Source: an uncultured Oscillospiraceae bacterium (GTDB taxonomy: Bacteria; Bacillota; Clostridia; Oscillospirales; Oscillospiraceae). Taken from it: a DNA stretch of 64,000 nt. Below the pieces are notes generated by a model, which saw nothing but the letters and a program-made list of their open reading frames with translations, made no database searches and was not told the DNA's origin. Position numbers and translations under genes: made by a program. Positions 1 to 64,000 of this stretch are shown in pieces. Numbering within the stretch: position 1 is the stretch's first letter; each line of letters starts with the position of its first letter. The stretch covers positions 1 through 64,000 of the forward strand of contig CAKTSA010000004.1 of NCBI GenBank assembly GCA_934597585.1. Direction: 5' to 3'.

Positions 1-30
1 TCTGCCCTATTTCTTCTTTGATACGACTAA

Positions 31-63
31 AACGCCAGTTCTCGCATAACGAGAACTGGCGTT
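31..63. terminator. Perfect hairpin, probable terminator
   Basis: A perfect 14-bp stem (31-44 pairing with 50-63) closes a 5-nt loop. Short T or A stretches flank it on both sides, so it could end transcription from a gene left of the window or from the leftward gene at 139-708. No reading frame of its own is apparent in 1-138. Confidence 0.5.
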
Positions 64-77
64 CTTTGACAGGCTGA

Positions 78-110
78 AATGTGTGCGCCGTATTTCACGG
101 CGCACACATT
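78..110 (-). terminator. Hairpin downstream of the 139-708 gene
   Basis: A perfect 13-bp stem (78-90 with 98-110) closes a 7-nt loop. It begins 29 bp past the stop of the leftward gene at 139-708. The U tract is weak, so this is a likely but imperfect intrinsic terminator. Confidence 0.5.
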
Positions 111-138
111 AATTATGATTATTGGTTCAGGTATGTAG

Positions 139-708
139 TCAGCGCTCGAACGCCACCAGGTAGGAGCCCAGCACCTGCTGGCAGGGGATGGCGGCGGCGT
201 TTTCCACGGTGAGGGGCTGGTGGGGGTAGATGTGCTGCACCTCGGTGGGGTAGGCGGGCAGGGTCTTGCCGATGCTGACGCCGTGGGCGCCCTCCGACAG
301 GAGCCAGCGGAATGCACAGTCGCAGAACTCCTTATTGGCGGTGATGAGCTCTGGGGCGCGCAGCGTCTCCTCCGGGGTCAGGAAGAAGCAGCCGGCGTTG
401 TCCTTTTCCGCCGGGCAGGAGCCGGCGACGCCTACGCCGGTGAAGGAGATCTCCAGAAGATCGGTGCGGAAGGTGGTGGTCTTGCCCTTCTGGGTGAAGG
501 GGACATCGGTGCGGTGGGCGATGTTCAGCCAGCCCCGGAGGCCGTCCTTCTCGGCGGCGGTATTGAACTCCAGGTAGCCGGTATGACCGTCCCGAATTTC
601 GGCGTTGATGCGCAGCACGGGGCGCAGGGAGGTGAAGCCCTCCGGCAGCAGGGCGCGGAGACGGTCCTGCTCGACGCCGTAGGCCATGACGAATTGCTGA
701 ATGTGCAT
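139..708 (-). CDS. Hypothetical protein, acetoacetate decarboxylase/DUF2071-like
   Basis: A 189-residue soluble protein with no signal peptide or membrane segment. An LLPEGF segment near residue 22 followed by strand-rich sequence recalls the acetoacetate-decarboxylase-like/DUF2071 fold, but I see no decisive catalytic lysine motif, so the function is unknown. The ATG at 708 is chosen because GGAGG lies just upstream of it. A sigma70-like promoter at 747-775 reads into it and a hairpin follows its stop. It is divergent from the DUF4317 gene, and about 175 bp separate the two start codons. Confidence 0.75.
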   Translation of the reverse strand: MHIQQFVMAYGVEQDRLRALLPEGFTSLRPVLRINAEIRDGHTGYLEFNTAAEKDGLRGWLNIAHRTDVPFTQKGKTTTFRTDLLEISFTGVGVAGSCPAEKDNAGCFFLTPEETLRAPELITANKEFCDCAFRWLLSEGAHGVSIGKTLPAYPTEVQHIYPHQPLTVENAAAIPCQQVLGSYLVAFER

Positions 709-746
709 GGGTGGTGCCTCCTTTGGTGGTTTTGATCGTTTTTTCT

Positions 747-775
747 ATTGTATCAGCTGCGGCGGGGAGATGCAA
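747..775 (-). promoter_or_regulatory. Sigma70 promoter for the 139-708 gene
   Basis: Read leftward, TTGCAT (770-775) and TACAAT (747-752) are separated by 17 bp. The -10 lies about 40 bp from the start codon at 708. Confidence 0.65.
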
Positions 776-792
776 GGAAAAACGGGAAGTGG

Positions 793-821
793 TTGACGGG
801 CGGGGCGGGGCGCGGTACAAT
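793..821 (+). promoter_or_regulatory. Sigma70 promoter for the DUF4317 gene
   Basis: TTGACG (793-798) and TACAAT (816-821) are separated by 17 bp, 63 bp ahead of the ATG at 884. It is back to back with the leftward promoter at 747-775. Confidence 0.7.
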
Positions 822-883
822 AGGACGGTATGCAAATGAGCGCGGGGGCGGCGGCCGCCGCGGAGGATGAGAAAGGATGGACC

Positions 884-2044
884 ATGAATCAGAAGGAGCT
901 CAACGAGATCCGCCGGCGGTTCAAGCTGGACAGGAACGCCATCAGCAGAGTTTACGGGTGCTACGTGAACAGCAATAAGGAGATCATCGCCGACATCGAC
1001 GCGTCCATGGGGCTGATGTCCCAGGAGGAGCAGGAGATGTATCTGGGGCTTTTGAAGAAGGCGCTGTCCGGGGCGCTGGGGCGAAATCTCATCGACATCG
1101 AGTTTTCCACCGCCCAGGTGTCCAACAGCGACGAGCACCGGCTGCTGCAGACCATCCGGCAGACGGGACTGCAGGACCGGAACTCCCGGGAGACACTGTG
1201 CCGCAGGATCATCGACGCCATGGACATGGGGGAGAGCAACTATCTCATTCTGCTGGCGGCGGACGCCTATGACGTGCCCTATCGGGGGCGGGACGACGAG
1301 ACCTTTGCCGACGGGTCCGACACGGTGTACAAGTACTTCGTGTGCAGCATCTGCCCGGTGAAGGCCCCTGCGCTGGAGCTGAAGTACAACAACGCGGACA
1401 GCGCCTTTCACAGCGCGTCCACGGGGCATATCGCCCTAGCGCCGGAGCTGGGGTTTCTGTTCCCGGCCTTTGACGACCGCTCGGCCAATATCTACAACGC
1501 GCTTTTCTACAGCAAGAACGCGGCGGAGCTCCACCAGGAGGTGATCGACGCGGTGTTCCGGGTGGCGGAGCCGCCCATGTCGGCGGAGGAGCAGCGGAAT
1601 GTGTTCGGCACGGCGCTGGGGGATACGCTGCAGAAGGACTGCAGCTACGACGTGGTGCAGTCGGTCCACGAGCAGGTGCGGGGACGCATCGCCGAGCACA
1701 AGGAGAGCAAGGACCCGGAACCGCTGAAGCTGACGGTCCGGGAGGTGGGGGAGATGCTCTCCGGCAGCGGCGTGGCGGCGGAGAAGGTGGAGGCCTTCCA
1801 GCAGGAGTGTCGCAGACAGTACGGCGAGGACGCGGAGCTGAACCCCAAGAACATCGTGGAGAGCGGCAAGTTCCAGATCACCACGCCGGAGGTGAAGATC
1901 GCCGTGGCGCCGGAGTACAGCTATATGATCGAGGCCCGGGTCATCGACGGGCGGCGGTACATCCTGATCCCCGCCGACGAGGGGGTGGAGGTCAACGGCA
2001 TTGCGGTGAATATCCCCAATCCCCAGAAGGGGGAGGAGGCGTAA
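884..2044 (+). CDS. DUF4317 family protein
   Basis: A 386-residue soluble protein matching the DUF4317 family of Clostridia: N-terminal MNQKELNEIRRR, a conserved segment around KDCSYDVVQSVHEQV, and a C-terminal part with GRRYILIPADEGVEVNGI. The family has no established activity. I chose the ATG at 884, behind a GAAAGGATGG-type site, rather than the upstream in-frame ATG at 830, which would add an Ala-rich stretch with no ribosome site. There is no signal peptide or membrane segment. It probably forms a single-gene unit from the promoter at 793-821, because a new promoter starts right after its stop. Confidence 0.85.
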   Translation: MNQKELNEIRRRFKLDRNAISRVYGCYVNSNKEIIADIDASMGLMSQEEQEMYLGLLKKALSGALGRNLIDIEFSTAQVSNSDEHRLLQTIRQTGLQDRNSRETLCRRIIDAMDMGESNYLILLAADAYDVPYRGRDDETFADGSDTVYKYFVCSICPVKAPALELKYNNADSAFHSASTGHIALAPELGFLFPAFDDRSANIYNALFYSKNAAELHQEVIDAVFRVAEPPMSAEEQRNVFGTALGDTLQKDCSYDVVQSVHEQVRGRIAEHKESKDPEPLKLTVREVGEMLSGSGVAAEKVEAFQQECRRQYGEDAELNPKNIVESGKFQITTPEVKIAVAPEYSYMIEARVIDGRRYILIPADEGVEVNGIAVNIPNPQKGEEA

Positions 2045-2051
2045 GCCGCCC

Positions 2052-2138
2052 TTGACAAACGGGCGGTGCGCGGCTATAATCCAAAGCAAAGAGGGGCTGC
2101 GGCCCCGGAAGAGAAAAGCTGCCGGAGGCGGCTTTTCT
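2052..2138 (+). promoter_or_regulatory. Promoter plus two hairpins: short RNA or attenuated leader
   Basis: Consensus TTGACA (2052-2057), a 17-bp spacer and TATAAT (2075-2080). The predicted transcript first forms GGGGC/GCCCC (2093-2097 with 2102-2106), then a 12-bp stem with one GU pair (2112-2123 with 2127-2138) ending in UUUUCUU, which looks like an intrinsic terminator. The next start codon is 92 bp further on. The unit may produce a roughly 50-nt RNA or act as an attenuator for 2231-3277. Confidence 0.5.
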
Positions 2139-2230
2139 TGAGATGGATGGTTAGCGGAAACTAACCGCAAAAAGCGCTGATGCTGCTGCCGGGCGGGGCG
2201 GCGGATAGGAAAAAGGAGAGGTGAGCTGCG

Positions 2231-2722
2231 ATGGTATGGCAGACGATTCTGGAGGGCCTGGGCCTGGGGGCGCTGCTGGTGCTGGTGTGCGCCTTCGGCA
2301 TCCGCAGGGGCGCGGTGGGACTGGTGCACCTCTATCACCAGGAGGTGCAGGACCGGTGCGTGGCGCTGGGGCTGACCACCCATGAGCAGATCCGGCGCAG
2401 CAGCGTGCGCTTCAAGCTGTGCTGCGTGCCGGGGTATGTGGCCTATGTGCTGGTGTGCGTGTATGCGGTCAACGGGGCGCGGGGCTTCTGGACGGGGTTC
2501 TGGCAGATGCTGGTGATCCTGTGGGTGATGAATGTCATCGACCGGCTGCTGGTGGACGAATGGTGGGTGGGCCACACGACGGGGTGGGTCATTCCGGGGA
2601 CGGAGGATCTGATGCCGTACATCACCGCCCGGGACAAGCGGACCAAGTGGCTGGCCGGAACGGTGGGGCTGGCGGCCGTCGCCGGCGTGCTGGCCGGGGT
2701 GATGGCGCTGCTGTGCCCCTGA
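2231..2722 (+). CDS. Hypothetical membrane protein
   Basis: 163 residues with four hydrophobic stretches (about 8-25, 63-82, 88-105 and 140-162). A positively charged, cysteine-bearing segment separates the first two. I do not recognise the family. The start is supported by AAAGGAGAGGTGAGC upstream. It is followed after about 20 bp by the microprotein at 2742 and the membrane protein at 2816, so the three probably share one transcript. The small-protein neighbours and lack of enzymatic motifs suggest a membrane accessory function, which is inference only. Confidence 0.7.
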   Translation: MVWQTILEGLGLGALLVLVCAFGIRRGAVGLVHLYHQEVQDRCVALGLTTHEQIRRSSVRFKLCCVPGYVAYVLVCVYAVNGARGFWTGFWQMLVILWVMNVIDRLLVDEWWVGHTTGWVIPGTEDLMPYITARDKRTKWLAGTVGLAAVAGVLAGVMALLCP

Positions 2723-2741
2723 GAGGAGAGGGAGGAACGAT

Positions 2742-2819
2742 ATGCACGAGTATTATGCAAAAAAGCGGGGGAAGCTGCGGAAGACCATGGAGGGCTGTCC
2801 GGCGGAGGGGGAACGATGA
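2742..2819 (+). CDS. 25-residue basic microprotein (candidate)
   Basis: An ATG preceded by a strong GAGGAGAGGGAGGAACG ribosome site opens a 25-codon frame, MHEYYAKKRGKLRKTMEGCP followed by AEGER. Its stop overlaps the next ATG (2816) in the arrangement ATGA, the usual layout for translational coupling. The N-terminal half is rich in Lys/Arg and there is no membrane segment. It may be a true microprotein or a coupling leader that loads ribosomes for the gene at 2816. I recognise no homologue. Confidence 0.5.
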   Translation: MHEYYAKKRGKLRKTMEGCPAEGER

Positions 2820-3277
2820 TGCGGGCTGCGGTGACGGTGGGATTCTGGCTGCTCTATTGGGGTATGTGCTTTCTGGCCACCGGGACGGATCGGAAAAATC
2901 TGATGGGGCTGCGCTCCTATCCGGAGGCGGTGCAGGAGCGGGTGCGGCGGGAGCCGTCCCTGGCGGGGATGGTGCCGCGGGAGAAGTCCATGGCGGCGAT
3001 CCTGGGCGGCAACCTGGCGCTGAAAGGCGTGCTGGGGCTGGACAGCTATGGCGCGGCCTTCTGGTTCTTTCTGGTGCTGGGGGAGGGGCTGGGACTGTTT
3101 GACCTGGTGGTGATCGACCTGCTGTGGTGGCGCCATACGAAGCGGGTGCGGTTCCGCTTTCTGCCGGAGAAGGCGTACTATCAGGACCCCGGAAAGCACG
3201 TGGGATCGTTTCTGCGGGGTATTCTGCTGTTTGCCGCCGTGGCCGCGCTGGCGGCGGGGATCGTCACGGCGCTCTGA
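2816..3277 (+). CDS. Hypothetical membrane protein
   Basis: 153 residues with hydrophobic spans near residues 4-20, 60-72, 80-105 and 132-152. The loop after the first span carries a Tyr/Arg-rich stretch (LMGLRSYPEAVQERVRREP). It somewhat recalls small SdpI-like or DUF3784-like membrane proteins, but I cannot assign a family. Its ATG overlaps the stop of the 25-codon frame before it, implying coupled translation. It ends 4 bp before the stop of the convergent ferredoxin gene, with no obvious terminator between them. Confidence 0.7.
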   Translation: MMRAAVTVGFWLLYWGMCFLATGTDRKNLMGLRSYPEAVQERVRREPSLAGMVPREKSMAAILGGNLALKGVLGLDSYGAAFWFFLVLGEGLGLFDLVVIDLLWWRHTKRVRFRFLPEKAYYQDPGKHVGSFLRGILLFAAVAALAAGIVTAL

Positions 3278-3281
3278 CCGT

Positions 3282-4031
3282 TTACAGCGCCGGGAAGCGG
3301 TAGCGGGGCTTACCTAGGCTCTTTCTGCCGTATTCGATGGCCGCGGCGGGGCAATGGCAGATGCAGGCCATGCAGTGGGTGCAGTGGCCGCCCCAGACGG
3401 GCCTGCCATTTTGCGTGGTGATGTTATTCATGGGACAGAGGCGGGCGCACAGGCCGCAGCCGGTGCAGGCATCACTGACGGTGAAGGCCCTGGCCTTGAC
3501 GAAGAGAGAATAGAAGAGGGGATTCACCGGGCCGCTCATGAAGCGGTCGTAGAGATTGTTGCGGGGCGGGGGAAACGACTGTCCTGCGGCGATGGCGGCG
3601 ATGGCCCGGTCGATATCCGGTTCCGCCCGGGCCACGATCTGCCGGGCCTCGCCGGGCTGAGGGGCGTTGAACATGGCGATGTAGTTCTCGGGCATGACGA
3701 TCTGGGCGGTGCCCATACAGGTGAGGCTTTTGGCCTGGCAGAGCCGGCGGTTGTAGGCGTCGGCATTGCCGATCTCGCTGCCGCAGGTCATGACGAACCA
3801 GGCCTGTCCGGCGCCGGTCAGCTCCGTTTTCAGCAGCCAGTCCTCCACAAGGCGGGGAATGCGCCAGGCGTAGGTGGGAGTCACCAGAATGAGGCGCTGG
3901 CCGGTCTCCAGGGGCGCGGTGTCGCCGGACTTGATGCGGTCGTTCAGGCGGAGAAGGGGGTCGGACAGGGCGTCGGCGATGCGCTGGGCCACGTAGTGGC
4001 TGTTGCCGGTGCCGGAAAAGCAGAGTACCAT
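3282..4031 (-). CDS. EFR1 family ferrodoxin (flavodoxin fold plus 2x[4Fe-4S])
   Basis: 249 residues. The N-terminus (MVLCFSGTGNSHYVAQRIAD) is the phosphate-binding start of a flavodoxin-like domain. The C-terminus carries a CTGCGLCARLCPMN motif and a second CTHCMACICHCP motif, a bacterial two-cluster ferredoxin. This is the EFR1 architecture, expected to bind FMN and two [4Fe-4S] clusters and move low-potential electrons in the cytosol. The ATG at 4031 has CAGGAGGACG before it; the frame is open further upstream, but that is read-through over the deformylase gene. It is third in the HxlR-def-EFR1 operon. The electron partner is unknown. Confidence 0.85.
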   Translation of the reverse strand: MVLCFSGTGNSHYVAQRIADALSDPLLRLNDRIKSGDTAPLETGQRLILVTPTYAWRIPRLVEDWLLKTELTGAGQAWFVMTCGSEIGNADAYNRRLCQAKSLTCMGTAQIVMPENYIAMFNAPQPGEARQIVARAEPDIDRAIAAIAAGQSFPPPRNNLYDRFMSGPVNPLFYSLFVKARAFTVSDACTGCGLCARLCPMNNITTQNGRPVWGGHCTHCMACICHCPAAAIEYGRKSLGKPRYRFPAL

Positions 4032-4044
4032 GGCGTCCTCCTGT

Positions 4045-4455
4045 TCAGATGATGATGCCGTCGCAGTGGTCGATCTCGTGCTGGATGATCTGAGCGGTCC
4101 AGCCGGTGAAGGTCCTGAGACGAGTCTGGAATTTTTCGTTCTGCCACTGGACCTTGATGGTCTGGTGGCGCTTTGTTTTCCGGCGGCCGGTGAGGGAGAG
4201 GCAGCCCTCCTCCGTCTCGTAGGGGCCGGAGCGCCTGACGATGACGGGGTTGAACATGACCATATATTCCCCCTCATTATCAAACGCGATGATGCGCTTG
4301 CTGACGCCGATCATGTTGGCGGCCATGCCTACGCAGCCGTCCCGGTGGGCGGCCAGGGTGTCCAGCAGGTCCTGGGCCACGCCCAGATCCTCCGGCGCGG
4401 CGGGCTGGGAGCTCTGGGACAGGAAACATACATCCTTGCAGATATGGCGGATCAT
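4045..4455 (-). CDS. def: Peptide deformylase-like protein
   Basis: 136 residues of the short Clostridia type. Motif 2 (EGCLSL, Cys85) and motif 3 (QHEIDH, His126, Glu127, His130) supply the usual metal ligands and general base. Motif 1 reads CVGMAANM, so the glutamine normally closing GxGLAAxQ is a methionine (Met48). Classical deformylases remove the formyl group from nascent N-termini; this variant group is annotated as deformylase but its activity is less certain. Its ATG overlaps the HxlR stop by 4 bp, and the ferredoxin gene follows 13 bp later. Confidence 0.8.
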   Translation of the reverse strand: MIRHICKDVCFLSQSSQPAAPEDLGVAQDLLDTLAAHRDGCVGMAANMIGVSKRIIAFDNEGEYMVMFNPVIVRRSGPYETEEGCLSLTGRRKTKRHQTIKVQWQNEKFQTRLRTFTGWTAQIIQHEIDHCDGIII

Positions 4456-4784
4456 AGCGCTTCCTCCCGGGGGGCGTTTTTCTTTTGGTAGTCGGTGCCC
4501 CAGGCCACCATGGAGTCCAGAATGGGCTTCAGGCTGCGGCCGGTGGGGGTGAGGGTGTATTCCACTCGCGGCGGTACCTCGGCATAGACCTTGCGGGTGA
4601 GAAGGCCCTGGGCCTCCATGTCACGCAGCTGGGCGGTCAGCACCTTCTGGGTCACGTGGCCGATGGATTTTTTCAGTTCGCCGAAGCGCTTGGTGCCGTC
4701 CATCAGGTCCCGCAGGATCAGCACCTTCCATTTGTCGCCGATGAGCATCAGTGTCGTCTCTACAGGACAGGCGGGTAATTGCAT
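4452..4784 (-). CDS. HxlR family transcriptional regulator
   Basis: 110 residues: a winged-helix protein with an N-terminal CPVETTLMLIGDKWKVLILR block (Cys8 near the N-terminus), then FGELKKSIGHVTQKVLTAQL as recognition region and PPRVEYTLTPTGRSL as wing. HxlR proteins bind palindromes as dimers and often sense redox or electrophile stress through the N-terminal Cys; that role here is inferred. The ATG at 4784 follows GGAGGTTTTCCC. It heads the leftward operon, and its promoter overlaps a perfect palindrome, so it probably regulates itself. Confidence 0.88.
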   Translation of the reverse strand: MQLPACPVETTLMLIGDKWKVLILRDLMDGTKRFGELKKSIGHVTQKVLTAQLRDMEAQGLLTRKVYAEVPPRVEYTLTPTGRSLKPILDSMVAWGTDYQKKNAPREEAL

Positions 4785-4806
4785 GGGAAAACCTCCATTT
4801 TGCGCA

Positions 4807-4835
4807 ATAGTATTCTTTTGGTAACTACAGCACAA
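4807..4835 (-). promoter_or_regulatory. HxlR operon promoter
   Basis: Read leftward, TTGTGC (4830-4835) and TACTAT (4807-4812) are 17 bp apart. The -35 lies inside the palindrome at 4829-4844, so a bound repressor would block the promoter. Confidence 0.6.
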
Positions 4836-4844
4836 TATTGTGCT
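4829..4844. promoter_or_regulatory. Perfect 16-bp palindrome, probable HxlR operator
   Basis: AGCACAATATTGTGCT is an exact palindrome between divergent genes. It covers the -35 of the HxlR operon and ends 4 bp before the -35 of the rightward promoter at 4848-4876. Position and symmetry suit a dimeric winged-helix regulator controlling both directions. Confidence 0.6.
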
Positions 4845-4847
4845 TAC

Positions 4848-4876
4848 TTTACGAATGGGCTGTATGGCGTTATTAT
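4848..4876 (+). promoter_or_regulatory. Promoter for the MBL-like/SirTM operon
   Basis: TTTACG (4848-4853) and TATTAT (4871-4876) are separated by 17 bp, about 55 bp ahead of the start at 4930. It lies just downstream of the palindrome at 4829-4844. Confidence 0.5.
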
Positions 4877-4929
4877 AAGGGCAGCGAAAGAGAAATGCAA
4901 GCTTTCGAGAAAAGATTTTGGAGGAATGT

Positions 4930-5736
4930 ATGATGAATAAGACTGCTGAGCGCGTTGTGACGCTGGACAAGGGCCGTGTGGACGTTTATACTGAGAACGG
5001 TATTACCCTGTATGCCTATCAGACCTGTGATCCCATCGACAACGAGGTGTTTGTGCTGGCCAGGAATGGCCGGGGCGTGGTGATCGAGCTGCCCTGCTTC
5101 TATGACAACATCCGGGAGCTGACGGATTTCCTGGCGGCGGAGGGCATTCGCGTAGAGGGCAAGCTAGTGGCCTATCACGCGGCGGGTGCTTCCTTCCTGC
5201 CGGAGGTGCCTGCCTACGGCACGGCGTCCTCTGTGGCCTACAACACCACAGGCGGCGGCGCGGCGCTGGTGGCGAATTTCAAGAGCGCCTTTGGCGACAG
5301 CTTTGACGCGGGACTGTGCGCCGTGGACCACGTGATGGAGGAGGGCGAGGCGGAGATCGCCGGTATCCGCTTTGTGGTGAAGCCCAATGCCGAGGCCTAT
5401 GACCTGGAGATCCCGGAGATGAACTGCGTGTATACCCACATGATGGGCCACGACTGCCACTCCATCGTGGCGGGCTGCCCCCACGCCGACGGGATCATCT
5501 CCCAGCTGAACTACTACATCCGCAGAGGCTTTGGTCTGGTGCTGACTTCCCACTACACGCCGGAGGATCTGAAGGACGCGCAGACCAAGGTGACGTATCT
5601 GACGGCGCTGAAGGAGATCGCACTGACCTGCGGCAGCGCCGACGAGATGCGGGCGAAGGTACAGGCACAGTATCCCGATTACAGCGGGATGAATTATCTG
5701 GACATGACGGTGGGCTTTTTCTTCCCTGGGAAGTAA
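4930..5736 (+). CDS. MBL-fold-like protein without the canonical metal motif
   Basis: A 268-residue cytosolic protein with the strand pattern of a metallo-beta-lactamase fold (VDVYTENGITLYAYQT, then NEVFVLARNGRGVVIELPCF). The HxHxDH motif is missing: the matching place reads YHAAGASF, so the usual binuclear metal site looks degenerate. Later histidines (THMMGHDCHS) might form another site. Function is unknown. Two adjacent ATGs (4930, 4933) sit behind GGAGG; both have acceptable spacing and I give the longer form. It leads the operon with the macrodomain remnant and SirTM, opposite the HxlR gene. Confidence 0.7.
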   Translation: MMNKTAERVVTLDKGRVDVYTENGITLYAYQTCDPIDNEVFVLARNGRGVVIELPCFYDNIRELTDFLAAEGIRVEGKLVAYHAAGASFLPEVPAYGTASSVAYNTTGGGAALVANFKSAFGDSFDAGLCAVDHVMEEGEAEIAGIRFVVKPNAEAYDLEIPEMNCVYTHMMGHDCHSIVAGCPHADGIISQLNYYIRRGFGLVLTSHYTPEDLKDAQTKVTYLTALKEIALTCGSADEMRAKVQAQYPDYSGMNYLDMTVGFFFPGK

Positions 5737-5755
5737 GCCCGGAAAGGAGCGCAGG

Positions 5756-6040
5756 ATGACTCAGGCGGAGCGGCGGCTGTTTCTGATCCGGTCGCTATTG
5801 AAGGAGAACGCGGCATACCGGGACCTGCGGGTCCCGGCGGACGCGGACGGGCAGCGGCAGCTGCTGCGGAGCCTGATGAACGTCCGGGCGCCGGAAACGA
5901 CAAGTGAGGCGTTTCTGACGGTGCAGGACGACTATCTGCGGCGGTACAAGACGGAGACGGGAAGCGGAATGAAGGTGATTTTCAATGTTTTCAAGGATAC
6001 GGACCGGGAGATCTATGAGAGATTGCTCCGCAAAGCTTGA
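5756..6040 (+). CDS. Internally deleted macrodomain (protein-ADP-ribose hydrolase) remnant
   Basis: 94 residues. Residues 1-62 (through LLRSLMNV and AFLTVQDDYLRR) match the N-terminal arm of zinc-type protein-ADP-ribose hydrolases found next to SirTM. Residues 64-94 (YKTETGSGMKVIFNVFKDTD onward) match the extreme C-terminus of the same family. The family is normally about 260 residues, so the catalytic macrodomain core and zinc-binding residues are gone, joined in frame near base 5940. The ribosome site AAAGGAGCGCAGG is intact. The product cannot be an active hydrolase. It overlaps the SirTM start by 26 bp, so it may survive for translational coupling. The homology call is from memory of the family. 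Confidence 0.7.
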   Translation: MTQAERRLFLIRSLLKENAAYRDLRVPADADGQRQLLRSLMNVRAPETTSEAFLTVQDDYLRRYKTETGSGMKVIFNVFKDTDREIYERLLRKA

Positions 6041-6875
6041 GCGGCTGCGGACGGCGCTCCGTGACGCGGAGGCGGTGGTCGTCGGCGCGGGAGCCGGACT
6101 GTCCGCCGCGGCGGGATTTACCTACAGCGGGGAGCGGTTTGGACGGTATTTCTCCGATTTCGCGGAGAAATACGGCATTGGCGATATGTATTCCGGCGGA
6201 TTTTACCCCTTTTCCACCAAAGAGGAATTCTGGGCGTATTGGAGCCGGTATATCCTGGTCAACCGCTATCAGGACGCGCCGAAGCCGGTGTATGACGAGC
6301 TTCTGGCACTGGTGGCGGACAAGGACTACTTTGTGATCACCACCAATGTGGACCACTGCTTCCAGAAGGAGGGATTTGATAAAAAGCGGCTGTTCTATAC
6401 CCAGGGGGACTACGGGCTGTTTCAGTGCAGCGGGCCCTGCTGCCAGGAGACGTTTGACAACGAGGCGGCCATACGGGAGATGGCGGCGCGGCAGGAGAGA
6501 ATGCGGATCCCGCCTGAGCTTCTGCCCCGCTGTCCTCACTGCGGCAGGCCTATGACCATGAACCTGCGGTGCGACGACACTTTCGTCCAGGACGATGGGT
6601 GGCACGCCGCGGCGGTGCGGTATGAAAATTTCCTGCGGACCCGGGCGGGGCAGAGGGTGCTCTTTTGGGAGCTGGGGGTGGGGTATAACACCCCGGGCAT
6701 CATCAAGTATCCCTTCTGGCAGATGACGGCGGGGAATCCGAAGGCCATCTATGCCTGCATCAACCAGGGCCAGGCGGCCTGCCCCCGGGAGATCGAAGGG
6801 CAGGCGGTCTGCATTGATGGGGATATCGGGGACGCGGTGCGGGCCCTGCGGGAAAAAGAAGGGACCTCCGGGTGA
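6015..6875 (+). CDS. Class M sirtuin (SirTM), protein ADP-ribosyltransferase
   Basis: 286 residues. GAGAGLSAAAGF is the NAD-binding start; TTNVDHCFQ gives the conserved Asn-Asp; the QGDYGLFQC motif replaces the catalytic His of deacetylase sirtuins by Gln, the hallmark of class M. A zinc ribbon (CSGPCC and CPHC) and ELGVGYNTPGIIKYPF follow. SirTMs ADP-ribosylate lipoylated GcvH-L, a mark removed by the operonic macrodomain, which here is destroyed. No GcvH-L or LplA2 gene is nearby. The ATG at 6015 lies inside the remnant gene with GGGAG before it. A terminator hairpin (6861-6895) spans its stop. Confidence 0.85.
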   Translation: MRDCSAKLERLRTALRDAEAVVVGAGAGLSAAAGFTYSGERFGRYFSDFAEKYGIGDMYSGGFYPFSTKEEFWAYWSRYILVNRYQDAPKPVYDELLALVADKDYFVITTNVDHCFQKEGFDKKRLFYTQGDYGLFQCSGPCCQETFDNEAAIREMAARQERMRIPPELLPRCPHCGRPMTMNLRCDDTFVQDDGWHAAAVRYENFLRTRAGQRVLFWELGVGYNTPGIIKYPFWQMTAGNPKAIYACINQGQAACPREIEGQAVCIDGDIGDAVRALREKEGTSG

Positions 6876-6895
6876 ACCGGGGGCCCTGGTTTTTG
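6861..6895 (+). terminator. Intrinsic terminator after SirTM
   Basis: A GGGACCTCCGG stem with CCGGGGGCCC across a GTGAA loop (some mismatch), followed by a T-rich run at 6890-6894. The SirTM stop codon lies in the loop. Confidence 0.6.
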
Positions 6896-6903
6896 TTATG
6901 GCG

Positions 6904-7872
6904 TCATGCGTCGCAGGCGGCCCAAAAGCGGCGGAGGGCGGCCTCGTATTCCTGGGGGGATATATAGCAGCTCATGGCGTGGTCGGCCTCCGGCACCACC
7001 AGGAGCTGGCAGGGGGCGGCGCAGGCGGCCCGGTTTTCATAGGCCATGCGCACGGGGACAAAGTGGTCGTCCTGGCCGTGGATCAGCAGCACCGGCTTTT
7101 TCGTGGCGGCCAGGGAAGCCAACGTGGAGCACTCGTCTGAGCCCACGGACAGCCGGGCGCGGCAGATGCGGTCGGCCATCCAGCCGCCCAGCAGGAAGGG
7201 GATGTGAAGGTTTTCCCGGGCCACATGCTGCCAGATGGCCCGGGGCGAGGTGTAGGCCGAGTCCGCGATGATGCCGTGGACGGCGGGCGGCAGCGGCAGG
7301 TCCGCCGCCATCAGCACGGTGGCGCCGCCCATGGAGACGCCCGCCAGATAGATGGGCAGGGCCGTGCCGGACCGCTCCGCTACCCACTGGGCCCAGGCCA
7401 GACAGTCGCGGCGCTCCGTCAGGCCGAAGCCGATGTAGTCGCCCTGGCTGTTCTGCTGGGCCCGCTGCTCCACATAGAGGACGCTGCATTTCTCCTGCTG
7501 CCAGAAATCGGCTATCAGGCCGAAGTCCCGGCACCAGGCGGAGTGCCAGCCGTGGAAGGCGATGATGATGCGCCGGGCATCGGGGCAGGGAAACCAGTGG
7601 CCCGCCAGACGCAGACCGTCATAGCTTTCGATGGTCACCACCTGGTGGGGGGTGGCGGCCAGACGCTGGGAGGCCGCCCGGCGGGCGGCGCGATAGGCGT
7701 CGTTGGGCGTCTCACCGGTCAGGCGGGAGCCGCCGTCCTTCTTTTTCCGCAGCCGGGGCGGCTGGCGGTTCATGGCCACGTCCATCAGAAGATGGGTCAC
7801 GCCATAGGTGGCAGCGCCGCAGAGCGCGGCGGTAGACAGAACGGCGGCGGTGATCTTGACTGCTTTTTTCAT
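6904..7872 (-). CDS. Alpha/beta hydrolase with N-terminal membrane anchor
   Basis: 322 residues. The N-terminus (KKAVKITAAVLSTAALCGAA) is a signal anchor, so the enzyme probably faces outside. The hydrolase core shows FHGWHSAW (oxyanion region), GVSMGGA (nucleophile Ser), HGQDDHFVP (acid Asp) and EADHAMS (catalytic His), a complete triad. It resembles the YqkD/BEM46-like family; the substrate is unknown. The ATG at 7872 has GGAGG upstream; open frame beyond it is not supported. It converges with SirTM and diverges from the TetR gene, a common regulator-target layout. Confidence 0.82.
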   Translation of the reverse strand: MKKAVKITAAVLSTAALCGAATYGVTHLLMDVAMNRQPPRLRKKKDGGSRLTGETPNDAYRAARRAASQRLAATPHQVVTIESYDGLRLAGHWFPCPDARRIIIAFHGWHSAWCRDFGLIADFWQQEKCSVLYVEQRAQQNSQGDYIGFGLTERRDCLAWAQWVAERSGTALPIYLAGVSMGGATVLMAADLPLPPAVHGIIADSAYTSPRAIWQHVARENLHIPFLLGGWMADRICRARLSVGSDECSTLASLAATKKPVLLIHGQDDHFVPVRMAYENRAACAAPCQLLVVPEADHAMSCYISPQEYEAALRRFWAACDA

Positions 7873-7901
7873 GGTGTGGGTTCCTCCGTGGAATTTCTCA
7901 A

Positions 7902-7931
7902 TAGACAAGGGATGGCTTTTTATGGTAAAAT
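7902..7931 (+). promoter_or_regulatory. Promoter for the TetR gene
   Basis: TAGACA (7902-7907) and TAAAAT (7926-7931) with an 18-bp spacer, 32 bp ahead of the ATG at 7964. Confidence 0.5.
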
Positions 7932-7963
7932 AGGGAGCAGTATGCTGGTAGGGGAGGTCTCGT

Positions 7964-8503
7964 ATGCCTGTCAATGCAAAGCCCATGATCGCCGACGCGT
8001 TTTTGAAGCTGTCCCGGGAAAAGAATATCGACAAGATCACGGTGAAGGATATCGTGGACGAGTGCGGCATCTCCCGCCAGTCCTTTTACTACCACTTTCA
8101 GGACATTCTGGAGGTCATCGAGTGGTCAGCGGAGCAGGGGTTCCAGCGGCTGCTGGAGCGCAGCATGTCCACCGACGACGCGGAAGAGGTGTTCCGGGAT
8201 TTCATCGCCGCCTCGGAGGGGGCCAGCGTCCTGCTGCGCAAGCTGATGAGCTCCCAGAAGCGGGAGCAGGTGGAACGGCTGATGGTGCGCTCTGTCCGGT
8301 CCTATCTGCAGGAGATGGTCCGGCGGAAGGGCCCGCTGACGGAGCTCCCCTATGAGGACGCGGAGACGGCGCTAAGCTTCTGCACCTACGGCATCGTGGG
8401 GCTGCTGCTGGAATACTGCGAGAAAAAGGATGTGGACCGGGATCAGCTGGCGCGGCAAATGTACCGTTTGCTGACCGGACGGGTAGCGGGAAGATCCGTG
8501 TGA
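7964..8503 (+). CDS. TetR/AcrR family transcriptional regulator
   Basis: 179 residues. The N-terminal helix-turn-helix (VKDIVDECGISRQSFYYHF, about residues 26-45) is typical TetR, close to the DhaS-like subgroup. The C-terminal helical domain would bind a ligand and dimerise; its ligand is unknown. The gene is divergent from the hydrolase at 6904-7872, separated by 91 bp, so that hydrolase is the first candidate target. A hairpin terminator follows at 8547. Confidence 0.88.
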   Translation: MPVNAKPMIADAFLKLSREKNIDKITVKDIVDECGISRQSFYYHFQDILEVIEWSAEQGFQRLLERSMSTDDAEEVFRDFIAASEGASVLLRKLMSSQKREQVERLMVRSVRSYLQEMVRRKGPLTELPYEDAETALSFCTYGIVGLLLEYCEKKDVDRDQLARQMYRLLTGRVAGRSV

Positions 8504-8546
8504 CCTATCATAACAGAAAAGCGTCTTTTTCTCTATAGGACATTTT

Positions 8547-8585
8547 TCCCAAAGTGTCAGGTTTTTTGACACTTTTGGGATTTTG
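8547..8585 (+). terminator. Intrinsic terminator after the TetR gene
   Basis: TCCCAAAGTGTCA (8547-8559) pairs with TGACACTTTTGGGA (8567-8580) with one bulged A. TTTT follows at 8581-8584. Confidence 0.65.
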
Positions 8586-8625
8586 TCATGACAAGAGGCG
8601 CAAACTGATAGTGGCGGAATGGTCC

Positions 8626-8661
8626 TCCCTCTGCTATGATGACACCATCACAGCAGAGGGA
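8626..8661 (+). promoter_or_regulatory. Extended -10 promoter inside a 10-bp dyad
   Basis: An extended -10 (TGCTATGAT, 8632-8640) with a weak -35 (TGGCGG) lies within an inverted repeat whose perfect 10-bp arms are 8626-8635 and 8652-8661. The right arm also contains the GGGAGG ribosome site of the gene at 8674. The dyad could be an operator or a hairpin that hides the ribosome site. Confidence 0.45.
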
Positions 8662-8673
8662 GGGCCACTGCCC

Positions 8674-9153
8674 ATGTCAACAAAGAACGGGATATTTGCC
8701 GGCAAGCTCTGCGAGCTGGAGCGGCAGTATGAGCAGACCATACGCTGCCTCCGGTGCTGCCAGCGGTTGGACCACCGGGAGATCCGGCGGGCGCTGCGGT
8801 GCCTGCGGCAGGAGTACCGGGAGAATGATCTGCTGCTGCGCAAGAGCATCGACAAGAGCCATTCGCCCGCCGTGGCGGCGCTGTCCGCCGCCCAGCTGGA
8901 GTACGACCTGAGGATACAGGACATCTTACAGAATGAGCTGCCGGACTACATCCACAGCCAGGGTGCCGACGTGTCGGAGGATCAGGCGGAGGCCGCCAGT
9001 TTCTACGGCGAGTACGCCATCGACTTCGCCGCCCAGGCCATGCGCCACGCGCTGCTGGCGGCACTGTCGGCCATCGACCTGCAGATGAACTGCGAAGAAC
9101 GGGAAATACCATCGGACATCCCGGAAAATACGGAGGAACAAGCAAATGAATGA
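8674..9153 (+). CDS. Hypothetical helical protein upstream of ftsH
   Basis: A 159-residue soluble protein, almost wholly helical by eye, rich in Leu/Arg/Glu, with a CLRCCQRLDHREIRRALRCL stretch near residue 20. No signal peptide, metal site of known type or family match is recognised. The ATG at 8674 follows AGAGGGAGGGCC; a longer frame from 8554 crosses the upstream terminator and is not supported. Its end overlaps the ftsH start by 8 bp, so the two are co-transcribed and probably translationally coupled. An adaptor or substrate role for FtsH is conceivable but is inference. Confidence 0.65.
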   Translation: MSTKNGIFAGKLCELERQYEQTIRCLRCCQRLDHREIRRALRCLRQEYRENDLLLRKSIDKSHSPAVAALSAAQLEYDLRIQDILQNELPDYIHSQGADVSEDQAEAASFYGEYAIDFAAQAMRHALLAALSAIDLQMNCEEREIPSDIPENTEEQANE

Positions 9154-10960
9154 AGTGAAATCACCGAAAAAACCGCTGCTGTATTACTACATGATCGTGC
9201 TGCTGGTGGTGCTGCTGTTCAATCTGCTGGCCATGCCGTGGCTGGCGGAGCACCAGATCAAGGATGTGGACTACAACACCTTTGTATCCATGACGGAGCA
9301 GGGCCAGATCGGCCAGGTGGAGATTCAGCAGCAGAGCAACCGCATTCTGTTTACCGGCAAGGATGAAAAGACCATCTACAAGACCGCCATCATCCCCGAC
9401 GACGGGCTGGTGCAGCGCCTGCTGGACGCGGGCGTCTCCACCACCGGCGAGGAGATCCAGCAGAGCTCACTGCTGGTGGACATCCTGGGCTGGGTGCTGC
9501 CGCTGATCCTCTTTATCGGCATCGGGCAGGTCATCTCCCGCAGCATGATGAAGAAAATGGGCGGCGGGAACTCCATGATGTTCAACATGGGCAAGTCCAA
9601 CGCCAAGGTCTACGTGAAGTCCGCCGAGGGCATCAAGTTTGACGACGTGGCCGGTGAGGACGAGGCCAAGGAGAACCTGCAGGAAGTGGTCAACTACCTC
9701 CACGATCCCAGTAAGTACAAGGACATCGGCGCCTCTATGCCCAAGGGCATTCTGCTGGTGGGCCCTCCGGGCACCGGCAAGACCATGCTGGCCAAGGCTG
9801 TGGCCGGCGAGGCCAACGTGCCCTTCTTCTCTATGTCCGGCTCGGAATTCGTGGAGATGTTCGTGGGCATGGGCGCATCCAAGGTGCGCGACCTGTTCAA
9901 GCAGGCCAAGGAGAAAGCACCCTGCATCGTGTTCATTGACGAGATCGACGCCATCGGCAAGAAGCGTGACGGCCAGTTGGGCGGCAACGACGAGCGGGAG
10001 CAGACCCTGAACCAGCTGCTGACGGAGATGGACGGCTTCGAGGGCAACAACGGCGTCATCATTCTGGCGGCCACCAACCGGCCCGAGTCCCTTGACCCGG
10101 CCCTGACCCGTCCCGGCCGCTTTGACCGCCGGGTGCCGGTGGAGCTGCCCGACCTGAAGGGCCGGGAGGAGATCCTGAAGGTGCACGCCCGGAAGATCAA
10201 GGTGGCCGAGGATGTGGACTTCAGCAAGATCGCCCGCATGGCCTCCGGCGCATCCGGCGCGGAGCTGGCCAACATCGTCAACGAGGCGGCGCTGCGTGCC
10301 GTCCGTGACGGCCGCCGCTTCGCCACCCAGGCGGATCTGGAGGAGAGCATCGAGGTGGTCATCGCCGGCTATCAGAAGAAGAATGCCATCATGACCGACC
10401 ACGAGAAGAGGATCGTGTCCTATCACGAGGTGGGCCACGCCCTGGTGGCGGCCATGCAGACCCACTCCGCCCCTGTGCAGAAGATCACCATCGTGCCCCG
10501 CACCTCCGGCGCCCTGGGCTATACCATGCAGGTGGAGGAGGGCAACCACTACCTGATGACCAAGGAGGAGATCGAGAACAAGATCGCCACCTTTACCGGC
10601 GGCCGGGCCGCCGAGGAAGTGGTGTTCGGCTCCGTCACCACCGGCGCCTCCAACGATATCGAGCAGGCCACCAAGCTGGCCCGGGCCATGATCACCCGCT
10701 ACGGCATGAGCGATGAGTTCGGCATGGTGGCGCTGGAGACCGTCACCAACCAGTATCTGGGCGGCGACGCCTCCCTGGCCTGCTCCGCCGAGACCCAGAC
10801 CAAGATCGACCAGCAGGTGGTGGCCCTGGTGCAGAAGCAGCACGACAAGGCCATCAAGATCCTGATGGACAACCGGGAGAAGCTGGACCAGCTGGCCACC
10901 TACCTCTATGAGAAGGAGACCATCACCGGCGAGGAGTTCATGAAGATCCTCAACGGCTGA
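9146..10960 (+). CDS. ftsH: ATP-dependent zinc metalloprotease FtsH
   Basis: 604 residues, slightly short for FtsH. Two membrane spans (about 12-32 and 113-135) frame an extracytoplasmic domain. The AAA module has Walker A GPPGTGKT at about 206-213, Walker [13 protein letters not shown], and the second region of homology [20 protein letters not shown]. The protease domain has HEVGH near 427. It degrades misassembled membrane proteins and short-lived regulators at the inner face of the membrane. Its ATG lies within the end of the upstream gene; a strong terminator follows. Confidence 0.95.
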
Positions 10961-10978
10961 CGGCCGACAATATGCGGG

Positions 10979-11008
10979 AAAAGGCGGCAGGACACTGCCG
11001 CCTTTTCT
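10979..11008 (+). terminator. Intrinsic terminator after ftsH
   Basis: A perfect 12-bp stem (10979-10990 with 10995-11006), GACA loop, ending in TTTTCTC. Confidence 0.75.
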
Positions 11009-11020
11009 CGTCATTTCCGG

Positions 11021-11049
11021 TTGCGTATTGGCGCGGCATCTGCTACAAT
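11021..11049 (+). promoter_or_regulatory. Promoter for the flavoprotein gene
   Basis: TTGCGT (11021-11026), a 17-bp spacer and TACAAT (11044-11049), about 95 bp before the ATG at 11144. Confidence 0.6.
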
Positions 11050-11143
11050 AGCGGCAGATGGGGAGGGGGCATGGCGGCGCAGGCCGCCGACACGGAGAAA
11101 TGCTCCCGCAATGGAGAAGAAGCATGAGAAGGAGGTCATTCAC

Positions 11144-11761
11144 ATGAAAGCATTGCTCATCAACGGCAGTCCCCATGAGAAGGGCTGCACCTATACGGCG
11201 CTGGAGGAGTTGGCCAGGACGCTGGAGGCCGAGGGCATCGAGACGGAGATCGTCCAGGCGGGCCATACGGCCCACAGCTGCAACGCCTGCGCCTCCTGCA
11301 AGAAGACCCACCGGTGCGTCTATGACGACCTGGTGAACGAGACCGCGCCCAAGCTGGCGGAGGCCGACGCGCTGGTGATCGGCTCGCCGGTGTACTACGC
11401 GTCTCCGGCGGGGGGCATCCTCTCGTTTATGGACCGGCTGTTTTTCAGCACGCCCCATATTAACAAGACCATGAAGGTGGGCGCGGCGGTGGTCTCCTGC
11501 CGTCGGGGCGGCAACACCGCCACCTTTGACGCACTGAACAAGTACTTCACCATCACCGGCATGCCCATCGCCAGCAGCCAGTACTGGAACATGGTGTACG
11601 GCAGCACGCCGGAGGAGGTGCGGAAGGACCTGGAGGGCCTGCAGACCATGCGGACCCTGGGCCGCAACATGGCGTTCCTGATGAAGAGCATCCAGCTGGG
11701 CAAGGCGCAGTTCGGCCTGCCGGAGAAGGAGCCTACGGTCACCACCAGCTTCCACCACTGA
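11144..11761 (+). CDS. NAD(P)H-dependent flavoprotein oxidoreductase (flavodoxin family)
   Basis: 205 residues. MKALLINGSPHEKGCTYTAL is the FMN phosphate loop of the NADPH-dependent FMN reductase/iron-sulfur flavoprotein group. CNACASCKKTHRC matches the compact Cys motif of iron-sulfur flavoproteins, and SPVYYASPAGGILSFMDR is the flavin-ring segment. It likely moves electrons from NAD(P)H or ferredoxin to a small acceptor. The ATG at 11144 follows AAGGAGGTCATTCAC; upstream in-frame ATGs lack such a site. It is a single-gene unit between its own promoter and a bidirectional terminator. Confidence 0.85.
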   Translation: MKALLINGSPHEKGCTYTALEELARTLEAEGIETEIVQAGHTAHSCNACASCKKTHRCVYDDLVNETAPKLAEADALVIGSPVYYASPAGGILSFMDRLFFSTPHINKTMKVGAAVVSCRRGGNTATFDALNKYFTITGMPIASSQYWNMVYGSTPEEVRKDLEGLQTMRTLGRNMAFLMKSIQLGKAQFGLPEKEPTVTTSFHH

Positions 11762-11770
11762 GCGACATAG

Positions 11771-11800
11771 AAAAATGCCGGCCTGCTGGCCGGCATTTTT
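11771..11800. terminator. Bidirectional terminator
   Basis: A perfect 13-bp stem (11771-11783 with 11788-11800) with A and T runs on its two sides. It serves the flavoprotein gene and overlaps the end of the convergent MATE gene. Confidence 0.75.
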
Positions 11801-13122
11801 TATGTGTGCAGCGCCCGGGTGTAGCGGCGGATGGCGGCGGCGGTGTAGAGGGCGGTCAGCAGTTCGGTGATGGGCATGGCCAGCCACAGGGAGGCCGGGC
11901 CGGTCAGCACCGGCAGCAGCAGGATCAGCACGCCGCTGATGACCAGCCCCCGGGCCACGGAGACGATGAACGCCGCCCGGGGCTGCATGATGGACTGGAA
12001 GTAGTAGGTGGAGAAGATGTTGAAGGGCAGCAGCAGGAAGGACAGGGCATAGGTCCGGATAATGGCCGGGGCCATGGCCAGAATCTCCGGCGTGGGGCTC
12101 ATGAACACCCGAATATAGAGGTTGGGGGCGGCGAAGCTGAGGCCCGTCCAGAACAGGGCGAAGGCCGCCGTGGTGTACAAGGCCAGCCGCAGCGTCTCGC
12201 GGATACGGCCGCCCTGTCCGGCGCCGAAGTTGGTGGAGATGATGGGCTGGGCCGCCTGGCCCACGCTGTAGGCGCAGCACTGGACGAAGGTGCTGACGTT
12301 GATGATGGGGCCATACACCGCCAGGGCGTCGCCGCCCAGATAGCGCATGATCTGGCGGTTGAACAGCACCGTCAGGATACCCATGGCCACGTCGATGAAG
12401 AAGGAGGAGAAGCCGGACACGGCGATCTCCCACAGCTTGCGGAGGGGGCGCTCCACCCGCACCAGGCGCAGGGTGTTCCGGCGGCGGAGGAAGTGGGATA
12501 GCAGCACCAGCAGGGAGATGACAGAGCCGATGGCCGTGGCCAGGCCCGCGCCGTAGACACCCATGTCACAGGGGAAGACGAAGAAGTAGTCGCCGAACAT
12601 ATTGAAGATGCCGCCGGACAGCACCCCCAGGGTGGCAAGGCCCGGGTCGCCGTCGTTCCGCAGAAAGGCCGCCAGCATCTGGTTGAAGAGAAAGATGGGG
12701 AACACGTACTTGATGGGCCGGAGGTACAGCCGGGCCAAGGCCAGCAGGGACTCGTCCGCGCCGAAAAAGGTCAGGAGCGGACGCTCGAAGAACAGCAGCC
12801 CCAGCCAGGCCAGCACCGCCAGCACCACAGAGCCTATCACGGCGGCGGTGAAGTACAGATTCTCGCCGCCGTCCCGCGTGCCGCTGCCCCGGCGGGCGCT
12901 GAAGATGACGCTGCCGCCGATGCCGGTCAGCAGGCCCAGACTGTAGATGACGTTCCACACCGGAGCCACCACCGCCAGGGCCGCCGTGCCCTCGGGGCCC
13001 TGGTACTGGCCCACCATGGCCATGTCCACCATGCCGTAGATGCTGGAGATCAGCGCGCTGCCGAAGGCGGCGGACAGATATCTGAAATACAGGGGCCGGA
13101 TCCGGCCGTTGAGAAGGTCCAT
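11800..13122 (-). CDS. MATE family multidrug efflux transporter
   Basis: 440 residues with about 12 membrane spans and the MATE pattern: NGRIRPLYFRYLSAAFGSAL at the start, MVDMAMVGQYQGPEGTAALA in the first helices, and the second repeat with GQAAQPIISTNFGAGQ. Such carriers expel drugs or metabolites in exchange for Na+ or H+; the substrate cannot be read here. The ATG at 13122 (MDLLNGR) follows AAAAGGAGAACAACATCT. The frame stays open upstream through the whole leader to 13263, but no ribosome site supports starting there. Its leader contains a complete intrinsic terminator, implying regulated readthrough. Confidence 0.88.
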   Translation of the reverse strand: MDLLNGRIRPLYFRYLSAAFGSALISSIYGMVDMAMVGQYQGPEGTAALAVVAPVWNVIYSLGLLTGIGGSVIFSARRGSGTRDGGENLYFTAAVIGSVVLAVLAWLGLLFFERPLLTFFGADESLLALARLYLRPIKYVFPIFLFNQMLAAFLRNDGDPGLATLGVLSGGIFNMFGDYFFVFPCDMGVYGAGLATAIGSVISLLVLLSHFLRRRNTLRLVRVERPLRKLWEIAVSGFSSFFIDVAMGILTVLFNRQIMRYLGGDALAVYGPIINVSTFVQCCAYSVGQAAQPIISTNFGAGQGGRIRETLRLALYTTAAFALFWTGLSFAAPNLYIRVFMSPTPEILAMAPAIIRTYALSFLLLPFNIFSTYYFQSIMQPRAAFIVSVARGLVISGVLILLLPVLTGPASLWLAMPITELLTALYTAAAIRRYTRALHT

Positions 13123-13163
13123 AGATGTTGTTCTCCTTTTCGGAATATGCAGGAGGGATACGC

Positions 13164-13211
13164 AAAAAAGCCGGATAAGGACAGGCATTTCAGCCTGCGC
13201 CTTATCCGGCT
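13164..13211 (-). promoter_or_regulatory. Attenuator-type terminator in the MATE leader
   Basis: In the leader RNA, AGCCGGATAAGG (13211-13200) pairs with CCTTATCCGGCT (13180-13169), enclosing a smaller AGGC/GCCT hairpin, and is followed by a run of six U. It lies between the MATE promoter and start codon. A 6-bp hairpin (GUCGUU with AACGGC) precedes it. I cannot match it to a known riboswitch class. Confidence 0.6.
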
Positions 13212-13253
13212 GCCGTTTCTGTGAACGACGCGCCCTCCGAGCGATCAAGCGGT

Positions 13254-13282
13254 ATGGTAGCACACCCGGCGGAAAAAGTCAA
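13254..13282 (-). promoter_or_regulatory. Promoter for the MATE gene
   Basis: Read leftward, TTGACT (13277-13282), a 17-bp spacer and TACCAT (13254-13259). Transcription would start about 120 nt ahead of the MATE ATG. Confidence 0.65.
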
Positions 13283-13291
13283 GGGCGATGA

Positions 13292-14461
13292 TCACGTCAG
13301 CAGCAGGCGGAGCACCAGCTGCGTCAGGAAGTAGATGGCCCAGCCCAGCAGCAGGGCCAGCCACGGGCGCACCACCACCATTTTGGCGTGGGGGACCTCC
13401 TGACGGTAGATGTCCTTGTTTTCCCGGGTGAGGCCCACCAGCACGTCGGGGTTCCGGTTGGTGATGGCGCTGATGACGGCGTCGGCATAGCGGCGGGAGG
13501 CGTGCTTGTCCAGGACCACCTGATAGCACCGGGCGTCGTGGGTCAGCATGATCAGGGCGATGCGCCGCGCCCACAGGAGCTTGCGCTGCTGCTGATAGAC
13601 CCACGCCACGTCCGCCAGGGGCAGCACGATGTTCCGCCGCCGGGCGTACAGGAACGCCGTGCTGACGGTAACGGCGCTGCGATAGTCCGTGTCCATGTGG
13701 TCAAATTCGCTGACGGCCCGGTCCCACAGACGTGTGCTCTCCAGCCGCTTGCGCTGCTTGCCGAACTGCACGTCGTACACCACGGCGCAGGCCACCAGGA
13801 TCAGCACATACACGATGGGCACCAGCAGGGCATAGAGCCAGTCCGTCTGCAGGTCTGCCGGGGTCAGCTTGCCGTCCAGATAGTAGTCGCCGTAGCAGGC
13901 GGTGAAATCCGCCTCGGACATGTCCATGTACTCGGCCAGGACCTGCATGGCCTCCTCCGGCAGCGTGCAGGCGATGCCGGCGAAGGGCACGGCGGCGGGC
14001 TTTGCCGTGGTCAGGGGCAGCGCTGCCGCCAGCGGCGCTGCCGTCGTGCCGCCGTCGCTGCTGGGGTCATCATCGCCGCTGCCGGCGGGGGTGTCCTGGG
14101 GTGTCAGCAGGTCGCAGTCGTCAGAGGCGGTGTATGCCACGATCTGCTGGTATTTCTGAAACTGCTCCTCGCTCATGGAGAGGACGAAGCCGTAGTTATC
14201 CCGGTCGCCGGCCAGATAGAAGACGTCGCTGGAGCCGTCGTCATAGTTGATGCGATAGATCCAGGAGGTCATGTACTGCACGTCCACGGTATAGTAGCTG
14301 CCCAGATAGACGTCTCCCGCGAAGATGTCCTGGGGCGTCATATCCGGCAGCTGCTTCCGGGCCAGGATGGCCGGAATGGAACAGGCCGCTGTGAAAAGGA
14401 TCAGGACCAGCGCCGCGATCCAATAGCCGCGGGACTGCTTGACATACCGTTTCATGCTCAT
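13292..14461 (-). CDS. Hypothetical membrane protein
   Basis: 389 residues. There is a membrane span at about 13-33, a long outer part with an acidic Asp/Gly/Ser/Thr/Ala-rich linker (about 125-150), a second span at about 210-230, a cytosolic helical segment, and a terminal span at about 366-386. I recognise no enzymatic motif; the layout resembles uncharacterised clostridial membrane proteins. The ATG at 14461 follows GGAGAGAGAACCCC; a second in-frame ATG lies two codons on. It follows the lipoprotein gene at 14499-14948 by 37 bp and probably shares its promoter, suggesting a common envelope role. Confidence 0.75.
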   Translation of the reverse strand: MSMKRYVKQSRGYWIAALVLILFTAACSIPAILARKQLPDMTPQDIFAGDVYLGSYYTVDVQYMTSWIYRINYDDGSSDVFYLAGDRDNYGFVLSMSEEQFQKYQQIVAYTASDDCDLLTPQDTPAGSGDDDPSSDGGTTAAPLAAALPLTTAKPAAVPFAGIACTLPEEAMQVLAEYMDMSEADFTACYGDYYLDGKLTPADLQTDWLYALLVPIVYVLILVACAVVYDVQFGKQRKRLESTRLWDRAVSEFDHMDTDYRSAVTVSTAFLYARRRNIVLPLADVAWVYQQQRKLLWARRIALIMLTHDARCYQVVLDKHASRRYADAVISAITNRNPDVLVGLTRENKDIYRQEVPHAKMVVVRPWLALLLGWAIYFLTQLVLRLLLT

Positions 14462-14498
14462 GGGGTTCTCTCTCCTTGTTTACTCTTTCTGGTGTGGT

Positions 14499-14948
14499 TT
14501 ATGTGGCGGCGACGCTGATGTCGGTGGTGCGGTAGTTCTCCGGGGTGAAGCCGGTGCGCAGGGTCGCCGGAATGTGGCTGACGCCGTTGATGTAGCGGTA
14601 GGCCCCGTCGATGCGGCCCACGAAGTTATAGACGGTCTTCCACTGGCCGCCGGCGTCCTGAAGCTCCAGCTTCAGGGCGTAGAGATCGTCATTGATCCGG
14701 TCGATGGACTGGATGCGGTAGTCCTGGATGGCGCAGCCGGAGCGGGCGTACAGGTCCCGGTGGGCATCTTGGGAGTAGAATTCGCTGGCCTCGAAATGGC
14801 AGTATTCCACGGCCTTTTCGATGCCCTCGGTCCGGAAGGTGTGCAGATATTGCTCCGCGCACTGCTCCACGGCCCGCTGCCCGCCGCAGCCTGTCAGAGC
14901 CAGCAGCAGGATCACCGTCAACAACATCAGCAAAGTCTTTCGCTTCAT
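14499..14948 (-). CDS. Lipoprotein of unknown function
   Basis: 149 residues. The N-terminus KRKTLLMLLTVILLLALTGC is a lipoprotein signal with lipobox LTGC, so the mature protein is anchored by Cys20 or so on the outer face. The rest is a compact NTF2-like or DUF4878-like domain by eye: FRTEGIEKAVEYC and, later, WKTVYNFVGRIDG. That assignment is tentative. The ATG at 14948 follows AAAGGAGCTTGCGT. It begins the leftward operon with the membrane protein at 13292. Confidence 0.75.
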   Translation of the reverse strand: MKRKTLLMLLTVILLLALTGCGGQRAVEQCAEQYLHTFRTEGIEKAVEYCHFEASEFYSQDAHRDLYARSGCAIQDYRIQSIDRINDDLYALKLELQDAGGQWKTVYNFVGRIDGAYRYINGVSHIPATLRTGFTPENYRTTDISVAAT

Positions 14949-14988
14949 ACGCAAGCTCCTTTCCCGCTACGCGATATCCTCTGTCCCT

Positions 14989-15017
14989 ATTCTATGGCGC
15001 GGTGCGCCAAAAGACAA
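14989..15017 (-). promoter_or_regulatory. Promoter for the lipoprotein operon
   Basis: Read leftward, TTGTCT (15012-15017), a 17-bp spacer and TAGAAT (14989-14994), about 40 bp ahead of the start at 14948. Confidence 0.6.
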
Positions 15018-15207
15018 CCGACGGTCAGTTGAGTGGTGCGCGATTTTCTCTCCTTTACCTGTTATATGTCAGATGCTGGGAAAACCTGACAGGCTGCGGC
15101 GATATTTTTCGGGGGAATTTCATAGATATTGTCGTTTCGTGGTGGCAAAGGGGAAAATCTTGTGGTATACTGAGAGCCGCTCCTGCGGGAGCGGAGGAGG
15201 TGACGCT

Positions 15208-15723
15208 GTGGCGGCGGAATATGACGGCGCGTTCGACGCGCTGTATCTGGCTCATGTGGAGAAGCTGCTCCGCTATGCCCAGGGCCAGATCCAGAACCGG
15301 GAGATGGCGGAGGAGCTGGTGCAGGACACCTTCCACGAGGCGTATCTGAAATTCGACCAGCTGCAGCGCCACGAAAATCCCGGCGGTTGGCTGATGCAGA
15401 CGCTGAAAAACAAGCTGGCCAACCATCAGCGTGCCCGCCGGCGGGAGAGTGCCCTGCTGGCCCACTGGACGGAGGGGGCGGAGCATATCGCCGCACCCGG
15501 CGACATGGCGGCGGAGCTGGCCCAGCGGCAGCAGGTGGCGGAGATCCGGGCCTTTGTGGCCGCCAGCTTTGACGAGGTGGACCGGCAGCTGTTCCAGCTG
15601 CTGCTGGTGGAGGACCGCAGCCACAAGGCGGCGGCCCAGCTCCTGGGCATCACCGTGTGGAACAGCCAGAAGCGGCTGGAGCGGATCCGGAAGCGGCTGC
15701 GGGAGGCTTTTCCAAAATTCTGA
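15208..15723 (+). CDS. Sigma-70 family (ECF-type) RNA polymerase sigma factor
   Basis: 171 residues. Region 2 has AEELVQDTFHEAYLKFDQLQ, a standard ECF segment; region 4 has VEDRSHKAAAQLLGITVWNS followed by QKRLERIRKRLREAF as DNA-contact helix. It would direct RNA polymerase to a dedicated promoter set. The start is a GTG at 15208, behind GGAGGAGGTGACGCT; upstream open frame has no ribosome site. A possible TATACT -10 lies at 15166-15171. The DUF4367 gene follows after 60 bp and is the likely anti-sigma partner. Confidence 0.85.
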   Translation: MAAEYDGAFDALYLAHVEKLLRYAQGQIQNREMAEELVQDTFHEAYLKFDQLQRHENPGGWLMQTLKNKLANHQRARRRESALLAHWTEGAEHIAAPGDMAAELAQRQQVAEIRAFVAASFDEVDRQLFQLLLVEDRSHKAAAQLLGITVWNSQKRLERIRKRLREAFPKF

Positions 15724-15783
15724 GGGGCGCTTGTCAGCTTTTTGACGCCGCGGACATATATGGAATAGAAGGAGGTTCAGCGT

Positions 15784-16521
15784 ATGGAGAAACGAAGCAC
15801 CAATCCCCGTCTGGACCAATTGCATACACAGGACGACGCCCGGCGCATGCTGGCGGAGTTCCACGCCCTGTACAACACGCCGGAGGGGGAGGGGAGCTCC
15901 CTGTACCCCGGAGAGGAACCGGAGGTATCGCGGAAGCGCTTCACCCTGCGCAAGACGCTGCTGGCCGCGGCGGCTGCCGCGTGTCTCGTCTTCCTGCTGG
16001 TGGGCACGGCGGTGGGGTTTGAAAACGTCTTTCAGATGATCGGCGTGTGGAATTCGGAGGAGCTGACCTTTGAAAACCAGTATGACGGCGAGGTGCCGGA
16101 GATGAACACCACCCCCATCAAGCCGGAGGAAGAGGTGGAATACGCCACGCTGCAGGAGGCCGTCACCGCCTATGGCATCACGGCGCCGGTGGTGCCGAAA
16201 TACATCCCGGAGGGGTTGGGGACGCCGGTTGTGAATGTCCACGACAATCCCGGCTTTATGACGGATTTCTCCACGCTCTACCAAAACGAGAATGGCCGGG
16301 TCATAATTTTGATCATCGCCTGGGACGGCGACGATTCCTCCACCTTTGAAAAGGACGATTCCGAGTTGATCGAATACGTCAAAGGCGGCGTCACCCACTA
16401 TCTGTACAACAACTCCAATTCCACCTGCGCCGCCTGGCGGGTGGGCAACCTGGAGTGCATGATCGACACCGACCTGGGCCGGGATGAGGTCATGGCCATG
16501 GTGGATTCCATTTACGAGTGA
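15784..16521 (+). CDS. DUF4367 protein, probable anti-sigma partner
   Basis: 245 residues: a cytosolic N-terminus with DQLHTQDDARRMLAEFHALY, a single membrane span near 59-79, and an extracytoplasmic DUF4367-type domain (GEVPEMNTTPIKPEEEVEYA, later VPKYIPEGLGTPVVN). This is the layout of transmembrane anti-sigma factors coded next to ECF sigma genes in Clostridia. The ATG at 15784 follows AAGGAGGTTCAGCGT. The signal it senses is unknown. An intrinsic terminator follows its stop by 13 bp. Confidence 0.8.
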   Translation: MEKRSTNPRLDQLHTQDDARRMLAEFHALYNTPEGEGSSLYPGEEPEVSRKRFTLRKTLLAAAAAACLVFLLVGTAVGFENVFQMIGVWNSEELTFENQYDGEVPEMNTTPIKPEEEVEYATLQEAVTAYGITAPVVPKYIPEGLGTPVVNVHDNPGFMTDFSTLYQNENGRVIILIIAWDGDDSSTFEKDDSELIEYVKGGVTHYLYNNSNSTCAAWRVGNLECMIDTDLGRDEVMAMVDSIYE

Positions 16522-16533
16522 TACATAGCGCGC

Positions 16534-16565
16534 AGTCCGCAGTCGGAGACGGCTGCGGGCTTTTT
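16534..16565 (+). terminator. Intrinsic terminator after the sigma/DUF4367 pair
   Basis: An 11-bp stem with two GU pairs (16534-16544 with 16551-16561) followed by TTTTT. The remaining 240 bp to the next gene holds a TATAAT (16756-16761), the likely -10 for pyruvate carboxylase, without a convincing -35. Confidence 0.65.
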
Positions 16566-16804
16566 GCGCCGCTCCGGTCGGCTGGTGGGCACAGTCGGCG
16601 CACAGACGTTTCTTGGCGGAATACATCCTGATCTTGATGCAATTTTGGCGCATCGGACTTTGCTAAAACTTCTGCTTATGGAAACGGCTACTTTTACAAC
16701 CAATACTGAATGATATTTTGGCTATTTTGCATCTGGCGCGGGGAAGAAAAAAGTGTATAATGATTTTTAATGTAGAATTTTATGTGCAGAGAAAGGAGAA
16801 CCGT

Positions 16805-19800
16805 ATGCAGCAGATCACACAATTGAAGAAGGTCCTGGTCGCCAACCGCGGTGAGATCGCCGTCCGTATTTTCCGCGCCTGTTACGACCTGGGCCTTCAC
16901 ACCGTTGCCATCTATTCCAACGAAGATACCTATTCCCTGTTCCGCACCAAGGCCGACGAGGCCTATCTGGTGGGCGAAAAGAAGTCCCCCCTGGGCGCCT
17001 ATCTGGATATCCCCGGCATCATTGGCCTGGCCAAGCGCCGGGGCGTCACCGCCATCCACCCCGGCTACGGCTTCCTGTCGGAGAACGCCGACTTTGCCCG
17101 CGCCTGCGAGGACAACGGCATCCTGTTCGTGGGCCCGTCCTCTGACGTGCTGGCCAAGATGGGCGACAAGCTCAGCGCCAAGGAGATCGCCGTTCAGTGC
17201 GGTGTGCCCATCATCCCCGGCTGCACCGAGCCCCTGAAGGACGCCAACGATGCGCTGGAAAAGGCCGTCAGCTTCGGCTTTCCTGTTATCCTGAAGGCCG
17301 CTGCCGGCGGCGGCGGCCGCGGCATGCGCCGCTGCGACAAGCCCGAGGAGGTCAAGACCGCCTATGAGCTGGTCCACAGCGAGGCCGAGAAGTCCTTCGG
17401 CTGCGGCGACATCTTCATCGAGAAGTACCTGGTGGAGCCCAAGCACATCGAGGTGCAGATCCTGGCCGACAAGTACGGCAACGTCTACCATCTGGGCGAG
17501 CGTGACTGCTCCCTCCAGCGCCGGTATCAGAAGGTGGTGGAGTACGCCCCCGCCTGGTCCGTCCCCCAGGAGACGGTGGAGGCTCTGCGTCAGGACGCGG
17601 TGAAGATCGCCAAGTCCGTCAACTACGTCAGCGCCGGCACGGTGGAGTTCCTGGTAGACAAGTCCGGCCACCACTACTTCATCGAGATGAACCCCCGCAT
17701 CCAGGTGGAGCATACCGTCACTGAGATGATCACCGGCGTGGATATCGTCCGGGCCCAGCTGCTGGTGGCGGCGGGCTATCCCCTCAGCTGCCCGGAGATT
17801 GGCCTGACGAAGCAGGAGGACGTCCACTTTGACGGCTACGCCATCCAGTGCCGCGTCACCACCGAGGATCCCTCCAACAACTTTGCCCCCGATAACGGCA
17901 AGATCACCGCCTATCACTCCCCTGGCGGCTTTGGCGTCCGTCTGGACGGCGGCAACGTGGGCGTGGGCACCGTCATCTCCCCCTACTATGATTCGCTGCT
18001 GGTGAAGGTCACCAGCTGGGACCGCAGCTTCCCTGCCGTGTGCCGCAAGGCGGCCCGCGCCATCAACGAGGTCCGCGTCCGGGGCGTCAAGACTAACATC
18101 CCCTTCGTCACCAACGTGCTGGCCCATCCCACGTTTGTCAACGGCCAGTGCCATACCAAGTTCATCGACGAGACGCCGGAGCTGTTTGAGATCATGGACT
18201 CCCGCGACCGCGCCACCCGCGTGCTGCGGTATATCTCTGAGATCCAGGTGGCCAACCCCAACGCCGAGCGCCACCAGTACGACATCCCCCGCTTCCCCGA
18301 GGCCAAGGCGCCTCTTGGCCCCGGCCTGAAGCAGCTGCTGGACGAGAAGGGCCCCGAGGCCGTGAAGCAGTGGGTGCTGGATCAGAAGAAGCTGCTGCTG
18401 ACCGACACCACCATGCGTGACGCCCACCAGAGCCTGCTGTCCACCCGTATGCGCACCCGCGACATGGTGAAGGGCGCCGACGGCATGGCCGACATCCTGC
18501 GGGACTGCTTCTCCCTGGAGATGTGGGGCGGCGCTACGTTTGATGTGGCCTACCGCTTCCTGCACGAGTCCCCCTGGGAGCGTCTGCGGCTGCTGCGGGA
18601 GAAGATCCCCAACATCCCCTTCCAGATGCTGCTGCGGGGCTCCAACCTGGTGGGCTACGCCAACTATCCTGACAACCTGGTCCGGGCCTTCGTGGAGGAG
18701 GCCGCTCAGCGGGGCATCGATGTGTTCCGCGTGTTCGACTCCCTGAACTGGGTGCCGGGCATGGAGGTGGCCATGGAGGAGGTGCTTCGCCAGAACAAGC
18801 TGCTGGAGGCCACCATGTGCTACACCGGCGACATTCTGGACGAGACCAAGGACAAGTACACCCTGAAATACTACGTGGACCTGGCCAAGGAGCTGGAGAA
18901 GCGGGGCGCCCACATGCTGGCCATCAAGGATATGTCCGGCCTGCTGAAGCCCTACGCCGCCAAGAAGCTGGTGTCCACCCTGAAGCAGGAGGTGGGCCTG
19001 CCCATTCACCTGCACACCCACGATACCACCGGCAACCAGGTGGCCGCCCTGCTGATGGCCGCCGAGGCCGGCGTGGACGTGGTGGACGTGGCCTGCGCGC
19101 CTATGGCGGGCCTTACCAGCCAGCCCTCGCTGGATGCTGTGGTGGCCGCCCTCCACGGTACAGAGCGGGATACCGGCCTTGACCTGCGCCGCGTGCAGGA
19201 GCTGAGCAACTACTGGGCCGACGTGCGCCTGCGGTACGAGAGCTTCGACCACGGCCTGAAATCCTCCACCACCGACATCTACCGTTATGAGATCCCCGGC
19301 GGTCAGTACACCAACCTCCGCCCGCAGGTGGAATCCTTGGGCCTGGGCGACCGGTTCGAGGAGGTCAAGGAGATGTACAAGACCGTCAACGACATGCTGG
19401 GCGACCCGGTGAAGGTGACGCCCTCCTCCAAGGTGGTGGGCGATCTGGCCATCTTCATGGTGCAGAACGATCTGACGCCGGAGAACATCGTCCAGCGGGG
19501 CGAGGCCCTGGCTTTCCCCGATTCTGTGGTGTCCTACTTCAAGGGCATGATGGGTCAGCCCGCGTGGGGCTTCCCGAAAGATCTGCAGAAGGTGGTGCTG
19601 AAGGGCGAGCAGCCCATCACCTGCCGTCCCGGCAAGCTGCTGGCTCCCGTGGACTTCGACCAGCTGCAGCATGAGGTGGAGCAGTTCCACGAGAACCCGG
19701 AGAAGAAGGATCTCATCTCCTACGCCATGTATCCCAAGGTATACGAGGACTTCTGCCGCCACCGGAAGGAGTACGGCTACATCACCCGCATGGGCAGCCA

Positions 19801-20230
19801 TGTGTTCTTCAACGGCATGGCCCTGGGCGAGACCAACAAGATCAACATCGAGGACGGCAAGACCCTGGTCATCAAGTACCTGGGTCTGGGCGACCACAAC
19901 AGCGACGGCACCATCAACGTCCAGTTCGAGCTGAACGGCATGCGCCGCGAGGTCACCGTCCGCGATCCCCACGCCTCCGAGCAGACCCGCCAGGCCACCC
20001 TGGCCGACGAGTCCGATCCCCTGCAGGTGGGCACCTCCATCCCCGGCATGGTGTCCAAGCTCTGCGTCAAGCAGGGCGACCATGTGGAGAAGGATCAGGT
20101 GCTGATCATCATCGAGGCCATGAAGATGGAGACCGCCATCACCGCCCGCACCGCCGGCACGGTCAAAAACATCCGCGTCAAGGAGGGCCAGCCCGTCAAG
20201 GCCAAGGAGCTGCTGATGGAGCTGGAATAA
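16805..20230 (+). CDS. pyc: Pyruvate carboxylase
   Basis: 1141 residues, full length for the single-chain enzyme. The biotin carboxylase domain starts with KKVLVANRGEIAVRIFRACY and contains the ATP loop KAAAGGGGRGMR and the EMNPRIQVEHTVTEMI segment. The carboxyltransferase domain starts near residue 533 (TDTTMRDAHQSLLSTRMR) with the metal-ligand segment HLHTHDTTGN. The biotin carrier ends it with EAMKMET, the biotinylated Lys being about 1107. It makes oxaloacetate from pyruvate, bicarbonate and ATP in the cytosol, feeding aspartate and the oxidative half-TCA route (aconitase and Icd are downstream). The ATG at 16805 follows AAAGGAGAACCGT. Confidence 0.96.
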   Translation: MQQITQLKKVLVANRGEIAVRIFRACYDLGLHTVAIYSNEDTYSLFRTKADEAYLVGEKKSPLGAYLDIPGIIGLAKRRGVTAIHPGYGFLSENADFARACEDNGILFVGPSSDVLAKMGDKLSAKEIAVQCGVPIIPGCTEPLKDANDALEKAVSFGFPVILKAAAGGGGRGMRRCDKPEEVKTAYELVHSEAEKSFGCGDIFIEKYLVEPKHIEVQILADKYGNVYHLGERDCSLQRRYQKVVEYAPAWSVPQETVEALRQDAVKIAKSVNYVSAGTVEFLVDKSGHHYFIEMNPRIQVEHTVTEMITGVDIVRAQLLVAAGYPLSCPEIGLTKQEDVHFDGYAIQCRVTTEDPSNNFAPDNGKITAYHSPGGFGVRLDGGNVGVGTVISPYYDSLLVKVTSWDRSFPAVCRKAARAINEVRVRGVKTNIPFVTNVLAHPTFVNGQCHTKFIDETPELFEIMDSRDRATRVLRYISEIQVANPNAERHQYDIPRFPEAKAPLGPGLKQLLDEKGPEAVKQWVLDQKKLLLTDTTMRDAHQSLLSTRMRTRDMVKGADGMADILRDCFSLEMWGGATFDVAYRFLHESPWERLRLLREKIPNIPFQMLLRGSNLVGYANYPDNLVRAFVEEAAQRGIDVFRVFDSLNWVPGMEVAMEEVLRQNKLLEATMCYTGDILDETKDKYTLKYYVDLAKELEKRGAHMLAIKDMSGLLKPYAAKKLVSTLKQEVGLPIHLHTHDTTGNQVAALLMAAEAGVDVVDVACAPMAGLTSQPSLDAVVAALHGTERDTGLDLRRVQELSNYWADVRLRYESFDHGLKSSTTDIYRYEIPGGQYTNLRPQVESLGLGDRFEEVKEMYKTVNDMLGDPVKVTPSSKVVGDLAIFMVQNDLTPENIVQRGEALAFPDSVVSYFKGMMGQPAWGFPKDLQKVVLKGEQPITCRPGKLLAPVDFDQLQHEVEQFHENPEKKDLISYAMYPKVYEDFCRHRKEYGYITRMGSHVFFNGMALGETNKINIEDGKTLVIKYLGLGDHNSDGTINVQFELNGMRREVTVRDPHASEQTRQATLADESDPLQVGTSIPGMVSKLCVKQGDHVEKDQVLIIIEAMKMETAITARTAGTVKNIRVKEGQPVKAKELLMELE

Positions 20231-20253
20231 GCCTTTCGCGTCTATACAGATCA

Positions 20254-20288
20254 GTCCCGGCCTTATGCCCCTGGCATAGGGCCGGGAC
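20254..20288 (+). terminator. Hairpin after pyc, probable terminator
   Basis: A 16-bp stem with one wobble (20254-20269 with 20273-20288); the following T tract is weak (AACTTTA). Confidence 0.5.
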
Positions 20289-20345
20289 AACTTTATCGCC
20301 GGGGGCGGCGGATAAAAAGAACAGAGGACAGTTTTCAAAATACGC

Positions 20346-20374
20346 TGTGCAAAAGGGCGGCGCTGTGATACAAT
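20346..20374 (+). promoter_or_regulatory. Promoter for the Eis-like gene
   Basis: TACAAT at 20369-20374 with a weak TGTGCA -35 at 20346-20351 (17-bp spacer), 31 bp ahead of the ATG. Confidence 0.4.
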
Positions 20375-20404
20375 ATTGCCACAAATACGCAGGAGGTTTG
20401 ACGT

Positions 20405-21688
20405 ATGTACACAGACAGCGCACATCCCCAGTGGCAGATCCGGCCGCTGACAGAGGCGGACATGGAGGCCTACCTGGATATCTATCTCAATTCCTACCCG
20501 GCGTATAAGTCGCTGGATGCCGAGTGCCGCCGGTACTATCGGGAAAAGCACCGGCTGGAGCTGCGGGAGGACCGCCAGGTGCAGACGGTGGGGCTCTTTG
20601 AGGGTGACGTACTGATCGGCACCATGAAGCTGATCCGGTTCTCCATGAATTTTTTCGGCAGAATGCAGCCCGCCTGCGGCCTGATGGCGCTGGAGGTGCA
20701 TCCGCTGCACAAGAAAAAGGGCGCGGCGCTGTTCATGGTGCGGTATTTCGAGGACTATGCCCGCCAGAATGGCGCGCTGCTGACGCTTCTGCTGCCGTTC
20801 CAGATCAGCTTTTACCGGCGGATGGGCTACGGCTTTGCGGGAAAGCTCTACGAATACCACCTGCCCACGGCGGTGCTGCCCAGGCTGGAGGCCGAGGCGC
20901 GGCAGCATCTGCGCCTGATGCAGCCGGAGGACTTTGACGAAGCCCTGGCCTGCCACAGCCGCTTCGCGGCGAAAAACCACGGCATGGTGGAGAAGTTCGA
21001 GGAGGAGATCCGGGCCGCCCGGGACGACATTCAGGTGCGGCGCATCGGCTTCTATGCGGGCGGGCAACTGAAAGGCTACGCTGCCTACCGCTTTGAGAGC
21101 ACCAGCGACAGCAACTACACCCAAAACCGCCTTTCCGTGGAGGAGCTGGTCTATGAGGACGGCGCTGTTCTGCGGGCGCTGCTGGGTGCTTTGCGGCTGC
21201 AGGAGGATCTGGCCCAGACGGTGATCCTGTGCACCGGCGAGGAGGATTTCCACCACCTGCTGGACGATCCGCAGGATATCTCGAAGAACTACATGGACTA
21301 TGGCTTCCTGCAGACCAACGTCTCGGCCATCGGCACCATGTTCAAGCTGGTGGATGGCGGGCGCTTTGTGGAAAAGACCGCCTACCGCCCCTTCCCTGCG
21401 GGGCATCTGACGGCGGCGTTTCGCTATCGGGACGAGATGGCAGACCGGGAGGAGCAGCTGCGCATCACCTTTGCGGACGGCCGGTGGGCCGTGGCCGCGG
21501 CGGACAGCGCGGCGGATGTGACCGTCATCTGCCGCCAGGGGGATCTGGCGTCGCTGCTGATGGGCTCGTGTGAGCTGGAGGCCATGCTGCGGCTGGGCGC
21601 GGCCACCGCCGACGACGGTGCAAAGGCCCGGGAGCTGGCCCGTCTGCTCCACTGGGGACAGAAGCCGTGGCTGAACGCAGACTATTGA
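20405..21688 (+). CDS. Eis-like GNAT family N-acetyltransferase
   Basis: 427 residues. The N-terminal GNAT domain includes MALEVHPLHKKKGAALFMVR, the acetyl-CoA loop with an unusual lysine run, and PFQISFYRRMGYGFAG, typical of the Eis/YwhK-like group. A second GNAT-like half and a C-terminal sterol-carrier-like domain (LRITFADGRWAV, later LLMGSCELEAMLRLGAA) complete the roughly 400-residue Eis architecture. These enzymes acetylate amines, in some cases aminoglycosides; the substrate here is unknown. The ATG at 20405 follows GCAGGAGGTTTGACGT. The ATC hydrolase-like gene follows after 28 bp. Confidence 0.85.
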   Translation: MYTDSAHPQWQIRPLTEADMEAYLDIYLNSYPAYKSLDAECRRYYREKHRLELREDRQVQTVGLFEGDVLIGTMKLIRFSMNFFGRMQPACGLMALEVHPLHKKKGAALFMVRYFEDYARQNGALLTLLLPFQISFYRRMGYGFAGKLYEYHLPTAVLPRLEAEARQHLRLMQPEDFDEALACHSRFAAKNHGMVEKFEEEIRAARDDIQVRRIGFYAGGQLKGYAAYRFESTSDSNYTQNRLSVEELVYEDGAVLRALLGALRLQEDLAQTVILCTGEEDFHHLLDDPQDISKNYMDYGFLQTNVSAIGTMFKLVDGGRFVEKTAYRPFPAGHLTAAFRYRDEMADREEQLRITFADGRWAVAAADSAADVTVICRQGDLASLLMGSCELEAMLRLGAATADDGAKARELARLLHWGQKPWLNADY

Positions 21689-21716
21689 TTTGCACTGCAA
21701 GAAGAGGTGAACTTTT

Positions 21717-22319
21717 ATGAAAGAGAGCTATATCACCCGGCATTTCCGGGAAACCACTGCACAGCGCTTTCCGGCGCGGGCGGAGGAACTGAACGCCGCC
21801 TTTGCGGCCCGGCTGCAGGCGCTGCGGGCGGAAAACGCCGGGGCCAGCAAGGAAAAGCAGCGGCACCTGGAGAACCAGATCCTGCCGGGGATCGCGGCGT
21901 ATGAGACGCTGCAGACGGCCATGCCGAAGGAGGAGGCCCTGCAGACCGTCCACGGCTATGTGGAGCAGAAGGCATGGCGGATGAAGAAGATATTCCTCAG
22001 ATTGATGCGCATTCCGGGGCTGTACCGGAGCGTGCCGGGGATCTTTGCCAGGCAGACGCCGAAGCTCTTCGGCCCGACGGCGGGCTTTGCGGCCAGGGAT
22101 ATCCAGACCACCGGCGGCGTCTGGCGCATCGACATGACGAAGTGCCCCTACCACGACGCCTGCGTGCAGTATGGCTGCCCGGAGCTGTGCCATTGCTTCT
22201 GCGACAGCGACGATATCACCTACGACGGGCTGCATCCCGAACTCTCTTGGCACAGGACAAAGACGCTGGGCCGCGGCGGCGACTGCTGCGATTTCTGCCT
22301 GAAGCTCCGCGGAAAATAA
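21717..22319 (+). CDS. L-2-amino-thiazoline-4-carboxylic acid hydrolase-like protein
   Basis: 200 residues. The C-terminal half has the family's pattern of cysteines and acidic residues: CPYHDACVQYGCPELCHCFC, DSDDITYDGLHPELSWHRTK and CDFCLKL. The family is named after an enzyme opening the thiazoline ring toward cysteine, but most members are untested, and the Cys-rich core suggests metal binding. The N-terminal part (1-110) is helical. The ATG at 21717 follows AAGAGGTGAACTTTT. It is co-oriented with the Eis-like gene at close spacing. Whether it relates to the D-cysteine desulfhydrase at 26.3 kb is speculation. Confidence 0.75.
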   Translation: MKESYITRHFRETTAQRFPARAEELNAAFAARLQALRAENAGASKEKQRHLENQILPGIAAYETLQTAMPKEEALQTVHGYVEQKAWRMKKIFLRLMRIPGLYRSVPGIFARQTPKLFGPTAGFAARDIQTTGGVWRIDMTKCPYHDACVQYGCPELCHCFCDSDDITYDGLHPELSWHRTKTLGRGGDCCDFCLKLRGK

Positions 22320-22383
22320 GGCGGCACATGGCGGACGCTGTGTGCGATGATCTGTCATGTGCCGGCCCGTCAGCGGAAGCGCG

Positions 22384-23121
22384 CTATTGGAACACGATGC
22401 TCTCGGCGTAGGTCAGCAGGGTGTCTGTGGAGAGGTTTTCTGTGATGATATAGCAGAACCAGACCTCACCCAGCTGCCACAGCAGCTGCCGCTGCTGCCC
22501 CTTTTCCACCAGCAGAGCGGCCTCGCCCTGAATGGTGACAGAGGAGCGCACTGCGTCTTCGGTGTCCAGCATCATGCTGCCGTTTTCCATATTCAAGACA
22601 TCTGTATAGATGGCGCCGTCGCCTGCGTCGTGGTATTCATACCACCGGCCCATACCGCTGCTGCCCTCGTCTGTCAATTGGAAGCCCTCCGGCAGCTGAG
22701 CGCCGGTGATCTGCGGGCCGGCGGTAAGTGTGTCGGAAAAGCGGCCACCGGTGCCGAAGCGCAGCTCCACCCGGTCGTCGAATACCTCCATGACCATGTT
22801 CAGGGTTTTGACCCGGAAATCCTCGGAGGCGGCGAAGGCGGTGGTGAACAGCAGCATGGCCACCAGCGCCACCACGGCCACCCGGGTCACGATTCGGGCA
22901 AAGCTTTTGCCGGCGCGGCGCAGACGTTTCTCCGCCGCGCCGCGATCAATGGCGTTTCGGCACCGGCGGCGTACCGCCTCGGGGATCGCCGGCTCGCCGC
23001 TCTCCTGCAGGCGGCGGTTTTCCGCCAGGGCGGACCGGCCCTCTGTCTCCGCCAGCTCGTCCATCATCAGGGCGAACAGTGCGTCCTCGTATTGCTCCAT
23101 CAGCATGTCCCGTCTTGTCAT
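22384..23121 (-). CDS. DUF4367-like transmembrane anti-sigma factor
   Basis: 245 residues: a cytosolic helical N-terminus of about 75 residues (LMEQYEDALFALMMDELAET), one membrane span near 78-97, and an extracytoplasmic domain ending NLSTDTLLTYAESIVFQ, the usual DUF4367 C-terminus. Its ATG overlaps the stop of the sigma gene at 23118 by 4 bp, which ties the two as a sigma/anti-sigma pair. The sensed signal is unknown. It ends convergent with the ATC hydrolase-like gene, 64 bp away. Confidence 0.82.
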   Translation of the reverse strand: MTRRDMLMEQYEDALFALMMDELAETEGRSALAENRRLQESGEPAIPEAVRRRCRNAIDRGAAEKRLRRAGKSFARIVTRVAVVALVAMLLFTTAFAASEDFRVKTLNMVMEVFDDRVELRFGTGGRFSDTLTAGPQITGAQLPEGFQLTDEGSSGMGRWYEYHDAGDGAIYTDVLNMENGSMMLDTEDAVRSSVTIQGEAALLVEKGQQRQLLWQLGEVWFCYIITENLSTDTLLTYAESIVFQ

Positions 23122-23684
23122 TGGGGTTCCACTCCCTTCTCCAGCATGATCTTCAGCGCGTTGCGGCGGGCGCGGGTCAGCTTCACCCGGACGCTGCCGG
23201 GCTTGCAGCCGAACAGCTGCGCCAGCTCCTCATCCGTCAGGCCCAGAAAGTACCGGCCCTCCAACACCATCCGGTCCGGCTCTGAGAGATGCTGCCACGC
23301 CTCGGCCAGCCGATGGCGGTTCTCCGCCGCGATCAGCAGCTCGTCGAAGGACGGCCCGGGCTGGGGGATATTCTCCAGCTGTGCGTCGTCCAGCGGCTCG
23401 CTGGCGGTGCGCTGGCGGCTGTGCTTTCGGATAAAGTTGAACGCCGTGTTTCTGACAGTAGAGACAACATAGGCGGTCAAAGTGCAACGCTCCAGCGTGC
23501 GGAGGGTGGCCACCTTGGGGATCAGACGGACCAGGCTCTCCTGCACGATCTCCTCCGCGTCGTGAAAGGTGGGGGCGGTTTTCAGCGCCGTGGCGAAGAG
23601 GAGCTTTTCGTATTCCTCGTACAGGCTGCGGATAAATTCCCGGTCGTCCGGGTCGTCCAGCGTGGACAGCATCATTGCAAGCAT
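23118..23684 (-). CDS. Sigma-70 family (ECF-type) sigma factor
   Basis: 188 residues. Region 2 has HDAEEIVQESLVRLIPKVAT with TAYVVSTVRNTAFNFIRKHS; region 4 has FLGLTDEELAQLFGCKPGSV followed by RVKLTRARRNALKIM. It should direct polymerase to a small regulon, with its partner at 22384 holding it at the membrane. The ATG at 23684 follows AAAGAGGAAATTGGG. A TATAAT-type -10 reads leftward at 23719-23714 with a poor -35, leaving room for dependence on another sigma. Confidence 0.85.
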   Translation of the reverse strand: MLAMMLSTLDDPDDREFIRSLYEEYEKLLFATALKTAPTFHDAEEIVQESLVRLIPKVATLRTLERCTLTAYVVSTVRNTAFNFIRKHSRQRTASEPLDDAQLENIPQPGPSFDELLIAAENRHRLAEAWQHLSEPDRMVLEGRYFLGLTDEELAQLFGCKPGSVRVKLTRARRNALKIMLEKGVEPQ

Positions 23685-23770
23685 CCCAATTTCCTCTTTT
23701 GTGTGATATATGTATTATATAGTAGACAATGGCGGAGGGAAAATGCAACAGCATTTTCCTGCATCTGGAA

Positions 23771-23806
23771 AAAATTTCGTCCCCCCGCCGGGAGAGGCGG
23801 GAGGAC
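23771..23806 (-). terminator. Terminator for the 23818-25565 pair
   Basis: Read leftward, an 11-bp stem with one mismatch (23806-23796 with 23789-23779) is followed by a U-rich run (ATTTTTT). It lies 12 bp beyond the stop of the DUF4179 gene. Confidence 0.65.
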
Positions 23807-23817
23807 GGGGGAGGGGG

Positions 23818-24954
23818 TCATTCCACCGGGATAGTCTGGTCGCCGAAGACGATGTGATCTACCTGGGTCACGTCGATGGGGGCGTCAAAGCAATAGTCGA
23901 TCGCGGTATACTCCGGCCCCTGGATAGCAGAGCCGTCGGCGCCGATCTCCACGGCGCTGCCGTCCTTCATCACCAGCGCAAAGTTCTTTACACCGTAGCC
24001 CACATTGGTGCCCTCGGCGATGGTTTCGTCATACGGGTAGCTGTACTCGCCTACCACGGCCAGGGGCGAAATGCGGAAGTATTCCAGCGTGAGGGGATAG
24101 CCCGGCTCCGACCATTCGCTTTCGGTGGTCCGTCCGGACGCGTCCACATAGATGGTGGGCGACGGCTTGACGTTCCGGCCGATCTCAAAGCTCCAGTCGC
24201 CCTCCAGCAGCATCTCGTAGGGGAGATCCGTGTTCCAGGGCTTCCACCAGATGTTGTGGAACCGCAGTTGCTTGGACTTACCGTCCGTAAAGGATAGAAC
24301 GGTGAAGTCCTCTCCCTCTGTTTCCTTAAGGCTGCCGATATCTCTGGTACTCAGGTATGACGACCTGAGCTTCACCACTACCTCCACAACGTTGTCGCCG
24401 GGGGTCTCGTCGAACCAGTCAAAGTTACAGCTCACGCCGGGGATATCGTACCCCTCGCAGGTGATAAAATCATGCCCTTCTGCATAATTCCACGGCTGCA
24501 TGTTGCCCTCGCCCTCTTGGTACGTGTACAGCTCCGTTCCCTCCGGGGCCTCGATGCGCAGGCGGAGGTAATAGTTGTTCTCGTCGCAGATGGCCGCCAG
24601 GGGGGTGATGGTGGTGCCGTTGCTGGTGACGGGCTGCAGTTCCGTGGTGCCCAGCTCCTCCATCACCTGCTTTTGCTCCGTTGTCAGGTCGCCGAAATAG
24701 CCCTTGAAGCTGTCGGCCACGCCCAGCTTGGCGGCCACCACCGTGGCGGTACACAGCGCCGTGATAACGGCGGCGATCAGCAATGTTCTTGCGATACGGC
24801 CAGCTTTTTTTGCCGCAGGACGTCTGCCCTGCTGTTCCTCGATCTTTTTCATAGTCAGCTCCTCTATCCGGCGGAGGTCGGCTGCGTCGTAGGGGGAAAG
24901 CTCGATATCCTCGTCGGCGAACTCGTCCATCAGATCATAGATATTGTATTCCAT
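23818..24954 (-). CDS. DUF4179 domain anti-sigma factor
   Basis: 378 residues: a cytosolic N-terminus of about 50 residues (MEYNIYDLMDEFADEDIELS), one membrane span near 55-74, and an outer DUF4179-type domain with KGYFGDLTTEQKQVMEELGT and several beta-rich segments. This family is a standard transmembrane anti-sigma partner in Clostridia. Its start overlaps the end of the sigma gene at 24930 by 25 bp. The outer domain probably senses envelope conditions (inference). A terminator follows. Confidence 0.82.
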   Translation of the reverse strand: MEYNIYDLMDEFADEDIELSPYDAADLRRIEELTMKKIEEQQGRRPAAKKAGRIARTLLIAAVITALCTATVVAAKLGVADSFKGYFGDLTTEQKQVMEELGTTELQPVTSNGTTITPLAAICDENNYYLRLRIEAPEGTELYTYQEGEGNMQPWNYAEGHDFITCEGYDIPGVSCNFDWFDETPGDNVVEVVVKLRSSYLSTRDIGSLKETEGEDFTVLSFTDGKSKQLRFHNIWWKPWNTDLPYEMLLEGDWSFEIGRNVKPSPTIYVDASGRTTESEWSEPGYPLTLEYFRISPLAVVGEYSYPYDETIAEGTNVGYGVKNFALVMKDGSAVEIGADGSAIQGPEYTAIDYCFDAPIDVTQVDHIVFGDQTIPVE

Positions 24955-25565
24955 GCCGCGCCTCCTTTCTTGGTTTCGTCATACGTGTCCTCCCGTGTCA
25001 GGAAGTCCCGGAGCTTTGCTCGGCCGCGGTTCAGCTTGGTGCGGACGGTGGATTCGTTCAGCTCCATGTCCGCGGCGATGGCGGCGGTTTTCTGATAGTA
25101 GTAATAGAACCGCAGAAATACCTCCCGGTCCACCGGGTTCAGGCTCAGCAGCGCCATGCGCAGCCGCTCCAGCTGGTCCCGGCGCTCCAGCGCCGCCTCT
25201 GGGGCGCGGTCATCGACGATGACGGCGTCCTCCTCCAGCGGCAGAGTGTCCGGCGCACGGCGCAGACGGCTGCGGGCCGTGTTGCGGGCCACCGTGCCCA
25301 GCCAGGCCTTTACGGCGTGGGGCATGATCCTGTCCCCGTTGTTCCACAGGGCCAGAAACACGTCGGAGGCGGCCTCCTCCACGTCGGCGTGGGACATGCG
25401 CTGGCCGATGACGTTGTAAATAATGGTGCTGACATACGCACCGTATCGATGGATGAACCACGCCAGCGCATCCTGCGAGCCCTGTTTCATCTGCCGCAGG
25501 GCCTGTTCCTCTGTCAAATCGCTCACTTCCTTTGGGAGTTTTTGGGTGTTCTTGACGGCCGTCAT
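24930..25565 (-). CDS. Sigma-70 family (ECF-type) sigma factor
   Basis: 211 residues. Region 2 has DVEEAASDVFLALWNNGDRI with VKAWLGTVARNTARSRLRRA; region 4 has NPVDREVFLRFYYYYQKTAA followed by MELNESTVRTKLNRGRAKL. The pattern fits the SigW/SigV-like ECF group of Clostridia. It is first in a two-gene operon with its DUF4179 partner and is divergent from the DUF2284 gene. The ATG at 25565 is the furthest upstream start; its ribosome site is modest. Confidence 0.85.
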   Translation of the reverse strand: MTAVKNTQKLPKEVSDLTEEQALRQMKQGSQDALAWFIHRYGAYVSTIIYNVIGQRMSHADVEEAASDVFLALWNNGDRIMPHAVKAWLGTVARNTARSRLRRAPDTLPLEEDAVIVDDRAPEAALERRDQLERLRMALLSLNPVDREVFLRFYYYYQKTAAIAADMELNESTVRTKLNRGRAKLRDFLTREDTYDETKKGGAAWNTISMI

Positions 25566-25706
25566 CTATCATAACGCAAACGGCGGCGGAATGTCTCAGC
25601 TTTTTGAAAAAATTGAGGAAAGTTTTTGCACTGCGGGCAGATATCCCCTCGACGGCGGCGGGGAGGGGTGCTATACTATAGAAAAAACGCAGGGGAGGGG
25701 AGCGCA

Positions 25707-26243
25707 GTGGCGTTTCAATATCACATCCGTGAGATGACGGCGGAGACCACGGCGGCGGAATTTGTGGAGCGCTTTGTCCACGTGGAGAAATTTCTGCCCG
25801 CCTGCCGCCAGTGCCATAATTACAACACCCGCTGGACCTGCCCGCCCTTCGACTTTGACCCCATGACAGTCTGGCGGGCCTATACCGGTCTGCGGCTCTA
25901 TGCCCGGGTGCTGTATGCCGACGGGCCGGACCAGCCGCTGGAGGACGCCCTGGCGGCGCTGAAGGAGGAGAAGCGCCTGTACCGGGAGAAGCTCTATCAA
26001 TGGGAGCAGGCCGTGCCCGGCAGCCAGATGCTGCTGGCCGGCACCTGCGACCTGTGCGATGTGTGCGAAAAAGCACAGGGACGGCCCTGCAGCCAGCCGG
26101 AGCACCTGCGCTACTCCATCGAGGCGCTGGGCGGCGACGTGGAGGGCTGCCTGCAGCGGTATTTCCACATGCCGGTGCTGTGGGGCAGGGACGGCAAAGC
26201 GCCGGACTATTTCGTCCTGGTGGGCGGATTGCTGATCAAGTGA
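25707..26243 (+). CDS. DUF2284 domain metal-binding protein
   Basis: 178 residues. A Cys pattern, CRQCHNYNTRWTCPPFDF near residues 31-48 and CDLCDVCEKAQGRPC near 114-128, is that of the DUF2284 family, often annotated as predicted metal-binding. The biochemical role is unknown; an iron-sulfur or zinc site is likely. The start is a GTG at 25707 behind AGGGGAGGGGAGCGCA. A TATACT -10 lies at 25672-25677. It stands alone and converges with the D-cysteine desulfhydrase gene across a strong shared terminator. Confidence 0.82.
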   Translation: MAFQYHIREMTAETTAAEFVERFVHVEKFLPACRQCHNYNTRWTCPPFDFDPMTVWRAYTGLRLYARVLYADGPDQPLEDALAALKEEKRLYREKLYQWEQAVPGSQMLLAGTCDLCDVCEKAQGRPCSQPEHLRYSIEALGGDVEGCLQRYFHMPVLWGRDGKAPDYFVLVGGLLIK

Positions 26244-26244
26244 A

Positions 26245-26280
26245 AAAAGACCGGACAACGCTGCGGTTGTCCGGTCTTTT
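26245..26280. terminator. Bidirectional terminator
   Basis: A perfect 15-bp stem (26245-26259 with 26266-26280) with A and T runs on either side, between the convergent genes ending at 26243 and 26291. Confidence 0.8.
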
Positions 26281-26290
26281 CTTCACTTTT

Positions 26291-27247
26291 TTACCCCAGG
26301 TCCACGTCGATGGCGAACAGGCCGCCCGCACCGCCGGAATAGAGGTACAGCACGTTGTCGGTGGGCTTGAATTTGCCCTCCCGGGCCAGCTTCACCAGGC
26401 CGGCGAAGGCCTTGCCGGTGTACACGGGATCCAGGAACAGCCCCTCGTTCTCCGCCATCAGGCGGATGGCGGCGTTGCCCTCAGCCGAGGGGATGGCGTA
26501 GCCGGGGCCGCACATGTTCACCAGATGGACGTCCTCCACCGTGGGGACGAAGTCCAGCTCCAGCAGCCGGGCCGTCTCCTGCATGATCCGGGTGGTGATC
26601 ACGTCGAAGGGGTCGCTGTCCACCATCATGCCCACCACCTGGGTCTCCGGCATGAACAGCTTGGCGCCCAGGGCCACACCGGCGTGGGTGCCGCCGCTGC
26701 CCTCGGCGCAGCAGACGTAGTCAAAGTGGACGCCCTGGCCCGCGATTTCCTGCATGCAGTTGACGTAGCCCAGCGCGCCGATGGCGTTGGAGCCGCCGCA
26801 GGGGATCTTGTAGTAGGGCTTGCCCAGCTCCCGGCCCACCCGGTCCATCTCAGCGTAGATGTCGTCGTAGCTGTCGGTGTCCATAAAGCGCACGTCGGTG
26901 TCCATGAGATATTCCAGCAGCTGGTTGCCCTTCCGGTCGGTGACGCCCCGCTTTTTCAGAATCAGGATGGGGGTCATGCCCAGCTTTTTGGCGCAGGCCG
27001 CCGTCAGCATGGCGTGGTTGGACTGGGCCCCGCCGGTGGTGAACACCACCTCAGCCCCCTGGCGCTTGGCGTCCGCCAGCAGGAACTCCAGCTTGCGGAC
27101 CTTGTTGCCGCCCAGGCCGATGCCCGTCAGGTCGTCCCGCTTGATGTACACATTGGTGCCCAAGATGCGGCTGATGTTGTCCAGCCTCTGGATGGGGGTG
27201 GGCAGCACCGCCAGCGGGATCCGGGGAAACTCCTGTAAAGACTTCAT
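26291..27247 (-). CDS. dcyD: D-cysteine desulfhydrase / ACC deaminase family PLP enzyme
   Basis: 318 residues. NVYIKRDDLTGIGLGGNKVR carries the PLP-binding Lys, and FTTGGAQSNHAMLTAACAKK is the adjacent substrate-cofactor motif; CAEGSGGTHAGVALG is the phosphate-binding loop. This is the fold-type II group containing D-cysteine desulfhydrase and ACC deaminase. D-cysteine desulfhydrase splits D-cysteine into pyruvate, ammonia and sulfide; exact specificity cannot be fixed by eye. The ATG at 27247 follows CAGGAGGTTTATCTT. It follows the MalY-type gene by 36 bp; both act on sulfur amino acids. Confidence 0.82.
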   Translation of the reverse strand: MKSLQEFPRIPLAVLPTPIQRLDNISRILGTNVYIKRDDLTGIGLGGNKVRKLEFLLADAKRQGAEVVFTTGGAQSNHAMLTAACAKKLGMTPILILKKRGVTDRKGNQLLEYLMDTDVRFMDTDSYDDIYAEMDRVGRELGKPYYKIPCGGSNAIGALGYVNCMQEIAGQGVHFDYVCCAEGSGGTHAGVALGAKLFMPETQVVGMMVDSDPFDVITTRIMQETARLLELDFVPTVEDVHLVNMCGPGYAIPSAEGNAAIRLMAENEGLFLDPVYTGKAFAGLVKLAREGKFKPTDNVLYLYSGGAGGLFAIDVDLG

Positions 27248-27283
27248 AAGATAAACCTCCTGGTTGAAAATGAAAATCGGATA

Positions 27284-28459
27284 TTACCGGCTGCGGATGG
27301 CCTGCTCCATGCGGACGAGGCCCTCCTCCAGCACGCGGCGGGGACAGGCGATGCTCCACCGCTCGAACCCCGCGCCCTCCGCGCCGAAGTGATACCCCTC
27401 GGTGAAGAAGCAGCGGGCCTTTTCGCCCATGAACCGCTCCTGCTCTTTGGCATCCATCCCCAAAAAGCGGAAGTCCAGCCACGGCAGATAGGTGGCCTCC
27501 AGCGGCGTCACGCCCACCTCCGGCAGATGCTCCCGGCAGAAGTCCGACAGCAGCCGGAAGTTGCCGTTCAGCACCGTCAGCAGCTGATCCAGCCAGCCCT
27601 CGCACCGCTCCCACACGGCGATGCAGGCGGCGTAGGACAGGATATCCCGGCCGGAATCCTCCCGCATAGCCCGGTACACCCGGCGGCGCTCCTCGTCCGC
27701 CATCACCACCGCCGCGCCCTTGATGGCGGCGATGTTGAAGGTCTTGGTGCAGGAGGTGGACACGGCGCAGTTGCGCAGGTACTTCTCCTCCAGCGACGCC
27801 ATGGACACGAAGCTGTGGCCCGGCAGGATCAGGTCGGCGTGGATCTCATCGGCGATGAGGAACACCCCATGCCGCAGGCAGATATCCGCCACCTGCTCCA
27901 GCTCGCCCCGGCTCCACACCCGGCCCACCGGGTTGTGGGGGTTGCAGAAGATCAGCAGGGAGGTGTCCTCCCGGCGGCACAGCTCCTCCAGCAGGGCAAA
28001 GTCGATGGTGTAGCGGTGATCTTTCCCCAGCACCATGGGACAGTCCAGACGGCGGCGGCCCAGCGGCTCCGGTGCGTCCAGGAAGGGGGGGTAGGCGGGG
28101 GTCAGCACCACGATGCCGTCTCCCGGTTTGGTAAAGACCCGAATCATCCGGTGCATGGCGCCCAGCACGCTGTCGGCGTCCACCACCCACGCCGCGGGGA
28201 TGTCTACCCCGTGGCGGCGCTGCATCCACCGGCGGAAGGCGTCGATGTACGCCTGGGGTGTGCGGGTATAGCCGAATACCCGGCCCCGCATGAAGTCCTG
28301 CACGCCCTCGCTCAGCTCCGGCGGCGGCAGAAAGTCCATGTCCGCCACGGAAAAGGGCACGATCCCCCTGGGCACGTCGGGGCAGCGCTCCTTCATCAGC
28401 TCATATTTCTCCGCGCCGGTGTCCCAGCGGTCCGGCAGCGTGGTAAAATCATAGGTCAT
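27284..28459 (-). CDS. MalY/PatB family cystathionine beta-lyase/aminotransferase
   Basis: 391 residues, fold-type I PLP enzyme. Key segments: VPFSVADMDFLPPPELSEGV, FCNPHNPVGRVWSRGEL, ADEIHADL, and SCTKTFNIAAIKGAAV with the Schiff-base Lys in STSCTKTFN. MalY/PatB enzymes cleave cystathionine or other S-substituted cysteines to thiol, pyruvate and ammonia. The ATG at 28459 follows ATAGGAGGGCTATCCC. It is the first gene of the leftward operon with the D-cysteine desulfhydrase, under a good promoter at 28510-28537. Confidence 0.88.
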   Translation of the reverse strand: MTYDFTTLPDRWDTGAEKYELMKERCPDVPRGIVPFSVADMDFLPPPELSEGVQDFMRGRVFGYTRTPQAYIDAFRRWMQRRHGVDIPAAWVVDADSVLGAMHRMIRVFTKPGDGIVVLTPAYPPFLDAPEPLGRRRLDCPMVLGKDHRYTIDFALLEELCRREDTSLLIFCNPHNPVGRVWSRGELEQVADICLRHGVFLIADEIHADLILPGHSFVSMASLEEKYLRNCAVSTSCTKTFNIAAIKGAAVVMADEERRRVYRAMREDSGRDILSYAACIAVWERCEGWLDQLLTVLNGNFRLLSDFCREHLPEVGVTPLEATYLPWLDFRFLGMDAKEQERFMGEKARCFFTEGYHFGAEGAGFERWSIACPRRVLEEGLVRMEQAIRSR

Positions 28460-28509
28460 GGGATAGCCCTCCTATTTGATAAGGTATACCTGGATGGTGT
28501 GTACCCCCT

Positions 28510-28537
28510 ATTGTATCGATTTTTGCGCCGGTGTCAA
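28510..28537 (-). promoter_or_regulatory. Promoter for the MalY-dcyD operon
   Basis: Read leftward, TTGACA (28532-28537), a 16-bp spacer and TACAAT (28510-28515). Confidence 0.7.
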
Positions 28538-28550
28538 GCGCCAAAGGCGG

Positions 28551-28579
28551 TTGACAAATATTCCCGCCGCGCCTATAAT
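28551..28579 (+). promoter_or_regulatory. Consensus promoter for the SipW/TasA-like locus
   Basis: TTGACA (28551-28556), 17 bp, TATAAT (28574-28579), a full consensus promoter about 245 nt upstream of the first gene of the locus. Confidence 0.75.
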
Positions 28580-28627
28580 AAAATCTGATTCACTGCGTAA
28601 AAAGCCGGTAAAGGGTCCAATTCGTTC

Positions 28628-28656
28628 TTGCAATCCAGAATCAACTGTGGTAAAAT
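28628..28656 (+). promoter_or_regulatory. Second promoter for the SipW/TasA-like locus
   Basis: TTGCAA (28628-28633), 17 bp, TAAAAT (28651-28656). It is nested downstream of the first promoter and just before the structured leader. Confidence 0.55.
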
Positions 28657-28680
28657 TTATATGAATTTTCGGGAATAGAC

Positions 28681-28784
28681 ACAGGGGGCCATAGGCGTTT
28701 TTGCTGAAAATTGTGGCATATACCTGTGAAAACCGTCAGTTGGTCCCTGTATCTTGCGTGACAAGTACATGAAAAACGCAAGAT
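28681..28784 (+). promoter_or_regulatory. Structured leader of the SipW/TasA-like locus
   Basis: This stretch without a gene (28460-28825) holds two promoters and then foldable RNA. ACAGGG (28681-28686) can pair with CCCTGT (28745-28750) to close a 70-nt domain, and right after it a perfect 9-bp hairpin forms (28751-28759 with 28776-28784). No GEMM (cyclic di-GMP) core or other riboswitch signature that I know is present. The role is unknown. Confidence 0.45.
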
Positions 28785-28825
28785 CGCAGCGGCCATTATT
28801 TTGCAGGAATCAGGAGGTGTTGCAG

Positions 28826-29623
28826 GTGCGGCAACCGATCAAGAGCAGTGCGCTGAAGCGGCTGATCATCGTGCTGGCAGTCCTGCTGGCACTGAGCCTT
28901 ACGGCCCTGTGCATCGTTTTGGCGCAGCGGCGCTCCGCCCCGACAGCCGAGCTGTCCGGCAACCGGATCACCGCCCAGACCATGGCCTATACCCAGGCCA
29001 TGCCCCAGCGGACGGCGGTGAAAACGCTGTCGTCCCAGTATCCCACCCAGAGCTTCGGCCGGGATGTGGGCATCGAGCTGTACAAGCGTCAGGCGGATTA
29101 TAATGAGAGATTCACCTGGACTGCGGATGGCCCGATTTGGCCCGGTGACAGCATCACAAAGCCCTACTGCGTCCGTGTTTATCACACCGGTACCATCACG
29201 GTCCACTTCCGGGCCGACGTGACCGAGGATCAGCAGAAACTGGGCGAGGTGCTGCGGATCAAGGTCGAGTCCTGCATCAACAACAGCGGCGCCTGGAACA
29301 AGCTCTACGACGGCCTGATGAAGGACATGCCCACCTCCGTGGATACGCAGCTGCCCAACGGCAGCGACTACGTGGACTATCGCATCACCGTATCGCTGGC
29401 TGAAACTGTGGACAGCCTGTACGCTGATAAAGAGCTGAAGGCCAACTTCCGCTGGTGGGTCGAGGGCAGCAGCGGCAGCGGCGGCAATGGCGGCGGCGGA
29501 CAGCTCATCGACGGCCCCAAGACCGGCGATACATTCCAGCCCCTGCTGTGGGGCGCCCTGAGCGTTGGCGCGGTCATCGGCATGGTGGTCGTGCTGCGGC
29601 GCCGTAAGGAGGGTCGCGCATGA
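28826..29623 (+). CDS. Secreted TasA-like protein with PKTGD-type C-terminal anchor
   Basis: 265 residues. An N-terminal membrane segment (KRLIIVLAVLLALSLTALCI) is followed by a beta-rich region with SLAETVDSLYADKELKANFR, recalling the TasA/CalY strand pattern. A Gly/Ser linker leads to GPKTGDTF, a hydrophobic span (about 236-257) and an RRRKEGRA tail, the layout of a sortase signal, although the usual Leu of LPXTG is Gly here and no sortase gene is in the window. The GTG at 28826 is chosen because CAGGAGG lies 8 nt before it. It probably anchors or nucleates the fibre proteins coded downstream (inference). Its stop overlaps the next ATG by 4 bp. Confidence 0.7.
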   Translation: MRQPIKSSALKRLIIVLAVLLALSLTALCIVLAQRRSAPTAELSGNRITAQTMAYTQAMPQRTAVKTLSSQYPTQSFGRDVGIELYKRQADYNERFTWTADGPIWPGDSITKPYCVRVYHTGTITVHFRADVTEDQQKLGEVLRIKVESCINNSGAWNKLYDGLMKDMPTSVDTQLPNGSDYVDYRITVSLAETVDSLYADKELKANFRWWVEGSSGSGGNGGGGQLIDGPKTGDTFQPLLWGALSVGAVIGMVVVLRRRKEGRA

Positions 29624-30324
29624 AGACGAACCAGACTACCCGCAAGCGCCTGACCGGCGGCATCGTGGCCGTGATCCTGCTGACTATCTGCCTGGTGGTC
29701 ACCACCTACGCGCTGGTGTGCTACACCGTGTATGTGCCCAACAATATTTTCCACACGGGCAAGGTGGATATTGAATTGAATGAGGGCAAACCGGTAATTG
29801 GCCCGGGGGCACCTATTTACCCGGGAGACGAAAATGTTTCCAGTCTCTTTGAGCCGGGAATGCGGGTCGTGAAGAAATTCTTTATCCGGAATCAGACCCA
29901 GTGGGATTGCTACTGCCGTTTATATTTCAGTGTAGACGAGAAAAACAGCGATATGGCTCTGGCAAAAGCGCTGCAGGTCACCGTCAAAGACAGTGACCAA
30001 AATGTGCTGTATTCCGGCACCATGAGTCAGTTGGAATCGAAAAACAACGGGACCTTTGTTTTGAAGGGGAATAAGACGATTCTGGAGGGAAAGAACTGGT
30101 ACACGATGGAGTTCTACCTTCCCGGAAGCATCGGCAATGAGGTGCAAAAGCAAGAGCTTTATTTCGATATTTGCGCCGACGCAACCCAGATGAAGAACAA
30201 TGGCTCGGATAGCAAGGGCGAAGACAAGAGTGTCAAGTTCAACGACTACGGCGAGAGAAACCATTTTGACGACAACACCCACGAGGACAAGCATATAGAG
30301 GAAAAGGGTACTAGTACACCCTGA
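29620..30324 (+). CDS. Secreted TasA/camelysin-like protein
   Basis: 234 residues. The N-terminus has a long hydrophobic signal (GGIVAVILLTICLVVTTYAL) followed by FHTGKVDIELNEGKPVI, the sequence pattern right after the signal in TasA/CalY-type substrates of SipW. A beta-rich domain with FEPGMRVVKKFFIRNQTQWD follows. The tail (about 195-234) is hydrophilic, rich in Asp/Lys/Asn/His. Base composition drops compared with neighbours, consistent with a surface gene under different selection or acquired. The ATG overlaps the previous stop (ATGA), so both are coupled; SipW follows after 17 bp. Confidence 0.7.
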   Translation: MKTNQTTRKRLTGGIVAVILLTICLVVTTYALVCYTVYVPNNIFHTGKVDIELNEGKPVIGPGAPIYPGDENVSSLFEPGMRVVKKFFIRNQTQWDCYCRLYFSVDEKNSDMALAKALQVTVKDSDQNVLYSGTMSQLESKNNGTFVLKGNKTILEGKNWYTMEFYLPGSIGNEVQKQELYFDICADATQMKNNGSDSKGEDKSVKFNDYGERNHFDDNTHEDKHIEEKGTSTP

Positions 30325-30341
30325 GGGAGAGGAAACAACCT

Positions 30342-31073
30342 ATGAAAAAAGCGTGGAATATCATCAAAAGCGTGATCACCTGGCTGATCGTGGCGCTGGC
30401 GGTGTTTATGATGGTCTTCACCATCATCTCCGTCACCACCTTTGACCGGAACGACCGCGCACTGTTCGGCTACAAAATGTATATCGTCCGGTCCGACTCC
30501 ATGAGCGCCACCGACTTCAGCGCCGGCGACCTGATCCTGGTGAAGGAGGTGGACCCCTCCACCCTGCAGCCCGGCGATATCATGGCCTTTACGTCCCAGA
30601 ACTCCTCCAACTTTGGCGAGACTGTGACCCATAAGATCCGCTCTCTCACCACCAGCGAGGACGGCCAGCCCGGCTTCATCACCTACGGTACCACCACCGG
30701 CACCGACGACGAGACCGTGGTCACCTACCCCTACGTTCTGGGCAAGTACCAGAAGACCATCCCCGGCGTGGGCAATTTCTTCCAGTTCCTGAAGACCACG
30801 CCCGGCTACATCATCTGCATCTTCCTGCCCTTCTTCCTGCTGATTTTGTTCGAGGGCATCAACTGTGTCCGCCTGTTCAAGCGCTATAAGAGCGAGCAGC
30901 AGCAGGAGCTGGCCGACCAGAAGGCCGACCTGGACCGCCAGCGGGAGGAGAACCAGCGCATGATGCAGGAGCTGCTGGAGATGAAGGCCCGTCTGGAGGT
31001 CAACGGCGCAGCGCCGTCCCAGCCCGCCGCACCGCAGAGTGCGCCGGACGAGCCTGTCGAGCCCAAAGTGTAA
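30342..31073 (+). CDS. sipW: SipW-type signal peptidase I
   Basis: 243 residues. A membrane span near 8-30 precedes VRSDSMSA with catalytic Ser53; the general base is His97 (ETVTHKIRS) instead of the Lys of ordinary SPase I, which marks the SipW/ER type. A second span (about 147-167) follows. The C-terminal 70 residues form a Gln/Glu/Lys-rich coiled coil with a Pro/Ala tail, longer than in Bacillus SipW. It would remove signal peptides of TasA-like proteins on the outer face. Position between TasA-like genes on both sides supports this. The ATG follows GAGAGGAAACAACCT. Confidence 0.88.
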   Translation: MKKAWNIIKSVITWLIVALAVFMMVFTIISVTTFDRNDRALFGYKMYIVRSDSMSATDFSAGDLILVKEVDPSTLQPGDIMAFTSQNSSNFGETVTHKIRSLTTSEDGQPGFITYGTTTGTDDETVVTYPYVLGKYQKTIPGVGNFFQFLKTTPGYIICIFLPFFLLILFEGINCVRLFKRYKSEQQQELADQKADLDRQREENQRMMQELLEMKARLEVNGAAPSQPAAPQSAPDEPVEPKV

Positions 31074-31454
31074 TTTTGAATTGTGATCCCTGCCGCCGCG
31101 CGGGCGGCAGCCTGTCAGCAGGCAAGGGCAGCAGCCTTCGCCAACGTTCCACCTCTGGGGACGGAAGCGCCGCTGTCTCCGCGCACATTCCCGCCCGTGG
31201 ATACGGGCAGTCCGACGGCGCTTTGTCAACGCCCCACCTCTGGGGGCGGAAGTGACGGCGGAGCTCAACAAGGTGTAACTACACACCTGCGTTGGCACCG
31301 AAGCAGTTTGATGGGGGGAGGAAATCCTGACAGGATCATCACGCGGTCTTGCATTCCTCTGTAGACCGTGGGTCCTGTTGTGCGCCTGGCAAACCGTTCT
31401 GGGCGGCAGCGTATCTGTGTAATTGCATAGATATTTTTAGGAGGTTAGACGCAA
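31074..31454 (+). promoter_or_regulatory. Structured leader with a duplicated, covarying hairpin
   Basis: 381 bp without a gene. It contains hairpins at 31090-31110, 31109-31122 and 31271-31288, and a longer stem-loop at 31330-31378. Two copies of a motif start at 31142 and 31227, 85 bp apart: CAACG, then a stem closing the invariant loop ACCTCT, then CGGAAG. The stem bases differ between copies (CGTTCC/GGGGACG and CGCCCC/GGGGGCG) but keep pairing. This suggests a selected RNA structure. No known riboswitch class was recognised. Confidence 0.5.
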
Positions 31455-32627
31455 ATGACTAACAAGAAAGCGACAAAGCGGGCATTGCTGACCAGTGTTC
31501 TGGCGATTGTCATGTGCCTGGTAATGCTCATCGGTTCCACATTCGCTTGGTTCACTGACACGGCATCTACTGCGGTAAACACAATCCAGTCCGGCAATCT
31601 GGATGTAGAATTGGAGTACAGCAAAGATTTTACCAGCTGGACCAAGGTGACCGATACCACCAAGGTGTTCGAGGACAGCACGTTGTGGGAGCCCGGCCGC
31701 ACGGAAGTCGTATATCTTAAGGTGAAGAACGCAGGCACTCTTGCACTGAAGTATACCCTCGGTTTAGGTAATATCAGTGAAGGCAAGGGAAAGAATGTTG
31801 AAGGGAATTTTTATTTCCTTAGCGACTATGTGAAGATGGGGGTAGTGGAAGCCACAGCTGCGTATGAGAATCGTGCGGCAGCGATTAATGCTGTAACTGC
31901 TGTAGCAGATACAATCAAGACCATCGGGGAGAAGGGTGTTGCCGGTGAAACCCTTAATGCCAAGACACCGGGCAAGACTTATGCAATGGTAATTTATATG
32001 CCTACGGATGTCGGAAACGAGGCAAACCCGAAGAATGCAGATCCGTACTGGGCAGCAAAGCTTTCTTTCGGCGTTAAGGTCACTGCGACACAGGCAACGG
32101 TTGAAAGCGACAGCTTCGGTAATACTTACGATGAAAAGGCTTCTACCGATTTGTCGAAATTCAGCACTGGTTCCGGCACTTATGAGATTACCAACAATAT
32201 TCAGGCGGACGGACGTACCGGTGCAGTAGAGACTACTAAAACCGCTCAGGTTACCATCAACGCCGATGTGTACGCTGTATACGCCAAGGGCGATGATGGC
32301 ATTGGTGCAGCAATAGCTGTCTGGGCTCATGGGAGCAGTAAGGTTGTCATCAACGGTGGTGACTTCCGTCAGGTTGGTGCTCCCGCAGATGATGACTGTG
32401 ATTTGATCTATGCAAGTGACAGTGCTCAGATTGAGATCAACAGCGGTACCTTCCAGGCTGCTGATCCTACTCGTACCTTGAACTGCAAGGATGGTTCTAC
32501 TGCCAAGATCACCGTCAACGGTGGACGTTTCTATAAGTATAATCCGGAAACTGATAATCCTGGCGAAGTTGTTCTGGGCGAAGGTCATACTGTTACTCAG
32601 AATGGCGATTGGTTCGTTGTGAGCTAA
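31455..32627 (+). CDS. TasA-like SipW-dependent secreted protein
   Basis: 390 residues. KKATKRALLTSVLAIVMCLV followed by MLIGSTFAWFTDTAST is a SipW-type signal with cleavage expected near STFAWFTD. A TasA-like region follows (QSGNLDVELEYSKDFTSWTK, then LWEPGRTEVVYLKVKNAGTL). The C-terminal third has repeated NGG-type turns (VVINGGDFRQ, EINSGTFQAA, ITVNGGRFYK), suggesting a short right-handed beta-helix. It is a good candidate for the main fibre or adhesin subunit. The ATG at 31455 follows TAGGAGGTTAGACGCAA. It is paralogous to the gene at 49088, with near-identical signals and similar C-terminal repeats. Confidence 0.8.
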   Translation: MTNKKATKRALLTSVLAIVMCLVMLIGSTFAWFTDTASTAVNTIQSGNLDVELEYSKDFTSWTKVTDTTKVFEDSTLWEPGRTEVVYLKVKNAGTLALKYTLGLGNISEGKGKNVEGNFYFLSDYVKMGVVEATAAYENRAAAINAVTAVADTIKTIGEKGVAGETLNAKTPGKTYAMVIYMPTDVGNEANPKNADPYWAAKLSFGVKVTATQATVESDSFGNTYDEKASTDLSKFSTGSGTYEITNNIQADGRTGAVETTKTAQVTINADVYAVYAKGDDGIGAAIAVWAHGSSKVVINGGDFRQVGAPADDDCDLIYASDSAQIEINSGTFQAADPTRTLNCKDGSTAKITVNGGRFYKYNPETDNPGEVVLGEGHTVTQNGDWFVVS

Positions 32628-32799
32628 TTCACTTAGTCCTTTACATCAATTACACCTAAATCACCCCCTCCCCGGCGGTTTCCACGGGGAGGGGCAAGGC
32701 AAGGGCATAAGGCGCTTGTGTCCTTGCCTTGCCTGACGGGCCCCCGGGCGCTTGCCCGTGGCGGCGGATACCGCATATCCGAAAGGAGCGATCGGCGCA
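32628..32799 (+). other. Intergenic region with three successive hairpins
   Basis: A perfect 10-bp stem (32665-32674 with 32685-32694), an 11-bp stem of GCAAGGCAAGG type (32695-32705 with 32722-32732), and a third GC-rich dyad (about 32736-32760) follow one another. None ends in a T run, so they may modulate messenger stability or coupling to the gene at 32800. Confidence 0.4.
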
Positions 32800-33753
32800 A
32801 TGAAATGGAATCAGATCTTTAATCGGGGTAAGCGCGCAGAACAGGTGGCCGCCGGTTCCCTGCACTCGCTGCTGCTGCCCTCACTCCTGGGCATCTCCGT
32901 CTGCCTCCTCACCCTCTGCAGCCTCACCTGGGCCTGGTTCACCGCCCAAGTCCACACCGACACCACCACCATCCAGTCGGCCAACGTCGCTGTTACGGTC
33001 GCGACAAATGCTGCAGACCTTCAGACCGCTGGCGCGGCGACACAGGCGGATGAAGATGATACTTCTGCTTCTAAGTCGCCTAAAGTGCTTACTGTATATG
33101 CACCGAATACAACACCTGAAGAAGGTGGCTATGCAGCATATAACGTCAGTGATTTGACTGACAAAAAATTGTATTTCACCGCCACCGGCAACGCCAAAAT
33201 GGCCTACCTGCGCATCCAGTGTGGTGACAATACGGATTATTACACCAACTACCTGCCCCCCGCAGAGCAGCCCACCACCAACACGACAACTGGTGAGGAT
33301 ACCAGTGATTCTACTATCGATACCCAGACGACAGAGAATAAGATTAAGGTCTACAGCGTGACATTGCCTGATGGGGTTACCGACTCAATTAAGATAGCCC
33401 TCTTCTGGGGCCCGCGGCCTACTGATATTGTTGAGGCGAATATTCTTCGTTGGGTAGGTGTTGATTTGACGTTGCTGTCTCCCGAGGTTATGCTTCCTCA
33501 CGTTGTGGTCAATGACCCTGTGGGCAACACGCCGACCCCGGGTGTCCCTGAGACGCCTGATCAGTCCATCGCCGGCGACCAGACTCCCTCTGCCGGCGAC
33601 AATCAGGATACTCCCCAAACCCCCGGTACCGATCCCACCCAGGGCGAGACCGGCGGCAGTTCCGATGGCAACACCCCCACCGAGAACACCAGCACCCCCA
33701 CCGGCCAGCCGACGACCGAGTCTTCCGACACACCTGGAGACCCCGCCGCGTGA
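32800..33753 (+). CDS. TasA-like secreted protein with Pro/Thr-rich tail
   Basis: 317 residues. The signal segment SLLGISVCLLTLCSLTWAWF followed by TAQVHTDTTTIQSANVAVTV matches the SipW-substrate pattern (hydrophobic run, WAWFT, then SANV). A beta domain with KLYFTATGNAKMAYLRIQCG follows. The last 80 residues are Pro/Thr/Gly/Asp-rich low complexity, typical of cell-wall spanning or mucin-like stalks; no anchor motif is present. The ATG at 32800 follows GAAAGGAGCGATCGGC. It is the last gene of the locus before a strong terminator. Confidence 0.75.
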   Translation: MKWNQIFNRGKRAEQVAAGSLHSLLLPSLLGISVCLLTLCSLTWAWFTAQVHTDTTTIQSANVAVTVATNAADLQTAGAATQADEDDTSASKSPKVLTVYAPNTTPEEGGYAAYNVSDLTDKKLYFTATGNAKMAYLRIQCGDNTDYYTNYLPPAEQPTTNTTTGEDTSDSTIDTQTTENKIKVYSVTLPDGVTDSIKIALFWGPRPTDIVEANILRWVGVDLTLLSPEVMLPHVVVNDPVGNTPTPGVPETPDQSIAGDQTPSAGDNQDTPQTPGTDPTQGETGGSSDGNTPTENTSTPTGQPTTESSDTPGDPAA

Positions 33754-33767
33754 CCCACAACCTATCA

Positions 33768-33796
33768 CAAGGACGGCTTTCCGCCGTCCTTGTTTT
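33768..33796 (+). terminator. Intrinsic terminator closing the SipW/TasA-like locus
   Basis: A perfect 10-bp stem (33768-33777 with 33783-33792) followed by TTTTC. Confidence 0.75.
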
Positions 33797-33811
33797 CTGT
33801 GCAAATGACGG

Positions 33812-33840
33812 TTGACAACGCCCGCCGCCCCGCCTATAAT
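33812..33840 (+). promoter_or_regulatory. Consensus promoter for the ThrE-like exporter
   Basis: TTGACA (33812-33817), 17 bp, TATAAT (33835-33840). Confidence 0.75.
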
Positions 33841-33898
33841 GTGTCCCGGATTTTATGACACGGATTTTGTGATACCCCAATGAGGGAAAGGATCATCT

Positions 33899-35137
33899 AT
33901 GATGGATTACTATCTTCTGGCGGACCTGGCCGCCCGGCTGGGCTGCCAGCTGGCCCTGGCCGGGGCCGAGACCTTCCGCGTGGAGGACACCGTCCGCCGC
34001 GTCCTGGCCGCCTACGGCCTCAATTGCGAGGTGTTCGCCATCCCCAACAGCCTCACCGTCAGCTTCGAGGCTGCCAACGGCAAGCCCCTCACCATTCTCA
34101 AGCGCATCGGTTTCCACGGCAACGACCTGGAGGCCCTGGAGCAGCTCAACGCCCTCAGCCGCCGCATCTGCCGGGAAAAGCCGGAGGTGGAGACCGCCTC
34201 CGCCTGGCTGCAGCAGACCATCGCCCAGTGCCGGGTCTACCGTCCCGCCGTGGCCTACCTGGGCAGCTTCCTGGGCGGCCTGGGCTTCGCCCTGGTTTTC
34301 GGCGGCACGCTGCGTGACTGCCTGTGGGCCGGTGCCATGGGCGTCATCATCGGCTTCGTCAACCGCCTGATGGACCGGTTTGAGGCCAACCCCTTCTTCA
34401 GCACCATCCTGGCCTCCTTCCTGATGGCCATTCCCGCCTACGTGGCGGCGAGCCTGGGTTGGCTGGACAACCCTGACGCCGCCATCATCGGCGCCCTGAT
34501 GATCCTGGTGCCGGGCCTTCTCATCACCAACTCCATGCGGGACATCATCTATGGCGACACCAACTCCGGCGTGATCCGCATCGTCCAGGTGTTTCTCTCC
34601 GCCTTTGCCATCGCCCTGGGCACGGCGGCCGCCTGGCGTGTGACCGCGCCCATCTACGGTCTCAGCGCCGTGGTGGAGACGGCCTCCCTGGTCTGGCCCG
34701 CCTGGGCCCAGGCCCTGGCGGTCTTCATCGGGTGCTACGGCTTCTGCATCCTCTTCAATATCCACGGCAGGTGGATGTTCCTGTGCGTCATCGGCGGCAC
34801 GGCCACCTGGATGGTCTACCTGCTGTGCGAGGCCCTGGGTCTGGATGTGTACACCATGAACCTCTACGCCACCATCTTCGCCGCCCTGTATGCCGAGGTG
34901 ATGGCCCGGGTCCGCCGCTGCCCCGTCACGCCCTATCTGGTCATCGCCATCTTTCCCCTGCTGCCCGGCGCCGGCGTGTACTACACTATGAGCCTGGGCC
35001 TGCAGGGCGAGATGCTGGAGGCCCTGCGCAAGGGCCTGGAGACGGCGGGCATCGCCGGCTCCCTGGCCGTGGGCATTCTCCTGGTCTCCACCGTCTTCCG
35101 GGTGCTGACGGCCCTCCTGGCCCGCCGGGAAAACTGA
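33899..35137 (+). CDS. Threonine/serine exporter (ThrE) family protein
   Basis: 412 residues. The N-terminal cytosolic segment LALAGAETFRVEDTVRRVLA with PNSLTVSFE is the signature start of the DUF1212 (ThrE) domain, followed by about five membrane spans. The C-terminal half (ALAVFIGCYGFCILFNIHGR, later IAIFPLLPGAGVYYTM) is the DUF3815 domain. In many Firmicutes these two halves are separate genes; here they are fused. The family exports threonine and serine by proton motive force. Two adjacent ATGs (33899, 33902) follow an AAAGGA site. Own promoter and terminator make it a single-gene unit. Confidence 0.9.
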   Translation: MMDYYLLADLAARLGCQLALAGAETFRVEDTVRRVLAAYGLNCEVFAIPNSLTVSFEAANGKPLTILKRIGFHGNDLEALEQLNALSRRICREKPEVETASAWLQQTIAQCRVYRPAVAYLGSFLGGLGFALVFGGTLRDCLWAGAMGVIIGFVNRLMDRFEANPFFSTILASFLMAIPAYVAASLGWLDNPDAAIIGALMILVPGLLITNSMRDIIYGDTNSGVIRIVQVFLSAFAIALGTAAAWRVTAPIYGLSAVVETASLVWPAWAQALAVFIGCYGFCILFNIHGRWMFLCVIGGTATWMVYLLCEALGLDVYTMNLYATIFAALYAEVMARVRRCPVTPYLVIAIFPLLPGAGVYYTMSLGLQGEMLEALRKGLETAGIAGSLAVGILLVSTVFRVLTALLARREN

Positions 35138-35140
35138 ATC

Positions 35141-35181
35141 AAAAAGCCGTCCCCGGCCATTCCGCCGGGGACGGCCTTTTT
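35141..35181 (+). terminator. Intrinsic terminator after the ThrE-like gene
   Basis: A GCCGTCCCCGGC stem with GCCGGGGACGGC (one bulge next to it) flanked by AAAAA and TTTTT. Confidence 0.78.
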
Positions 35182-35207
35182 CAGCCGCGAGACAGGAATC
35201 TTTGTCA

Positions 35208-35240
35208 ATTTCGACATGTTCTGACAGTGCATGTCGAAAT
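35208..35240. promoter_or_regulatory. 11-bp inverted repeat upstream of the LacI gene
   Basis: ATTTCGACATG (35208-35218) and CATGTCGAAAT (35230-35240) form perfect arms with an 11-bp spacer, about 40 bp upstream of the -35. It is a candidate operator; there is no T run that would make it a terminator. Confidence 0.45.
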
Positions 35241-35278
35241 GAAATGTACAGAAACGACAAAAACGGACAGGCGCCGTG

Positions 35279-35307
35279 TTGATTTTTGGGTAGAAAAATG
35301 GTAAAAT
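35279..35307 (+). promoter_or_regulatory. Promoter for the LacI-family gene
   Basis: TTGATT (35279-35284), 17 bp, TAAAAT (35302-35307). Confidence 0.6.
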
Positions 35308-35371
35308 AAGGCGAAATAAGAAAATAAACGGCAAAAACTGCCGCAAAATCAAATAAGGGAAGCGAGAGAAA

Positions 35372-36541
35372 ATGGAAAGCAAGGAGATCAGCAAACCGGT
35401 GGGCATCAAGGATGTGGCGCGGTACGCCGGTGTTTCCATCTCCACAGTATCCAACGTGCTGAACGGGAAGCGGGCGGTCCGCGCCCGGCTGCGGGAACGG
35501 GTGCAGGAGGCCATCAACCAGCTGGAATACGTGGCCAACCCCATCGGCCGCCAGCTGAAGACGGGCCGCTCCCAGCAGGTGGCCCTGGTGGTGCCCTCGC
35601 TCACCGACGCCCTCTTCCCGTCGGTGCTGAAGGGCCTGCAGAGCGCGGCGGATGCCGCCGGCTACATGGTCAGCGTGTTCGCCACCGGCGGCAGCATAAG
35701 CCGGGAGCGCCGCATCATCGACTGGCTGCGCAGCCAGCGCTTTGAGTGCGTGTTCCTGGACTCCTGTGCCGATGCGGACGTACCGGAGACGGCGGACTAT
35801 CTGGCGTTCCTCCGCGCGGTGGATTCCGCCCAGGAGCGGCCCATGCGCGTTATCTGCGCGGCAACGGCCATCAGTCCGCACCTGGACACCGTGGTCGTCG
35901 ACGATGCCGCCGGCGTGGCCCAGGTGACGGAGCACCTGCTGAGGGGCGGACGCCGCCATCCGGCGTACATCGCGCTGTCCACCCCCTGCTGCCACGCAAA
36001 GGCCCGCCGCAGCGGCTTCCTGTCGGCCCTGGCCCACGGCGGTCTTTCCGCGGACGAGGCCCTTATCGAGGCGGACGGCGTCACCTGCCGCAGCGGCTAT
36101 GAGGCCATGGCCCGCCTACTGGATGCCGGCCGGACCGTTGACGCGGTGGTCTGCGGCAGCGACCAGCTGGCCATCGGCGCCCTGCACTGCCTGGAGGAGC
36201 GGGGCGTACAGGTGCCGGAGGAGGTGGCGGTGGCGGGCTTTGGCGACACTGCGCCGGCCTCGCTGATGACCCCGTCCCTGACCACGGTGCGCGTCCCTTG
36301 GGAGGAGTTGGGCCGCCGGGCCTTCGCCCTGTTCCATCTGCACGACAAGCCCGCGCCATGCGGCGAGGAGGGACCAGATGACGGGGCGGAGCCCTGCCGG
36401 AAGGCACCGTCCTGTGACGAAGAGGCCCCCGGCGAGGAAGCGCCGTCCCGTGAGCCCACGCTGATCCGTCTGGATCCCCAGCTGATCATCCGCCATTCCA
36501 CCGACAGCGATGCCCCAAGCACCTGGGCGCCGGACTGGTGA
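35372..36541 (+). CDS. LacI family transcriptional regulator
   Basis: 389 residues. VARYAGVSISTVSNVLNG near 15-32 is the LacI helix-turn-helix, and RLRERVQEAINQLEYVANPI gives the hinge. The periplasmic-binding-like core runs to about 325, with VAVAGFGDTAPASLMTPSLT as its typical late motif. An additional Glu/Pro/Cys-rich segment (about 328-365, CGEEGPDDGAEPC) is inserted before the last strand, making it some 50 residues longer than usual. The effector is unknown; no sugar genes are adjacent, so its targets may lie elsewhere. The ATG at 35372 follows AGGGAAGCGAGAGAAA. Confidence 0.88.
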   Translation: MESKEISKPVGIKDVARYAGVSISTVSNVLNGKRAVRARLRERVQEAINQLEYVANPIGRQLKTGRSQQVALVVPSLTDALFPSVLKGLQSAADAAGYMVSVFATGGSISRERRIIDWLRSQRFECVFLDSCADADVPETADYLAFLRAVDSAQERPMRVICAATAISPHLDTVVVDDAAGVAQVTEHLLRGGRRHPAYIALSTPCCHAKARRSGFLSALAHGGLSADEALIEADGVTCRSGYEAMARLLDAGRTVDAVVCGSDQLAIGALHCLEERGVQVPEEVAVAGFGDTAPASLMTPSLTTVRVPWEELGRRAFALFHLHDKPAPCGEEGPDDGAEPCRKAPSCDEEAPGEEAPSREPTLIRLDPQLIIRHSTDSDAPSTWAPDW

Positions 36542-36544
36542 TGA

Positions 36545-36583
36545 AAAAAGAGCCTTGGAGCCAAAAGCTCCAGGGCTTTTTTT
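36545..36583. terminator. Bidirectional terminator
   Basis: AGCCTTGGAGC (36551-36561) pairs with GCTCCAGGGCT (36567-36577) with one GU pair, flanked by AAAAAA and TTTTTTT, between convergent genes. Confidence 0.78.
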
Positions 36584-36585
36584 CG

Positions 36586-37230
36586 TTATCCGATCAGCTT
36601 CACGCACCGGATATCCCGGTCCAGGGCGGCGGCAAAGCTGTCGCCGTCGGCCATTTCGCCCACGATGCAGCCATAGTGGGTGGGGACCGCCACCTGGGGA
36701 TGGATGGCGTTGGCCAGCGCCGCCGCCTCGCGTGCGGTCATGGTATAGGTGCCGCCGGCCGGCAGGAAGGCCACATCGCAGCGGACCGTCCGGGCCTCCG
36801 GAATGTCGTCGGTGTCGCCGGCCACATAGAAGCACAGGCCGTCCAGCGTCACCACATAGCCCAGCCAGCGCTCCGCCTCCGGGTGGAATTTCTTGTTCTC
36901 GTTATAGGCGGCCACCGGCCGGAAGGTCACGTTCAGCACCTCATAGGTGCTGCCCGTGTGGACCGGCAGCAAGATCGAGGCGTCAAACCCCGCCTCCAGC
37001 GCCTTGTGATAGCAGGTATCCGGCAAAACGATAAAGCCATCCGGCGCCAGCACCTTGCGGATATCCTCCGGCGAAAAGTGGTCATAATGCTCGTGGGTGA
37101 CAAATACCAATGCACCGTCGTGGGGCGCGCCCTCCACCCGGAAGGGGTCGAACCACAGCGTCATCCCGTCGCCGCCGCAGCGGATGCTGCTGTGGCAATT
37201 GATGGAGAACCGATTCATGATGTCGCACAT
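36586..37230 (-). CDS. MBL fold metallo-hydrolase
   Basis: 214 residues. THEHYDHFSPEDI provides the HxHxDH metal motif; YVAGDTDDIPE supplies the bridging Asp and PTHYGCIVG a late His ligand. This is the small L-ascorbate-6-phosphate-lactonase-like/UPF0173-like branch; substrate unknown. The ATG at 37230 (MCDIMNRF) follows GGAGGTACGGCAT; the longer frame is not supported. It lies 50 bp after the HMA-domain gene in the same direction. Confidence 0.85.
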   Translation of the reverse strand: MCDIMNRFSINCHSSIRCGGDGMTLWFDPFRVEGAPHDGALVFVTHEHYDHFSPEDIRKVLAPDGFIVLPDTCYHKALEAGFDASILLPVHTGSTYEVLNVTFRPVAAYNENKKFHPEAERWLGYVVTLDGLCFYVAGDTDDIPEARTVRCDVAFLPAGGTYTMTAREAAALANAIHPQVAVPTHYGCIVGEMADGDSFAAALDRDIRCVKLIG

Positions 37231-37280
37231 ATGCCGTACCTCCCATAGAATGTTTTCCTCTATAGTATACGGCAAATGGA

Positions 37281-37538
37281 TCACTTTTTCAAGTGGCCAA
37301 ACAGACCTTTCTTCTCATAGGGCGCACAGGCATAGCCCGTCACCTTGTAGCCGGTGGGCTCAATGACGCCCCGCAGGGCCTCCTCGCTGATCTCCTGCTC
37401 GCTGAGGATCACCGTCTCACCCTTGGTGTGGGAGGACGTGACCTTCTTCACCGGGAACTTGCCCCGCACCGCGTCGTTGATATGGCTCTCGCACATGCCG
37501 CAGGCCATGCCGTCGATGTTCAATGAGATCTGATACAT
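37281..37538 (-). CDS. Heavy-metal-associated (copper chaperone-like) domain protein
   Basis: 85 residues. ISLNIDGMACGMCESHINDA contains the GMxCxxC metal-binding loop of HMA proteins, followed by a complete ferredoxin-like fold up to about 70 and a basic tail (YEKKGLFGHLKK). Such proteins carry Cu(I) or other soft metals in the cytosol, usually beside a CopA ATPase, which is absent here. The ATG at 37538 follows GGAGGTATCTATC; the upstream ATG at 37553 contains that ribosome site and is unlikely. Confidence 0.85.
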   Translation of the reverse strand: MYQISLNIDGMACGMCESHINDAVRGKFPVKKVTSSHTKGETVILSEQEISEEALRGVIEPTGYKVTGYACAPYEKKGLFGHLKK

Positions 37539-37600
37539 GATAGATACCTCCATACAGAATAATGAATTGATTGGTTAGATAAGGCTAACTGCGCACCTTG

Positions 37601-37628
37601 GGAAATGCCGCGCACTCGCGGCATTTCC
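37601..37628. repeat. Perfect 12-bp hairpin
   Basis: GGAAATGCCGCG (37601-37612) pairs with CGCGGCATTTCC (37617-37628) across CACT. It lies downstream of the coiled-coil gene (leftward) and upstream of the HMA gene. The lack of a T run leaves terminator or intergenic repeat both open. Confidence 0.45.
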
Positions 37629-37671
37629 TCTGCACTCCGACAAGGGAGCAAAGAAATATGAAAGTGTGGGG

Positions 37672-38148
37672 TCACTGAGCCTTTTTTAGCTCCTGCACAT
37701 CTCGGAACAGCCCTCGCACCGCAGACTTCAGTAGGTCCACATCGGCTTCCAGCCGCTCGGCACGGTCACGGGGACACAGCGTCTGGCGCAGGGTCTCCTG
37801 GCCCTCTGCCAACGCCTGGATGTGGGGAATGATGATGTTCTCCTGGGTCAGTTCAATCTTGGTGACGCGGGTGGTAAGATTCTCCAGCATTTCGCTGTGC
37901 TCAGCCAGCGTCTCGTTGATGCGCTCCAGCATGACGTCGTGCTTCGCCAGAAGTGCGCCCTGTGCAGCCAGCGTCTCGTTGATGCGCTCCAGCATGACAT
38001 CGTGCTTCGCCAGAAGCGCGCCCTGTACAGCCAGCGTCTCGTTGATGCGCTCCAGCATGACGTCGTGCTTTGCCAGAAGCTCGCCTTGCTTTTCCAGGGT
38101 TTCGCCTTGCTTTTCTAACAGTGCTATGATCTTCTCTTCGTTGTTCAT
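37672..38148 (-). CDS. Coiled-coil protein with three 21-residue repeats
   Basis: 158 residues, no membrane segment. The core is three nearly identical 21-residue units (LLAKHDVMLERINETLA plus 4), three heptads each, so the repeats keep coiled-coil phase. Similar Glu/Gln/Lys heptads precede them, and a C-terminal helical part (RAERLEADVDLLKSAVRGLF) follows. The repeats are also close to identical at DNA level (about 63 bp each, 37905-38095), so copy number may vary between strains. Function is unknown; similar short coiled-coil proteins occur in phage and plasmid settings, but I see no phage genes here. The ATG follows AGGAGGTTCTTT. Confidence 0.75.
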   Translation of the reverse strand: MNNEEKIIALLEKQGETLEKQGELLAKHDVMLERINETLAVQGALLAKHDVMLERINETLAAQGALLAKHDVMLERINETLAEHSEMLENLTTRVTKIELTQENIIIPHIQALAEGQETLRQTLCPRDRAERLEADVDLLKSAVRGLFRDVQELKKAQ

Positions 38149-38214
38149 AAAGAACCTCCTGTGTCTATGGTGGTATGCCGCGCACCGGCGGCCGCAACGA
38201 GGGGAAAGATAGGC

Positions 38215-39960
<1,746 letters not shown>

Positions 39961-40019
39961 TGTCTCACACTCCTTGTAGGTCGTATTTTTGTATTTTTCC
40001 GGTAAAAAACCAGACCTAT

Positions 40020-40048
40020 ATTATACGCTGTTCGCCGTGGGATTGCAA
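40020..40048 (-). promoter_or_regulatory. Promoter for glnS
   Basis: Read leftward, TTGCAA (40043-40048), 17 bp, TATAAT (40020-40025). Confidence 0.7.
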
Positions 40049-40074
40049 GGGTTTTGCGGCGGAAATCCGCCCTT

Positions 40075-41289
40075 TTACAGCGCGGCCTCCAGATTCTGCC
40101 GGATGGCGGCGATGAACTGAGCGGAGGTAACGGCGTGGGCCGTAAACCCCTCGTCCACCAGACCGGCCAGATCCTTGGTCATGGTGCCCTGATTCAGCGT
40201 GGTGAAGCAGGCGGCTTCCAGCTTGTCGGCAAAGGTGGCCAGGTCGGCCAGGCCGTCCAGCTGCCCCCGGCGGCGCAGGGCGCCGGTCCACGCGAAGATG
40301 GTGGCCATGGGGTTGGTGGAGGTCTCCTCGCCCTTGAGATGCTTGTAGTAGTGGCGGGTCACGGTGCCGTGAGCGGCCTCGTACTCCGTCACCCCGTCGG
40401 GGGACACCAGCACCGAGGTCATCATGGCAAGAGAGCCGAAGGCGGTGGAGATCATGTCGCTCATCACGTCGCCGTCATAGTTCTTCAGCGCCCAGATAAA
40501 GCCGCCCTTGGAGCGGATGACCCGGGCCACCGCGTCGTCGATGAGAGTGTAGAAATAGGTGATGCCCAGCGCTTCAAATTGGGCCTTGTAGTTCTGCTCG
40601 TATTCCTCTTCAAAGATGCGCTTGAACTCGCCGTCGTACACCTTGGAGATGGTGTCCTTGGTGGAGAACCACAGGTCCTGCTTGTTGTCCACGGCGAACT
40701 GGAAGCAGCTCTTGGCAAAGGCGCGGATGCTCTTCTCCGTGTTGTGCTGGCCCTGCCACACGGCGGGACCCTTCACGGTCTGCACTGTCAGGGCCTTTTC
40801 CGCGCCGCTCTCGCCCTTGAAGGTCAGCGTGGCGGTGCCCGGCTCCTCTGTCACCATGTCCACGGCCTTGTACATGTCGCCATAGGCGTGGCGGGCCACG
40901 GTGATGGGCTTTTCCCAGTTCTTTACCACCGGGTGGATGAAGGGCACCACGATGGGAGCCCGGAAGGCGGTGCCGTCCAGATAGGCGCGGATGGTGCCGT
41001 TAGGGCTCTTCCACATCTCCGTCAGCTGGGGATACTCCTCCATCCGCTGCTTGTTGGGGGTGATGGTGGCGCACTTCACCGCCACGCCCAGCCGCTGAGT
41101 GGCCTTGGCGGCGTCGATGGTCACCTGATCCTTCGTCTCGTTCCGGTGCAGCAGGCCCAGATCGTAGTACTCGGTCTTCAGGTCCACAAAGGGCAGGATC
41201 AGCTCATCCTTGATCATCTGCCACAGCACGCGGGTCATCTCGTCGCCGTCCATCTCCACCAGCGGCGTCGTCATTTTGATCTTATCCAT
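40075..41289 (-). CDS. icd: NADP-dependent isocitrate dehydrogenase
   Basis: 404 residues of the dimeric, eukaryote-like type. MTTPLVEMDGDEMTRVLWQM is the N-terminus, KSPNGTIRAYLDGTAFRAPI the substrate-binding segment with the phosphate-contacting Ser/Asn, and NYDGDVMSDMISTAFGSLAM the metal-binding segment; EAAHGTVTRHY confirms the family. It makes 2-oxoglutarate from isocitrate. The ATG at 41289 follows AAAGGACACATT. The hydratase gene lies upstream, separated by a repeat-rich region, so joint transcription is uncertain. Confidence 0.94.
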   Translation of the reverse strand: MDKIKMTTPLVEMDGDEMTRVLWQMIKDELILPFVDLKTEYYDLGLLHRNETKDQVTIDAAKATQRLGVAVKCATITPNKQRMEEYPQLTEMWKSPNGTIRAYLDGTAFRAPIVVPFIHPVVKNWEKPITVARHAYGDMYKAVDMVTEEPGTATLTFKGESGAEKALTVQTVKGPAVWQGQHNTEKSIRAFAKSCFQFAVDNKQDLWFSTKDTISKVYDGEFKRIFEEEYEQNYKAQFEALGITYFYTLIDDAVARVIRSKGGFIWALKNYDGDVMSDMISTAFGSLAMMTSVLVSPDGVTEYEAAHGTVTRHYYKHLKGEETSTNPMATIFAWTGALRRRGQLDGLADLATFADKLEAACFTTLNQGTMTKDLAGLVDEGFTAHAVTSAQFIAAIRQNLEAAL

Positions 41290-41325
41290 AATGTGTCCTT
41301 TCGTTGTATGTTGTGGGAAAAACGG

Positions 41326-41751
41326 TGTCATTGCGAGGAGCAAAGCGACGTGGCAATCCGTCCTCCTTCGGGCGTTACAGGGGTACGGATTCCCACACCA
41401 GTGTGTTCACTGGCTTGGAATGACAGTCTCGCCTACTCTGCCTGGCGTAGTGCTCCTCCGTAGGGCGGGGTGCCCACACCCCGCCGCCGGAAAACACGCC
41501 GGTTCTTATTACCGCCCGTGGGGGCCGGCGTCCTCGACGGCCCGTTATTGCCTCCCTCTGTGAGGGAGGTGGCATGACCGAAGGTCATGACGGAGGGAGA
41601 GAATCTGAGGGTTTTATGCTCTCCCCCAGTCTCGCTTCGCTCGACAGCCCCCTCTCAGAGGGGGCCAATGACCCCGTCGCCACGCATAGTATACGATGGC
41701 ATTTCCGGTGAAACGGCGGGCCGATGTAGGCATCGGCCCCTACAAACCACC
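41326..41751. repeat. Cluster of palindromic intergenic repeats
   Basis: The 475-bp gap 41290-41764 has no gene. It begins with a roughly 100-bp element (41326-41425) opening TGTCATTGCGAGGAGC and closing GGCTTGGAATGACA, a repeat type I know from many anaerobe genomes. Then come GGCGGGGTG/CACCCCGCC (41464-41485), ACGCCGG/CCGGCGT (41496-41531), CCTCCCTC/GAGGGAGG with CATGACC/GGTCATG (41550-41588), CCCCCTCT/AGAGGGGG (about 41648-41664) and GGGCCGATG/CATCGGCCC (about 41718-41738). They look like REP- or MITE-type insertions stacked on one another. Confidence 0.6.
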
Positions 41752-41764
41752 GGCAGCCATGCGC

Positions 41765-44002
41765 TCAGATCCGCTTGGCGTAATAATTCATCAGGCAGCC
41801 GTCCAGCAGGATCTCCTTCTCGTCGGCGGTCAGGCCCCGGACGTGCAGCAGCAGGTCGTGGACGCAGCCGTCCCGGCGGATCACCTGGGCGGGGATATCC
41901 TCCCGGCCCTCCTCAATGGCCTTGCGGATACCGGGGACGAACACGCAGTCGCCGGGCTCGTAATCAAAGGCGGCGTCCTTGTCCAGCGTGAAGGGCAGGA
42001 TGCCCCAGTTGATGCAGTTGCTGCGATAGCGCTTGGTGGCGAACTCGTAGCAGATGTTGGCGAAGCCACCCAGCACCTTCTGGCAGGAGGCCGCCTGCTC
42101 ACGGGCGGAGCCGTCGCCGGGCTTGTTGGCGAACACGCAGGAGCCGAACTGAGTGTTGGCGGCCAGTGCCTTGGCGTCGCCCACCTTGCCCAGTACCTCC
42201 AGAATGTGGGCGGGCACGTCGCCTGCGCGGCGCTGGGCCTCCTGTGCCGCCACCTCCTTGGCATGGGGCACATACTCCGGCACCCGGCGGCTGAGGGTGA
42301 ACTCCGCCAGACGCAGGGGGTTGGAGCGGTAGGAGGAAGTCTCGCCGGAGGGGATCAGCTCGTCGGTGGTGGTAACGGGATCGTGGATCACCGCCGCCAG
42401 CTCTACCAGCAGATTCTCGGTGAGATCGTACATCTTGGGCCAGTCGGTGATGTTGGGGCCCATCACCAGCTCCACGCTGGGATCGGCCTTGCCGAAGCCG
42501 TAGTACAGCCGGTTGTCGTACACGGATTTATCGAAGTGATAGTCCCGGTGCACCGGCGCATAGTCCACGTCGGTGGCGGCGGTGATGCGTCCGCCGTTGG
42601 CGGCAGTGGCGGCGATGGAGCGGGCGTCCATCAGACACACGGCGGCAAACTGTCCCTCGCCGGGCTTGGAGCCCTCCCGGTTGGGGAAGTTGCGGGTGGT
42701 GTGCCGCAGGCTCAGCCCGTTGTTGGCGGGCACGTCCCCTGCGCCGAAGCAGGGGCCGCAGAAGCTGGGTTTGATGACCGCGCCGGTGGTCAGCAGATCC
42801 GCCGTCACGCCGTCCCGGGTCAGCTCCAGCGACACAGGCACGGAAGTGGGGTATACGTCCAGCGTAAACGCGCCGTTGCCGGTGCTGCCGCCTTTCAGAA
42901 TGTCCGCCGCCTCGGTGATATTGTCAAACAATCCGCCGGCGCAGCCGGCGATGACGCCCTGATCGGCCCACACGCCGCCGTCGTGGATCTTGTCGGTGAG
43001 ATGGGGGTGGGTCTTGGGGAAGCGCTTGGCGGCGTCGGCCTCCACCTTGGCCAGCAGCTCCTGGGCATTCTCCAGAAATTCGTGGATCGTCCACGCGTTG
43101 GAGGGGTGGAAGGGCAGGGCAATCATGGACTCGATCTTACTCAAATCGATGGTGATCATCCGGTCATAATAGGCCACCTCCGCCGGGTGCAGCGGCGCGT
43201 AGTCCCCCGGCCGCTGATGGGCGGCGTAGAAGCCCTGTGTCTCCTCGTCCGTCTCCCAGATGGAGGAAAGGCAGGTGGTCTCGGTGGTCATCACGTCCAC
43301 GCCGTTGCGGAAGTCGATGGGCAGCTCACGGATGCCGGGGCCCACGAACTCCAATACCTTATTATTCACAAAGCCGCTCTCGAAGGTGGCCTTCACCAGG
43401 GCGATGGCCACGTCGTGGGGGCCGATGCCCCGCCGGGGCTTGCCGGTGAGGTACACCATGACCACCTCCGGCAAGGGGGCGTCCCAGGTGTTCTTCAGCA
43501 GCTGCTTGGCCAGCTCCGGGCCGCCCTCGCCCACGGCCATGGTGCCCAATGCGCCATAGCGGGTGTGGGAGTCGGACCCCAGGATCATGGCGCCGCACTT
43601 GGCCATCTGCTCCCGGGCGTAGGAGTGGATGACGCTCTGGTTGGCGGGTACGTAGATGCCGCCGTACTTTTTGGCGGCGGACAGGCCGAATACGTGGTCG
43701 TCCTCGTTGATGGTGCCGCCCACGGCGCACAGGCTGTTGTGGCAGTTGGTCAGGGCGTAGGGGATAGGGAACTCCTTCATGCCGCTGGCCCGGGCCTGCT
43801 GGATGATGCCCACATAGGTAATGTCGTGGGACACCATGGCGTCAAACCGGATCTGCAGCTTCTCGGGGTCGCCGGATACATTGTGGCCTTGCAGGATGCG
43901 CCACGCCATGGTGCCCTGCCGGGCCTCCGCCGGAGAGACGGCCGCCTCCTCACAGGGCACGCCGCCCACCAGATACATGCCGTGGTTCGTCAGTTGGATC
44001 AT
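41765..44002 (-). CDS. Aconitase family hydratase
   Basis: 745 residues. Aconitase features: ILGSDSHTRYGALGTMAVGE near 141, TTETTCLSSIW with the first cluster Cys, SFCGPCFGAGD with the other two, and a C-terminal swivel domain ending with KRYRSNCINWG. The protein is annotated simply as hydratase in related genomes; placement beside Icd supports citrate-to-isocitrate conversion, but homoaconitase-type or other hydro-lyase activity cannot be excluded. The promoter at 44044-44071 has a dyad over its -10, so it is probably repressed by a dedicated regulator. Confidence 0.85.
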   Translation of the reverse strand: MIQLTNHGMYLVGGVPCEEAAVSPAEARQGTMAWRILQGHNVSGDPEKLQIRFDAMVSHDITYVGIIQQARASGMKEFPIPYALTNCHNSLCAVGGTINEDDHVFGLSAAKKYGGIYVPANQSVIHSYAREQMAKCGAMILGSDSHTRYGALGTMAVGEGGPELAKQLLKNTWDAPLPEVVMVYLTGKPRRGIGPHDVAIALVKATFESGFVNNKVLEFVGPGIRELPIDFRNGVDVMTTETTCLSSIWETDEETQGFYAAHQRPGDYAPLHPAEVAYYDRMITIDLSKIESMIALPFHPSNAWTIHEFLENAQELLAKVEADAAKRFPKTHPHLTDKIHDGGVWADQGVIAGCAGGLFDNITEAADILKGGSTGNGAFTLDVYPTSVPVSLELTRDGVTADLLTTGAVIKPSFCGPCFGAGDVPANNGLSLRHTTRNFPNREGSKPGEGQFAAVCLMDARSIAATAANGGRITAATDVDYAPVHRDYHFDKSVYDNRLYYGFGKADPSVELVMGPNITDWPKMYDLTENLLVELAAVIHDPVTTTDELIPSGETSSYRSNPLRLAEFTLSRRVPEYVPHAKEVAAQEAQRRAGDVPAHILEVLGKVGDAKALAANTQFGSCVFANKPGDGSAREQAASCQKVLGGFANICYEFATKRYRSNCINWGILPFTLDKDAAFDYEPGDCVFVPGIRKAIEEGREDIPAQVIRRDGCVHDLLLHVRGLTADEKEILLDGCLMNYYAKRI

Positions 44003-44019
44003 AGTTGATAACCTCCTCG

Positions 44020-44055
44020 GGTGCGTATATTCATTGCTCCTATTTTATACGCACC
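44020..44055. promoter_or_regulatory. 10-bp dyad over the hydratase promoter, probable operator
   Basis: GGTGCGTATA (44020-44029) and TATACGCACC (44046-44055) form perfect arms, spacer 16 bp. The right arm overlaps the leftward -10 (44044-44049). Confidence 0.5.
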
Positions 44056-44071
44056 GGGCGGCAAATGTAAA
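44044..44071 (-). promoter_or_regulatory. Promoter for the aconitase-family gene
   Basis: Read leftward, TTTACA (44066-44071), 16 bp, TATAAA (44044-44049). Confidence 0.55.
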
Positions 44072-44193
44072 CTGCTTTTTCCACAAAAAACGCCCCTCCG
44101 GCGGATTTCTCCCTTTTGACGGGACACCCCCCCTGGGATATGCCCCGCCATGGTGAGTTTTGTTTCCTGAAAATAAAATTTTGGCGAAAAATG

Positions 44194-44222
44194 TTGACGA
44201 GCGATAAAAATTGTGCCATACT
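44194..44222 (+). promoter_or_regulatory. Promoter for the hydrogenase operon
   Basis: TTGACG (44194-44199), 17 bp, CATACT (44217-44222), 67 bp ahead of the TTG start at 44289. Confidence 0.6.
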
Positions 44223-44288
44223 ATGTGGTAATATACCGCCCTGTATCCATTTTTGCGGGGCGTCAGAGAGGAAAGGAGTGACCACCCT

Positions 44289-46124
44289 TTGAGCAGACTT
44301 GACATCAAGACCCCCAGCAAAGCGCAGACTGTGGTGGATAACCTTTACCGCGACGTTGAGCGCCGCATCGCGGCGTCCCCTCCCGGCCTGTGCCCGGTGG
44401 ACATGTCGCTGACCTTTTTGCAGCTGTGCCATGCCCAGACCTGCGGCAAATGCGTCCCCTGCCGTATCGGACTGGGCCAGCTGACCAAGCTCATCGAGAT
44501 GGTGCTGGACGGCCAGGCGGACATGTCCACCCTGGCCATCATCGAAAAAACCGCCCGCAGCATCGTCAACACCGCCGACTGCGCCATCGGCCGCGACGCC
44601 GCCCGTCTGGTGGTGGACGGCCTGGAGGGCTTCCGGGACGACTACATCGAGCATATCCAGCACCACCGGTGCCTGGCCAGCCTTGCTCTGCCGGTGCCCT
44701 GCGTGGCGCTGTGCCCCGCCGGCGTGGACGTCCCCGGCTACATGGCCCTGGTGGGCGAGGGCCGCTGCGCCGACGCCGTGCGCCTCATCCGCAAGGATAA
44801 CCCCATGCCCGCCTCCTGCGCCTATATCTGCGAGCACCCCTGCGAGGCCCGCTGCCGCCGCGACATGATCGACGCGCCCCTGAACATCCGCGGCCTGAAG
44901 CGCTACGCCGTGGACAACGCCGGCGACGTGCCCCAGCCGGAGTGCGCCCCCGCCACGGGAAAGACCGTGGCCGTCATCGGCGGCGGCCCCAGCGGCCTCA
45001 GCTGCGCCTACTATCTGGCCCTGATGGGCCACAAGGTGGTCATCTTTGAGGAGCGCCACCAGCTGGGCGGCATGCTGCGCTATGGCATCCCCAGCTACCG
45101 CTTCCCCCGGGAAAAGCTGGACGCGGAGATCGCCTCCATCCTCTCCCTGGGCATCGAGGTCCACACCGACGTGACCGTGGGCAAGGAGATCACCTTCGAG
45201 CAGCTCCAGCAGGAGTACGACTGCCTCTATATCGCCATCGGCGCCCACCAGGGCAAGGGCGCCGGCATCCCCGGCGAGCACAGCAAGAACGTCATGTCTG
45301 CCGTGGAGATGCTCCGCGGCATCGGCGACGGCGACATGCCCGACTTCACCGGCAAGCACGTGGTGGTCATCGGCGGCGGCAACGTGGCAATGGACGTGAC
45401 CCGCAGCTCCATCCGCCTGGGGGCCGAGAAGGTCTCCTGCGTCTACCGCCGCCGCATCGAGGATATGACCGCCCTGCCCGACGAGGTCACCGGCGCCATG
45501 GCCGAGGGTGCGGAGATGCTGACCCTCATGGCCCCCGTCCGCATCGAAGCCAACGAGAACGACGAGGCCGTGGCCCTCTGGGTCCAGCCCCAGATCCCCG
45601 GCGAGGCCGACAAGACCGGCCGTCCCCGTCCGGAGAAGGCCGACCTGCCGGAGGTCCGCGTAGAGGCGGACGTCATCGTGGTGGCCATCGGCCAGGGCAT
45701 CGAGATCGCCGGGTTCGAGCAGTCCGGCGTGCCCATCAAGCGGGGCACCTTTGTGGCCGCCAGCTCCAGCCAGGTGGGCAATATGAATAATGTGTTCGCC
45801 GGAGGCGACTGCGTCACCGGCCCGGCCAGCGCCATTCGCGCCATCGCTGCCGGTAAGGTGGCGGCAGCCAATATCGATGAGCATCTGGGCTTCCATCATG
45901 ATATTACCGTGGAGCTCGACATCCCGGCGCCCAAGCTGAACAACTCGCCGCCCCACGGCCGCATCAACACCACCGAGCGGGAGGCCGCCCAGCGGAAGAA
46001 CGACTTTGAAGACATCGAATGTGGTCTCACCTGGGAGGGCGCCTGCACCGAGGCGTCCCGCTGCCTGCGCTGCGACCACTACGGATACGGGATATTCAGA
46101 GGAGGTCGGAACAGCAAATGGTAA
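44289..46124 (+). CDS. NAD(P)-binding flavoprotein subunit of [FeFe] hydrogenase (NuoF-C plus GltD fusion)
   Basis: 611 residues. An N-terminal helical domain carries CHAQTCGKCVPCRIG, the [4Fe-4S] motif of NuoF/HydB, but the FMN/NADH part of NuoF is missing. Then comes a glutamate-synthase-small-subunit-like part: CPAGVDVPGYM and CEHPCEARCRR cluster ligands, VIGGGPSGLSCAYYL (FAD, about 230) and VIGGGNVAMD (pyridine nucleotide, about 361). It probably exchanges electrons between NAD(P)H and the hydrogenase. The start is TTG at 44289 (MSRLDIKT), with AAAGGAG 10 nt before; alternatives lack a site. Its end overlaps hydA by 7 bp. Confidence 0.88.
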   Translation: MSRLDIKTPSKAQTVVDNLYRDVERRIAASPPGLCPVDMSLTFLQLCHAQTCGKCVPCRIGLGQLTKLIEMVLDGQADMSTLAIIEKTARSIVNTADCAIGRDAARLVVDGLEGFRDDYIEHIQHHRCLASLALPVPCVALCPAGVDVPGYMALVGEGRCADAVRLIRKDNPMPASCAYICEHPCEARCRRDMIDAPLNIRGLKRYAVDNAGDVPQPECAPATGKTVAVIGGGPSGLSCAYYLALMGHKVVIFEERHQLGGMLRYGIPSYRFPREKLDAEIASILSLGIEVHTDVTVGKEITFEQLQQEYDCLYIAIGAHQGKGAGIPGEHSKNVMSAVEMLRGIGDGDMPDFTGKHVVVIGGGNVAMDVTRSSIRLGAEKVSCVYRRRIEDMTALPDEVTGAMAEGAEMLTLMAPVRIEANENDEAVALWVQPQIPGEADKTGRPRPEKADLPEVRVEADVIVVAIGQGIEIAGFEQSGVPIKRGTFVAASSSQVGNMNNVFAGGDCVTGPASAIRAIAAGKVAAANIDEHLGFHHDITVELDIPAPKLNNSPPHGRINTTEREAAQRKNDFEDIECGLTWEGACTEASRCLRCDHYGYGIFRGGRNSKW

Positions 46125-47854
46125 CGTTGACCATCGACAAGAAAACCATCTCCGTGCCGGAGGGCACCACCATCCTGGAGGCCGCCAAGAGCGCCAATAT
46201 CAGCATCCCCACCCTGTGCTATCTCAAGGGCATCAACGAGATCGCCGCCTGCCGCATCTGCATGGTGGAGGTAGAGGGCCACGCCCGTCTCGTCCCCTCC
46301 TGCGACAACGCCGTGGTGGAGGGCATGGTGGTCCACACCAACTCGCCCCGCGTCCGTGAGGCACGGCGCGTGAACCTGCGGCTGATCCTCAGCCAGCATG
46401 AGATCTGCTGCACCAAGTGCACCCGCAGCGGCAGCTGCAAGCTGCAGACCCTGTGCAACGACTATAATCTCCTGGGCGACCACTACATCAAGGACCTGAA
46501 AAACATCCCCACCGACTTCTCCAACCCCGTGGTGCGCATCGAGAACCGCTGCATCCGCTGCATGCGCTGCATCCAGGTGTGCGAGAAGATCCAGGGCATG
46601 AACATCTGGGACGTGGTGGGCACCGGTACCCGCACCACCGTGGGCGTGGGCCGCTTCCGCACCCTGGGCGAGTCCGACTGTACCTTCTGCGGCCAGTGCG
46701 TCACCCACTGTCCCGTGGGCGCCCTGCAGGAGCACGACGACACCGGCAAGGTCTGGGACGCCCTGGCCGATCCCAACAGGATCACCGTGGTGCAGGTGGC
46801 TCCCGCCGTCCGCGCCGCCTGGGCCGAGTACTACCATCTGGACCCCAAGTTCGCCACCGCCCAGCGGATGGTGACGGCCCTGAAGGAGATCGGCTTCGAC
46901 TACGTGTTTGACACCGACTTTGCCGCCGACCTGACCATCATGGAGGAGGGCAGCGAGTTCCTGCAGCGCTTCACCCATCATGACCAGTATAAGTGGCCCA
47001 TGTTCACCTCCTGCTGCCCCGGCTGGGTGCGGTTCGTCAAGGGCCAGTTCCCCGAGTACACCACCAATCTCTCCACCGCCAAATCCCCCCAGGCCATGTT
47101 CGGCGCGGTGGTCAAGAGCTACTTTGCCGAGAAGATCGGCGTGGACCCCCACAACATCTGCGTGGTGTCCATCATGCCCTGCACCGCCAAAAAGGCGGAG
47201 CGGGCTATCCCCAACCTCAACAACGCCTGCGGCGACCCGGACGTGGACGTGGTGCTGACCACCCGCGAGTTTGTCCGCATGCTGCGGGGTGAGCAGATCA
47301 ACCCCGCCGTCATGGAGGAGACCCCCTTCGACAGCCCCCTGGGCACCGGCACCGGTGCGGCGGTGGTCTTCGGCGCCACCGGCGGCGTCATGGACGCCGC
47401 GCTCCGCAGCGCCTACTTCCTGGTCACCGGCCACAACCCCGACCCCGACGCCTTCACCGGCGTCCGGGGCATGGATGGCTGGAAGGAGGCCACCTTCGAC
47501 ATCCCCGGCGCGGGCCGCGTCCGTGTGGCGGTGGTCAGCGGCCTGGGCAACACCCGCAGGCTGATGAACGCCCTGCGTGACGGCAAGGCCAGCTACGACT
47601 TTGTGGAGGTCATGGCCTGTCCCGGCGGCTGCGTAGGCGGCGGCGGACAGCCCATCCGGGACGGCGTAGAGCTGGCCGGTCCTCGGGGCGACATCCTGTG
47701 GAACCTGGACAAGAACGCCGCCCTCCGCTTCTCCCACGAGAATCCCGACGTGCAGGCCATGTACAACCAGTACTTCCACAAGCCCCTCAGCCACCGCTCC
47801 CACCAGCTCCTGCACACCGACCTGACCGCCTGGAAAATGCCCACAGAGGAGTAA
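46118..47854 (+). CDS. hydA: NADH-dependent [FeFe] hydrogenase, group A catalytic subunit
   Basis: 578 residues. An N-terminal [2Fe-2S] domain (CRICMVEVEGHARLVPSCD), a His/Cys-ligated cluster region, two [4Fe-4S] motifs (CIRCMRCIQVCEK and CTFCGQCVTHCPVG), then the H-cluster: L1 TSCCPGW (about 297), L2 MPCTAKKAE (about 353) and L3 ACPGGCVGGGGQ (Cys 501 and 505). The C-terminal tail with MYNQYFHKPLSHRSHQLLHT is the usual end. It forms or consumes H2 in the cytosol with electrons from its flavoprotein partner. The ATG at 46118 follows AGAGGAGGTCGGAACAGC. HydE/F/G maturases are not in the window. Confidence 0.94.
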   Translation: MVTLTIDKKTISVPEGTTILEAAKSANISIPTLCYLKGINEIAACRICMVEVEGHARLVPSCDNAVVEGMVVHTNSPRVREARRVNLRLILSQHEICCTKCTRSGSCKLQTLCNDYNLLGDHYIKDLKNIPTDFSNPVVRIENRCIRCMRCIQVCEKIQGMNIWDVVGTGTRTTVGVGRFRTLGESDCTFCGQCVTHCPVGALQEHDDTGKVWDALADPNRITVVQVAPAVRAAWAEYYHLDPKFATAQRMVTALKEIGFDYVFDTDFAADLTIMEEGSEFLQRFTHHDQYKWPMFTSCCPGWVRFVKGQFPEYTTNLSTAKSPQAMFGAVVKSYFAEKIGVDPHNICVVSIMPCTAKKAERAIPNLNNACGDPDVDVVLTTREFVRMLRGEQINPAVMEETPFDSPLGTGTGAAVVFGATGGVMDAALRSAYFLVTGHNPDPDAFTGVRGMDGWKEATFDIPGAGRVRVAVVSGLGNTRRLMNALRDGKASYDFVEVMACPGGCVGGGGQPIRDGVELAGPRGDILWNLDKNAALRFSHENPDVQAMYNQYFHKPLSHRSHQLLHTDLTAWKMPTEE

Positions 47855-47881
47855 ACCGCCCTCTCTGACGGAGGTAACGCC

Positions 47882-48229
47882 ATGAAAAAGCTGATCGCTC
47901 TGCTGCTGACCGCACTGTGCGTTTTCGCGCTGGCGGGCTGCGGAAGCACCGAATGGACCGTGACGATGAAGGGACAGGAGAGCCGGCTCTCCACCCGGGA
48001 CGCCGCCGCGGTGGACCGGTGCTTGAAGGCCAAGGACTGGCAGGACGGCCTAACAGACTGCTGGGGGGTGCACCTCACCGACGGCAGCGGCAGGCGCGTC
48101 GACTACTGTGCCGACTGCGGCATCTTCAACGATCTGGCCGCCGGACGGTACCTGACCCTCAGCGACAGCGCCAGAGATGACATGAACACCCGTCTGGGCC
48201 AATACGGCCCCCTGTGGGACATGGGTTAA
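47882..48229 (+). CDS. Small lipoprotein
   Basis: 115 residues. KKLIALLLTALCVFALAGC is a lipoprotein signal with lipobox LAGC; the mature part is about 96 residues, compact, with two further cysteines (DYCADCGIF). I do not recognise the family. The ATG at 47882 follows GACGGAGGTAACGCC. It starts 27 bp after hydA in the same direction and may be co-transcribed, though a functional link with the hydrogenase is not evident. A strong bidirectional terminator follows. Confidence 0.75.
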   Translation: MKKLIALLLTALCVFALAGCGSTEWTVTMKGQESRLSTRDAAAVDRCLKAKDWQDGLTDCWGVHLTDGSGRRVDYCADCGIFNDLAAGRYLTLSDSARDDMNTRLGQYGPLWDMG

Positions 48230-48231
48230 AC

Positions 48232-48269
48232 AAAAAAGAAGTGCTTCCCGATAGGAAGCACTTCTTTTT
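48232..48269. terminator. Bidirectional terminator
   Basis: A near-perfect AAAAAAGAAGTGCTTCC / GGAAGCACTTCTTTTT hairpin (48232-48248 with 48254-48269) between convergent genes. Confidence 0.8.
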
Positions 48270-48568
48270 CACCGGTTCCTCTTCGCCAACGCCGACACCA
48301 GCGGGAACTTCCCCGTGATGTACTCATAGCTCCCCCGTCCGTGGGGCAGCATGCAGGCGGAGCAGTCCTTGATGCCGTTGTCCAGCCATTTGAAGTTGCC
48401 GCCGCACCGGCTGCCCAGCGCGTACAGCGGGCAGTAGCAGAACAGACAGTTGAAATCCTCCGGGTGGCTGGTGGCGTGGCAGGGAAAGAACTCGCACTCC
48501 CTGTGCTGCATGAAGGAATAGCGGCACTCGCTGGGCTTCTTGTCAAATATGGTATCGCTCATGATCAT
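48269..48568 (-). CDS. Cysteine-rich small domain protein
   Basis: 99 residues. Ten cysteines arranged as in the cysteine-rich small domain family: CRYSFMQHRECEFFPCH, then CLFCYCPLYALGSRCGGNF, then DCSACMLPHGRGSYEYI. A zinc or cluster-binding role is likely. In other genomes the family sits near cobalamin genes or stands alone; here it is alone. The ATG at 48568 follows AAAGGTAGGTCG; a second ATG two codons later is possible. The longer open frame from 48727 lacks a ribosome site. Confidence 0.8.
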   Translation of the reverse strand: MIMSDTIFDKKPSECRYSFMQHRECEFFPCHATSHPEDFNCLFCYCPLYALGSRCGGNFKWLDNGIKDCSACMLPHGRGSYEYITGKFPLVSALAKRNR

Positions 48569-48721
48569 CGACCTACCTTTGTCCTGATGTGCCCCCATTG
48601 TACCAGTCCCGCCTCTGCTTGTCAACGGACCGCTCTTCTGGTTATTTTCGTGAAAAATGACAAAGAAGATTGGATGACCTTTGGAAAAGAGCACAAAACC
48701 GTGAAAAATGGCAAAAAATAG

Positions 48722-48749
48722 TTGCAATTGTTGCCCAGTGTGCTAAAAT
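48722..48749 (+). promoter_or_regulatory. Promoter for the second TasA-like gene
   Basis: TTGCAA (48722-48727), 16 bp, TAAAAT (48744-48749). It gives a leader of about 330 nt before the ATG at 49088. The rest of the 48569-49087 gap holds no gene. Confidence 0.6.
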
Positions 48750-48763
48750 AATTACGAAACTTC

Positions 48764-48979
48764 GGCTGTGCAGCCCTTCTGCGCAGCCTCATACGCAAAA
48801 CCCGCTTGCGGGTTTTGTGCTTTCTTTCCTATTCGAAAGCACAAAACAGCCCTCCGCTTCTGGACGGGCAGCGGGCCTCCACACGGCATGACGATCGCGG
48901 CGGAACAGAGGCCGCCGCGGTCTGATGCGTCTGACCTCCCCTGATGGGCAGGCAGAGCTGGCAGCAGCGCTGCCTGCCC
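48764..48979 (+). promoter_or_regulatory. Leader with mutually exclusive hairpins
   Basis: Hairpin 1: GGCTGTGCAG/CTGCGCAGCC (48764-48788). Hairpin 2: 48794-48805 with 48808-48819 (GCAAAACCCG against CGGGTTTTG). Hairpin 3: GTTTTGTGCTTTC (48812-48824) with its exact complement GAAAGCACAAAAC (48835-48847). Hairpins 2 and 3 share 48812-48819, so only one can form at a time. Further stems follow at 48896-48919 (8 bp) and 48946-48979 (10 bp). This is the layout of an RNA switch; hairpin 2 with its following U-rich stretch could act as terminator. Confidence 0.55.
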
Positions 48980-49087
48980 TGTCGGACAACGGGGGCCAGG
49001 CAATACGCGGGCGTCTCCGGGCGATGCCGGACCGGACACGCTCTGATCTTCCGGCAAATATTCTAAAACTGGGGAGGACATGAAATA

Positions 49088-50347
49088 ATGTCAAACAAAA
49101 AAGCGACAAAGCGCGCATTGCTGACCAGCATTCTGGCCATCTGCCTGTGCCTGGTCATGCTCATCGGCTCCACCTTCGCGTGGTTCACCGACACCGCCAG
49201 CACCGGCGTGAATCAGATCGTGTCCGGTAATCTGGACGTGGACATTGTTGGCGTAGACAGCACTGACCATGTTGAGAAGCTGAACTTCACAAAAGCTGCT
49301 GGTGCGGGAAGCGAACAGCTTCTCTGGGAGCCGGGCGTCCGCTATCTGACTGAGGGCTTCAGAATTGCCAACAACGGCAATCTGGCGCTGAAGTGGAAGG
49401 CCGAGATCAACAAGGACAGCGTCGTCAACGGCAAGGTGGTTAATACCGCCAAGGACGGCGTGAGCCTGTTGGACGTGATCGACTTTTATGTTGTAACAAG
49501 CACCGATGAAACCGCAGATGCGGTCGCGATTGAAGACTTCGTCGGCAATCTGGGAAAGACTGAAACCAGCGAGGTATATTACATCAAGGGTGTCATGAAG
49601 ACTACTGCCGGCAACGACTACCAGAACCTGACCCTGGACGGCATCACCATCACCGTTTACGCCACTCAGGATACTGTTGAGTACGATAGCTTCGGTAAGG
49701 ATTATGACGCAAACGCTACCAACCGTGACGAAGCACTTTCTGCATTTGCCAAGGGTGGCACTGTTGCTGTCAGCAAGGACATTATTGCCGATGCTACGAA
49801 GACCACAGTTGATGATCGTTTGACGATTATGAATCCCACGACTTTGGATCTGAATGCAAAGATTGTTTCTAATGGCGAACTCATGAGCAGTAAAAACTTC
49901 TGTGCCTTGTTTGTGCAGGCCGATACCACCATCAATGCCAATGCAAACGGTGGTATCCAGTGTACTGATGCTGTTGATGAAGACGGTCCTTACAGCACTT
50001 ATGGAATTGACGTTACAGATGGTGCTACTCTGACCATCAATGGCGGCACTTATTACTGCGGTGGTACGGTGGCTCAGGTGGAGAAAGGTCATCTGATTAT
50101 CAATGGTGGCCACTTTGAAGTGATTCCTTTCGGTGCCCCTTACGGCTATGGCTATATGCTGAATTGCATTGACTCCGCTTATAAGAATGGCACCGCCAAG
50201 ATCACCGTCAAGGGCGGCACCTTCGTGAACTTCAACCCAGCCGACTGCAAAGCTGAGGGCGCTGGCACCAACTTCGTCGCCCCCGGCTACACGGTCGTTT
50301 CCGAGGCCCACGGCTCCGACACTTGGTACACCGTCGTTCCCGAATAA
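49088..50347 (+). CDS. TasA-like SipW-dependent secreted protein, second copy
   Basis: 419 residues. KKATKRALLTSILAICLCLV followed by MLIGSTFAWFTDTAST is almost the same SipW-type signal as in the gene at 31455. The middle is a TasA-like domain (VSGNLDVDIVGVDSTDHVEK, LLWEPGVRYLTEGFRIANNG); the C-terminus has NGG turns (TINGGTYYCGG, IINGGHFEVI, ITVKGGTFVN), a likely beta-helix. It probably depends on the SipW coded 18 kb upstream. The ATG at 49088 lies 10 nt after GGAGG; a two-codon frame (ATG AAA TAA at 49080) ends on this ATG. A strong terminator follows. Confidence 0.8.
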   Translation: MSNKKATKRALLTSILAICLCLVMLIGSTFAWFTDTASTGVNQIVSGNLDVDIVGVDSTDHVEKLNFTKAAGAGSEQLLWEPGVRYLTEGFRIANNGNLALKWKAEINKDSVVNGKVVNTAKDGVSLLDVIDFYVVTSTDETADAVAIEDFVGNLGKTETSEVYYIKGVMKTTAGNDYQNLTLDGITITVYATQDTVEYDSFGKDYDANATNRDEALSAFAKGGTVAVSKDIIADATKTTVDDRLTIMNPTTLDLNAKIVSNGELMSSKNFCALFVQADTTINANANGGIQCTDAVDEDGPYSTYGIDVTDGATLTINGGTYYCGGTVAQVEKGHLIINGGHFEVIPFGAPYGYGYMLNCIDSAYKNGTAKITVKGGTFVNFNPADCKAEGAGTNFVAPGYTVVSEAHGSDTWYTVVPE

Positions 50348-50405
50348 ACCCAACCCCATTCCGGTTTCGTGACCCAAAAACCTCTGCCGAAACCGATTCC
50401 CCATG

Positions 50406-50438
50406 AAAAAACGCTCCCCACCCCGGGGAGCGTTTTTT
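50406..50438 (+). terminator. Intrinsic terminator after the second TasA-like gene
   Basis: AAAAAACGCTCCCC (50406-50419) pairs with GGGGAGCGTTTTTT (50425-50438). Confidence 0.8.
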
Positions 50439-50449
50439 GCGCCGCCCCC

Positions 50450-50478
50450 TTGCGTTTTTCCCCTATATTCTATATAAT
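50450..50478 (+). promoter_or_regulatory. Promoter for azlCD
   Basis: TTGCGT (50450-50455), 17 bp, TATAAT (50473-50478), 41 bp before the TTG start of azlC. Confidence 0.7.
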
Positions 50479-50518
50479 AATCCCACTTTCCCACATTTTT
50501 TCTCCGGAGGTGCCGCCA

Positions 50519-51211
50519 TTGGAAAAGAGATCCCATCCCGCCCTTGCCGCCGTCCGCGCCGCCTTTCCTGGCACCGTCCCCGTCCTGACCGGCTACCTGG
50601 TCCTGGGTGTCGCCTACGGCGTGCTGATGCAGACCAAGGGCTACGGCGTGCCCTGGGTCCTGCTCATGTGCTGCCTGGCCTACTGCGGCAGCATGCAGTT
50701 CGTAGCCATCACCCTGCTGACCACCGCCTTTGACCCCCTCCAGGCCTTTCTCATGAGCCTGATGGTCAACGCCCGCCATCTCTTCTACGGCGTGTCCATG
50801 CTGGGCAGATACCGGGGCCTGGGTGCCGCCAAGCTGCCCCTCATCTACACCCTCAGTGACGAGACCTTCTCCATCGTCTCCTCCGTCGAGCCCCCCGCCG
50901 ACGTGCCACGAAAGGACTTCTACCTGGCCGTATCCCTCCTGAACTACGGCTACTGGGCCGCCGGCTCCGTCCTGGGCGCCGTGGCCGGCCAGTTCATCAC
51001 CTTCGATACCACCGGCCTGGACTTCGCCCTGACGGGTCTCTTCGTCGTCCTGTTCATCGAGCAGGTGCGAGATCCCCAGAACCGCGCCAGCGGCATCATC
51101 GGCCTTGTCTGCACCGCCGCCGCCCTGGCCGTCTTCGGCGCGGACAACCTGGTCATCCCCGCCATGGTGCTGGTGCTGATCGTATTGCTGATCGGGAGGA
51201 AGAAGCTATGA
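50519..51211 (+). CDS. azlC: AzlC family branched-chain amino acid exporter subunit
   Basis: 230 residues with about six membrane spans. [20 protein letters not shown] is the conserved opening, then [12 protein letters not shown] and [15 protein letters not shown], the family signature. With AzlD it exports branched-chain amino acids or analogues. The start is a TTG at 50519, 8 nt after CGGAGG; the longer frame covers the terminator and promoter. It overlaps azlD by 4 bp. Confidence 0.9.
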
Positions 51212-51543
51212 CACTGACAACCACACAGGCCCTCATCATCGTGGCCGCCGTCGCTCTGGGCACCATCGTGACCCGTTTCCTGCCCTTCCTTCTGTTCCCC
51301 GACAACAAGCCCATCCCCAAGGTGGTGGAGTACCTGGGCCGCACCCTGCCCGCCGCCATGATGGGCCTTCTGGTGGTGTACTGCCTGCGGAACGTGGACG
51401 TGGCCGCCGCCCCCCACGGCTTGCCGGAGCTCATCGCCCTGGCCGTGGTTACCGCCCTCCACCTCTGGAAGCGCAGCGTCCTCCTCTCCATCGGCGCCGG
51501 CACCGTGGTCTACATGCTCTTGGTGCAGCTGGTCTTCGCCTGA
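51208..51543 (+). CDS. azlD: AzlD domain protein
   Basis: 111 residues with four membrane spans. [20 protein letters not shown] and [20 protein letters not shown] are the AzlD signature. It is the small partner of AzlC; the ATG overlaps the azlC stop (ATGA), so the two are translated together. The intrinsic terminator at 51555-51587 closes the operon and also faces the convergent aminopeptidase gene. Confidence 0.9.
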
Positions 51544-51554
51544 ATAACAAAAAC

Positions 51555-51587
51555 GCTGCCCCCGCAAAGCGGGGGCAGCATTTTTTT
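51555..51587. terminator. Terminator after azlCD
   Basis: A perfect 11-bp stem (51555-51565 with 51569-51579), AAA loop, followed by seven T; AAAA on the other side. Confidence 0.8.
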
Positions 51588-51595
51588 GCTCGAAT

Positions 51596-52990
51596 TTATG
51601 CCTTTTCAAATACCGCCTTCATGCACCGGTACGTCATGTAGCAGTCCAGCTTTGCCACCGTCTCATAGGGCGCGTGCATGCTCAGCACCGGCACGCCCGC
51701 GTCGATGGTGTCGATGTTCCGCTGGGCCATGAACTTGGCCACGGTGCCGCCGCCGCCGGCGTCGGTCTTGCCCAGCTCCGCCATCTGCCAGAACACCTTT
51801 TCCTCGTTCAGCAGCCGCCGCAGCTTGCCCACCACCTCAGCGCTGGCGTCGGAGGCGCCGGACTTGCCGCCCGCCCCGGTGTACTTGCACAGGCCCACGC
51901 CGTAGTTGATGAACGCGGAGTTCCGCTTGTCATATACCTCGGCAAAGTTGGGGTCATAGGCCGCCGTCACGTCGGCGCTGACGCAGAATGACTTGGCAAA
52001 GCAGTCCCGCAGCAGCACGCCTTGGCTGTCGCACAGCTCGCCCATGAACTTGTCAAAGGCCGCGGACAGCATGCCCGACACGCCCTCGCTGCCGATCTCC
52101 TCCTTGTCGGCAAAGATGCACACAGCCGTCCGCTGGGGCGCCACCGCGTCGAACAGGCCCGCCAGCTCCGCATAGGCGCACACCCGGTCGTCGTGGCCGT
52201 AGCTGGCGATAAAGCTGCGGTCAAACCCGATGTCCCGTGCCTGCCCGGCAGGCACAGCCTCCAGCTCGGCGGAGATAAAGTCCTCCTCCACCATGCCGTA
52301 CTTCTCGTGCAGCAGCTGCATCACCGCCAGCTTGAACCGGGCCTTCTCCTCCTGATCCGCAATGGGCTCCGAGCCGATGAGAATGTTCAGACTCTCGCTG
52401 GGAATGGCCTCGTTCAGCGGCTTCTTCCCCTGCTCCCGACCCAGATGGGGCAGCAGGTCGTTGATGATGAACTGGGGATCCTCCGGCTTGTCGCCGATGT
52501 GGACCGGCAGCACCGTCCCATCCGCCAGCGTCACCACGCCGTGCAGCTCCAGCGGGATGGTCACCCACTGGTACTTCCGGATGCCGCCGTAGTGGTGGGT
52601 CTTCAGATAGGCCATCTCCGCCTCCTCATACAGCGGCCGGGGCTTCAGGTCAAGGCGGGGCGCGTCGGTGTGGGCGGCGGCGATGTTGGCACCCTGGCTC
52701 AGCGACGCCTTGCCGATCACCGCCAGCATGATGCCCTTCCCCCGGTTGTTGCAGTACACCTTGTCCCCGGTCTTCAGCGCCATACCCGGCACGAACTCCA
52801 CAAACCCGTGGGCCTTCGCCAGCTCAATGCAGTACTCCACGCACAGCCGCTCCGTCTTTCCGTGGTTCAGAAAGTCCTTGTACGCCTCGCAGTAGTCGTG
52901 CATGGCGGCCTTTTCGCCCTCCGCCAGCCGGTCATAGCCATTCTCCGGCGCATACAGCAGCGCCTTGCTCAGCTTGCTTTTTTCACTCAT
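51596..52990 (-). CDS. M18 family aminopeptidase
   Basis: 464 residues. Metal and catalytic segments of M18/M20-like zinc aminopeptidases are visible: IAAAHTDAPRLDLKPRPLYE (His and Asp ligands), FADKEEIGSEGVSGM (catalytic Glu and ligand Glu), and VPVLSMHAPYETVAKLD (late His). It removes N-terminal residues, acidic ones in better known relatives, from peptides in the cytosol. The ATG at 52990 follows AAAGGAGGCATCTCGG. Own promoter at 53026-53054. Confidence 0.9.
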   Translation of the reverse strand: MSEKSKLSKALLYAPENGYDRLAEGEKAAMHDYCEAYKDFLNHGKTERLCVEYCIELAKAHGFVEFVPGMALKTGDKVYCNNRGKGIMLAVIGKASLSQGANIAAAHTDAPRLDLKPRPLYEEAEMAYLKTHHYGGIRKYQWVTIPLELHGVVTLADGTVLPVHIGDKPEDPQFIINDLLPHLGREQGKKPLNEAIPSESLNILIGSEPIADQEEKARFKLAVMQLLHEKYGMVEEDFISAELEAVPAGQARDIGFDRSFIASYGHDDRVCAYAELAGLFDAVAPQRTAVCIFADKEEIGSEGVSGMLSAAFDKFMGELCDSQGVLLRDCFAKSFCVSADVTAAYDPNFAEVYDKRNSAFINYGVGLCKYTGAGGKSGASDASAEVVGKLRRLLNEEKVFWQMAELGKTDAGGGGTVAKFMAQRNIDTIDAGVPVLSMHAPYETVAKLDCYMTYRCMKAVFEKA

Positions 52991-53025
52991 CCGAGATGCC
53001 TCCTTTTGTTTTTCTTTTCCCCGCC

Positions 53026-53054
53026 AGCATACCACACAACGCCCCCCAATGCAA
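53026..53054 (-). promoter_or_regulatory. Promoter for the M18 aminopeptidase
   Basis: Read leftward, TTGCAT (53049-53054), 17 bp, TATGCT (53026-53031). Confidence 0.5.
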
Positions 53055-53098
53055 GCAAAACAAGCCGCCGCCCCTGTCCCCAAGAGCGGCGGCCCTGC

Positions 53099-53287
53099 CA
53101 AAAAGCCTCGCAGAGTTCGCAACCCGGCCCAAAAAGCCTCGCAGAGTTCACGCCGCGCACGGCGTGAAATCATCAAATCATTTTTCTGACGACATGCGCG
53201 TCAGAAAAATTCTTCTCGGTCGCCAGTGCACCCAACGGGTGCGCGCAGCCGACCGCATCTCCCTTGGCAATGAAATCGAAGATTTCA
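53099..53287. repeat. Intergenic repeat and palindrome cluster
   Basis: The gap 52991-53294 holds no gene. Two identical 20-bp direct repeats (CAAAAAGCCTCGCAGAGTTC, at 53099 and 53130) are followed by four palindromes: TTCACGCCG/CGGCGTGAA (53147-53168), TTTTTCTGACG/CGTCAGAAAAA (53181-53209), an imperfect CGGTCG...CGACCG dyad with GCACCC/GGGTGC inside (about 53217-53256), and TGAAATC/GATTTCA (53271-53287). One of these probably ends transcription of the Mrp operon. Confidence 0.5.
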
Positions 53288-53294
53288 TGCCAGT

Positions 53295-55256
53295 TTAAAA
53301 GACGTGGCAGATCACCACCGTCAGCACCACGCACAGTCCCAGACACGTCATCAGCAGTCCGAAGGACAGACTGTGGGTCATGCGGTCCAGCAGATCCTGC
53401 TTGGTCTCCAGCCGGTCGGCGGCCTTCTGTGCGGCCTCGTCGCCGCTCTGCCGCGCAATGGCCTGCACCAGCGGGGAGTAGGACTGCACCTCTTTTTCCT
53501 TACTATACCGCAGCAGCACCCGTTGCACCCCCAGCACCACCACGTCAAAGGCGTCGCAGGCGAGGCGGCACACCACGCCCACCACCGCGAACAGCGCCCG
53601 GAAGAAGGGCTTATAGACGCTGTCCTCCAGGCTCAGCCACTTGGGCCAGCGGCTCAGATAGACGCCCTCCTTCGTCATCAGCACCGTGCGGATGAACAGG
53701 AAGTACACCACCATGCCGATGGCCAGCGAGATCACCACGCCCTTCAGATTCGTCCACGCGAAGTAGTGGATGGCGTGATCAAAGGCGTGTCCGCCGGTAA
53801 AGTCCAGCGTCGTGCCGCTGATCTTCTCGGCGATGGCGTGGGGCGTCACCCCCAGCACCGGCAGCGCCACCGCCGCCAGACACAGAGCGATCACCGACGC
53901 CGGCTTACCCCACCGCTTGCCGGTCTCCTTGCCCTTCTGCCAGAAGATGGCCACATAGATCTTCGTCAGATACGCCGCCGTCAGTCCGCCGGAGAACAGG
54001 AACAGCCACTCCACCACCGTGATGAGGGTCATGCCGCTCATGTGGGCGTATTCCACCAGCGCCTCATGCACCAGCGTCTTGCTCAGGTATCCCAGGAACC
54101 CCGGAATACCCGCCAGCGAACAGGCCCCGCACAGGAACAGCACGTGCAGCAGCGGCTTGCCCCGGCCAAAGCCCTTGATGTCGTTCAGATCCAGGGCGTG
54201 GGTGTTGTAGTACACCACGCCGGCGAACAGGAACAGCGCCAGCTTCACCAGCGAGTGGTTCATCATGTACAGCACCGTGCCGTTGGCGGCCAGTGCGTTG
54301 TGCTCACCCAGCAGGCAGATCATGGACGCTCCCACCGTGATAAACCCGATCTGGGACAGGGACGAGCAGGCCAGGATGTACTTCAGATTGGTGGAGAACA
54401 CCGCCAGCACCGCGCCCAGCACCATGGTGATGGCCCCCAGCACCAGCAGCAGCATCCCCCAGTCGTGGTCCCCCGTCAGTACCTGGCCCGTCAGCAGCAG
54501 GACGCCGAAGATACCGGCCTTGGTCAGCACGCCGCTCAGCAGGGCGGAGGCCGGAGCCGGCGCCACCGGGTGTGCCTTGGGCAGCCAGATGTGCACCGAG
54601 AACAGACCCGCCTTGGCGGCGAAGCCGAACAGGATGCACAGCGCGGCGGCCCACAGCCGTCCCCGCTCCATGGCGGCCACGGCGTTGTGGAGCTCTGCGA
54701 TCACCAGCGTCCCCGTGGCGGTGTACAGCAAAAACAGGCCCATCAACGTCACCAGGCCGCCCAGCACCGCAATGGTCAGGTACGTCTTGCCGGCGTCCAT
54801 GGCGTCCGGCGTCTCCTCCTGCACCACCCACACATAGGAACTCAGGGACATCAGCTCGAAGAACAGGAAGGTGGTGTACAGGTCGGCGGACAGGAACACC
54901 CCCGCCGTGAAGCCCAGGCAGATGAGGAAGAAGAAATAATACCGCTTCAGATGGTGGTGTCCATCAAAATACTGGGGACTCAGCAGCGCCGAGACGAACC
55001 ACATAAAGCACACCACGATGCCGTACAGCTTCTGGAACCCTCCGGTCCAGAAGCTCAGGCGCATCACCGGCACGGTGACGGTGATGCCGTCCGCCGTGGC
55101 GGCCACGTATACCATGGCCAGCAGCGTCAGCAGCGTGAATACGATGGCCAGCGAACCCAGCCGCTTCCCGCCGTCGTGGCGGTCCGGCAGCACCGCGATG
55201 ACCAGCGCCGCCAGCACCGGCAGCAGCACGACGGCCAACAGCATGATCGTTGTCAT
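53295..55256 (-). CDS. Proton-conducting antiporter-like subunit (NuoL/HyfB type)
   Basis: 653 residues, about 16 membrane spans, the longest of four related subunits. TTFLFFELMSLSSYVWV has the conserved Glu of TM5; IWLPKAHPVAPAPASALLSG followed by VLTKAGIFG has the conserved His/Lys channel residues. The C-terminal 150 residues (beyond the core) contain an extra helix region and a charged stretch with LVQAIARQSGDEAAQKAADR, like the lateral arm end of HyfB/NuoL. It is last in the operon. The ATG at 55256 overlaps the previous stop; a GTG at 55259 is an alternative. Confidence 0.88.
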   Translation of the reverse strand: MTTIMLLAVVLLPVLAALVIAVLPDRHDGGKRLGSLAIVFTLLTLLAMVYVAATADGITVTVPVMRLSFWTGGFQKLYGIVVCFMWFVSALLSPQYFDGHHHLKRYYFFFLICLGFTAGVFLSADLYTTFLFFELMSLSSYVWVVQEETPDAMDAGKTYLTIAVLGGLVTLMGLFLLYTATGTLVIAELHNAVAAMERGRLWAAALCILFGFAAKAGLFSVHIWLPKAHPVAPAPASALLSGVLTKAGIFGVLLLTGQVLTGDHDWGMLLLVLGAITMVLGAVLAVFSTNLKYILACSSLSQIGFITVGASMICLLGEHNALAANGTVLYMMNHSLVKLALFLFAGVVYYNTHALDLNDIKGFGRGKPLLHVLFLCGACSLAGIPGFLGYLSKTLVHEALVEYAHMSGMTLITVVEWLFLFSGGLTAAYLTKIYVAIFWQKGKETGKRWGKPASVIALCLAAVALPVLGVTPHAIAEKISGTTLDFTGGHAFDHAIHYFAWTNLKGVVISLAIGMVVYFLFIRTVLMTKEGVYLSRWPKWLSLEDSVYKPFFRALFAVVGVVCRLACDAFDVVVLGVQRVLLRYSKEKEVQSYSPLVQAIARQSGDEAAQKAADRLETKQDLLDRMTHSLSFGLLMTCLGLCVVLTVVICHVF

Positions 55257-56716
55257 CACAGCATCACCGCCTTTCCGATCACATCAAGCAATACCTCCGG
55301 GAACAGGCCCATCAGCAGACACAGCGCCGCCAAAATCAGCATGGGCACGATCATGAAGGGCCCCGCCTCATGGGCGCTCTCGGGAGTGGGAAGCACCGTC
55401 CCCTCCGTGGGGAACCAGGCCTTCACCACCACCTGGAACATATAGATAGCCGTCAGCAGCGCGGAGATCAGGATAGCGATGAACCCCAGATAGGAGGCCA
55501 CACTCCCGCCGCTCACCGCCGCCAGGCCAATATACCACTTGCTGACGAACCCGTTGAAGGGCGGGATGCCCGTCAGCGCACAGGCCGCTGCCGTGAAGCA
55601 GGCAAAGGTCAGCGGCATCCGCCGTCCCAGCCCCTCCAGCTCGCTGACATACTCCCGGTGGGCGTAGTGCAGCACGCTGCCGGCGCAGAAGAAGGCCATG
55701 ATCTTCACCACCGAGTGGACGATCAGATGCAGGAACGCGGCCACCACGCCGATGGCGTTCATAAAGGCCACAGCCAGCAGGATGTAGCTGAGGTTGGACA
55801 CGGTGGAATAGGCCAGCCGCCGCTTGAAATGCCGCTGCTTCAGCGCCATGGCGGAGCCGAACACCACCGTGATCATGGCCAGGGCCATGACGGTGTACTG
55901 TCCCCACGTGCCGTAGAGAATGTCCACACCAAAGGCATAGTAGGTCAGCCGGATGCAGGCAAAGGCGCCCGCCTTGACCACCGCCACCGCGTGCAGCAGC
56001 GCCGTCACCGGCGTGGGCGCCACGGCGGCGCTGATGAGCCAGCTGTGCATGGGCCAGATGGCGGCCTTGACGCCGCAGCCCACAAAGGCCAGCACGAACA
56101 CGCTCAGCAGCAGCGTCATATTGCCGCTGTACTCCGCCAGATGGCCGCCGGGAACGAACTCCTGGGCGTCGTTGACGATCAGGAACACCATGCCGATAAA
56201 GGCCAGCGCCGCGCCCGCGATGGAGTAGGCGGCGTATTTTACGCCCGCGTGGATGGCCTGTTTGGTCATGGCGTGCATCACCAGCGGGATCGTCGCCAGC
56301 GTCAGCAGCTCATAGAACAGGTACATGGTCATCATATTGGCGGCGAAGGCGATGCCCAGCGTCACGCCGAAGGATGCCGTGAAGAAGGCCCAGAACATGG
56401 GCTTGTGGCCCTCGTGCTTCATGTAGTCCCATGCGTACACCATGGTAAAGGGCCACAGCGAGGCCGAAAGCCCCGCGAACAGCTTCGCCGCCCCGTCCAT
56501 CCGCAGGGTGAAGTGCAGCGAGTCGGTGAACCGCAGGAACGTGAAGCTGGAGCCGTCACATTGCAGAATCGCCAGCCACGCCAGAATGGTGGTGGCCCCG
56601 ATGATGACAGCGTACAGGGTGTGCCGCCCCCGGTCAGTGCGGAAGGGGATGAAGTAGGCCGCCAGCCCCGCCACGATGGGCAGGAACACCGGCAGACAAA
56701 GCAAAATTCCATTCAT
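55256..56716 (-). CDS. Proton-conducting antiporter-like subunit (NuoM/N type)
   Basis: 486 residues with about 14 spans. TMYLFYELLTLATIPLVMHA has the TM5 Glu; SWLISAAVAPTPVTALLHAV followed by AVVKAGAFA the channel Lys; KRRLAYSTVSNLSYILLAVA the second broken-helix region. Its histidine-proline segment differs from the sister subunits (VAPTP in place of HPxAPAP), so the four copies are not recent duplicates. It is expected to move H+ or Na+ across the membrane. It starts 13 bp after the gene at 56730. Confidence 0.88.
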   Translation of the reverse strand: MNGILLCLPVFLPIVAGLAAYFIPFRTDRGRHTLYAVIIGATTILAWLAILQCDGSSFTFLRFTDSLHFTLRMDGAAKLFAGLSASLWPFTMVYAWDYMKHEGHKPMFWAFFTASFGVTLGIAFAANMMTMYLFYELLTLATIPLVMHAMTKQAIHAGVKYAAYSIAGAALAFIGMVFLIVNDAQEFVPGGHLAEYSGNMTLLLSVFVLAFVGCGVKAAIWPMHSWLISAAVAPTPVTALLHAVAVVKAGAFACIRLTYYAFGVDILYGTWGQYTVMALAMITVVFGSAMALKQRHFKRRLAYSTVSNLSYILLAVAFMNAIGVVAAFLHLIVHSVVKIMAFFCAGSVLHYAHREYVSELEGLGRRMPLTFACFTAAACALTGIPPFNGFVSKWYIGLAAVSGGSVASYLGFIAILISALLTAIYMFQVVVKAWFPTEGTVLPTPESAHEAGPFMIVPMLILAALCLLMGLFPEVLLDVIGKAVML

Positions 56717-56729
56717 AGCAGCACCTCCC

Positions 56730-58178
56730 TTACGCGATGGCCCCGGCGATGGACTCCATCACCGACAGTACGCCGTTGGGGAACAGACCCATCAAGGCGC
56801 AGATGGCCGCGAAGATCACCAGCGGAACGGTGATGCCCAGCGGCTCCCTGATGGGGGACAGGTCCAGTCCCTCGGTATCATGGCCGGGGAAGAAAGCGGA
56901 GATCACCGGCGGGAACAGGTATCCGGCGGTGAACAGCGCCGACAAAATCAGCGTCACCGGCACCAGATACCCCAGCGCGCCCGGCAGCGCTTCCAGCGCC
57001 GCCGTTGCCAGATACCACTTGCTGTGGAACCCGCCGAAGGGCGGGATACCCACCAGCGACAGGGAAACCAGCGCGAAGCAGATAAACGTCACCGGCATCC
57101 GCCGTCCCAGTCCCCGCAGCTCGTCCACCCGCGTTTTGTGGGCCAGCAGGATAATGGAGCCGGCGCACTGGAAGATGGCGATCTTGGCCGCCGCGTGGAA
57201 GAACAGCTGCAGCATGGAGCCGGTAAACCCGTCAGGCGACAGGATAAACAGGCCCAGCAGCACATAGGAGATCTGGGAAATACTGGAATACGCCAGCCGC
57301 TTCTTCAGCTCCTTTTCCAGGCATCCCATGAAGGAGCCCATGAAAATGGAGATCAGCACCAGGATCAGACACACCGTCTGCACCCACGTCCCCCGCAGGA
57401 GCCCCGCCCCCGCGGTAAAGAAGATGGTGCGCAGCACGGCGATGACGCCCGCCTTGGCGATCAGACCGCTGAGGAGCGCCGACGCCGGAGCCGGAGCCGC
57501 CGGGTGGGCGCTGGGCAGCCAGTTGTGCAGCGGGAACAACCCCGCCTTGGCGCCAAAGCCCAGAATCATGCAGAACACCGCCGCAAGTGTCAGCGGCGTG
57601 GCCTCCGTCATGGTGCCCCCCGCCACGAAGGAGAGGGAACCGCAGTGGAAGTACAGCACCACCACGCCGAACAGCGCCACGAACGCGCCGCCCACCGAGT
57701 AGAACAGGTACTTGTACGCGCCGATGATGGCCTTTTTCTTCAGCTCGTGCAGCACCAGCGGCGCGCTGCACAACGTGGTCAGCTCATAGAACAGGTACAG
57801 CGTCACCATGTCTGCCGCCAGCGCGGTGCCCAGCAGCACCGCCTCGGTGGTGAACAGGAACACGTAGAACCGGGGCTCTCCGCCGCTGTGGGGCATGTAC
57901 ACGGCGGCATAGGGGATGGTCAGCAGCCAGCACACCGCCGTCACCACCGTAAACACCGCCGCCACGCCGTCCATCTTCAGCGAGAAGGTCAGCGATTCGG
58001 TGAGATATACCACATTGGTGGCCCAGTCCCTGCCGGACACCGCGGCGTAGATCACCAGCGCCGTCAGCACCGTCTGTGCCGCCGCCAGCACCGGCGTCAG
58101 CCGCCGGGCGTTCTCCCCCTTGCAGAAGGCGCAGCCGATCCCCAACAGGAAGGGCAGCAGAAGGATCCAATACAACAT
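56730..58178 (-). CDS. Proton-conducting antiporter-like subunit (MrpA-N/NuoL type)
   Basis: 482 residues with about 14 spans. VTLYLFYELTTLCSAPLVLH (TM5 Glu), NWLPSAHPAAPAPASALLSG followed by LIAKAGVIA (channel His/Lys), and KRLAYSSISQISYVLLGLFI are all present. Within the operon it follows the MrpD-like gene by 22 bp. As with its sisters it should couple ion movement to the complex. No long C-terminal extension is present. Confidence 0.88.
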   Translation of the reverse strand: MLYWILLLPFLLGIGCAFCKGENARRLTPVLAAAQTVLTALVIYAAVSGRDWATNVVYLTESLTFSLKMDGVAAVFTVVTAVCWLLTIPYAAVYMPHSGGEPRFYVFLFTTEAVLLGTALAADMVTLYLFYELTTLCSAPLVLHELKKKAIIGAYKYLFYSVGGAFVALFGVVVLYFHCGSLSFVAGGTMTEATPLTLAAVFCMILGFGAKAGLFPLHNWLPSAHPAAPAPASALLSGLIAKAGVIAVLRTIFFTAGAGLLRGTWVQTVCLILVLISIFMGSFMGCLEKELKKRLAYSSISQISYVLLGLFILSPDGFTGSMLQLFFHAAAKIAIFQCAGSIILLAHKTRVDELRGLGRRMPVTFICFALVSLSLVGIPPFGGFHSKWYLATAALEALPGALGYLVPVTLILSALFTAGYLFPPVISAFFPGHDTEGLDLSPIREPLGITVPLVIFAAICALMGLFPNGVLSVMESIAGAIA

Positions 58179-58200
58179 ACGATACAGTCCGCTCCTTTCC

Positions 58201-59697
58201 TTAATATTGGCAGAACAGGCCGAAGCCCTGCTGCAGCAGCGCCGTCAGCGGCGCGGAGTGGATACCGATGACAAGGCCGATGGCCAGCAGCACCACCGCC
58301 GGGATGGCCTTGTACCACACCTGCTGCTGCACGGCGTAGCTGCTGCCCTCTCGCTGGGGCAGCCACAGCACCATGGCCGTATACAGGAAGTACAGCACGT
58401 TCAGCAGCGTGGACACCGCCAGCGCCAGCAGCACCGGCCACTTCTCCCACGTCAGCGCGAAGGCCGCCTGGGCGAACTGCAGCTTGGGGATAAACCCGAT
58501 GAACAGCGGCACGCCCACCATGCTGAGAGCGCCCGCCGTAAACAGCACGCCCGCCGTCACATTGCGGTGCCCCGCCCCCTGCAGGCTCTGGAAATCCTTG
58601 CGCCCGCCGGAGACATCCCGAAGTCCGGATACCGACAGGAACAGCATAGGCTTGGTCAGTGCGTGGGAGAAGATGTGCAGGAACGCCGCCAGCAGCGCCG
58701 CCTGGGTCCCCATGCCCAGTCCCATGTAGATATAGCCGATCTGGGCGGCGGAGGAATACGCCACCATGGTGGTCAGCCGCTTGGAGCGGATGGCCGACAC
58801 AGAGCCCACGATCATCCCGGCAATGCCGAAGAGCAGCAGCACCGACTGGATGCCGCTGGCGGCAAACACCTCAATGCCCACCGCCCGGTAGATGATCTTG
58901 ATCAGCAGCAGAATATACGCCTTGGACACCACGCCCGACAGAATACCCGAGGACGCCGGCGTAGCCCGTCCGTAGGTATCCGGCATCCAGAAGTGGAAGG
59001 GGAACAGGCCGGACTTGATGGCAAGACCTGCCGTCATCAACCCGATGGCCACCGTCATGGAGAAACGATATGTCCCCTCGGTCCACAGCGCCGCAATGGT
59101 CTCATGCAGCTGCGGAAACAGCAGATGGCCCGTGATGGAATACGTGTAGATCACGCCGATCAGGAACAATCCCGAGCCCACCAGCGCAAACACCATATAC
59201 CGGGCCGACGCGATCAGCGACCGCCCGTTGTCCCGGGCCGACAGCAGCGCGCAGGAGGCGATGGTGCAGATCTCGATGAACACGTACCCCGTGAAGATAT
59301 CGTTGGTATAGGACAGCGCCAGCAGGGACACCAGCGTCAGATCCACCATGCTCCAGTAGAGGTGCCGCCGCTTGTCGGGGATGTCTTTGAGAATGTGGTC
59401 CATGCCCCCCAGCACGCTCAGCAGCATCACCGCCGAGAACAGCAGCGCCATCAGCGGCTCAATGACCCCCGCGGCGATCTCGTTGCCCCAGGGAGCAGGG
59501 AAGTGGCCCATCATATAGGAGTAGCTGGTGTTGTTGCTGGCGCAGAACCACAGCACGCAGCCCTGCAGCACGATGGACACCGACAGCAGTCCGATGGTCA
59601 GCCTACGGCCCCACTTATCGCCCGCCACAAAGGTGGTGACGGCGCACAGCAGGCACAGAATGATAGAGAAGAAGGGAAAGTTCTGTATGATATTCAT
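58201..59697 (-). CDS. Proton-conducting antiporter-like subunit (MrpD type)
   Basis: 498 residues with about 14 spans. GYVFIEICTIASCALLS keeps the TM5 Glu; FWMPDTYGRATPASSGILSG followed by VVSKAYILL carries the channel Lys but the HP motif is replaced by TYGRATP; TTMVAYSSAAQIGYIYMGLG marks the second broken helix. Position right after the MrpC-like gene, with 4-bp overlap, suits MrpD/MbhH. Confidence 0.88.
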   Translation of the reverse strand: MNIIQNFPFFSIILCLLCAVTTFVAGDKWGRRLTIGLLSVSIVLQGCVLWFCASNNTSYSYMMGHFPAPWGNEIAAGVIEPLMALLFSAVMLLSVLGGMDHILKDIPDKRRHLYWSMVDLTLVSLLALSYTNDIFTGYVFIEICTIASCALLSARDNGRSLIASARYMVFALVGSGLFLIGVIYTYSITGHLLFPQLHETIAALWTEGTYRFSMTVAIGLMTAGLAIKSGLFPFHFWMPDTYGRATPASSGILSGVVSKAYILLLIKIIYRAVGIEVFAASGIQSVLLLFGIAGMIVGSVSAIRSKRLTTMVAYSSAAQIGYIYMGLGMGTQAALLAAFLHIFSHALTKPMLFLSVSGLRDVSGGRKDFQSLQGAGHRNVTAGVLFTAGALSMVGVPLFIGFIPKLQFAQAAFALTWEKWPVLLALAVSTLLNVLYFLYTAMVLWLPQREGSSYAVQQQVWYKAIPAVVLLAIGLVIGIHSAPLTALLQQGFGLFCQY

Positions 59698-60089
59698 ACG
59701 CGCCCTCCCTTCCGCCGGTCGGACATCATCACATACAGCGCGTCCATATCCAGCGTGTGGTACTTCTTATAGATGCGGATGGTCAGGCTCAGCATCAGCG
59801 CCGACACGCTGACCGACACCACGATGCCCGTCAGCACCAGTCCGGCGGGGATGGGGTTGATGTAGTTGGCCATATCCGTCACGCCGTCGGTGATGATAGG
59901 CACCGTCCGACCGGTGATATACCCCCGGTCCGCCAGCAGCAGGAAGGTGCCGCTGTCCATGATGTCCAGCCCGATGACCTTTTTCAGCAGATTCTTGTCA
60001 AACAGCAGCATGCACATGCCGATGGCGAACAGGATCACCGCCACGCATGCCTCGTAATTTTCCGACAGGTGGGTAAACATGTTGTTCAT
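59694..60089 (-). CDS. MrpC/MbhG (NuoK-like) subunit
   Basis: 131 residues with three membrane spans. CVAVILFAIGMCMLLFDKNL and KKVIGLDIMDSGTFLLL are the MrpC/NuoK pattern; PIPAGLVLTGIVVSVSVSAL is the third span, where MrpC keeps the ALVLTAIVI-like segment. The ATG at 60089 overlaps the stop of the preceding gene; a GTG one codon earlier is possible. Confidence 0.85.
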   Translation of the reverse strand: MNNMFTHLSENYEACVAVILFAIGMCMLLFDKNLLKKVIGLDIMDSGTFLLLADRGYITGRTVPIITDGVTDMANYINPIPAGLVLTGIVVSVSVSALMLSLTIRIYKKYHTLDMDALYVMMSDRRKGGRV

Positions 60090-60976
60090 CACAGCTCCCC
60101 CCTTTGGAAATACATGTAAAAGCTATACATGGTGCAGCACACCACGAAGCCCACCGCCACGTTCAGCGGCAGGATCAGTCCGGCGGACAGGATGCGGCCC
60201 GGCACGCCGGGAGAGATGATGGAGTGCAGATGGTTGGCGCCGGTGAAGAAGGAGTACGTCTTGGAGCAGGCGTAGAAGCCCAGGGCGCACAGCACGATGA
60301 TCTTCAGCACCTTGGCGGGGATGGCTTTGGAGGCGCGCTCGCCGCCCCACACCAGGCCGTAGATGATCAGGGCCGAGGCCATGATGGCGCCGCCGGAGAA
60401 GCCGCCGCCGGGGGACAGGTGGCCGTTCAGCAGGATGTACACGCCGAACACCAGAATGATGGGAATGACGAATTTGCACACCGTGCGGATGATGGGGTCC
60501 TGATAGTAGTCCAGCACCTCATAGTCCAGCTTGCGGACGCGGCGCTTGCCCGGCGCGTTCATCAGCATGGTCACCGCGCACATGGCGGTAAACAGCACAA
60601 AGGATTCGCCCAGCGTATCGAAGGCACGATAGTCCAAAATCATGCCCGCCACGGTGTTCACCGCGCCGGTCTCCTCCGTGCCCTTCTCCACATACCGCTC
60701 CGCCACCTCGTTGACGGTGGGGGCGTTGTCGCTGCCGTAGCCGGGCAGGTTGGCCACCGTCAGCAGCATGAACACGGCAAACACGATGCACGCCACAATG
60801 GCCAGCACCGTATAGGCGATCTGTCCCCGCTCCAGGGATTCCCGCGCCGAATCGGCGTCGTACCGGGGCTCATAGGGGGCGGCCGCCTCTTTCTTCACGC
60901 TCTTTTCCTGCTCCAGCATGGCCGACCAGTCCACCTGGCCCTCCAGCCAGCGGCGGAGGAAGCTCTTCTCACTCAT
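60089..60976 (-). CDS. MbhE-MrpB fusion subunit
   Basis: 295 residues. A charged cytosolic N-terminus of about 60 residues (WLEGQVDWSAMLEQEKSVKK), a span near 65-85, then FDTLGESFVLFTAMCAVTML, the MbhE/MrpA-C type motif. The second half is MrpB: GVYILLNGHLSPGGGFSGGA and the following spans. In Pyrococcus MBH these are separate subunits E and F; here one chain. The ATG at 60976 follows GAGGAGGATGGCC with 6-nt spacing; ATG 60982 is too close to the site. Confidence 0.85.
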   Translation of the reverse strand: MSEKSFLRRWLEGQVDWSAMLEQEKSVKKEAAAPYEPRYDADSARESLERGQIAYTVLAIVACIVFAVFMLLTVANLPGYGSDNAPTVNEVAERYVEKGTEETGAVNTVAGMILDYRAFDTLGESFVLFTAMCAVTMLMNAPGKRRVRKLDYEVLDYYQDPIIRTVCKFVIPIILVFGVYILLNGHLSPGGGFSGGAIMASALIIYGLVWGGERASKAIPAKVLKIIVLCALGFYACSKTYSFFTGANHLHSIISPGVPGRILSAGLILPLNVAVGFVVCCTMYSFYMYFQRGEL

Positions 60977-61298
60977 GGCCATCCTCCTCTCTCCGCGCCT
61001 CTTCCAGGGCGGCGTGCTGCCGCAGGGATTCCTCCTCGTGCTTGCGGTGCTCCTCATCCCGGTCGATGAGATTCAGCCGCCGCAGCGTCAGAAACAGCAG
61101 CAGGCTGGTGATGCCCGCACCCACCGCCGCCTCCGTAATGGCCAGATCCGGCGACTCCAGCATGATCCAGATCACCGACATGATGACCGAATAGGCCATG
61201 TAGATGATGACCGCCTGCATGGGCTTTCTGGTCAGCGCCGTAGCCGCGGCGCACACGATCAGTCCGATCAGCAGAACAAGACGGAAAAACGTCATCAT
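60969..61298 (-). CDS. DUF4040 (MbhD/MrpA C-terminal) subunit
   Basis: 109 residues with three spans. AVIIYMAYSVIMSVIWIMLE followed by SPDLAITEAAVGAGITSLL is the DUF4040 signature. The C-terminal 35 residues are charged and helical (EEHRKHEEESLRQHAALEEA), an unusual tail. The ATG at 61298 overlaps the stop of the MrpG-like gene (ATGA); it overlaps the next start by 8 bp. Confidence 0.85.
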   Translation of the reverse strand: MMTFFRLVLLIGLIVCAAATALTRKPMQAVIIYMAYSVIMSVIWIMLESPDLAITEAAVGAGITSLLLFLTLRRLNLIDRDEEHRKHEEESLRQHAALEEARREEDGHE

Positions 61299-61669
61299 TG
61301 GGCGGTCACCTCCTCTTTCTCTTGGGTCTCCTCCGTGTGATACTCCGCGTCGCTCAGATCCAGGTGCTCGCCCAGATTCTCGTCGGCGCGGTATTCGAAC
61401 ATACTCAGCATATGGCTGCTCAGGGGCGAGGTCAGCCACTGCAGCACCAGCACCAATATCAGCTTCCACACCACCGCATGGAACCCCACGGCGATCAGGA
61501 TGCCGATGGTAAACAGCAGCAGACTCAGCGTGTCGCCCAGCGCCGCGGCGTGGATGCGCTGCAGGGCGAAGTCAAAGCGGTACAATCCGATGATGGACAC
61601 CACCATAATGAACAGTCCCGCCAGCAGAAACGCGGCGCACAGGCCGAAACGGATCCATTCACCGATCAT
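61295..61669 (-). CDS. MrpG/MbhC subunit
   Basis: 124 residues with three spans. GLYRFDFALQRIHAAALGDT is the MrpG motif (GLxRFPDxxxRxHA.. type), followed by two spans and LVLVLQWLTSPLSSHMLS. A Glu-rich tail follows. The ATG at 61669 follows AGGAGAAGGAACATC and lies inside the end of the MrpF-like gene. Confidence 0.85.
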   Translation of the reverse strand: MIGEWIRFGLCAAFLLAGLFIMVVSIIGLYRFDFALQRIHAAALGDTLSLLLFTIGILIAVGFHAVVWKLILVLVLQWLTSPLSSHMLSMFEYRADENLGEHLDLSDAEYHTEETQEKEEVTAQ

Positions 61670-61973
61670 GATGTTCCTTCTCCTTTCGCCTGCGGTCATA
61701 CAGGTTGATGTAAATGCGGCACAGCATCATCACCGCGATGAAGGACATGACCACGTAGATCACGGCGATGTCCGCCAGATAGTCCTCTCCCAGGATGTAC
61801 GTCAGCGCACAGATGACGATCACCACCAGCGTGCCCACCAGGTTGATGCCGATGATGCGGTCCACCGTCAGCCGGGCCTTCAGGATGTACACCAGCACCG
61901 CGATGACGCACAGCGCCAGCGCCGCCAGCACACCCCAGAACAGGTAGCTGTAGCATTGTTGGATCAGTTCCAT
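61659..61973 (-). CDS. MrpF/MbhB subunit
   Basis: 104 residues with three spans. LTVDRIIGINLVGTLVVIVI is the MrpF pattern (DRIxxxNxxGT), followed by YLADIAVIYVVMSFIAVMML, the last span, and a charged tail. Starts at the ATG 61973, overlapping the MrpE-like stop by 10 bp. Confidence 0.85.
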   Translation of the reverse strand: MELIQQCYSYLFWGVLAALALCVIAVLVYILKARLTVDRIIGINLVGTLVVIVICALTYILGEDYLADIAVIYVVMSFIAVMMLCRIYINLYDRRRKEKEHHDR

Positions 61974-62455
61974 TCCTCGCCCTCCATTTTCCGCAGCATT
62001 CTCGTCAGATTCCAGTCGGGGATGCTGTCGGCGTTGGACTTGTCCAGACACAGCACCAGAAAGTCGTCGCCGCTCTGCTCGATGGTAACGGTCCCCGGCG
62101 TCAGGGTGATGGAATTGCTCAGGATGACCCGGGAAATATTCTTCTCAAAGGGGATCTTCAGCCGCACGATGGCGGGATGATACCTGTGGGGCGGCACCAG
62201 GATGATCTTCACCACCGCCAGGTTGGCCTTGATGATCTCCCAGATCAGCACCGCCACATACACCACGTAGCCGCCCAGCCGCTTCAGAAGCCGCCTCTCG
62301 TGGCTGGGATGATACCCCAGGGCGTACACGCAGAAGGCGTACACCGCCCCGGCGATCACCACGCCGAACAGGCAGATCTCCACCGTGACCCTGCCGTTCA
62401 GCAGCACCCACAGGGCAAACAGAAACACACACATGATCATTGCTTTGTTCTCCAC
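61964..62455 (-). CDS. MrpE/MbhA subunit
   Basis: 163 residues with two to three N-terminal spans (CVFLFALWVLLNGRVTVEIC) and a soluble C-terminal domain with LSNSITLTPGTVTIEQSGDD, the MrpE hallmark. It is the first gene of the ten-gene operon. The start is a GTG at 62455 behind AAGGA; ATGs at 62440 and 62434 are alternatives. MrpE-type subunits are needed for assembly and activity of the antiporter. Confidence 0.82.
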   Translation of the reverse strand: MENKAMIMCVFLFALWVLLNGRVTVEICLFGVVIAGAVYAFCVYALGYHPSHERRLLKRLGGYVVYVAVLIWEIIKANLAVVKIILVPPHRYHPAIVRLKIPFEKNISRVILSNSITLTPGTVTIEQSGDDFLVLCLDKSNADSIPDWNLTRMLRKMEGEEWN

Positions 62456-62552
62456 TCCAATCCTTACAAATAACCGCCAAATGCATGCGTCTGTACAGAA
62501 ACAGGGATGTATCCGGCGGTGGCTCGACTACTTTATCATGTCAAACAGGAAA

Positions 62553-62579
62553 GTGTTAACCAATTGTTAATTTTAACAC
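62553..62579. promoter_or_regulatory. GTGTTAA/TTAACAC dyad upstream of the Mrp operon
   Basis: GTGTTAA (62553-62559) and TTAACAC (62573-62579) are exact inverted arms; inside, TTGTTAA at 62564-62570 pairs with the same TTAACAC at a 2-bp gap. The half-sites resemble those of Rex (TTGTTAA...TTAACAA), but the spacing is not the usual 4 bp. It lies about 100 bp ahead of the MrpE start. Confidence 0.35.
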
Positions 62580-62799
62580 AGACCGCTGTACATTGCAACA
62601 AAAAACCGCCGGGTTCGACCAGTTTCTTCTTGGGAAAAAGTGACAGACTTCTGCCGTTTTTCACAAGATTTCCTGGGCGTGTGCACCACCTAACGACAGA
62701 AAAGCCGATTTTGTCCCGCAATGTCAGAGAAAGGCAGGGAAGTCTATTAAAAATGTGGCAAATGCAACAGACGTGGTAACAGGCGCGGGGTATACTATG

Positions 62800-63075
62800 A
62801 CCATCAGTTGACAAGGACAGACACGGTTTTGACGGGCAGAAATGTGCCCATACTGCGTCAAGCCCCTTGACAATACGGCAAGTATTCTCTGCGGGTCTTT
62901 TCTTGCCTGGACACATTTCTGCTCCGGCAAAACTGTCTTACACCTGCCAGCGATGTATTTTCGAGTGATTTTTGGTTTTTGAGACGCAGGTGGGCTGACG
63001 CCCACCAAGGCGAAAAATGCAAAAAGCGCCGGAAAGACACGCTGTCAGGCGTGTTTGTCCTTGTCAACTGATGGT
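62800..63075. mobile_element. 276-bp MITE-like element with 26-bp terminal inverted repeats
   Basis: The left end (62800-62825) starts ACCATCAGTTGACAAGGACA; the right end (63050-63075) is its reverse complement over 26 bp with one mismatch. The interior has no gene but holds GCAGAAATGTG/CACATTTCTGC (about 62836-62922), GTCAAG/CTTGAC, CACCTGC/GCAGGTG (about 62941-62992) and GTGGG/CCCAC stems. No clear target-site duplication is seen. It fits a non-autonomous transposon relic or a large structured RNA. It ends 30 bp before the start at 63106. The rest of 62456-63105 shows nothing else firm. Confidence 0.6.
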
Positions 63076-63105
63076 AAATCAAAATCTAATCAGGAGGTCA
63101 TGTCC

Positions 63106-63804
63106 ATGATCCGCAAGATCATCCATATCGACGAAGAGAAGTGTAACGGCTGCGGCGCGTGCGTCAACGCCTGTCACGAGGGGGCCATCGGCCTGGTGAA
63201 CGGCAAGGCCCGCCTACTGCACGAGCATTACTGCGACGGTCTGGGCGACTGCCTGCCCGCCTGCCCCACCAACGCCATCACCTTCGAGGAGCGGGAGGCC
63301 CCCGCCTATGACGAGGCCGCCGTCCTGGCCGCCAAGGCCGCCAAGGACCGCCCCGCCCACACCGGCTGCCCCGGCGCCGCCATGCGCCAGCTGCGGCACA
63401 AAGCGCCCGCCGCTCCGTCTGCCTCCGCCGCGCCGGAGAGCCAGCTGACCAACTGGCCGGTGCAGATCAAGCTGGTCCCCACCCAGGCCCCGTACTTTGA
63501 CGGCGCGTCCCTGCTGGTGGCGGCGGACTGCACCGCCTTCACCTATGCCGACTTCCACCGCCGCTTCCTCTCCGGCCGGGTCTGCCTCATCGGCTGCCCC
63601 AAGCTGGACGGTGTGGACTATACCGAGAAACTGACGGAGATCATCCGAAATAACGACATCCGCTCCCTGACCATTCTCCGCATGGAGGTGCCCTGCTGCG
63701 GCGGGCTGGAGTTCGCCGCCAAGACCGCCCTGCAGAACAGCGGCAAATTCATCCCCTGGCAGGTGGTCACCGTCAACATCGACGGCACCCTCCGGGAAAA
63801 TTGA
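63106..63804 (+). CDS. 2x[4Fe-4S] ferredoxin-type protein
   Basis: 232 residues. CNGCGACVNACHEGA (about 13-27) and CDGLGDCLPACPTNA (about 47-61) are two [4Fe-4S] motifs. An Ala/Pro-rich linker (about 95-125) leads to a C-terminal domain with CTAFTYADFHRRFLSGRVCL, IGCPKLDG and EVPCCGGLEFAAKTA, whose cysteines may hold another centre. This is the common clostridial ferredoxin-plus-unknown-domain protein, probably an electron carrier. The ATG at 63106 lies 8 nt after AGGAGG (ATG 63100 is too close). It is preceded by the inverted-repeat element, and a terminator follows. Confidence 0.85.
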   Translation: MIRKIIHIDEEKCNGCGACVNACHEGAIGLVNGKARLLHEHYCDGLGDCLPACPTNAITFEEREAPAYDEAAVLAAKAAKDRPAHTGCPGAAMRQLRHKAPAAPSASAAPESQLTNWPVQIKLVPTQAPYFDGASLLVAADCTAFTYADFHRRFLSGRVCLIGCPKLDGVDYTEKLTEIIRNNDIRSLTILRMEVPCCGGLEFAAKTALQNSGKFIPWQVVTVNIDGTLREN

Positions 63805-63858
63805 GGGACCAGCCCCGAAAACGGCATATTTTCCAGAAAATGGAAAAATCCGGTGTCC

Positions 63859-63910
63859 ATAACCGCCCTTTATGTACCGGAACTGCACCCAATAACGGCC
63901 TTAATGTACC
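63859..63910. repeat. Two direct repeats, 33 bp apart
   Basis: ATAACCGCCCTTTATGTACC (63859-63878) and ATAACGGCCTTAATGTACC (63892-63910) are near-identical. They might be regulator binding sites for a gene beyond the window or repeat relics. Confidence 0.35.
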
Positions 63911-63921
63911 AATAAAACCGC

Positions 63922-63949
63922 AAAAACGCACCCCGAAGGGTGCGTTTTT
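63922..63949 (+). terminator. Intrinsic terminator near the right edge
   Basis: AAAAACGCACCC (63922-63933) pairs with GGGTGCGTTTTT (63938-63949). A TATAAT follows at about 63953. No gene is visible in the last 50 bp. Confidence 0.75.
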
Positions 63950-64000
63950 ACATATAATATAAGTGGGTTGTCCGCCGGTGGAGGACATTTTCGGTATCCC

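Follow-up and report, generated by a model that had tools for sequence, protein, structure and literature searches.

In bacteria, the genes for class M sirtuins (SirTM) and for macrodomain proteins have been described as adjacent members of one operon (PMC4518038). The SirTM/Zn-Macro pair may occur alone, in an extended operon or as a fusion, and some of the genes partly overlap (PMC11490716). Class M sirtuins are recognised by a QG where other sirtuins have the catalytic HG and by the motif GVGx[NT]TP, and mutation of Asn118, Gln137 or Arg192 strongly lowered the activity of SpySirTM (PMC4518038). The Zn-Macro family is characterised by the motifs NAAN, Cx4HxC (the Zn-loop) and Dx3H, and what SirTM modifies outside the extended operon is stated there to be unknown (PMC11490716). 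In the published picture the sirtuin (the writer) and the macrodomain (the eraser) form an operon-bound ON/OFF pair. A mainly open-access literature search on SirTM/macrodomain, on loss or orphan terms and on Clostridia operons yielded no title about partners that are unlinked or have been deleted.

The locus studied here lies in a 64-kb stretch of DNA from an uncultured Oscillospiraceae bacterium (the window, i.e. the whole stretch that was analysed). On its forward strand an ORF of 94 codons (5756..6040), identified by family, structure and profile matches as the remnant of a gene for a SirTM-linked Zn-Macro ADP-ribose hydrolase, directly precedes a SirTM gene. The NCBIfam family of protein-ADP-ribose hydrolases, NF003163, matches two separate stretches of the ORF with 1e-15, which does not reach the curated whole-protein cut-off. 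The solved Zn-Macros 8rsi, 5kiv and 8rsl each match it in two stretches as well, an N-terminal arm and a C-terminal tail (residues 16-72 and 237-268 of 5kiv), the individual stretches being weak, with 6.7e-07 as the best. On a macrodomain profile that we built from 121 sequences of related loci, the stub occupies positions 1-68 and 227-256 and the gap between them is empty. The earlier note had proposed from the letters alone that the gene joins the two ends of the eraser and lacks its catalytic core. Alignment with the full-length macrodomain neighbours bears this out, both halves matching the Zn-Macro family and the tail comprising about 32 residues.

Compared with the full-length macrodomain of the related locus L067 (259 aa), residues 63-227 are missing, i.e. 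165 codons. The NAAN motif, the Zn-loop and the Dx3H (Asp/His) dyad are all absent from the stub and all fall within the deleted part (in L067: VNAAN at 99, CYVPNHAC at 109 and DNCIH at 118). Residues 1-62 (5756..5941, forward strand) correspond to the N-terminal three-helix bundle of the Zn-Macros, which is predicted to be kept on the basis of the profile match, an AlphaFold2 model and a fold match. The following 32 codons and the stop (5942..6040, same strand) form the C-terminal tail and also provide the start region for SirTM. Read against L067, the catalytic core of the eraser is removed by an in-frame deletion of 495 bases. The two parts meet at TGCGG(CGG) (5937..5944, forward strand), a junction defined from the window sequence and the codons of relatives. 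Many of the 19 relatives listed have TAT CTG CGG on the N-terminal side and GTG CGG on the C-terminal side, in equal phase. The deletion probably ran between short in-phase TGCGG matches, the repeat length being deduced from these codons of the relatives. Since both copies of TGCGG have the same codon phase, a slip between them would by itself yield an in-frame deletion. The closest SirTM proteins in the genome collections are 75-76% identical to that of the window, and a search in the genera of G005, G134 and G263 found no closer one. Among the best 120 of the 7988 matches to the L067 macrodomain, the best was 77% identical to the stub in the arm and 73% in the tail; a partial protein, P0061, has a 33-residue tail identical to that of the stub. 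Nineteen bases upstream of the remnant ends a gene of no assigned family (268 aa; 4930..5736, forward strand; without a Pfam match at E ≤1), which possibly shares its transcript.

The SirTM gene itself, for a putative ADP-ribosyltransferase (5985..6875, forward strand; 296 aa from the conserved start as placed by sequence comparison) has an open frame, and its product matches the S. pyogenes SirTM 5a3a at 1.3e-67. It carries QGDYG at residues 140-144 and GVGYNTP at 231, and N121, Q140 and R195, numbered from the ATG at 5985, correspond to Asn118, Gln137 and Arg192 of SpySirTM. Judged by these residues, and in agreement with the earlier note, SirTM is an intact writer that has kept its catalytic residues, with the remnant as the only piece of a Zn-Macro gene linked to it. 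The dN/dS between the window SirTM and that of L067 is 0.14. Between relatives it is 0.07-0.25 in eight pairs that lack an upstream macrodomain and 0.05-0.18 in five linked pairs. SirTM stays under purifying selection even in loci without an upstream macrodomain.

The family sample consisted of 90 loci from the 88 better-scoring of 138 matching genomes, from which four contig-end loci were dropped. In 67 of the remaining 86 loci a full macrodomain is found directly upstream of SirTM, whereas it is lacking in 19. A macrodomain with one internal stop (L184) was counted as full, and loci with the macrodomain just downstream (L226) or about 1 kb upstream (L102) as lacking one directly upstream. 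Mapped on a quick SirTM tree (170 proteins), the presence of a full upstream macrodomain changes 27 times, losses and gains counted alike, and at least eight of these changes are on well-supported branches. Change in the adjacent eraser is recurrent. The window SirTM sits in a supported set of six, five of which are linked loci, which suggests that the loss of its eraser is probably recent.

The gene arrangement around SirTM varies in other ways. SirTM and macrodomain genes are convergent in L142-L144, SirTM precedes the macrodomain in L269, and in L279 the macrodomain is near a divergent sirtuin. A second SirTM group (L116-L128, L131, L132, L210, L223, L228 and L230) has a longer open frame of 309-410 aa; here the macrodomain match stops 32-241 bases short of the first matched SirTM residue, without overlap. 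Tandem or broken additional SirTM copies lie beside SirTM in L213 and L230. By eye, the upstream macrodomain is replaced in nine loci (L002, L021, L030, L039, L050, L051, L056, L071 and L073) by a flavin/ferredoxin-like gene, the products of which start like MDAQTCLKKLEYVGVLAFATVD and end Cys-rich, and a nitroreductase-like gene is found upstream of SirTM in L020, L035 and L044. Both kinds of neighbour would fit a redox link.

The reading of the window that we consider likely is that of an adjacent-eraser scar, of which the tail has been kept for the SirTM start, while the hydrolase is most likely provided in trans. The 495-base deletion has removed the core of the adjacent Zn-Macro and spared its last 32 codons; a Zn-Macro encoded elsewhere would supply the hydrolase, so that ADP-ribosylation would remain reversible with the writer-eraser operon taken apart. 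The argument for supply in trans comes from the relatives. When 41 genomes without a directly upstream eraser were searched in full, 28 proved to carry a full-length Zn-Macro elsewhere (14 of 21 and 14 of 20 in the two genome collections); six had Zn-Macro pieces at contig ends and seven, all drafts, no usable Zn-Macro. Four of the 28 copies lie near a SirTM or SirTM-like gene (G528, G117, G032 and G255). The flanks fetched around the other 24, which mostly extend 1.5-1.9 kb to either side, contain no SirTM; two of these copies share a contig with SirTM (G541, 3.2 kb away; G343, 8.2 kb away) and two are on contigs that end less than 200 bases downstream of the copy (G386 and G422).

Such copies are rare in genomes where the pair is linked: a second full-length Zn-Macro was found in one of the 42 linked genomes of the family sample (first control, cut-off 1e-32) and in five of 28 further linked genomes (second control, cut-off 1e-25). 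All six adjoin a SirTM, leaving SirTM-less copies in 0 of 70. Among 36 genomes without SirTM at the cut-off, one has a full-length Zn-Macro, which is near a divergent sirtuin (G012). Arm-less macrodomain matches, which occurred in G050 and in five of the 42 linked genomes, did not count as Zn-Macros. By Fisher's test the difference between 28/41 and 1/42 has a p of 4e-11 and that between 24/41 and 0/70 one of 1e-13, in both cases for genomes that are related to each other. Of five independent pairs on supported branches, three to four agree and none goes against the association (p 0.125-0.25, with low power). Common ancestry thus accounts for part of the association between an unlinked SirTM and an eraser elsewhere. 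The macrodomains found elsewhere showed no conserved partner in the 26 loci compared; the sole neighbour family in at least three of them, by eye, was nitroreductase-like (three loci). With 28 of the 41 genomes carrying an eraser elsewhere, supply in trans is likelier than absence, and we judge it quite probable that the genome of the window, too, encodes a trans-acting eraser.

The alternative that survives best is that this genome lacks any Zn-Macro, in which case the mark set by SirTM would be irreversible, and would be diluted by growth or cleared by an unrelated hydrolase. The earlier note took such one-way ADP-ribosylation as the default unless another macrodomain exists. A six-frame scan of the 64-kb window revealed no other macrodomain at E <1, as this alternative would have it, and the purifying selection on SirTM in loci without an upstream macrodomain is in line with it. 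Some relatives, moreover, show no usable Zn-Macro. Among the seven genomes mentioned above, G525 has a degraded one, G226, G094, G260 and G540 have arm-less macrodomains only, and G166 and G537 have no match; nor was a usable Zn-Macro found at a cut-off of 1e-25 in the draft G571 (locus L047). Eleven relatives have, like the window, kept the tail in front of SirTM. Five of these have a full-length copy elsewhere (L020, L029, L038, L055 and L057) and three have contig-end pieces (L039, L046 and L073); the three with none or degraded pieces only (L005, L047 and L175) agree with a one-way system. However, the Zn-Macro-negative genomes are drafts, and the full-length copies in 28 of 41 such genomes, with contig-end pieces in six more, argue against one-way modification as the default; we consider it unlikely for the window. 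Should no Zn-Macro be left, the mark itself rather than its removal would carry the function, for G571, G525, G094, G537 and others alike, a prospect that we likewise regard as rather doubtful.

Returning to the eraser scar with its hydrolase in trans, the form of the scar can be understood from the way in which the start of SirTM is embedded in the macrodomain gene. A putative Shine-Dalgarno sequence, AAGGTG (5972..5977, forward strand), lies inside the macrodomain tail, seven bases before the ATG at 5985, and many relatives have GGAGGTG at the matching position. We compared codon use in SirTM loci (80 from one genome collection and further ones from a second), after removal of duplicate genes. 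Among the full-length macrodomain genes, 108 overlap SirTM; 101 of these use AAT for the Asn of the FNVF site and none uses AAC, the rest having GAT (3), GTG (2), TGT (1) and GTT (1) at this codon. At the other Asn sites of the overlapping genes the ratio is 351 AAT to 608 AAC (n=959; Fisher's test versus the FNVF site, 3e-41). An AAT or GAT that is followed by a Val codon creates an ATG in the SirTM frame. The preference for AAT disappears in genes that do not overlap SirTM. Where there is a gap instead of an overlap (21 genes), the FNVF site has 11 AAT to 9 AAC. Convergent pairs have 0 to 2, and the macrodomains found elsewhere have 7 AAT, 12 AAC and 3 GAC (n=22, omitting L234 and L250, which are beside a SirTM, and L239 and L245, which have no motif). 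Two macrodomain genes of the fetched loci that do not adjoin SirTM also have AAT (2 to 0), against a bias caused by the overlap.

Of 110 linked loci, 100 have an ATG with a Shine-Dalgarno sequence exactly 16 codons ahead of a conserved site in SirTM, and of the 41 loci that lack an upstream macrodomain, 36 have a start with such a sequence. The alternative start at 6015 is preceded by GGAG, but its position is not common to the relatives. The codon use of the relatives and the position of the ribosome site indicate that the stub and SirTM probably overlap by 56 bases, rather than by the 26 bp that the earlier note derived from the start at 6015. As in the relatives, then, the last 32 codons of the macrodomain appear to hold the Shine-Dalgarno sequence of SirTM, the ATG at 5985 and about the first 18 codons in another frame. 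With these signals inside the tail, any deletion that spares SirTM must spare the tail. Because the reading frame is preserved across the deletion, ribosomes on the stub would still terminate within the SirTM start region, so that translational coupling could continue.

The eleven tail-bearing relatives have about 22-40 of the last macrodomain codons before SirTM, without the core. In five the tail was found by the profile (L029, L039, L046, L047 and L073) and in six by eye from translations (L005, L020, L038, L055, L057 and L175), those of L038 and L175 being degenerate; L027, with a tail and a piece of a second macrodomain, was left out of this set. An N-terminal arm was seen in none of nine of the eleven. 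Of the other two, L047 begins at a contig end and is uninformative on the arm, and in L046 about eight N-terminal codons remain, in a different frame from the tail that follows. A deletion of this kind can thus also be out of frame, so that in-frame retention need not reflect selection. In L005 a stop just ahead of the tail makes it untranslatable as part of a longer protein. Together with the tail-only relatives this implies that the SirTM start region is what must stay, not the stub protein. The suggestion that the remnant persists for translation of SirTM is therefore supported for its last codons, with the Shine-Dalgarno sequence, the start and the first codons, but not for the remnant as a whole, since nine of the eleven tail-bearing relatives show no arm.

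The arm could nevertheless be thought to form, together with the tail, a functional mini-protein that might, for instance, bind or regulate SirTM or a second eraser. An AlphaFold2 model of the stub (34 natural sequences; mean pLDDT 80.9) predicts helices at residues 3-17, 30-43, 51-68 and 81-93, with block pLDDT values of 78-94 over residues 1-70 and weak ones beyond residue 70. In a fold comparison the model comes closest to the three-helix bundle of 8rsj, the Zn-Macro of M. oralis; 68 columns superpose with an rmsd of about 1 A, and the E value is 0.007, not below 0.001. The predicted retention of the bundle in the first 62 residues would suit a mini-protein, as would the coding-type base use at codon position 3 of the stub (GC 0.80); such a bundle model is, however, expected anyway, because the alignment included full-length kin. 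Similar proteins exist. P0001, with 94 residues and from a different assembly source, is 98% identical to the stub and has the identical join. P0002/P0003, P0004, P0005, P0007 and P0027 are short macrodomain proteins with an internal deletion and both ends in frame, of which P0002/P0003, P0004 and P0027 combine arm and tail (some lie on long contigs, P0003 on 12 contigs, the longest of 125,827 bases), and P0040 is a further short form that begins inside the arm. The search behind P0002-P0040 recovers in-frame forms only. On the other side, no arm is seen in the nine tail-bearing relatives, and the two residues in which P0001 and the stub differ are neighbours, both in the bundle region. Removal of the bundle costs the Zn-Macro enzyme its zinc, and the Zn-loop that the bundle steadies is absent here; the available text of that report gives no function for the bundle alone (PMC11490716). 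We consider a working mini-protein very unlikely, and the kept three-helix bundle is probably a passenger.

That the join is an assembly or sequencing artefact, in a genome that really carries the full gene, is extremely improbable: the short repeat at the junction could have been collapsed, but the matched stretch is 5-8 bases, and the second assembly, with its two nearby residue differences, has the identical join, which argues that the deletion is real. The words used in assembly are usually far longer than 5-8 bases.

In gut Clostridia the SirTM/macrodomain pair is often apart, and where it has separated a full eraser usually persists elsewhere in the genome. Since translation of the writer starts at a site encoded within the 3' end of the eraser gene, the scar that the operon leaves behind can be recognised. 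The separated pairs offer a natural experiment on whether the eraser has to be produced beside the writer, and they single out genomes that could show if a writer can do without an eraser.

Finally, the locus can be set beside the systems described so far. It resembles the minimal SirTM/Zn-Macro operon (Rack 2015, PMC4518038; Ariza 2024, PMC11490716) in the QG, the GVGx[NT]TP motif and the catalytic Asn, Gln and Arg of its SirTM, in the macrodomain-derived gene directly upstream on the same strand, and in having no GcvH-L or LplA2 nearby. Unlike that operon as described there, the eraser is reduced here to bundle and tail, and a full eraser is lacking directly upstream both here and in 19 of the 86 SirTM loci of the family sample. 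With the extended operon of S. aureus and S. pyogenes it shares the SirTM class, but GcvH-L and LplA2 were not found beside the window SirTM: no GcvH or LplA domain was detected in 44 window ORFs, which include the genes flanking the pair (cut-off 1e-8 in part; 12 of the 55 listed ORFs lay outside the scan). The start of the downstream gene inside the upstream gene is a feature shared with translationally coupled overlapping gene pairs (compare PMC6728339 and PMC12548453). Unlike such pairs in general, the one described here has an overlap of about 56 bases and a downstream gene with a Shine-Dalgarno sequence of its own, and its overlap appears to survive as a scar after the loss of the upstream enzyme.
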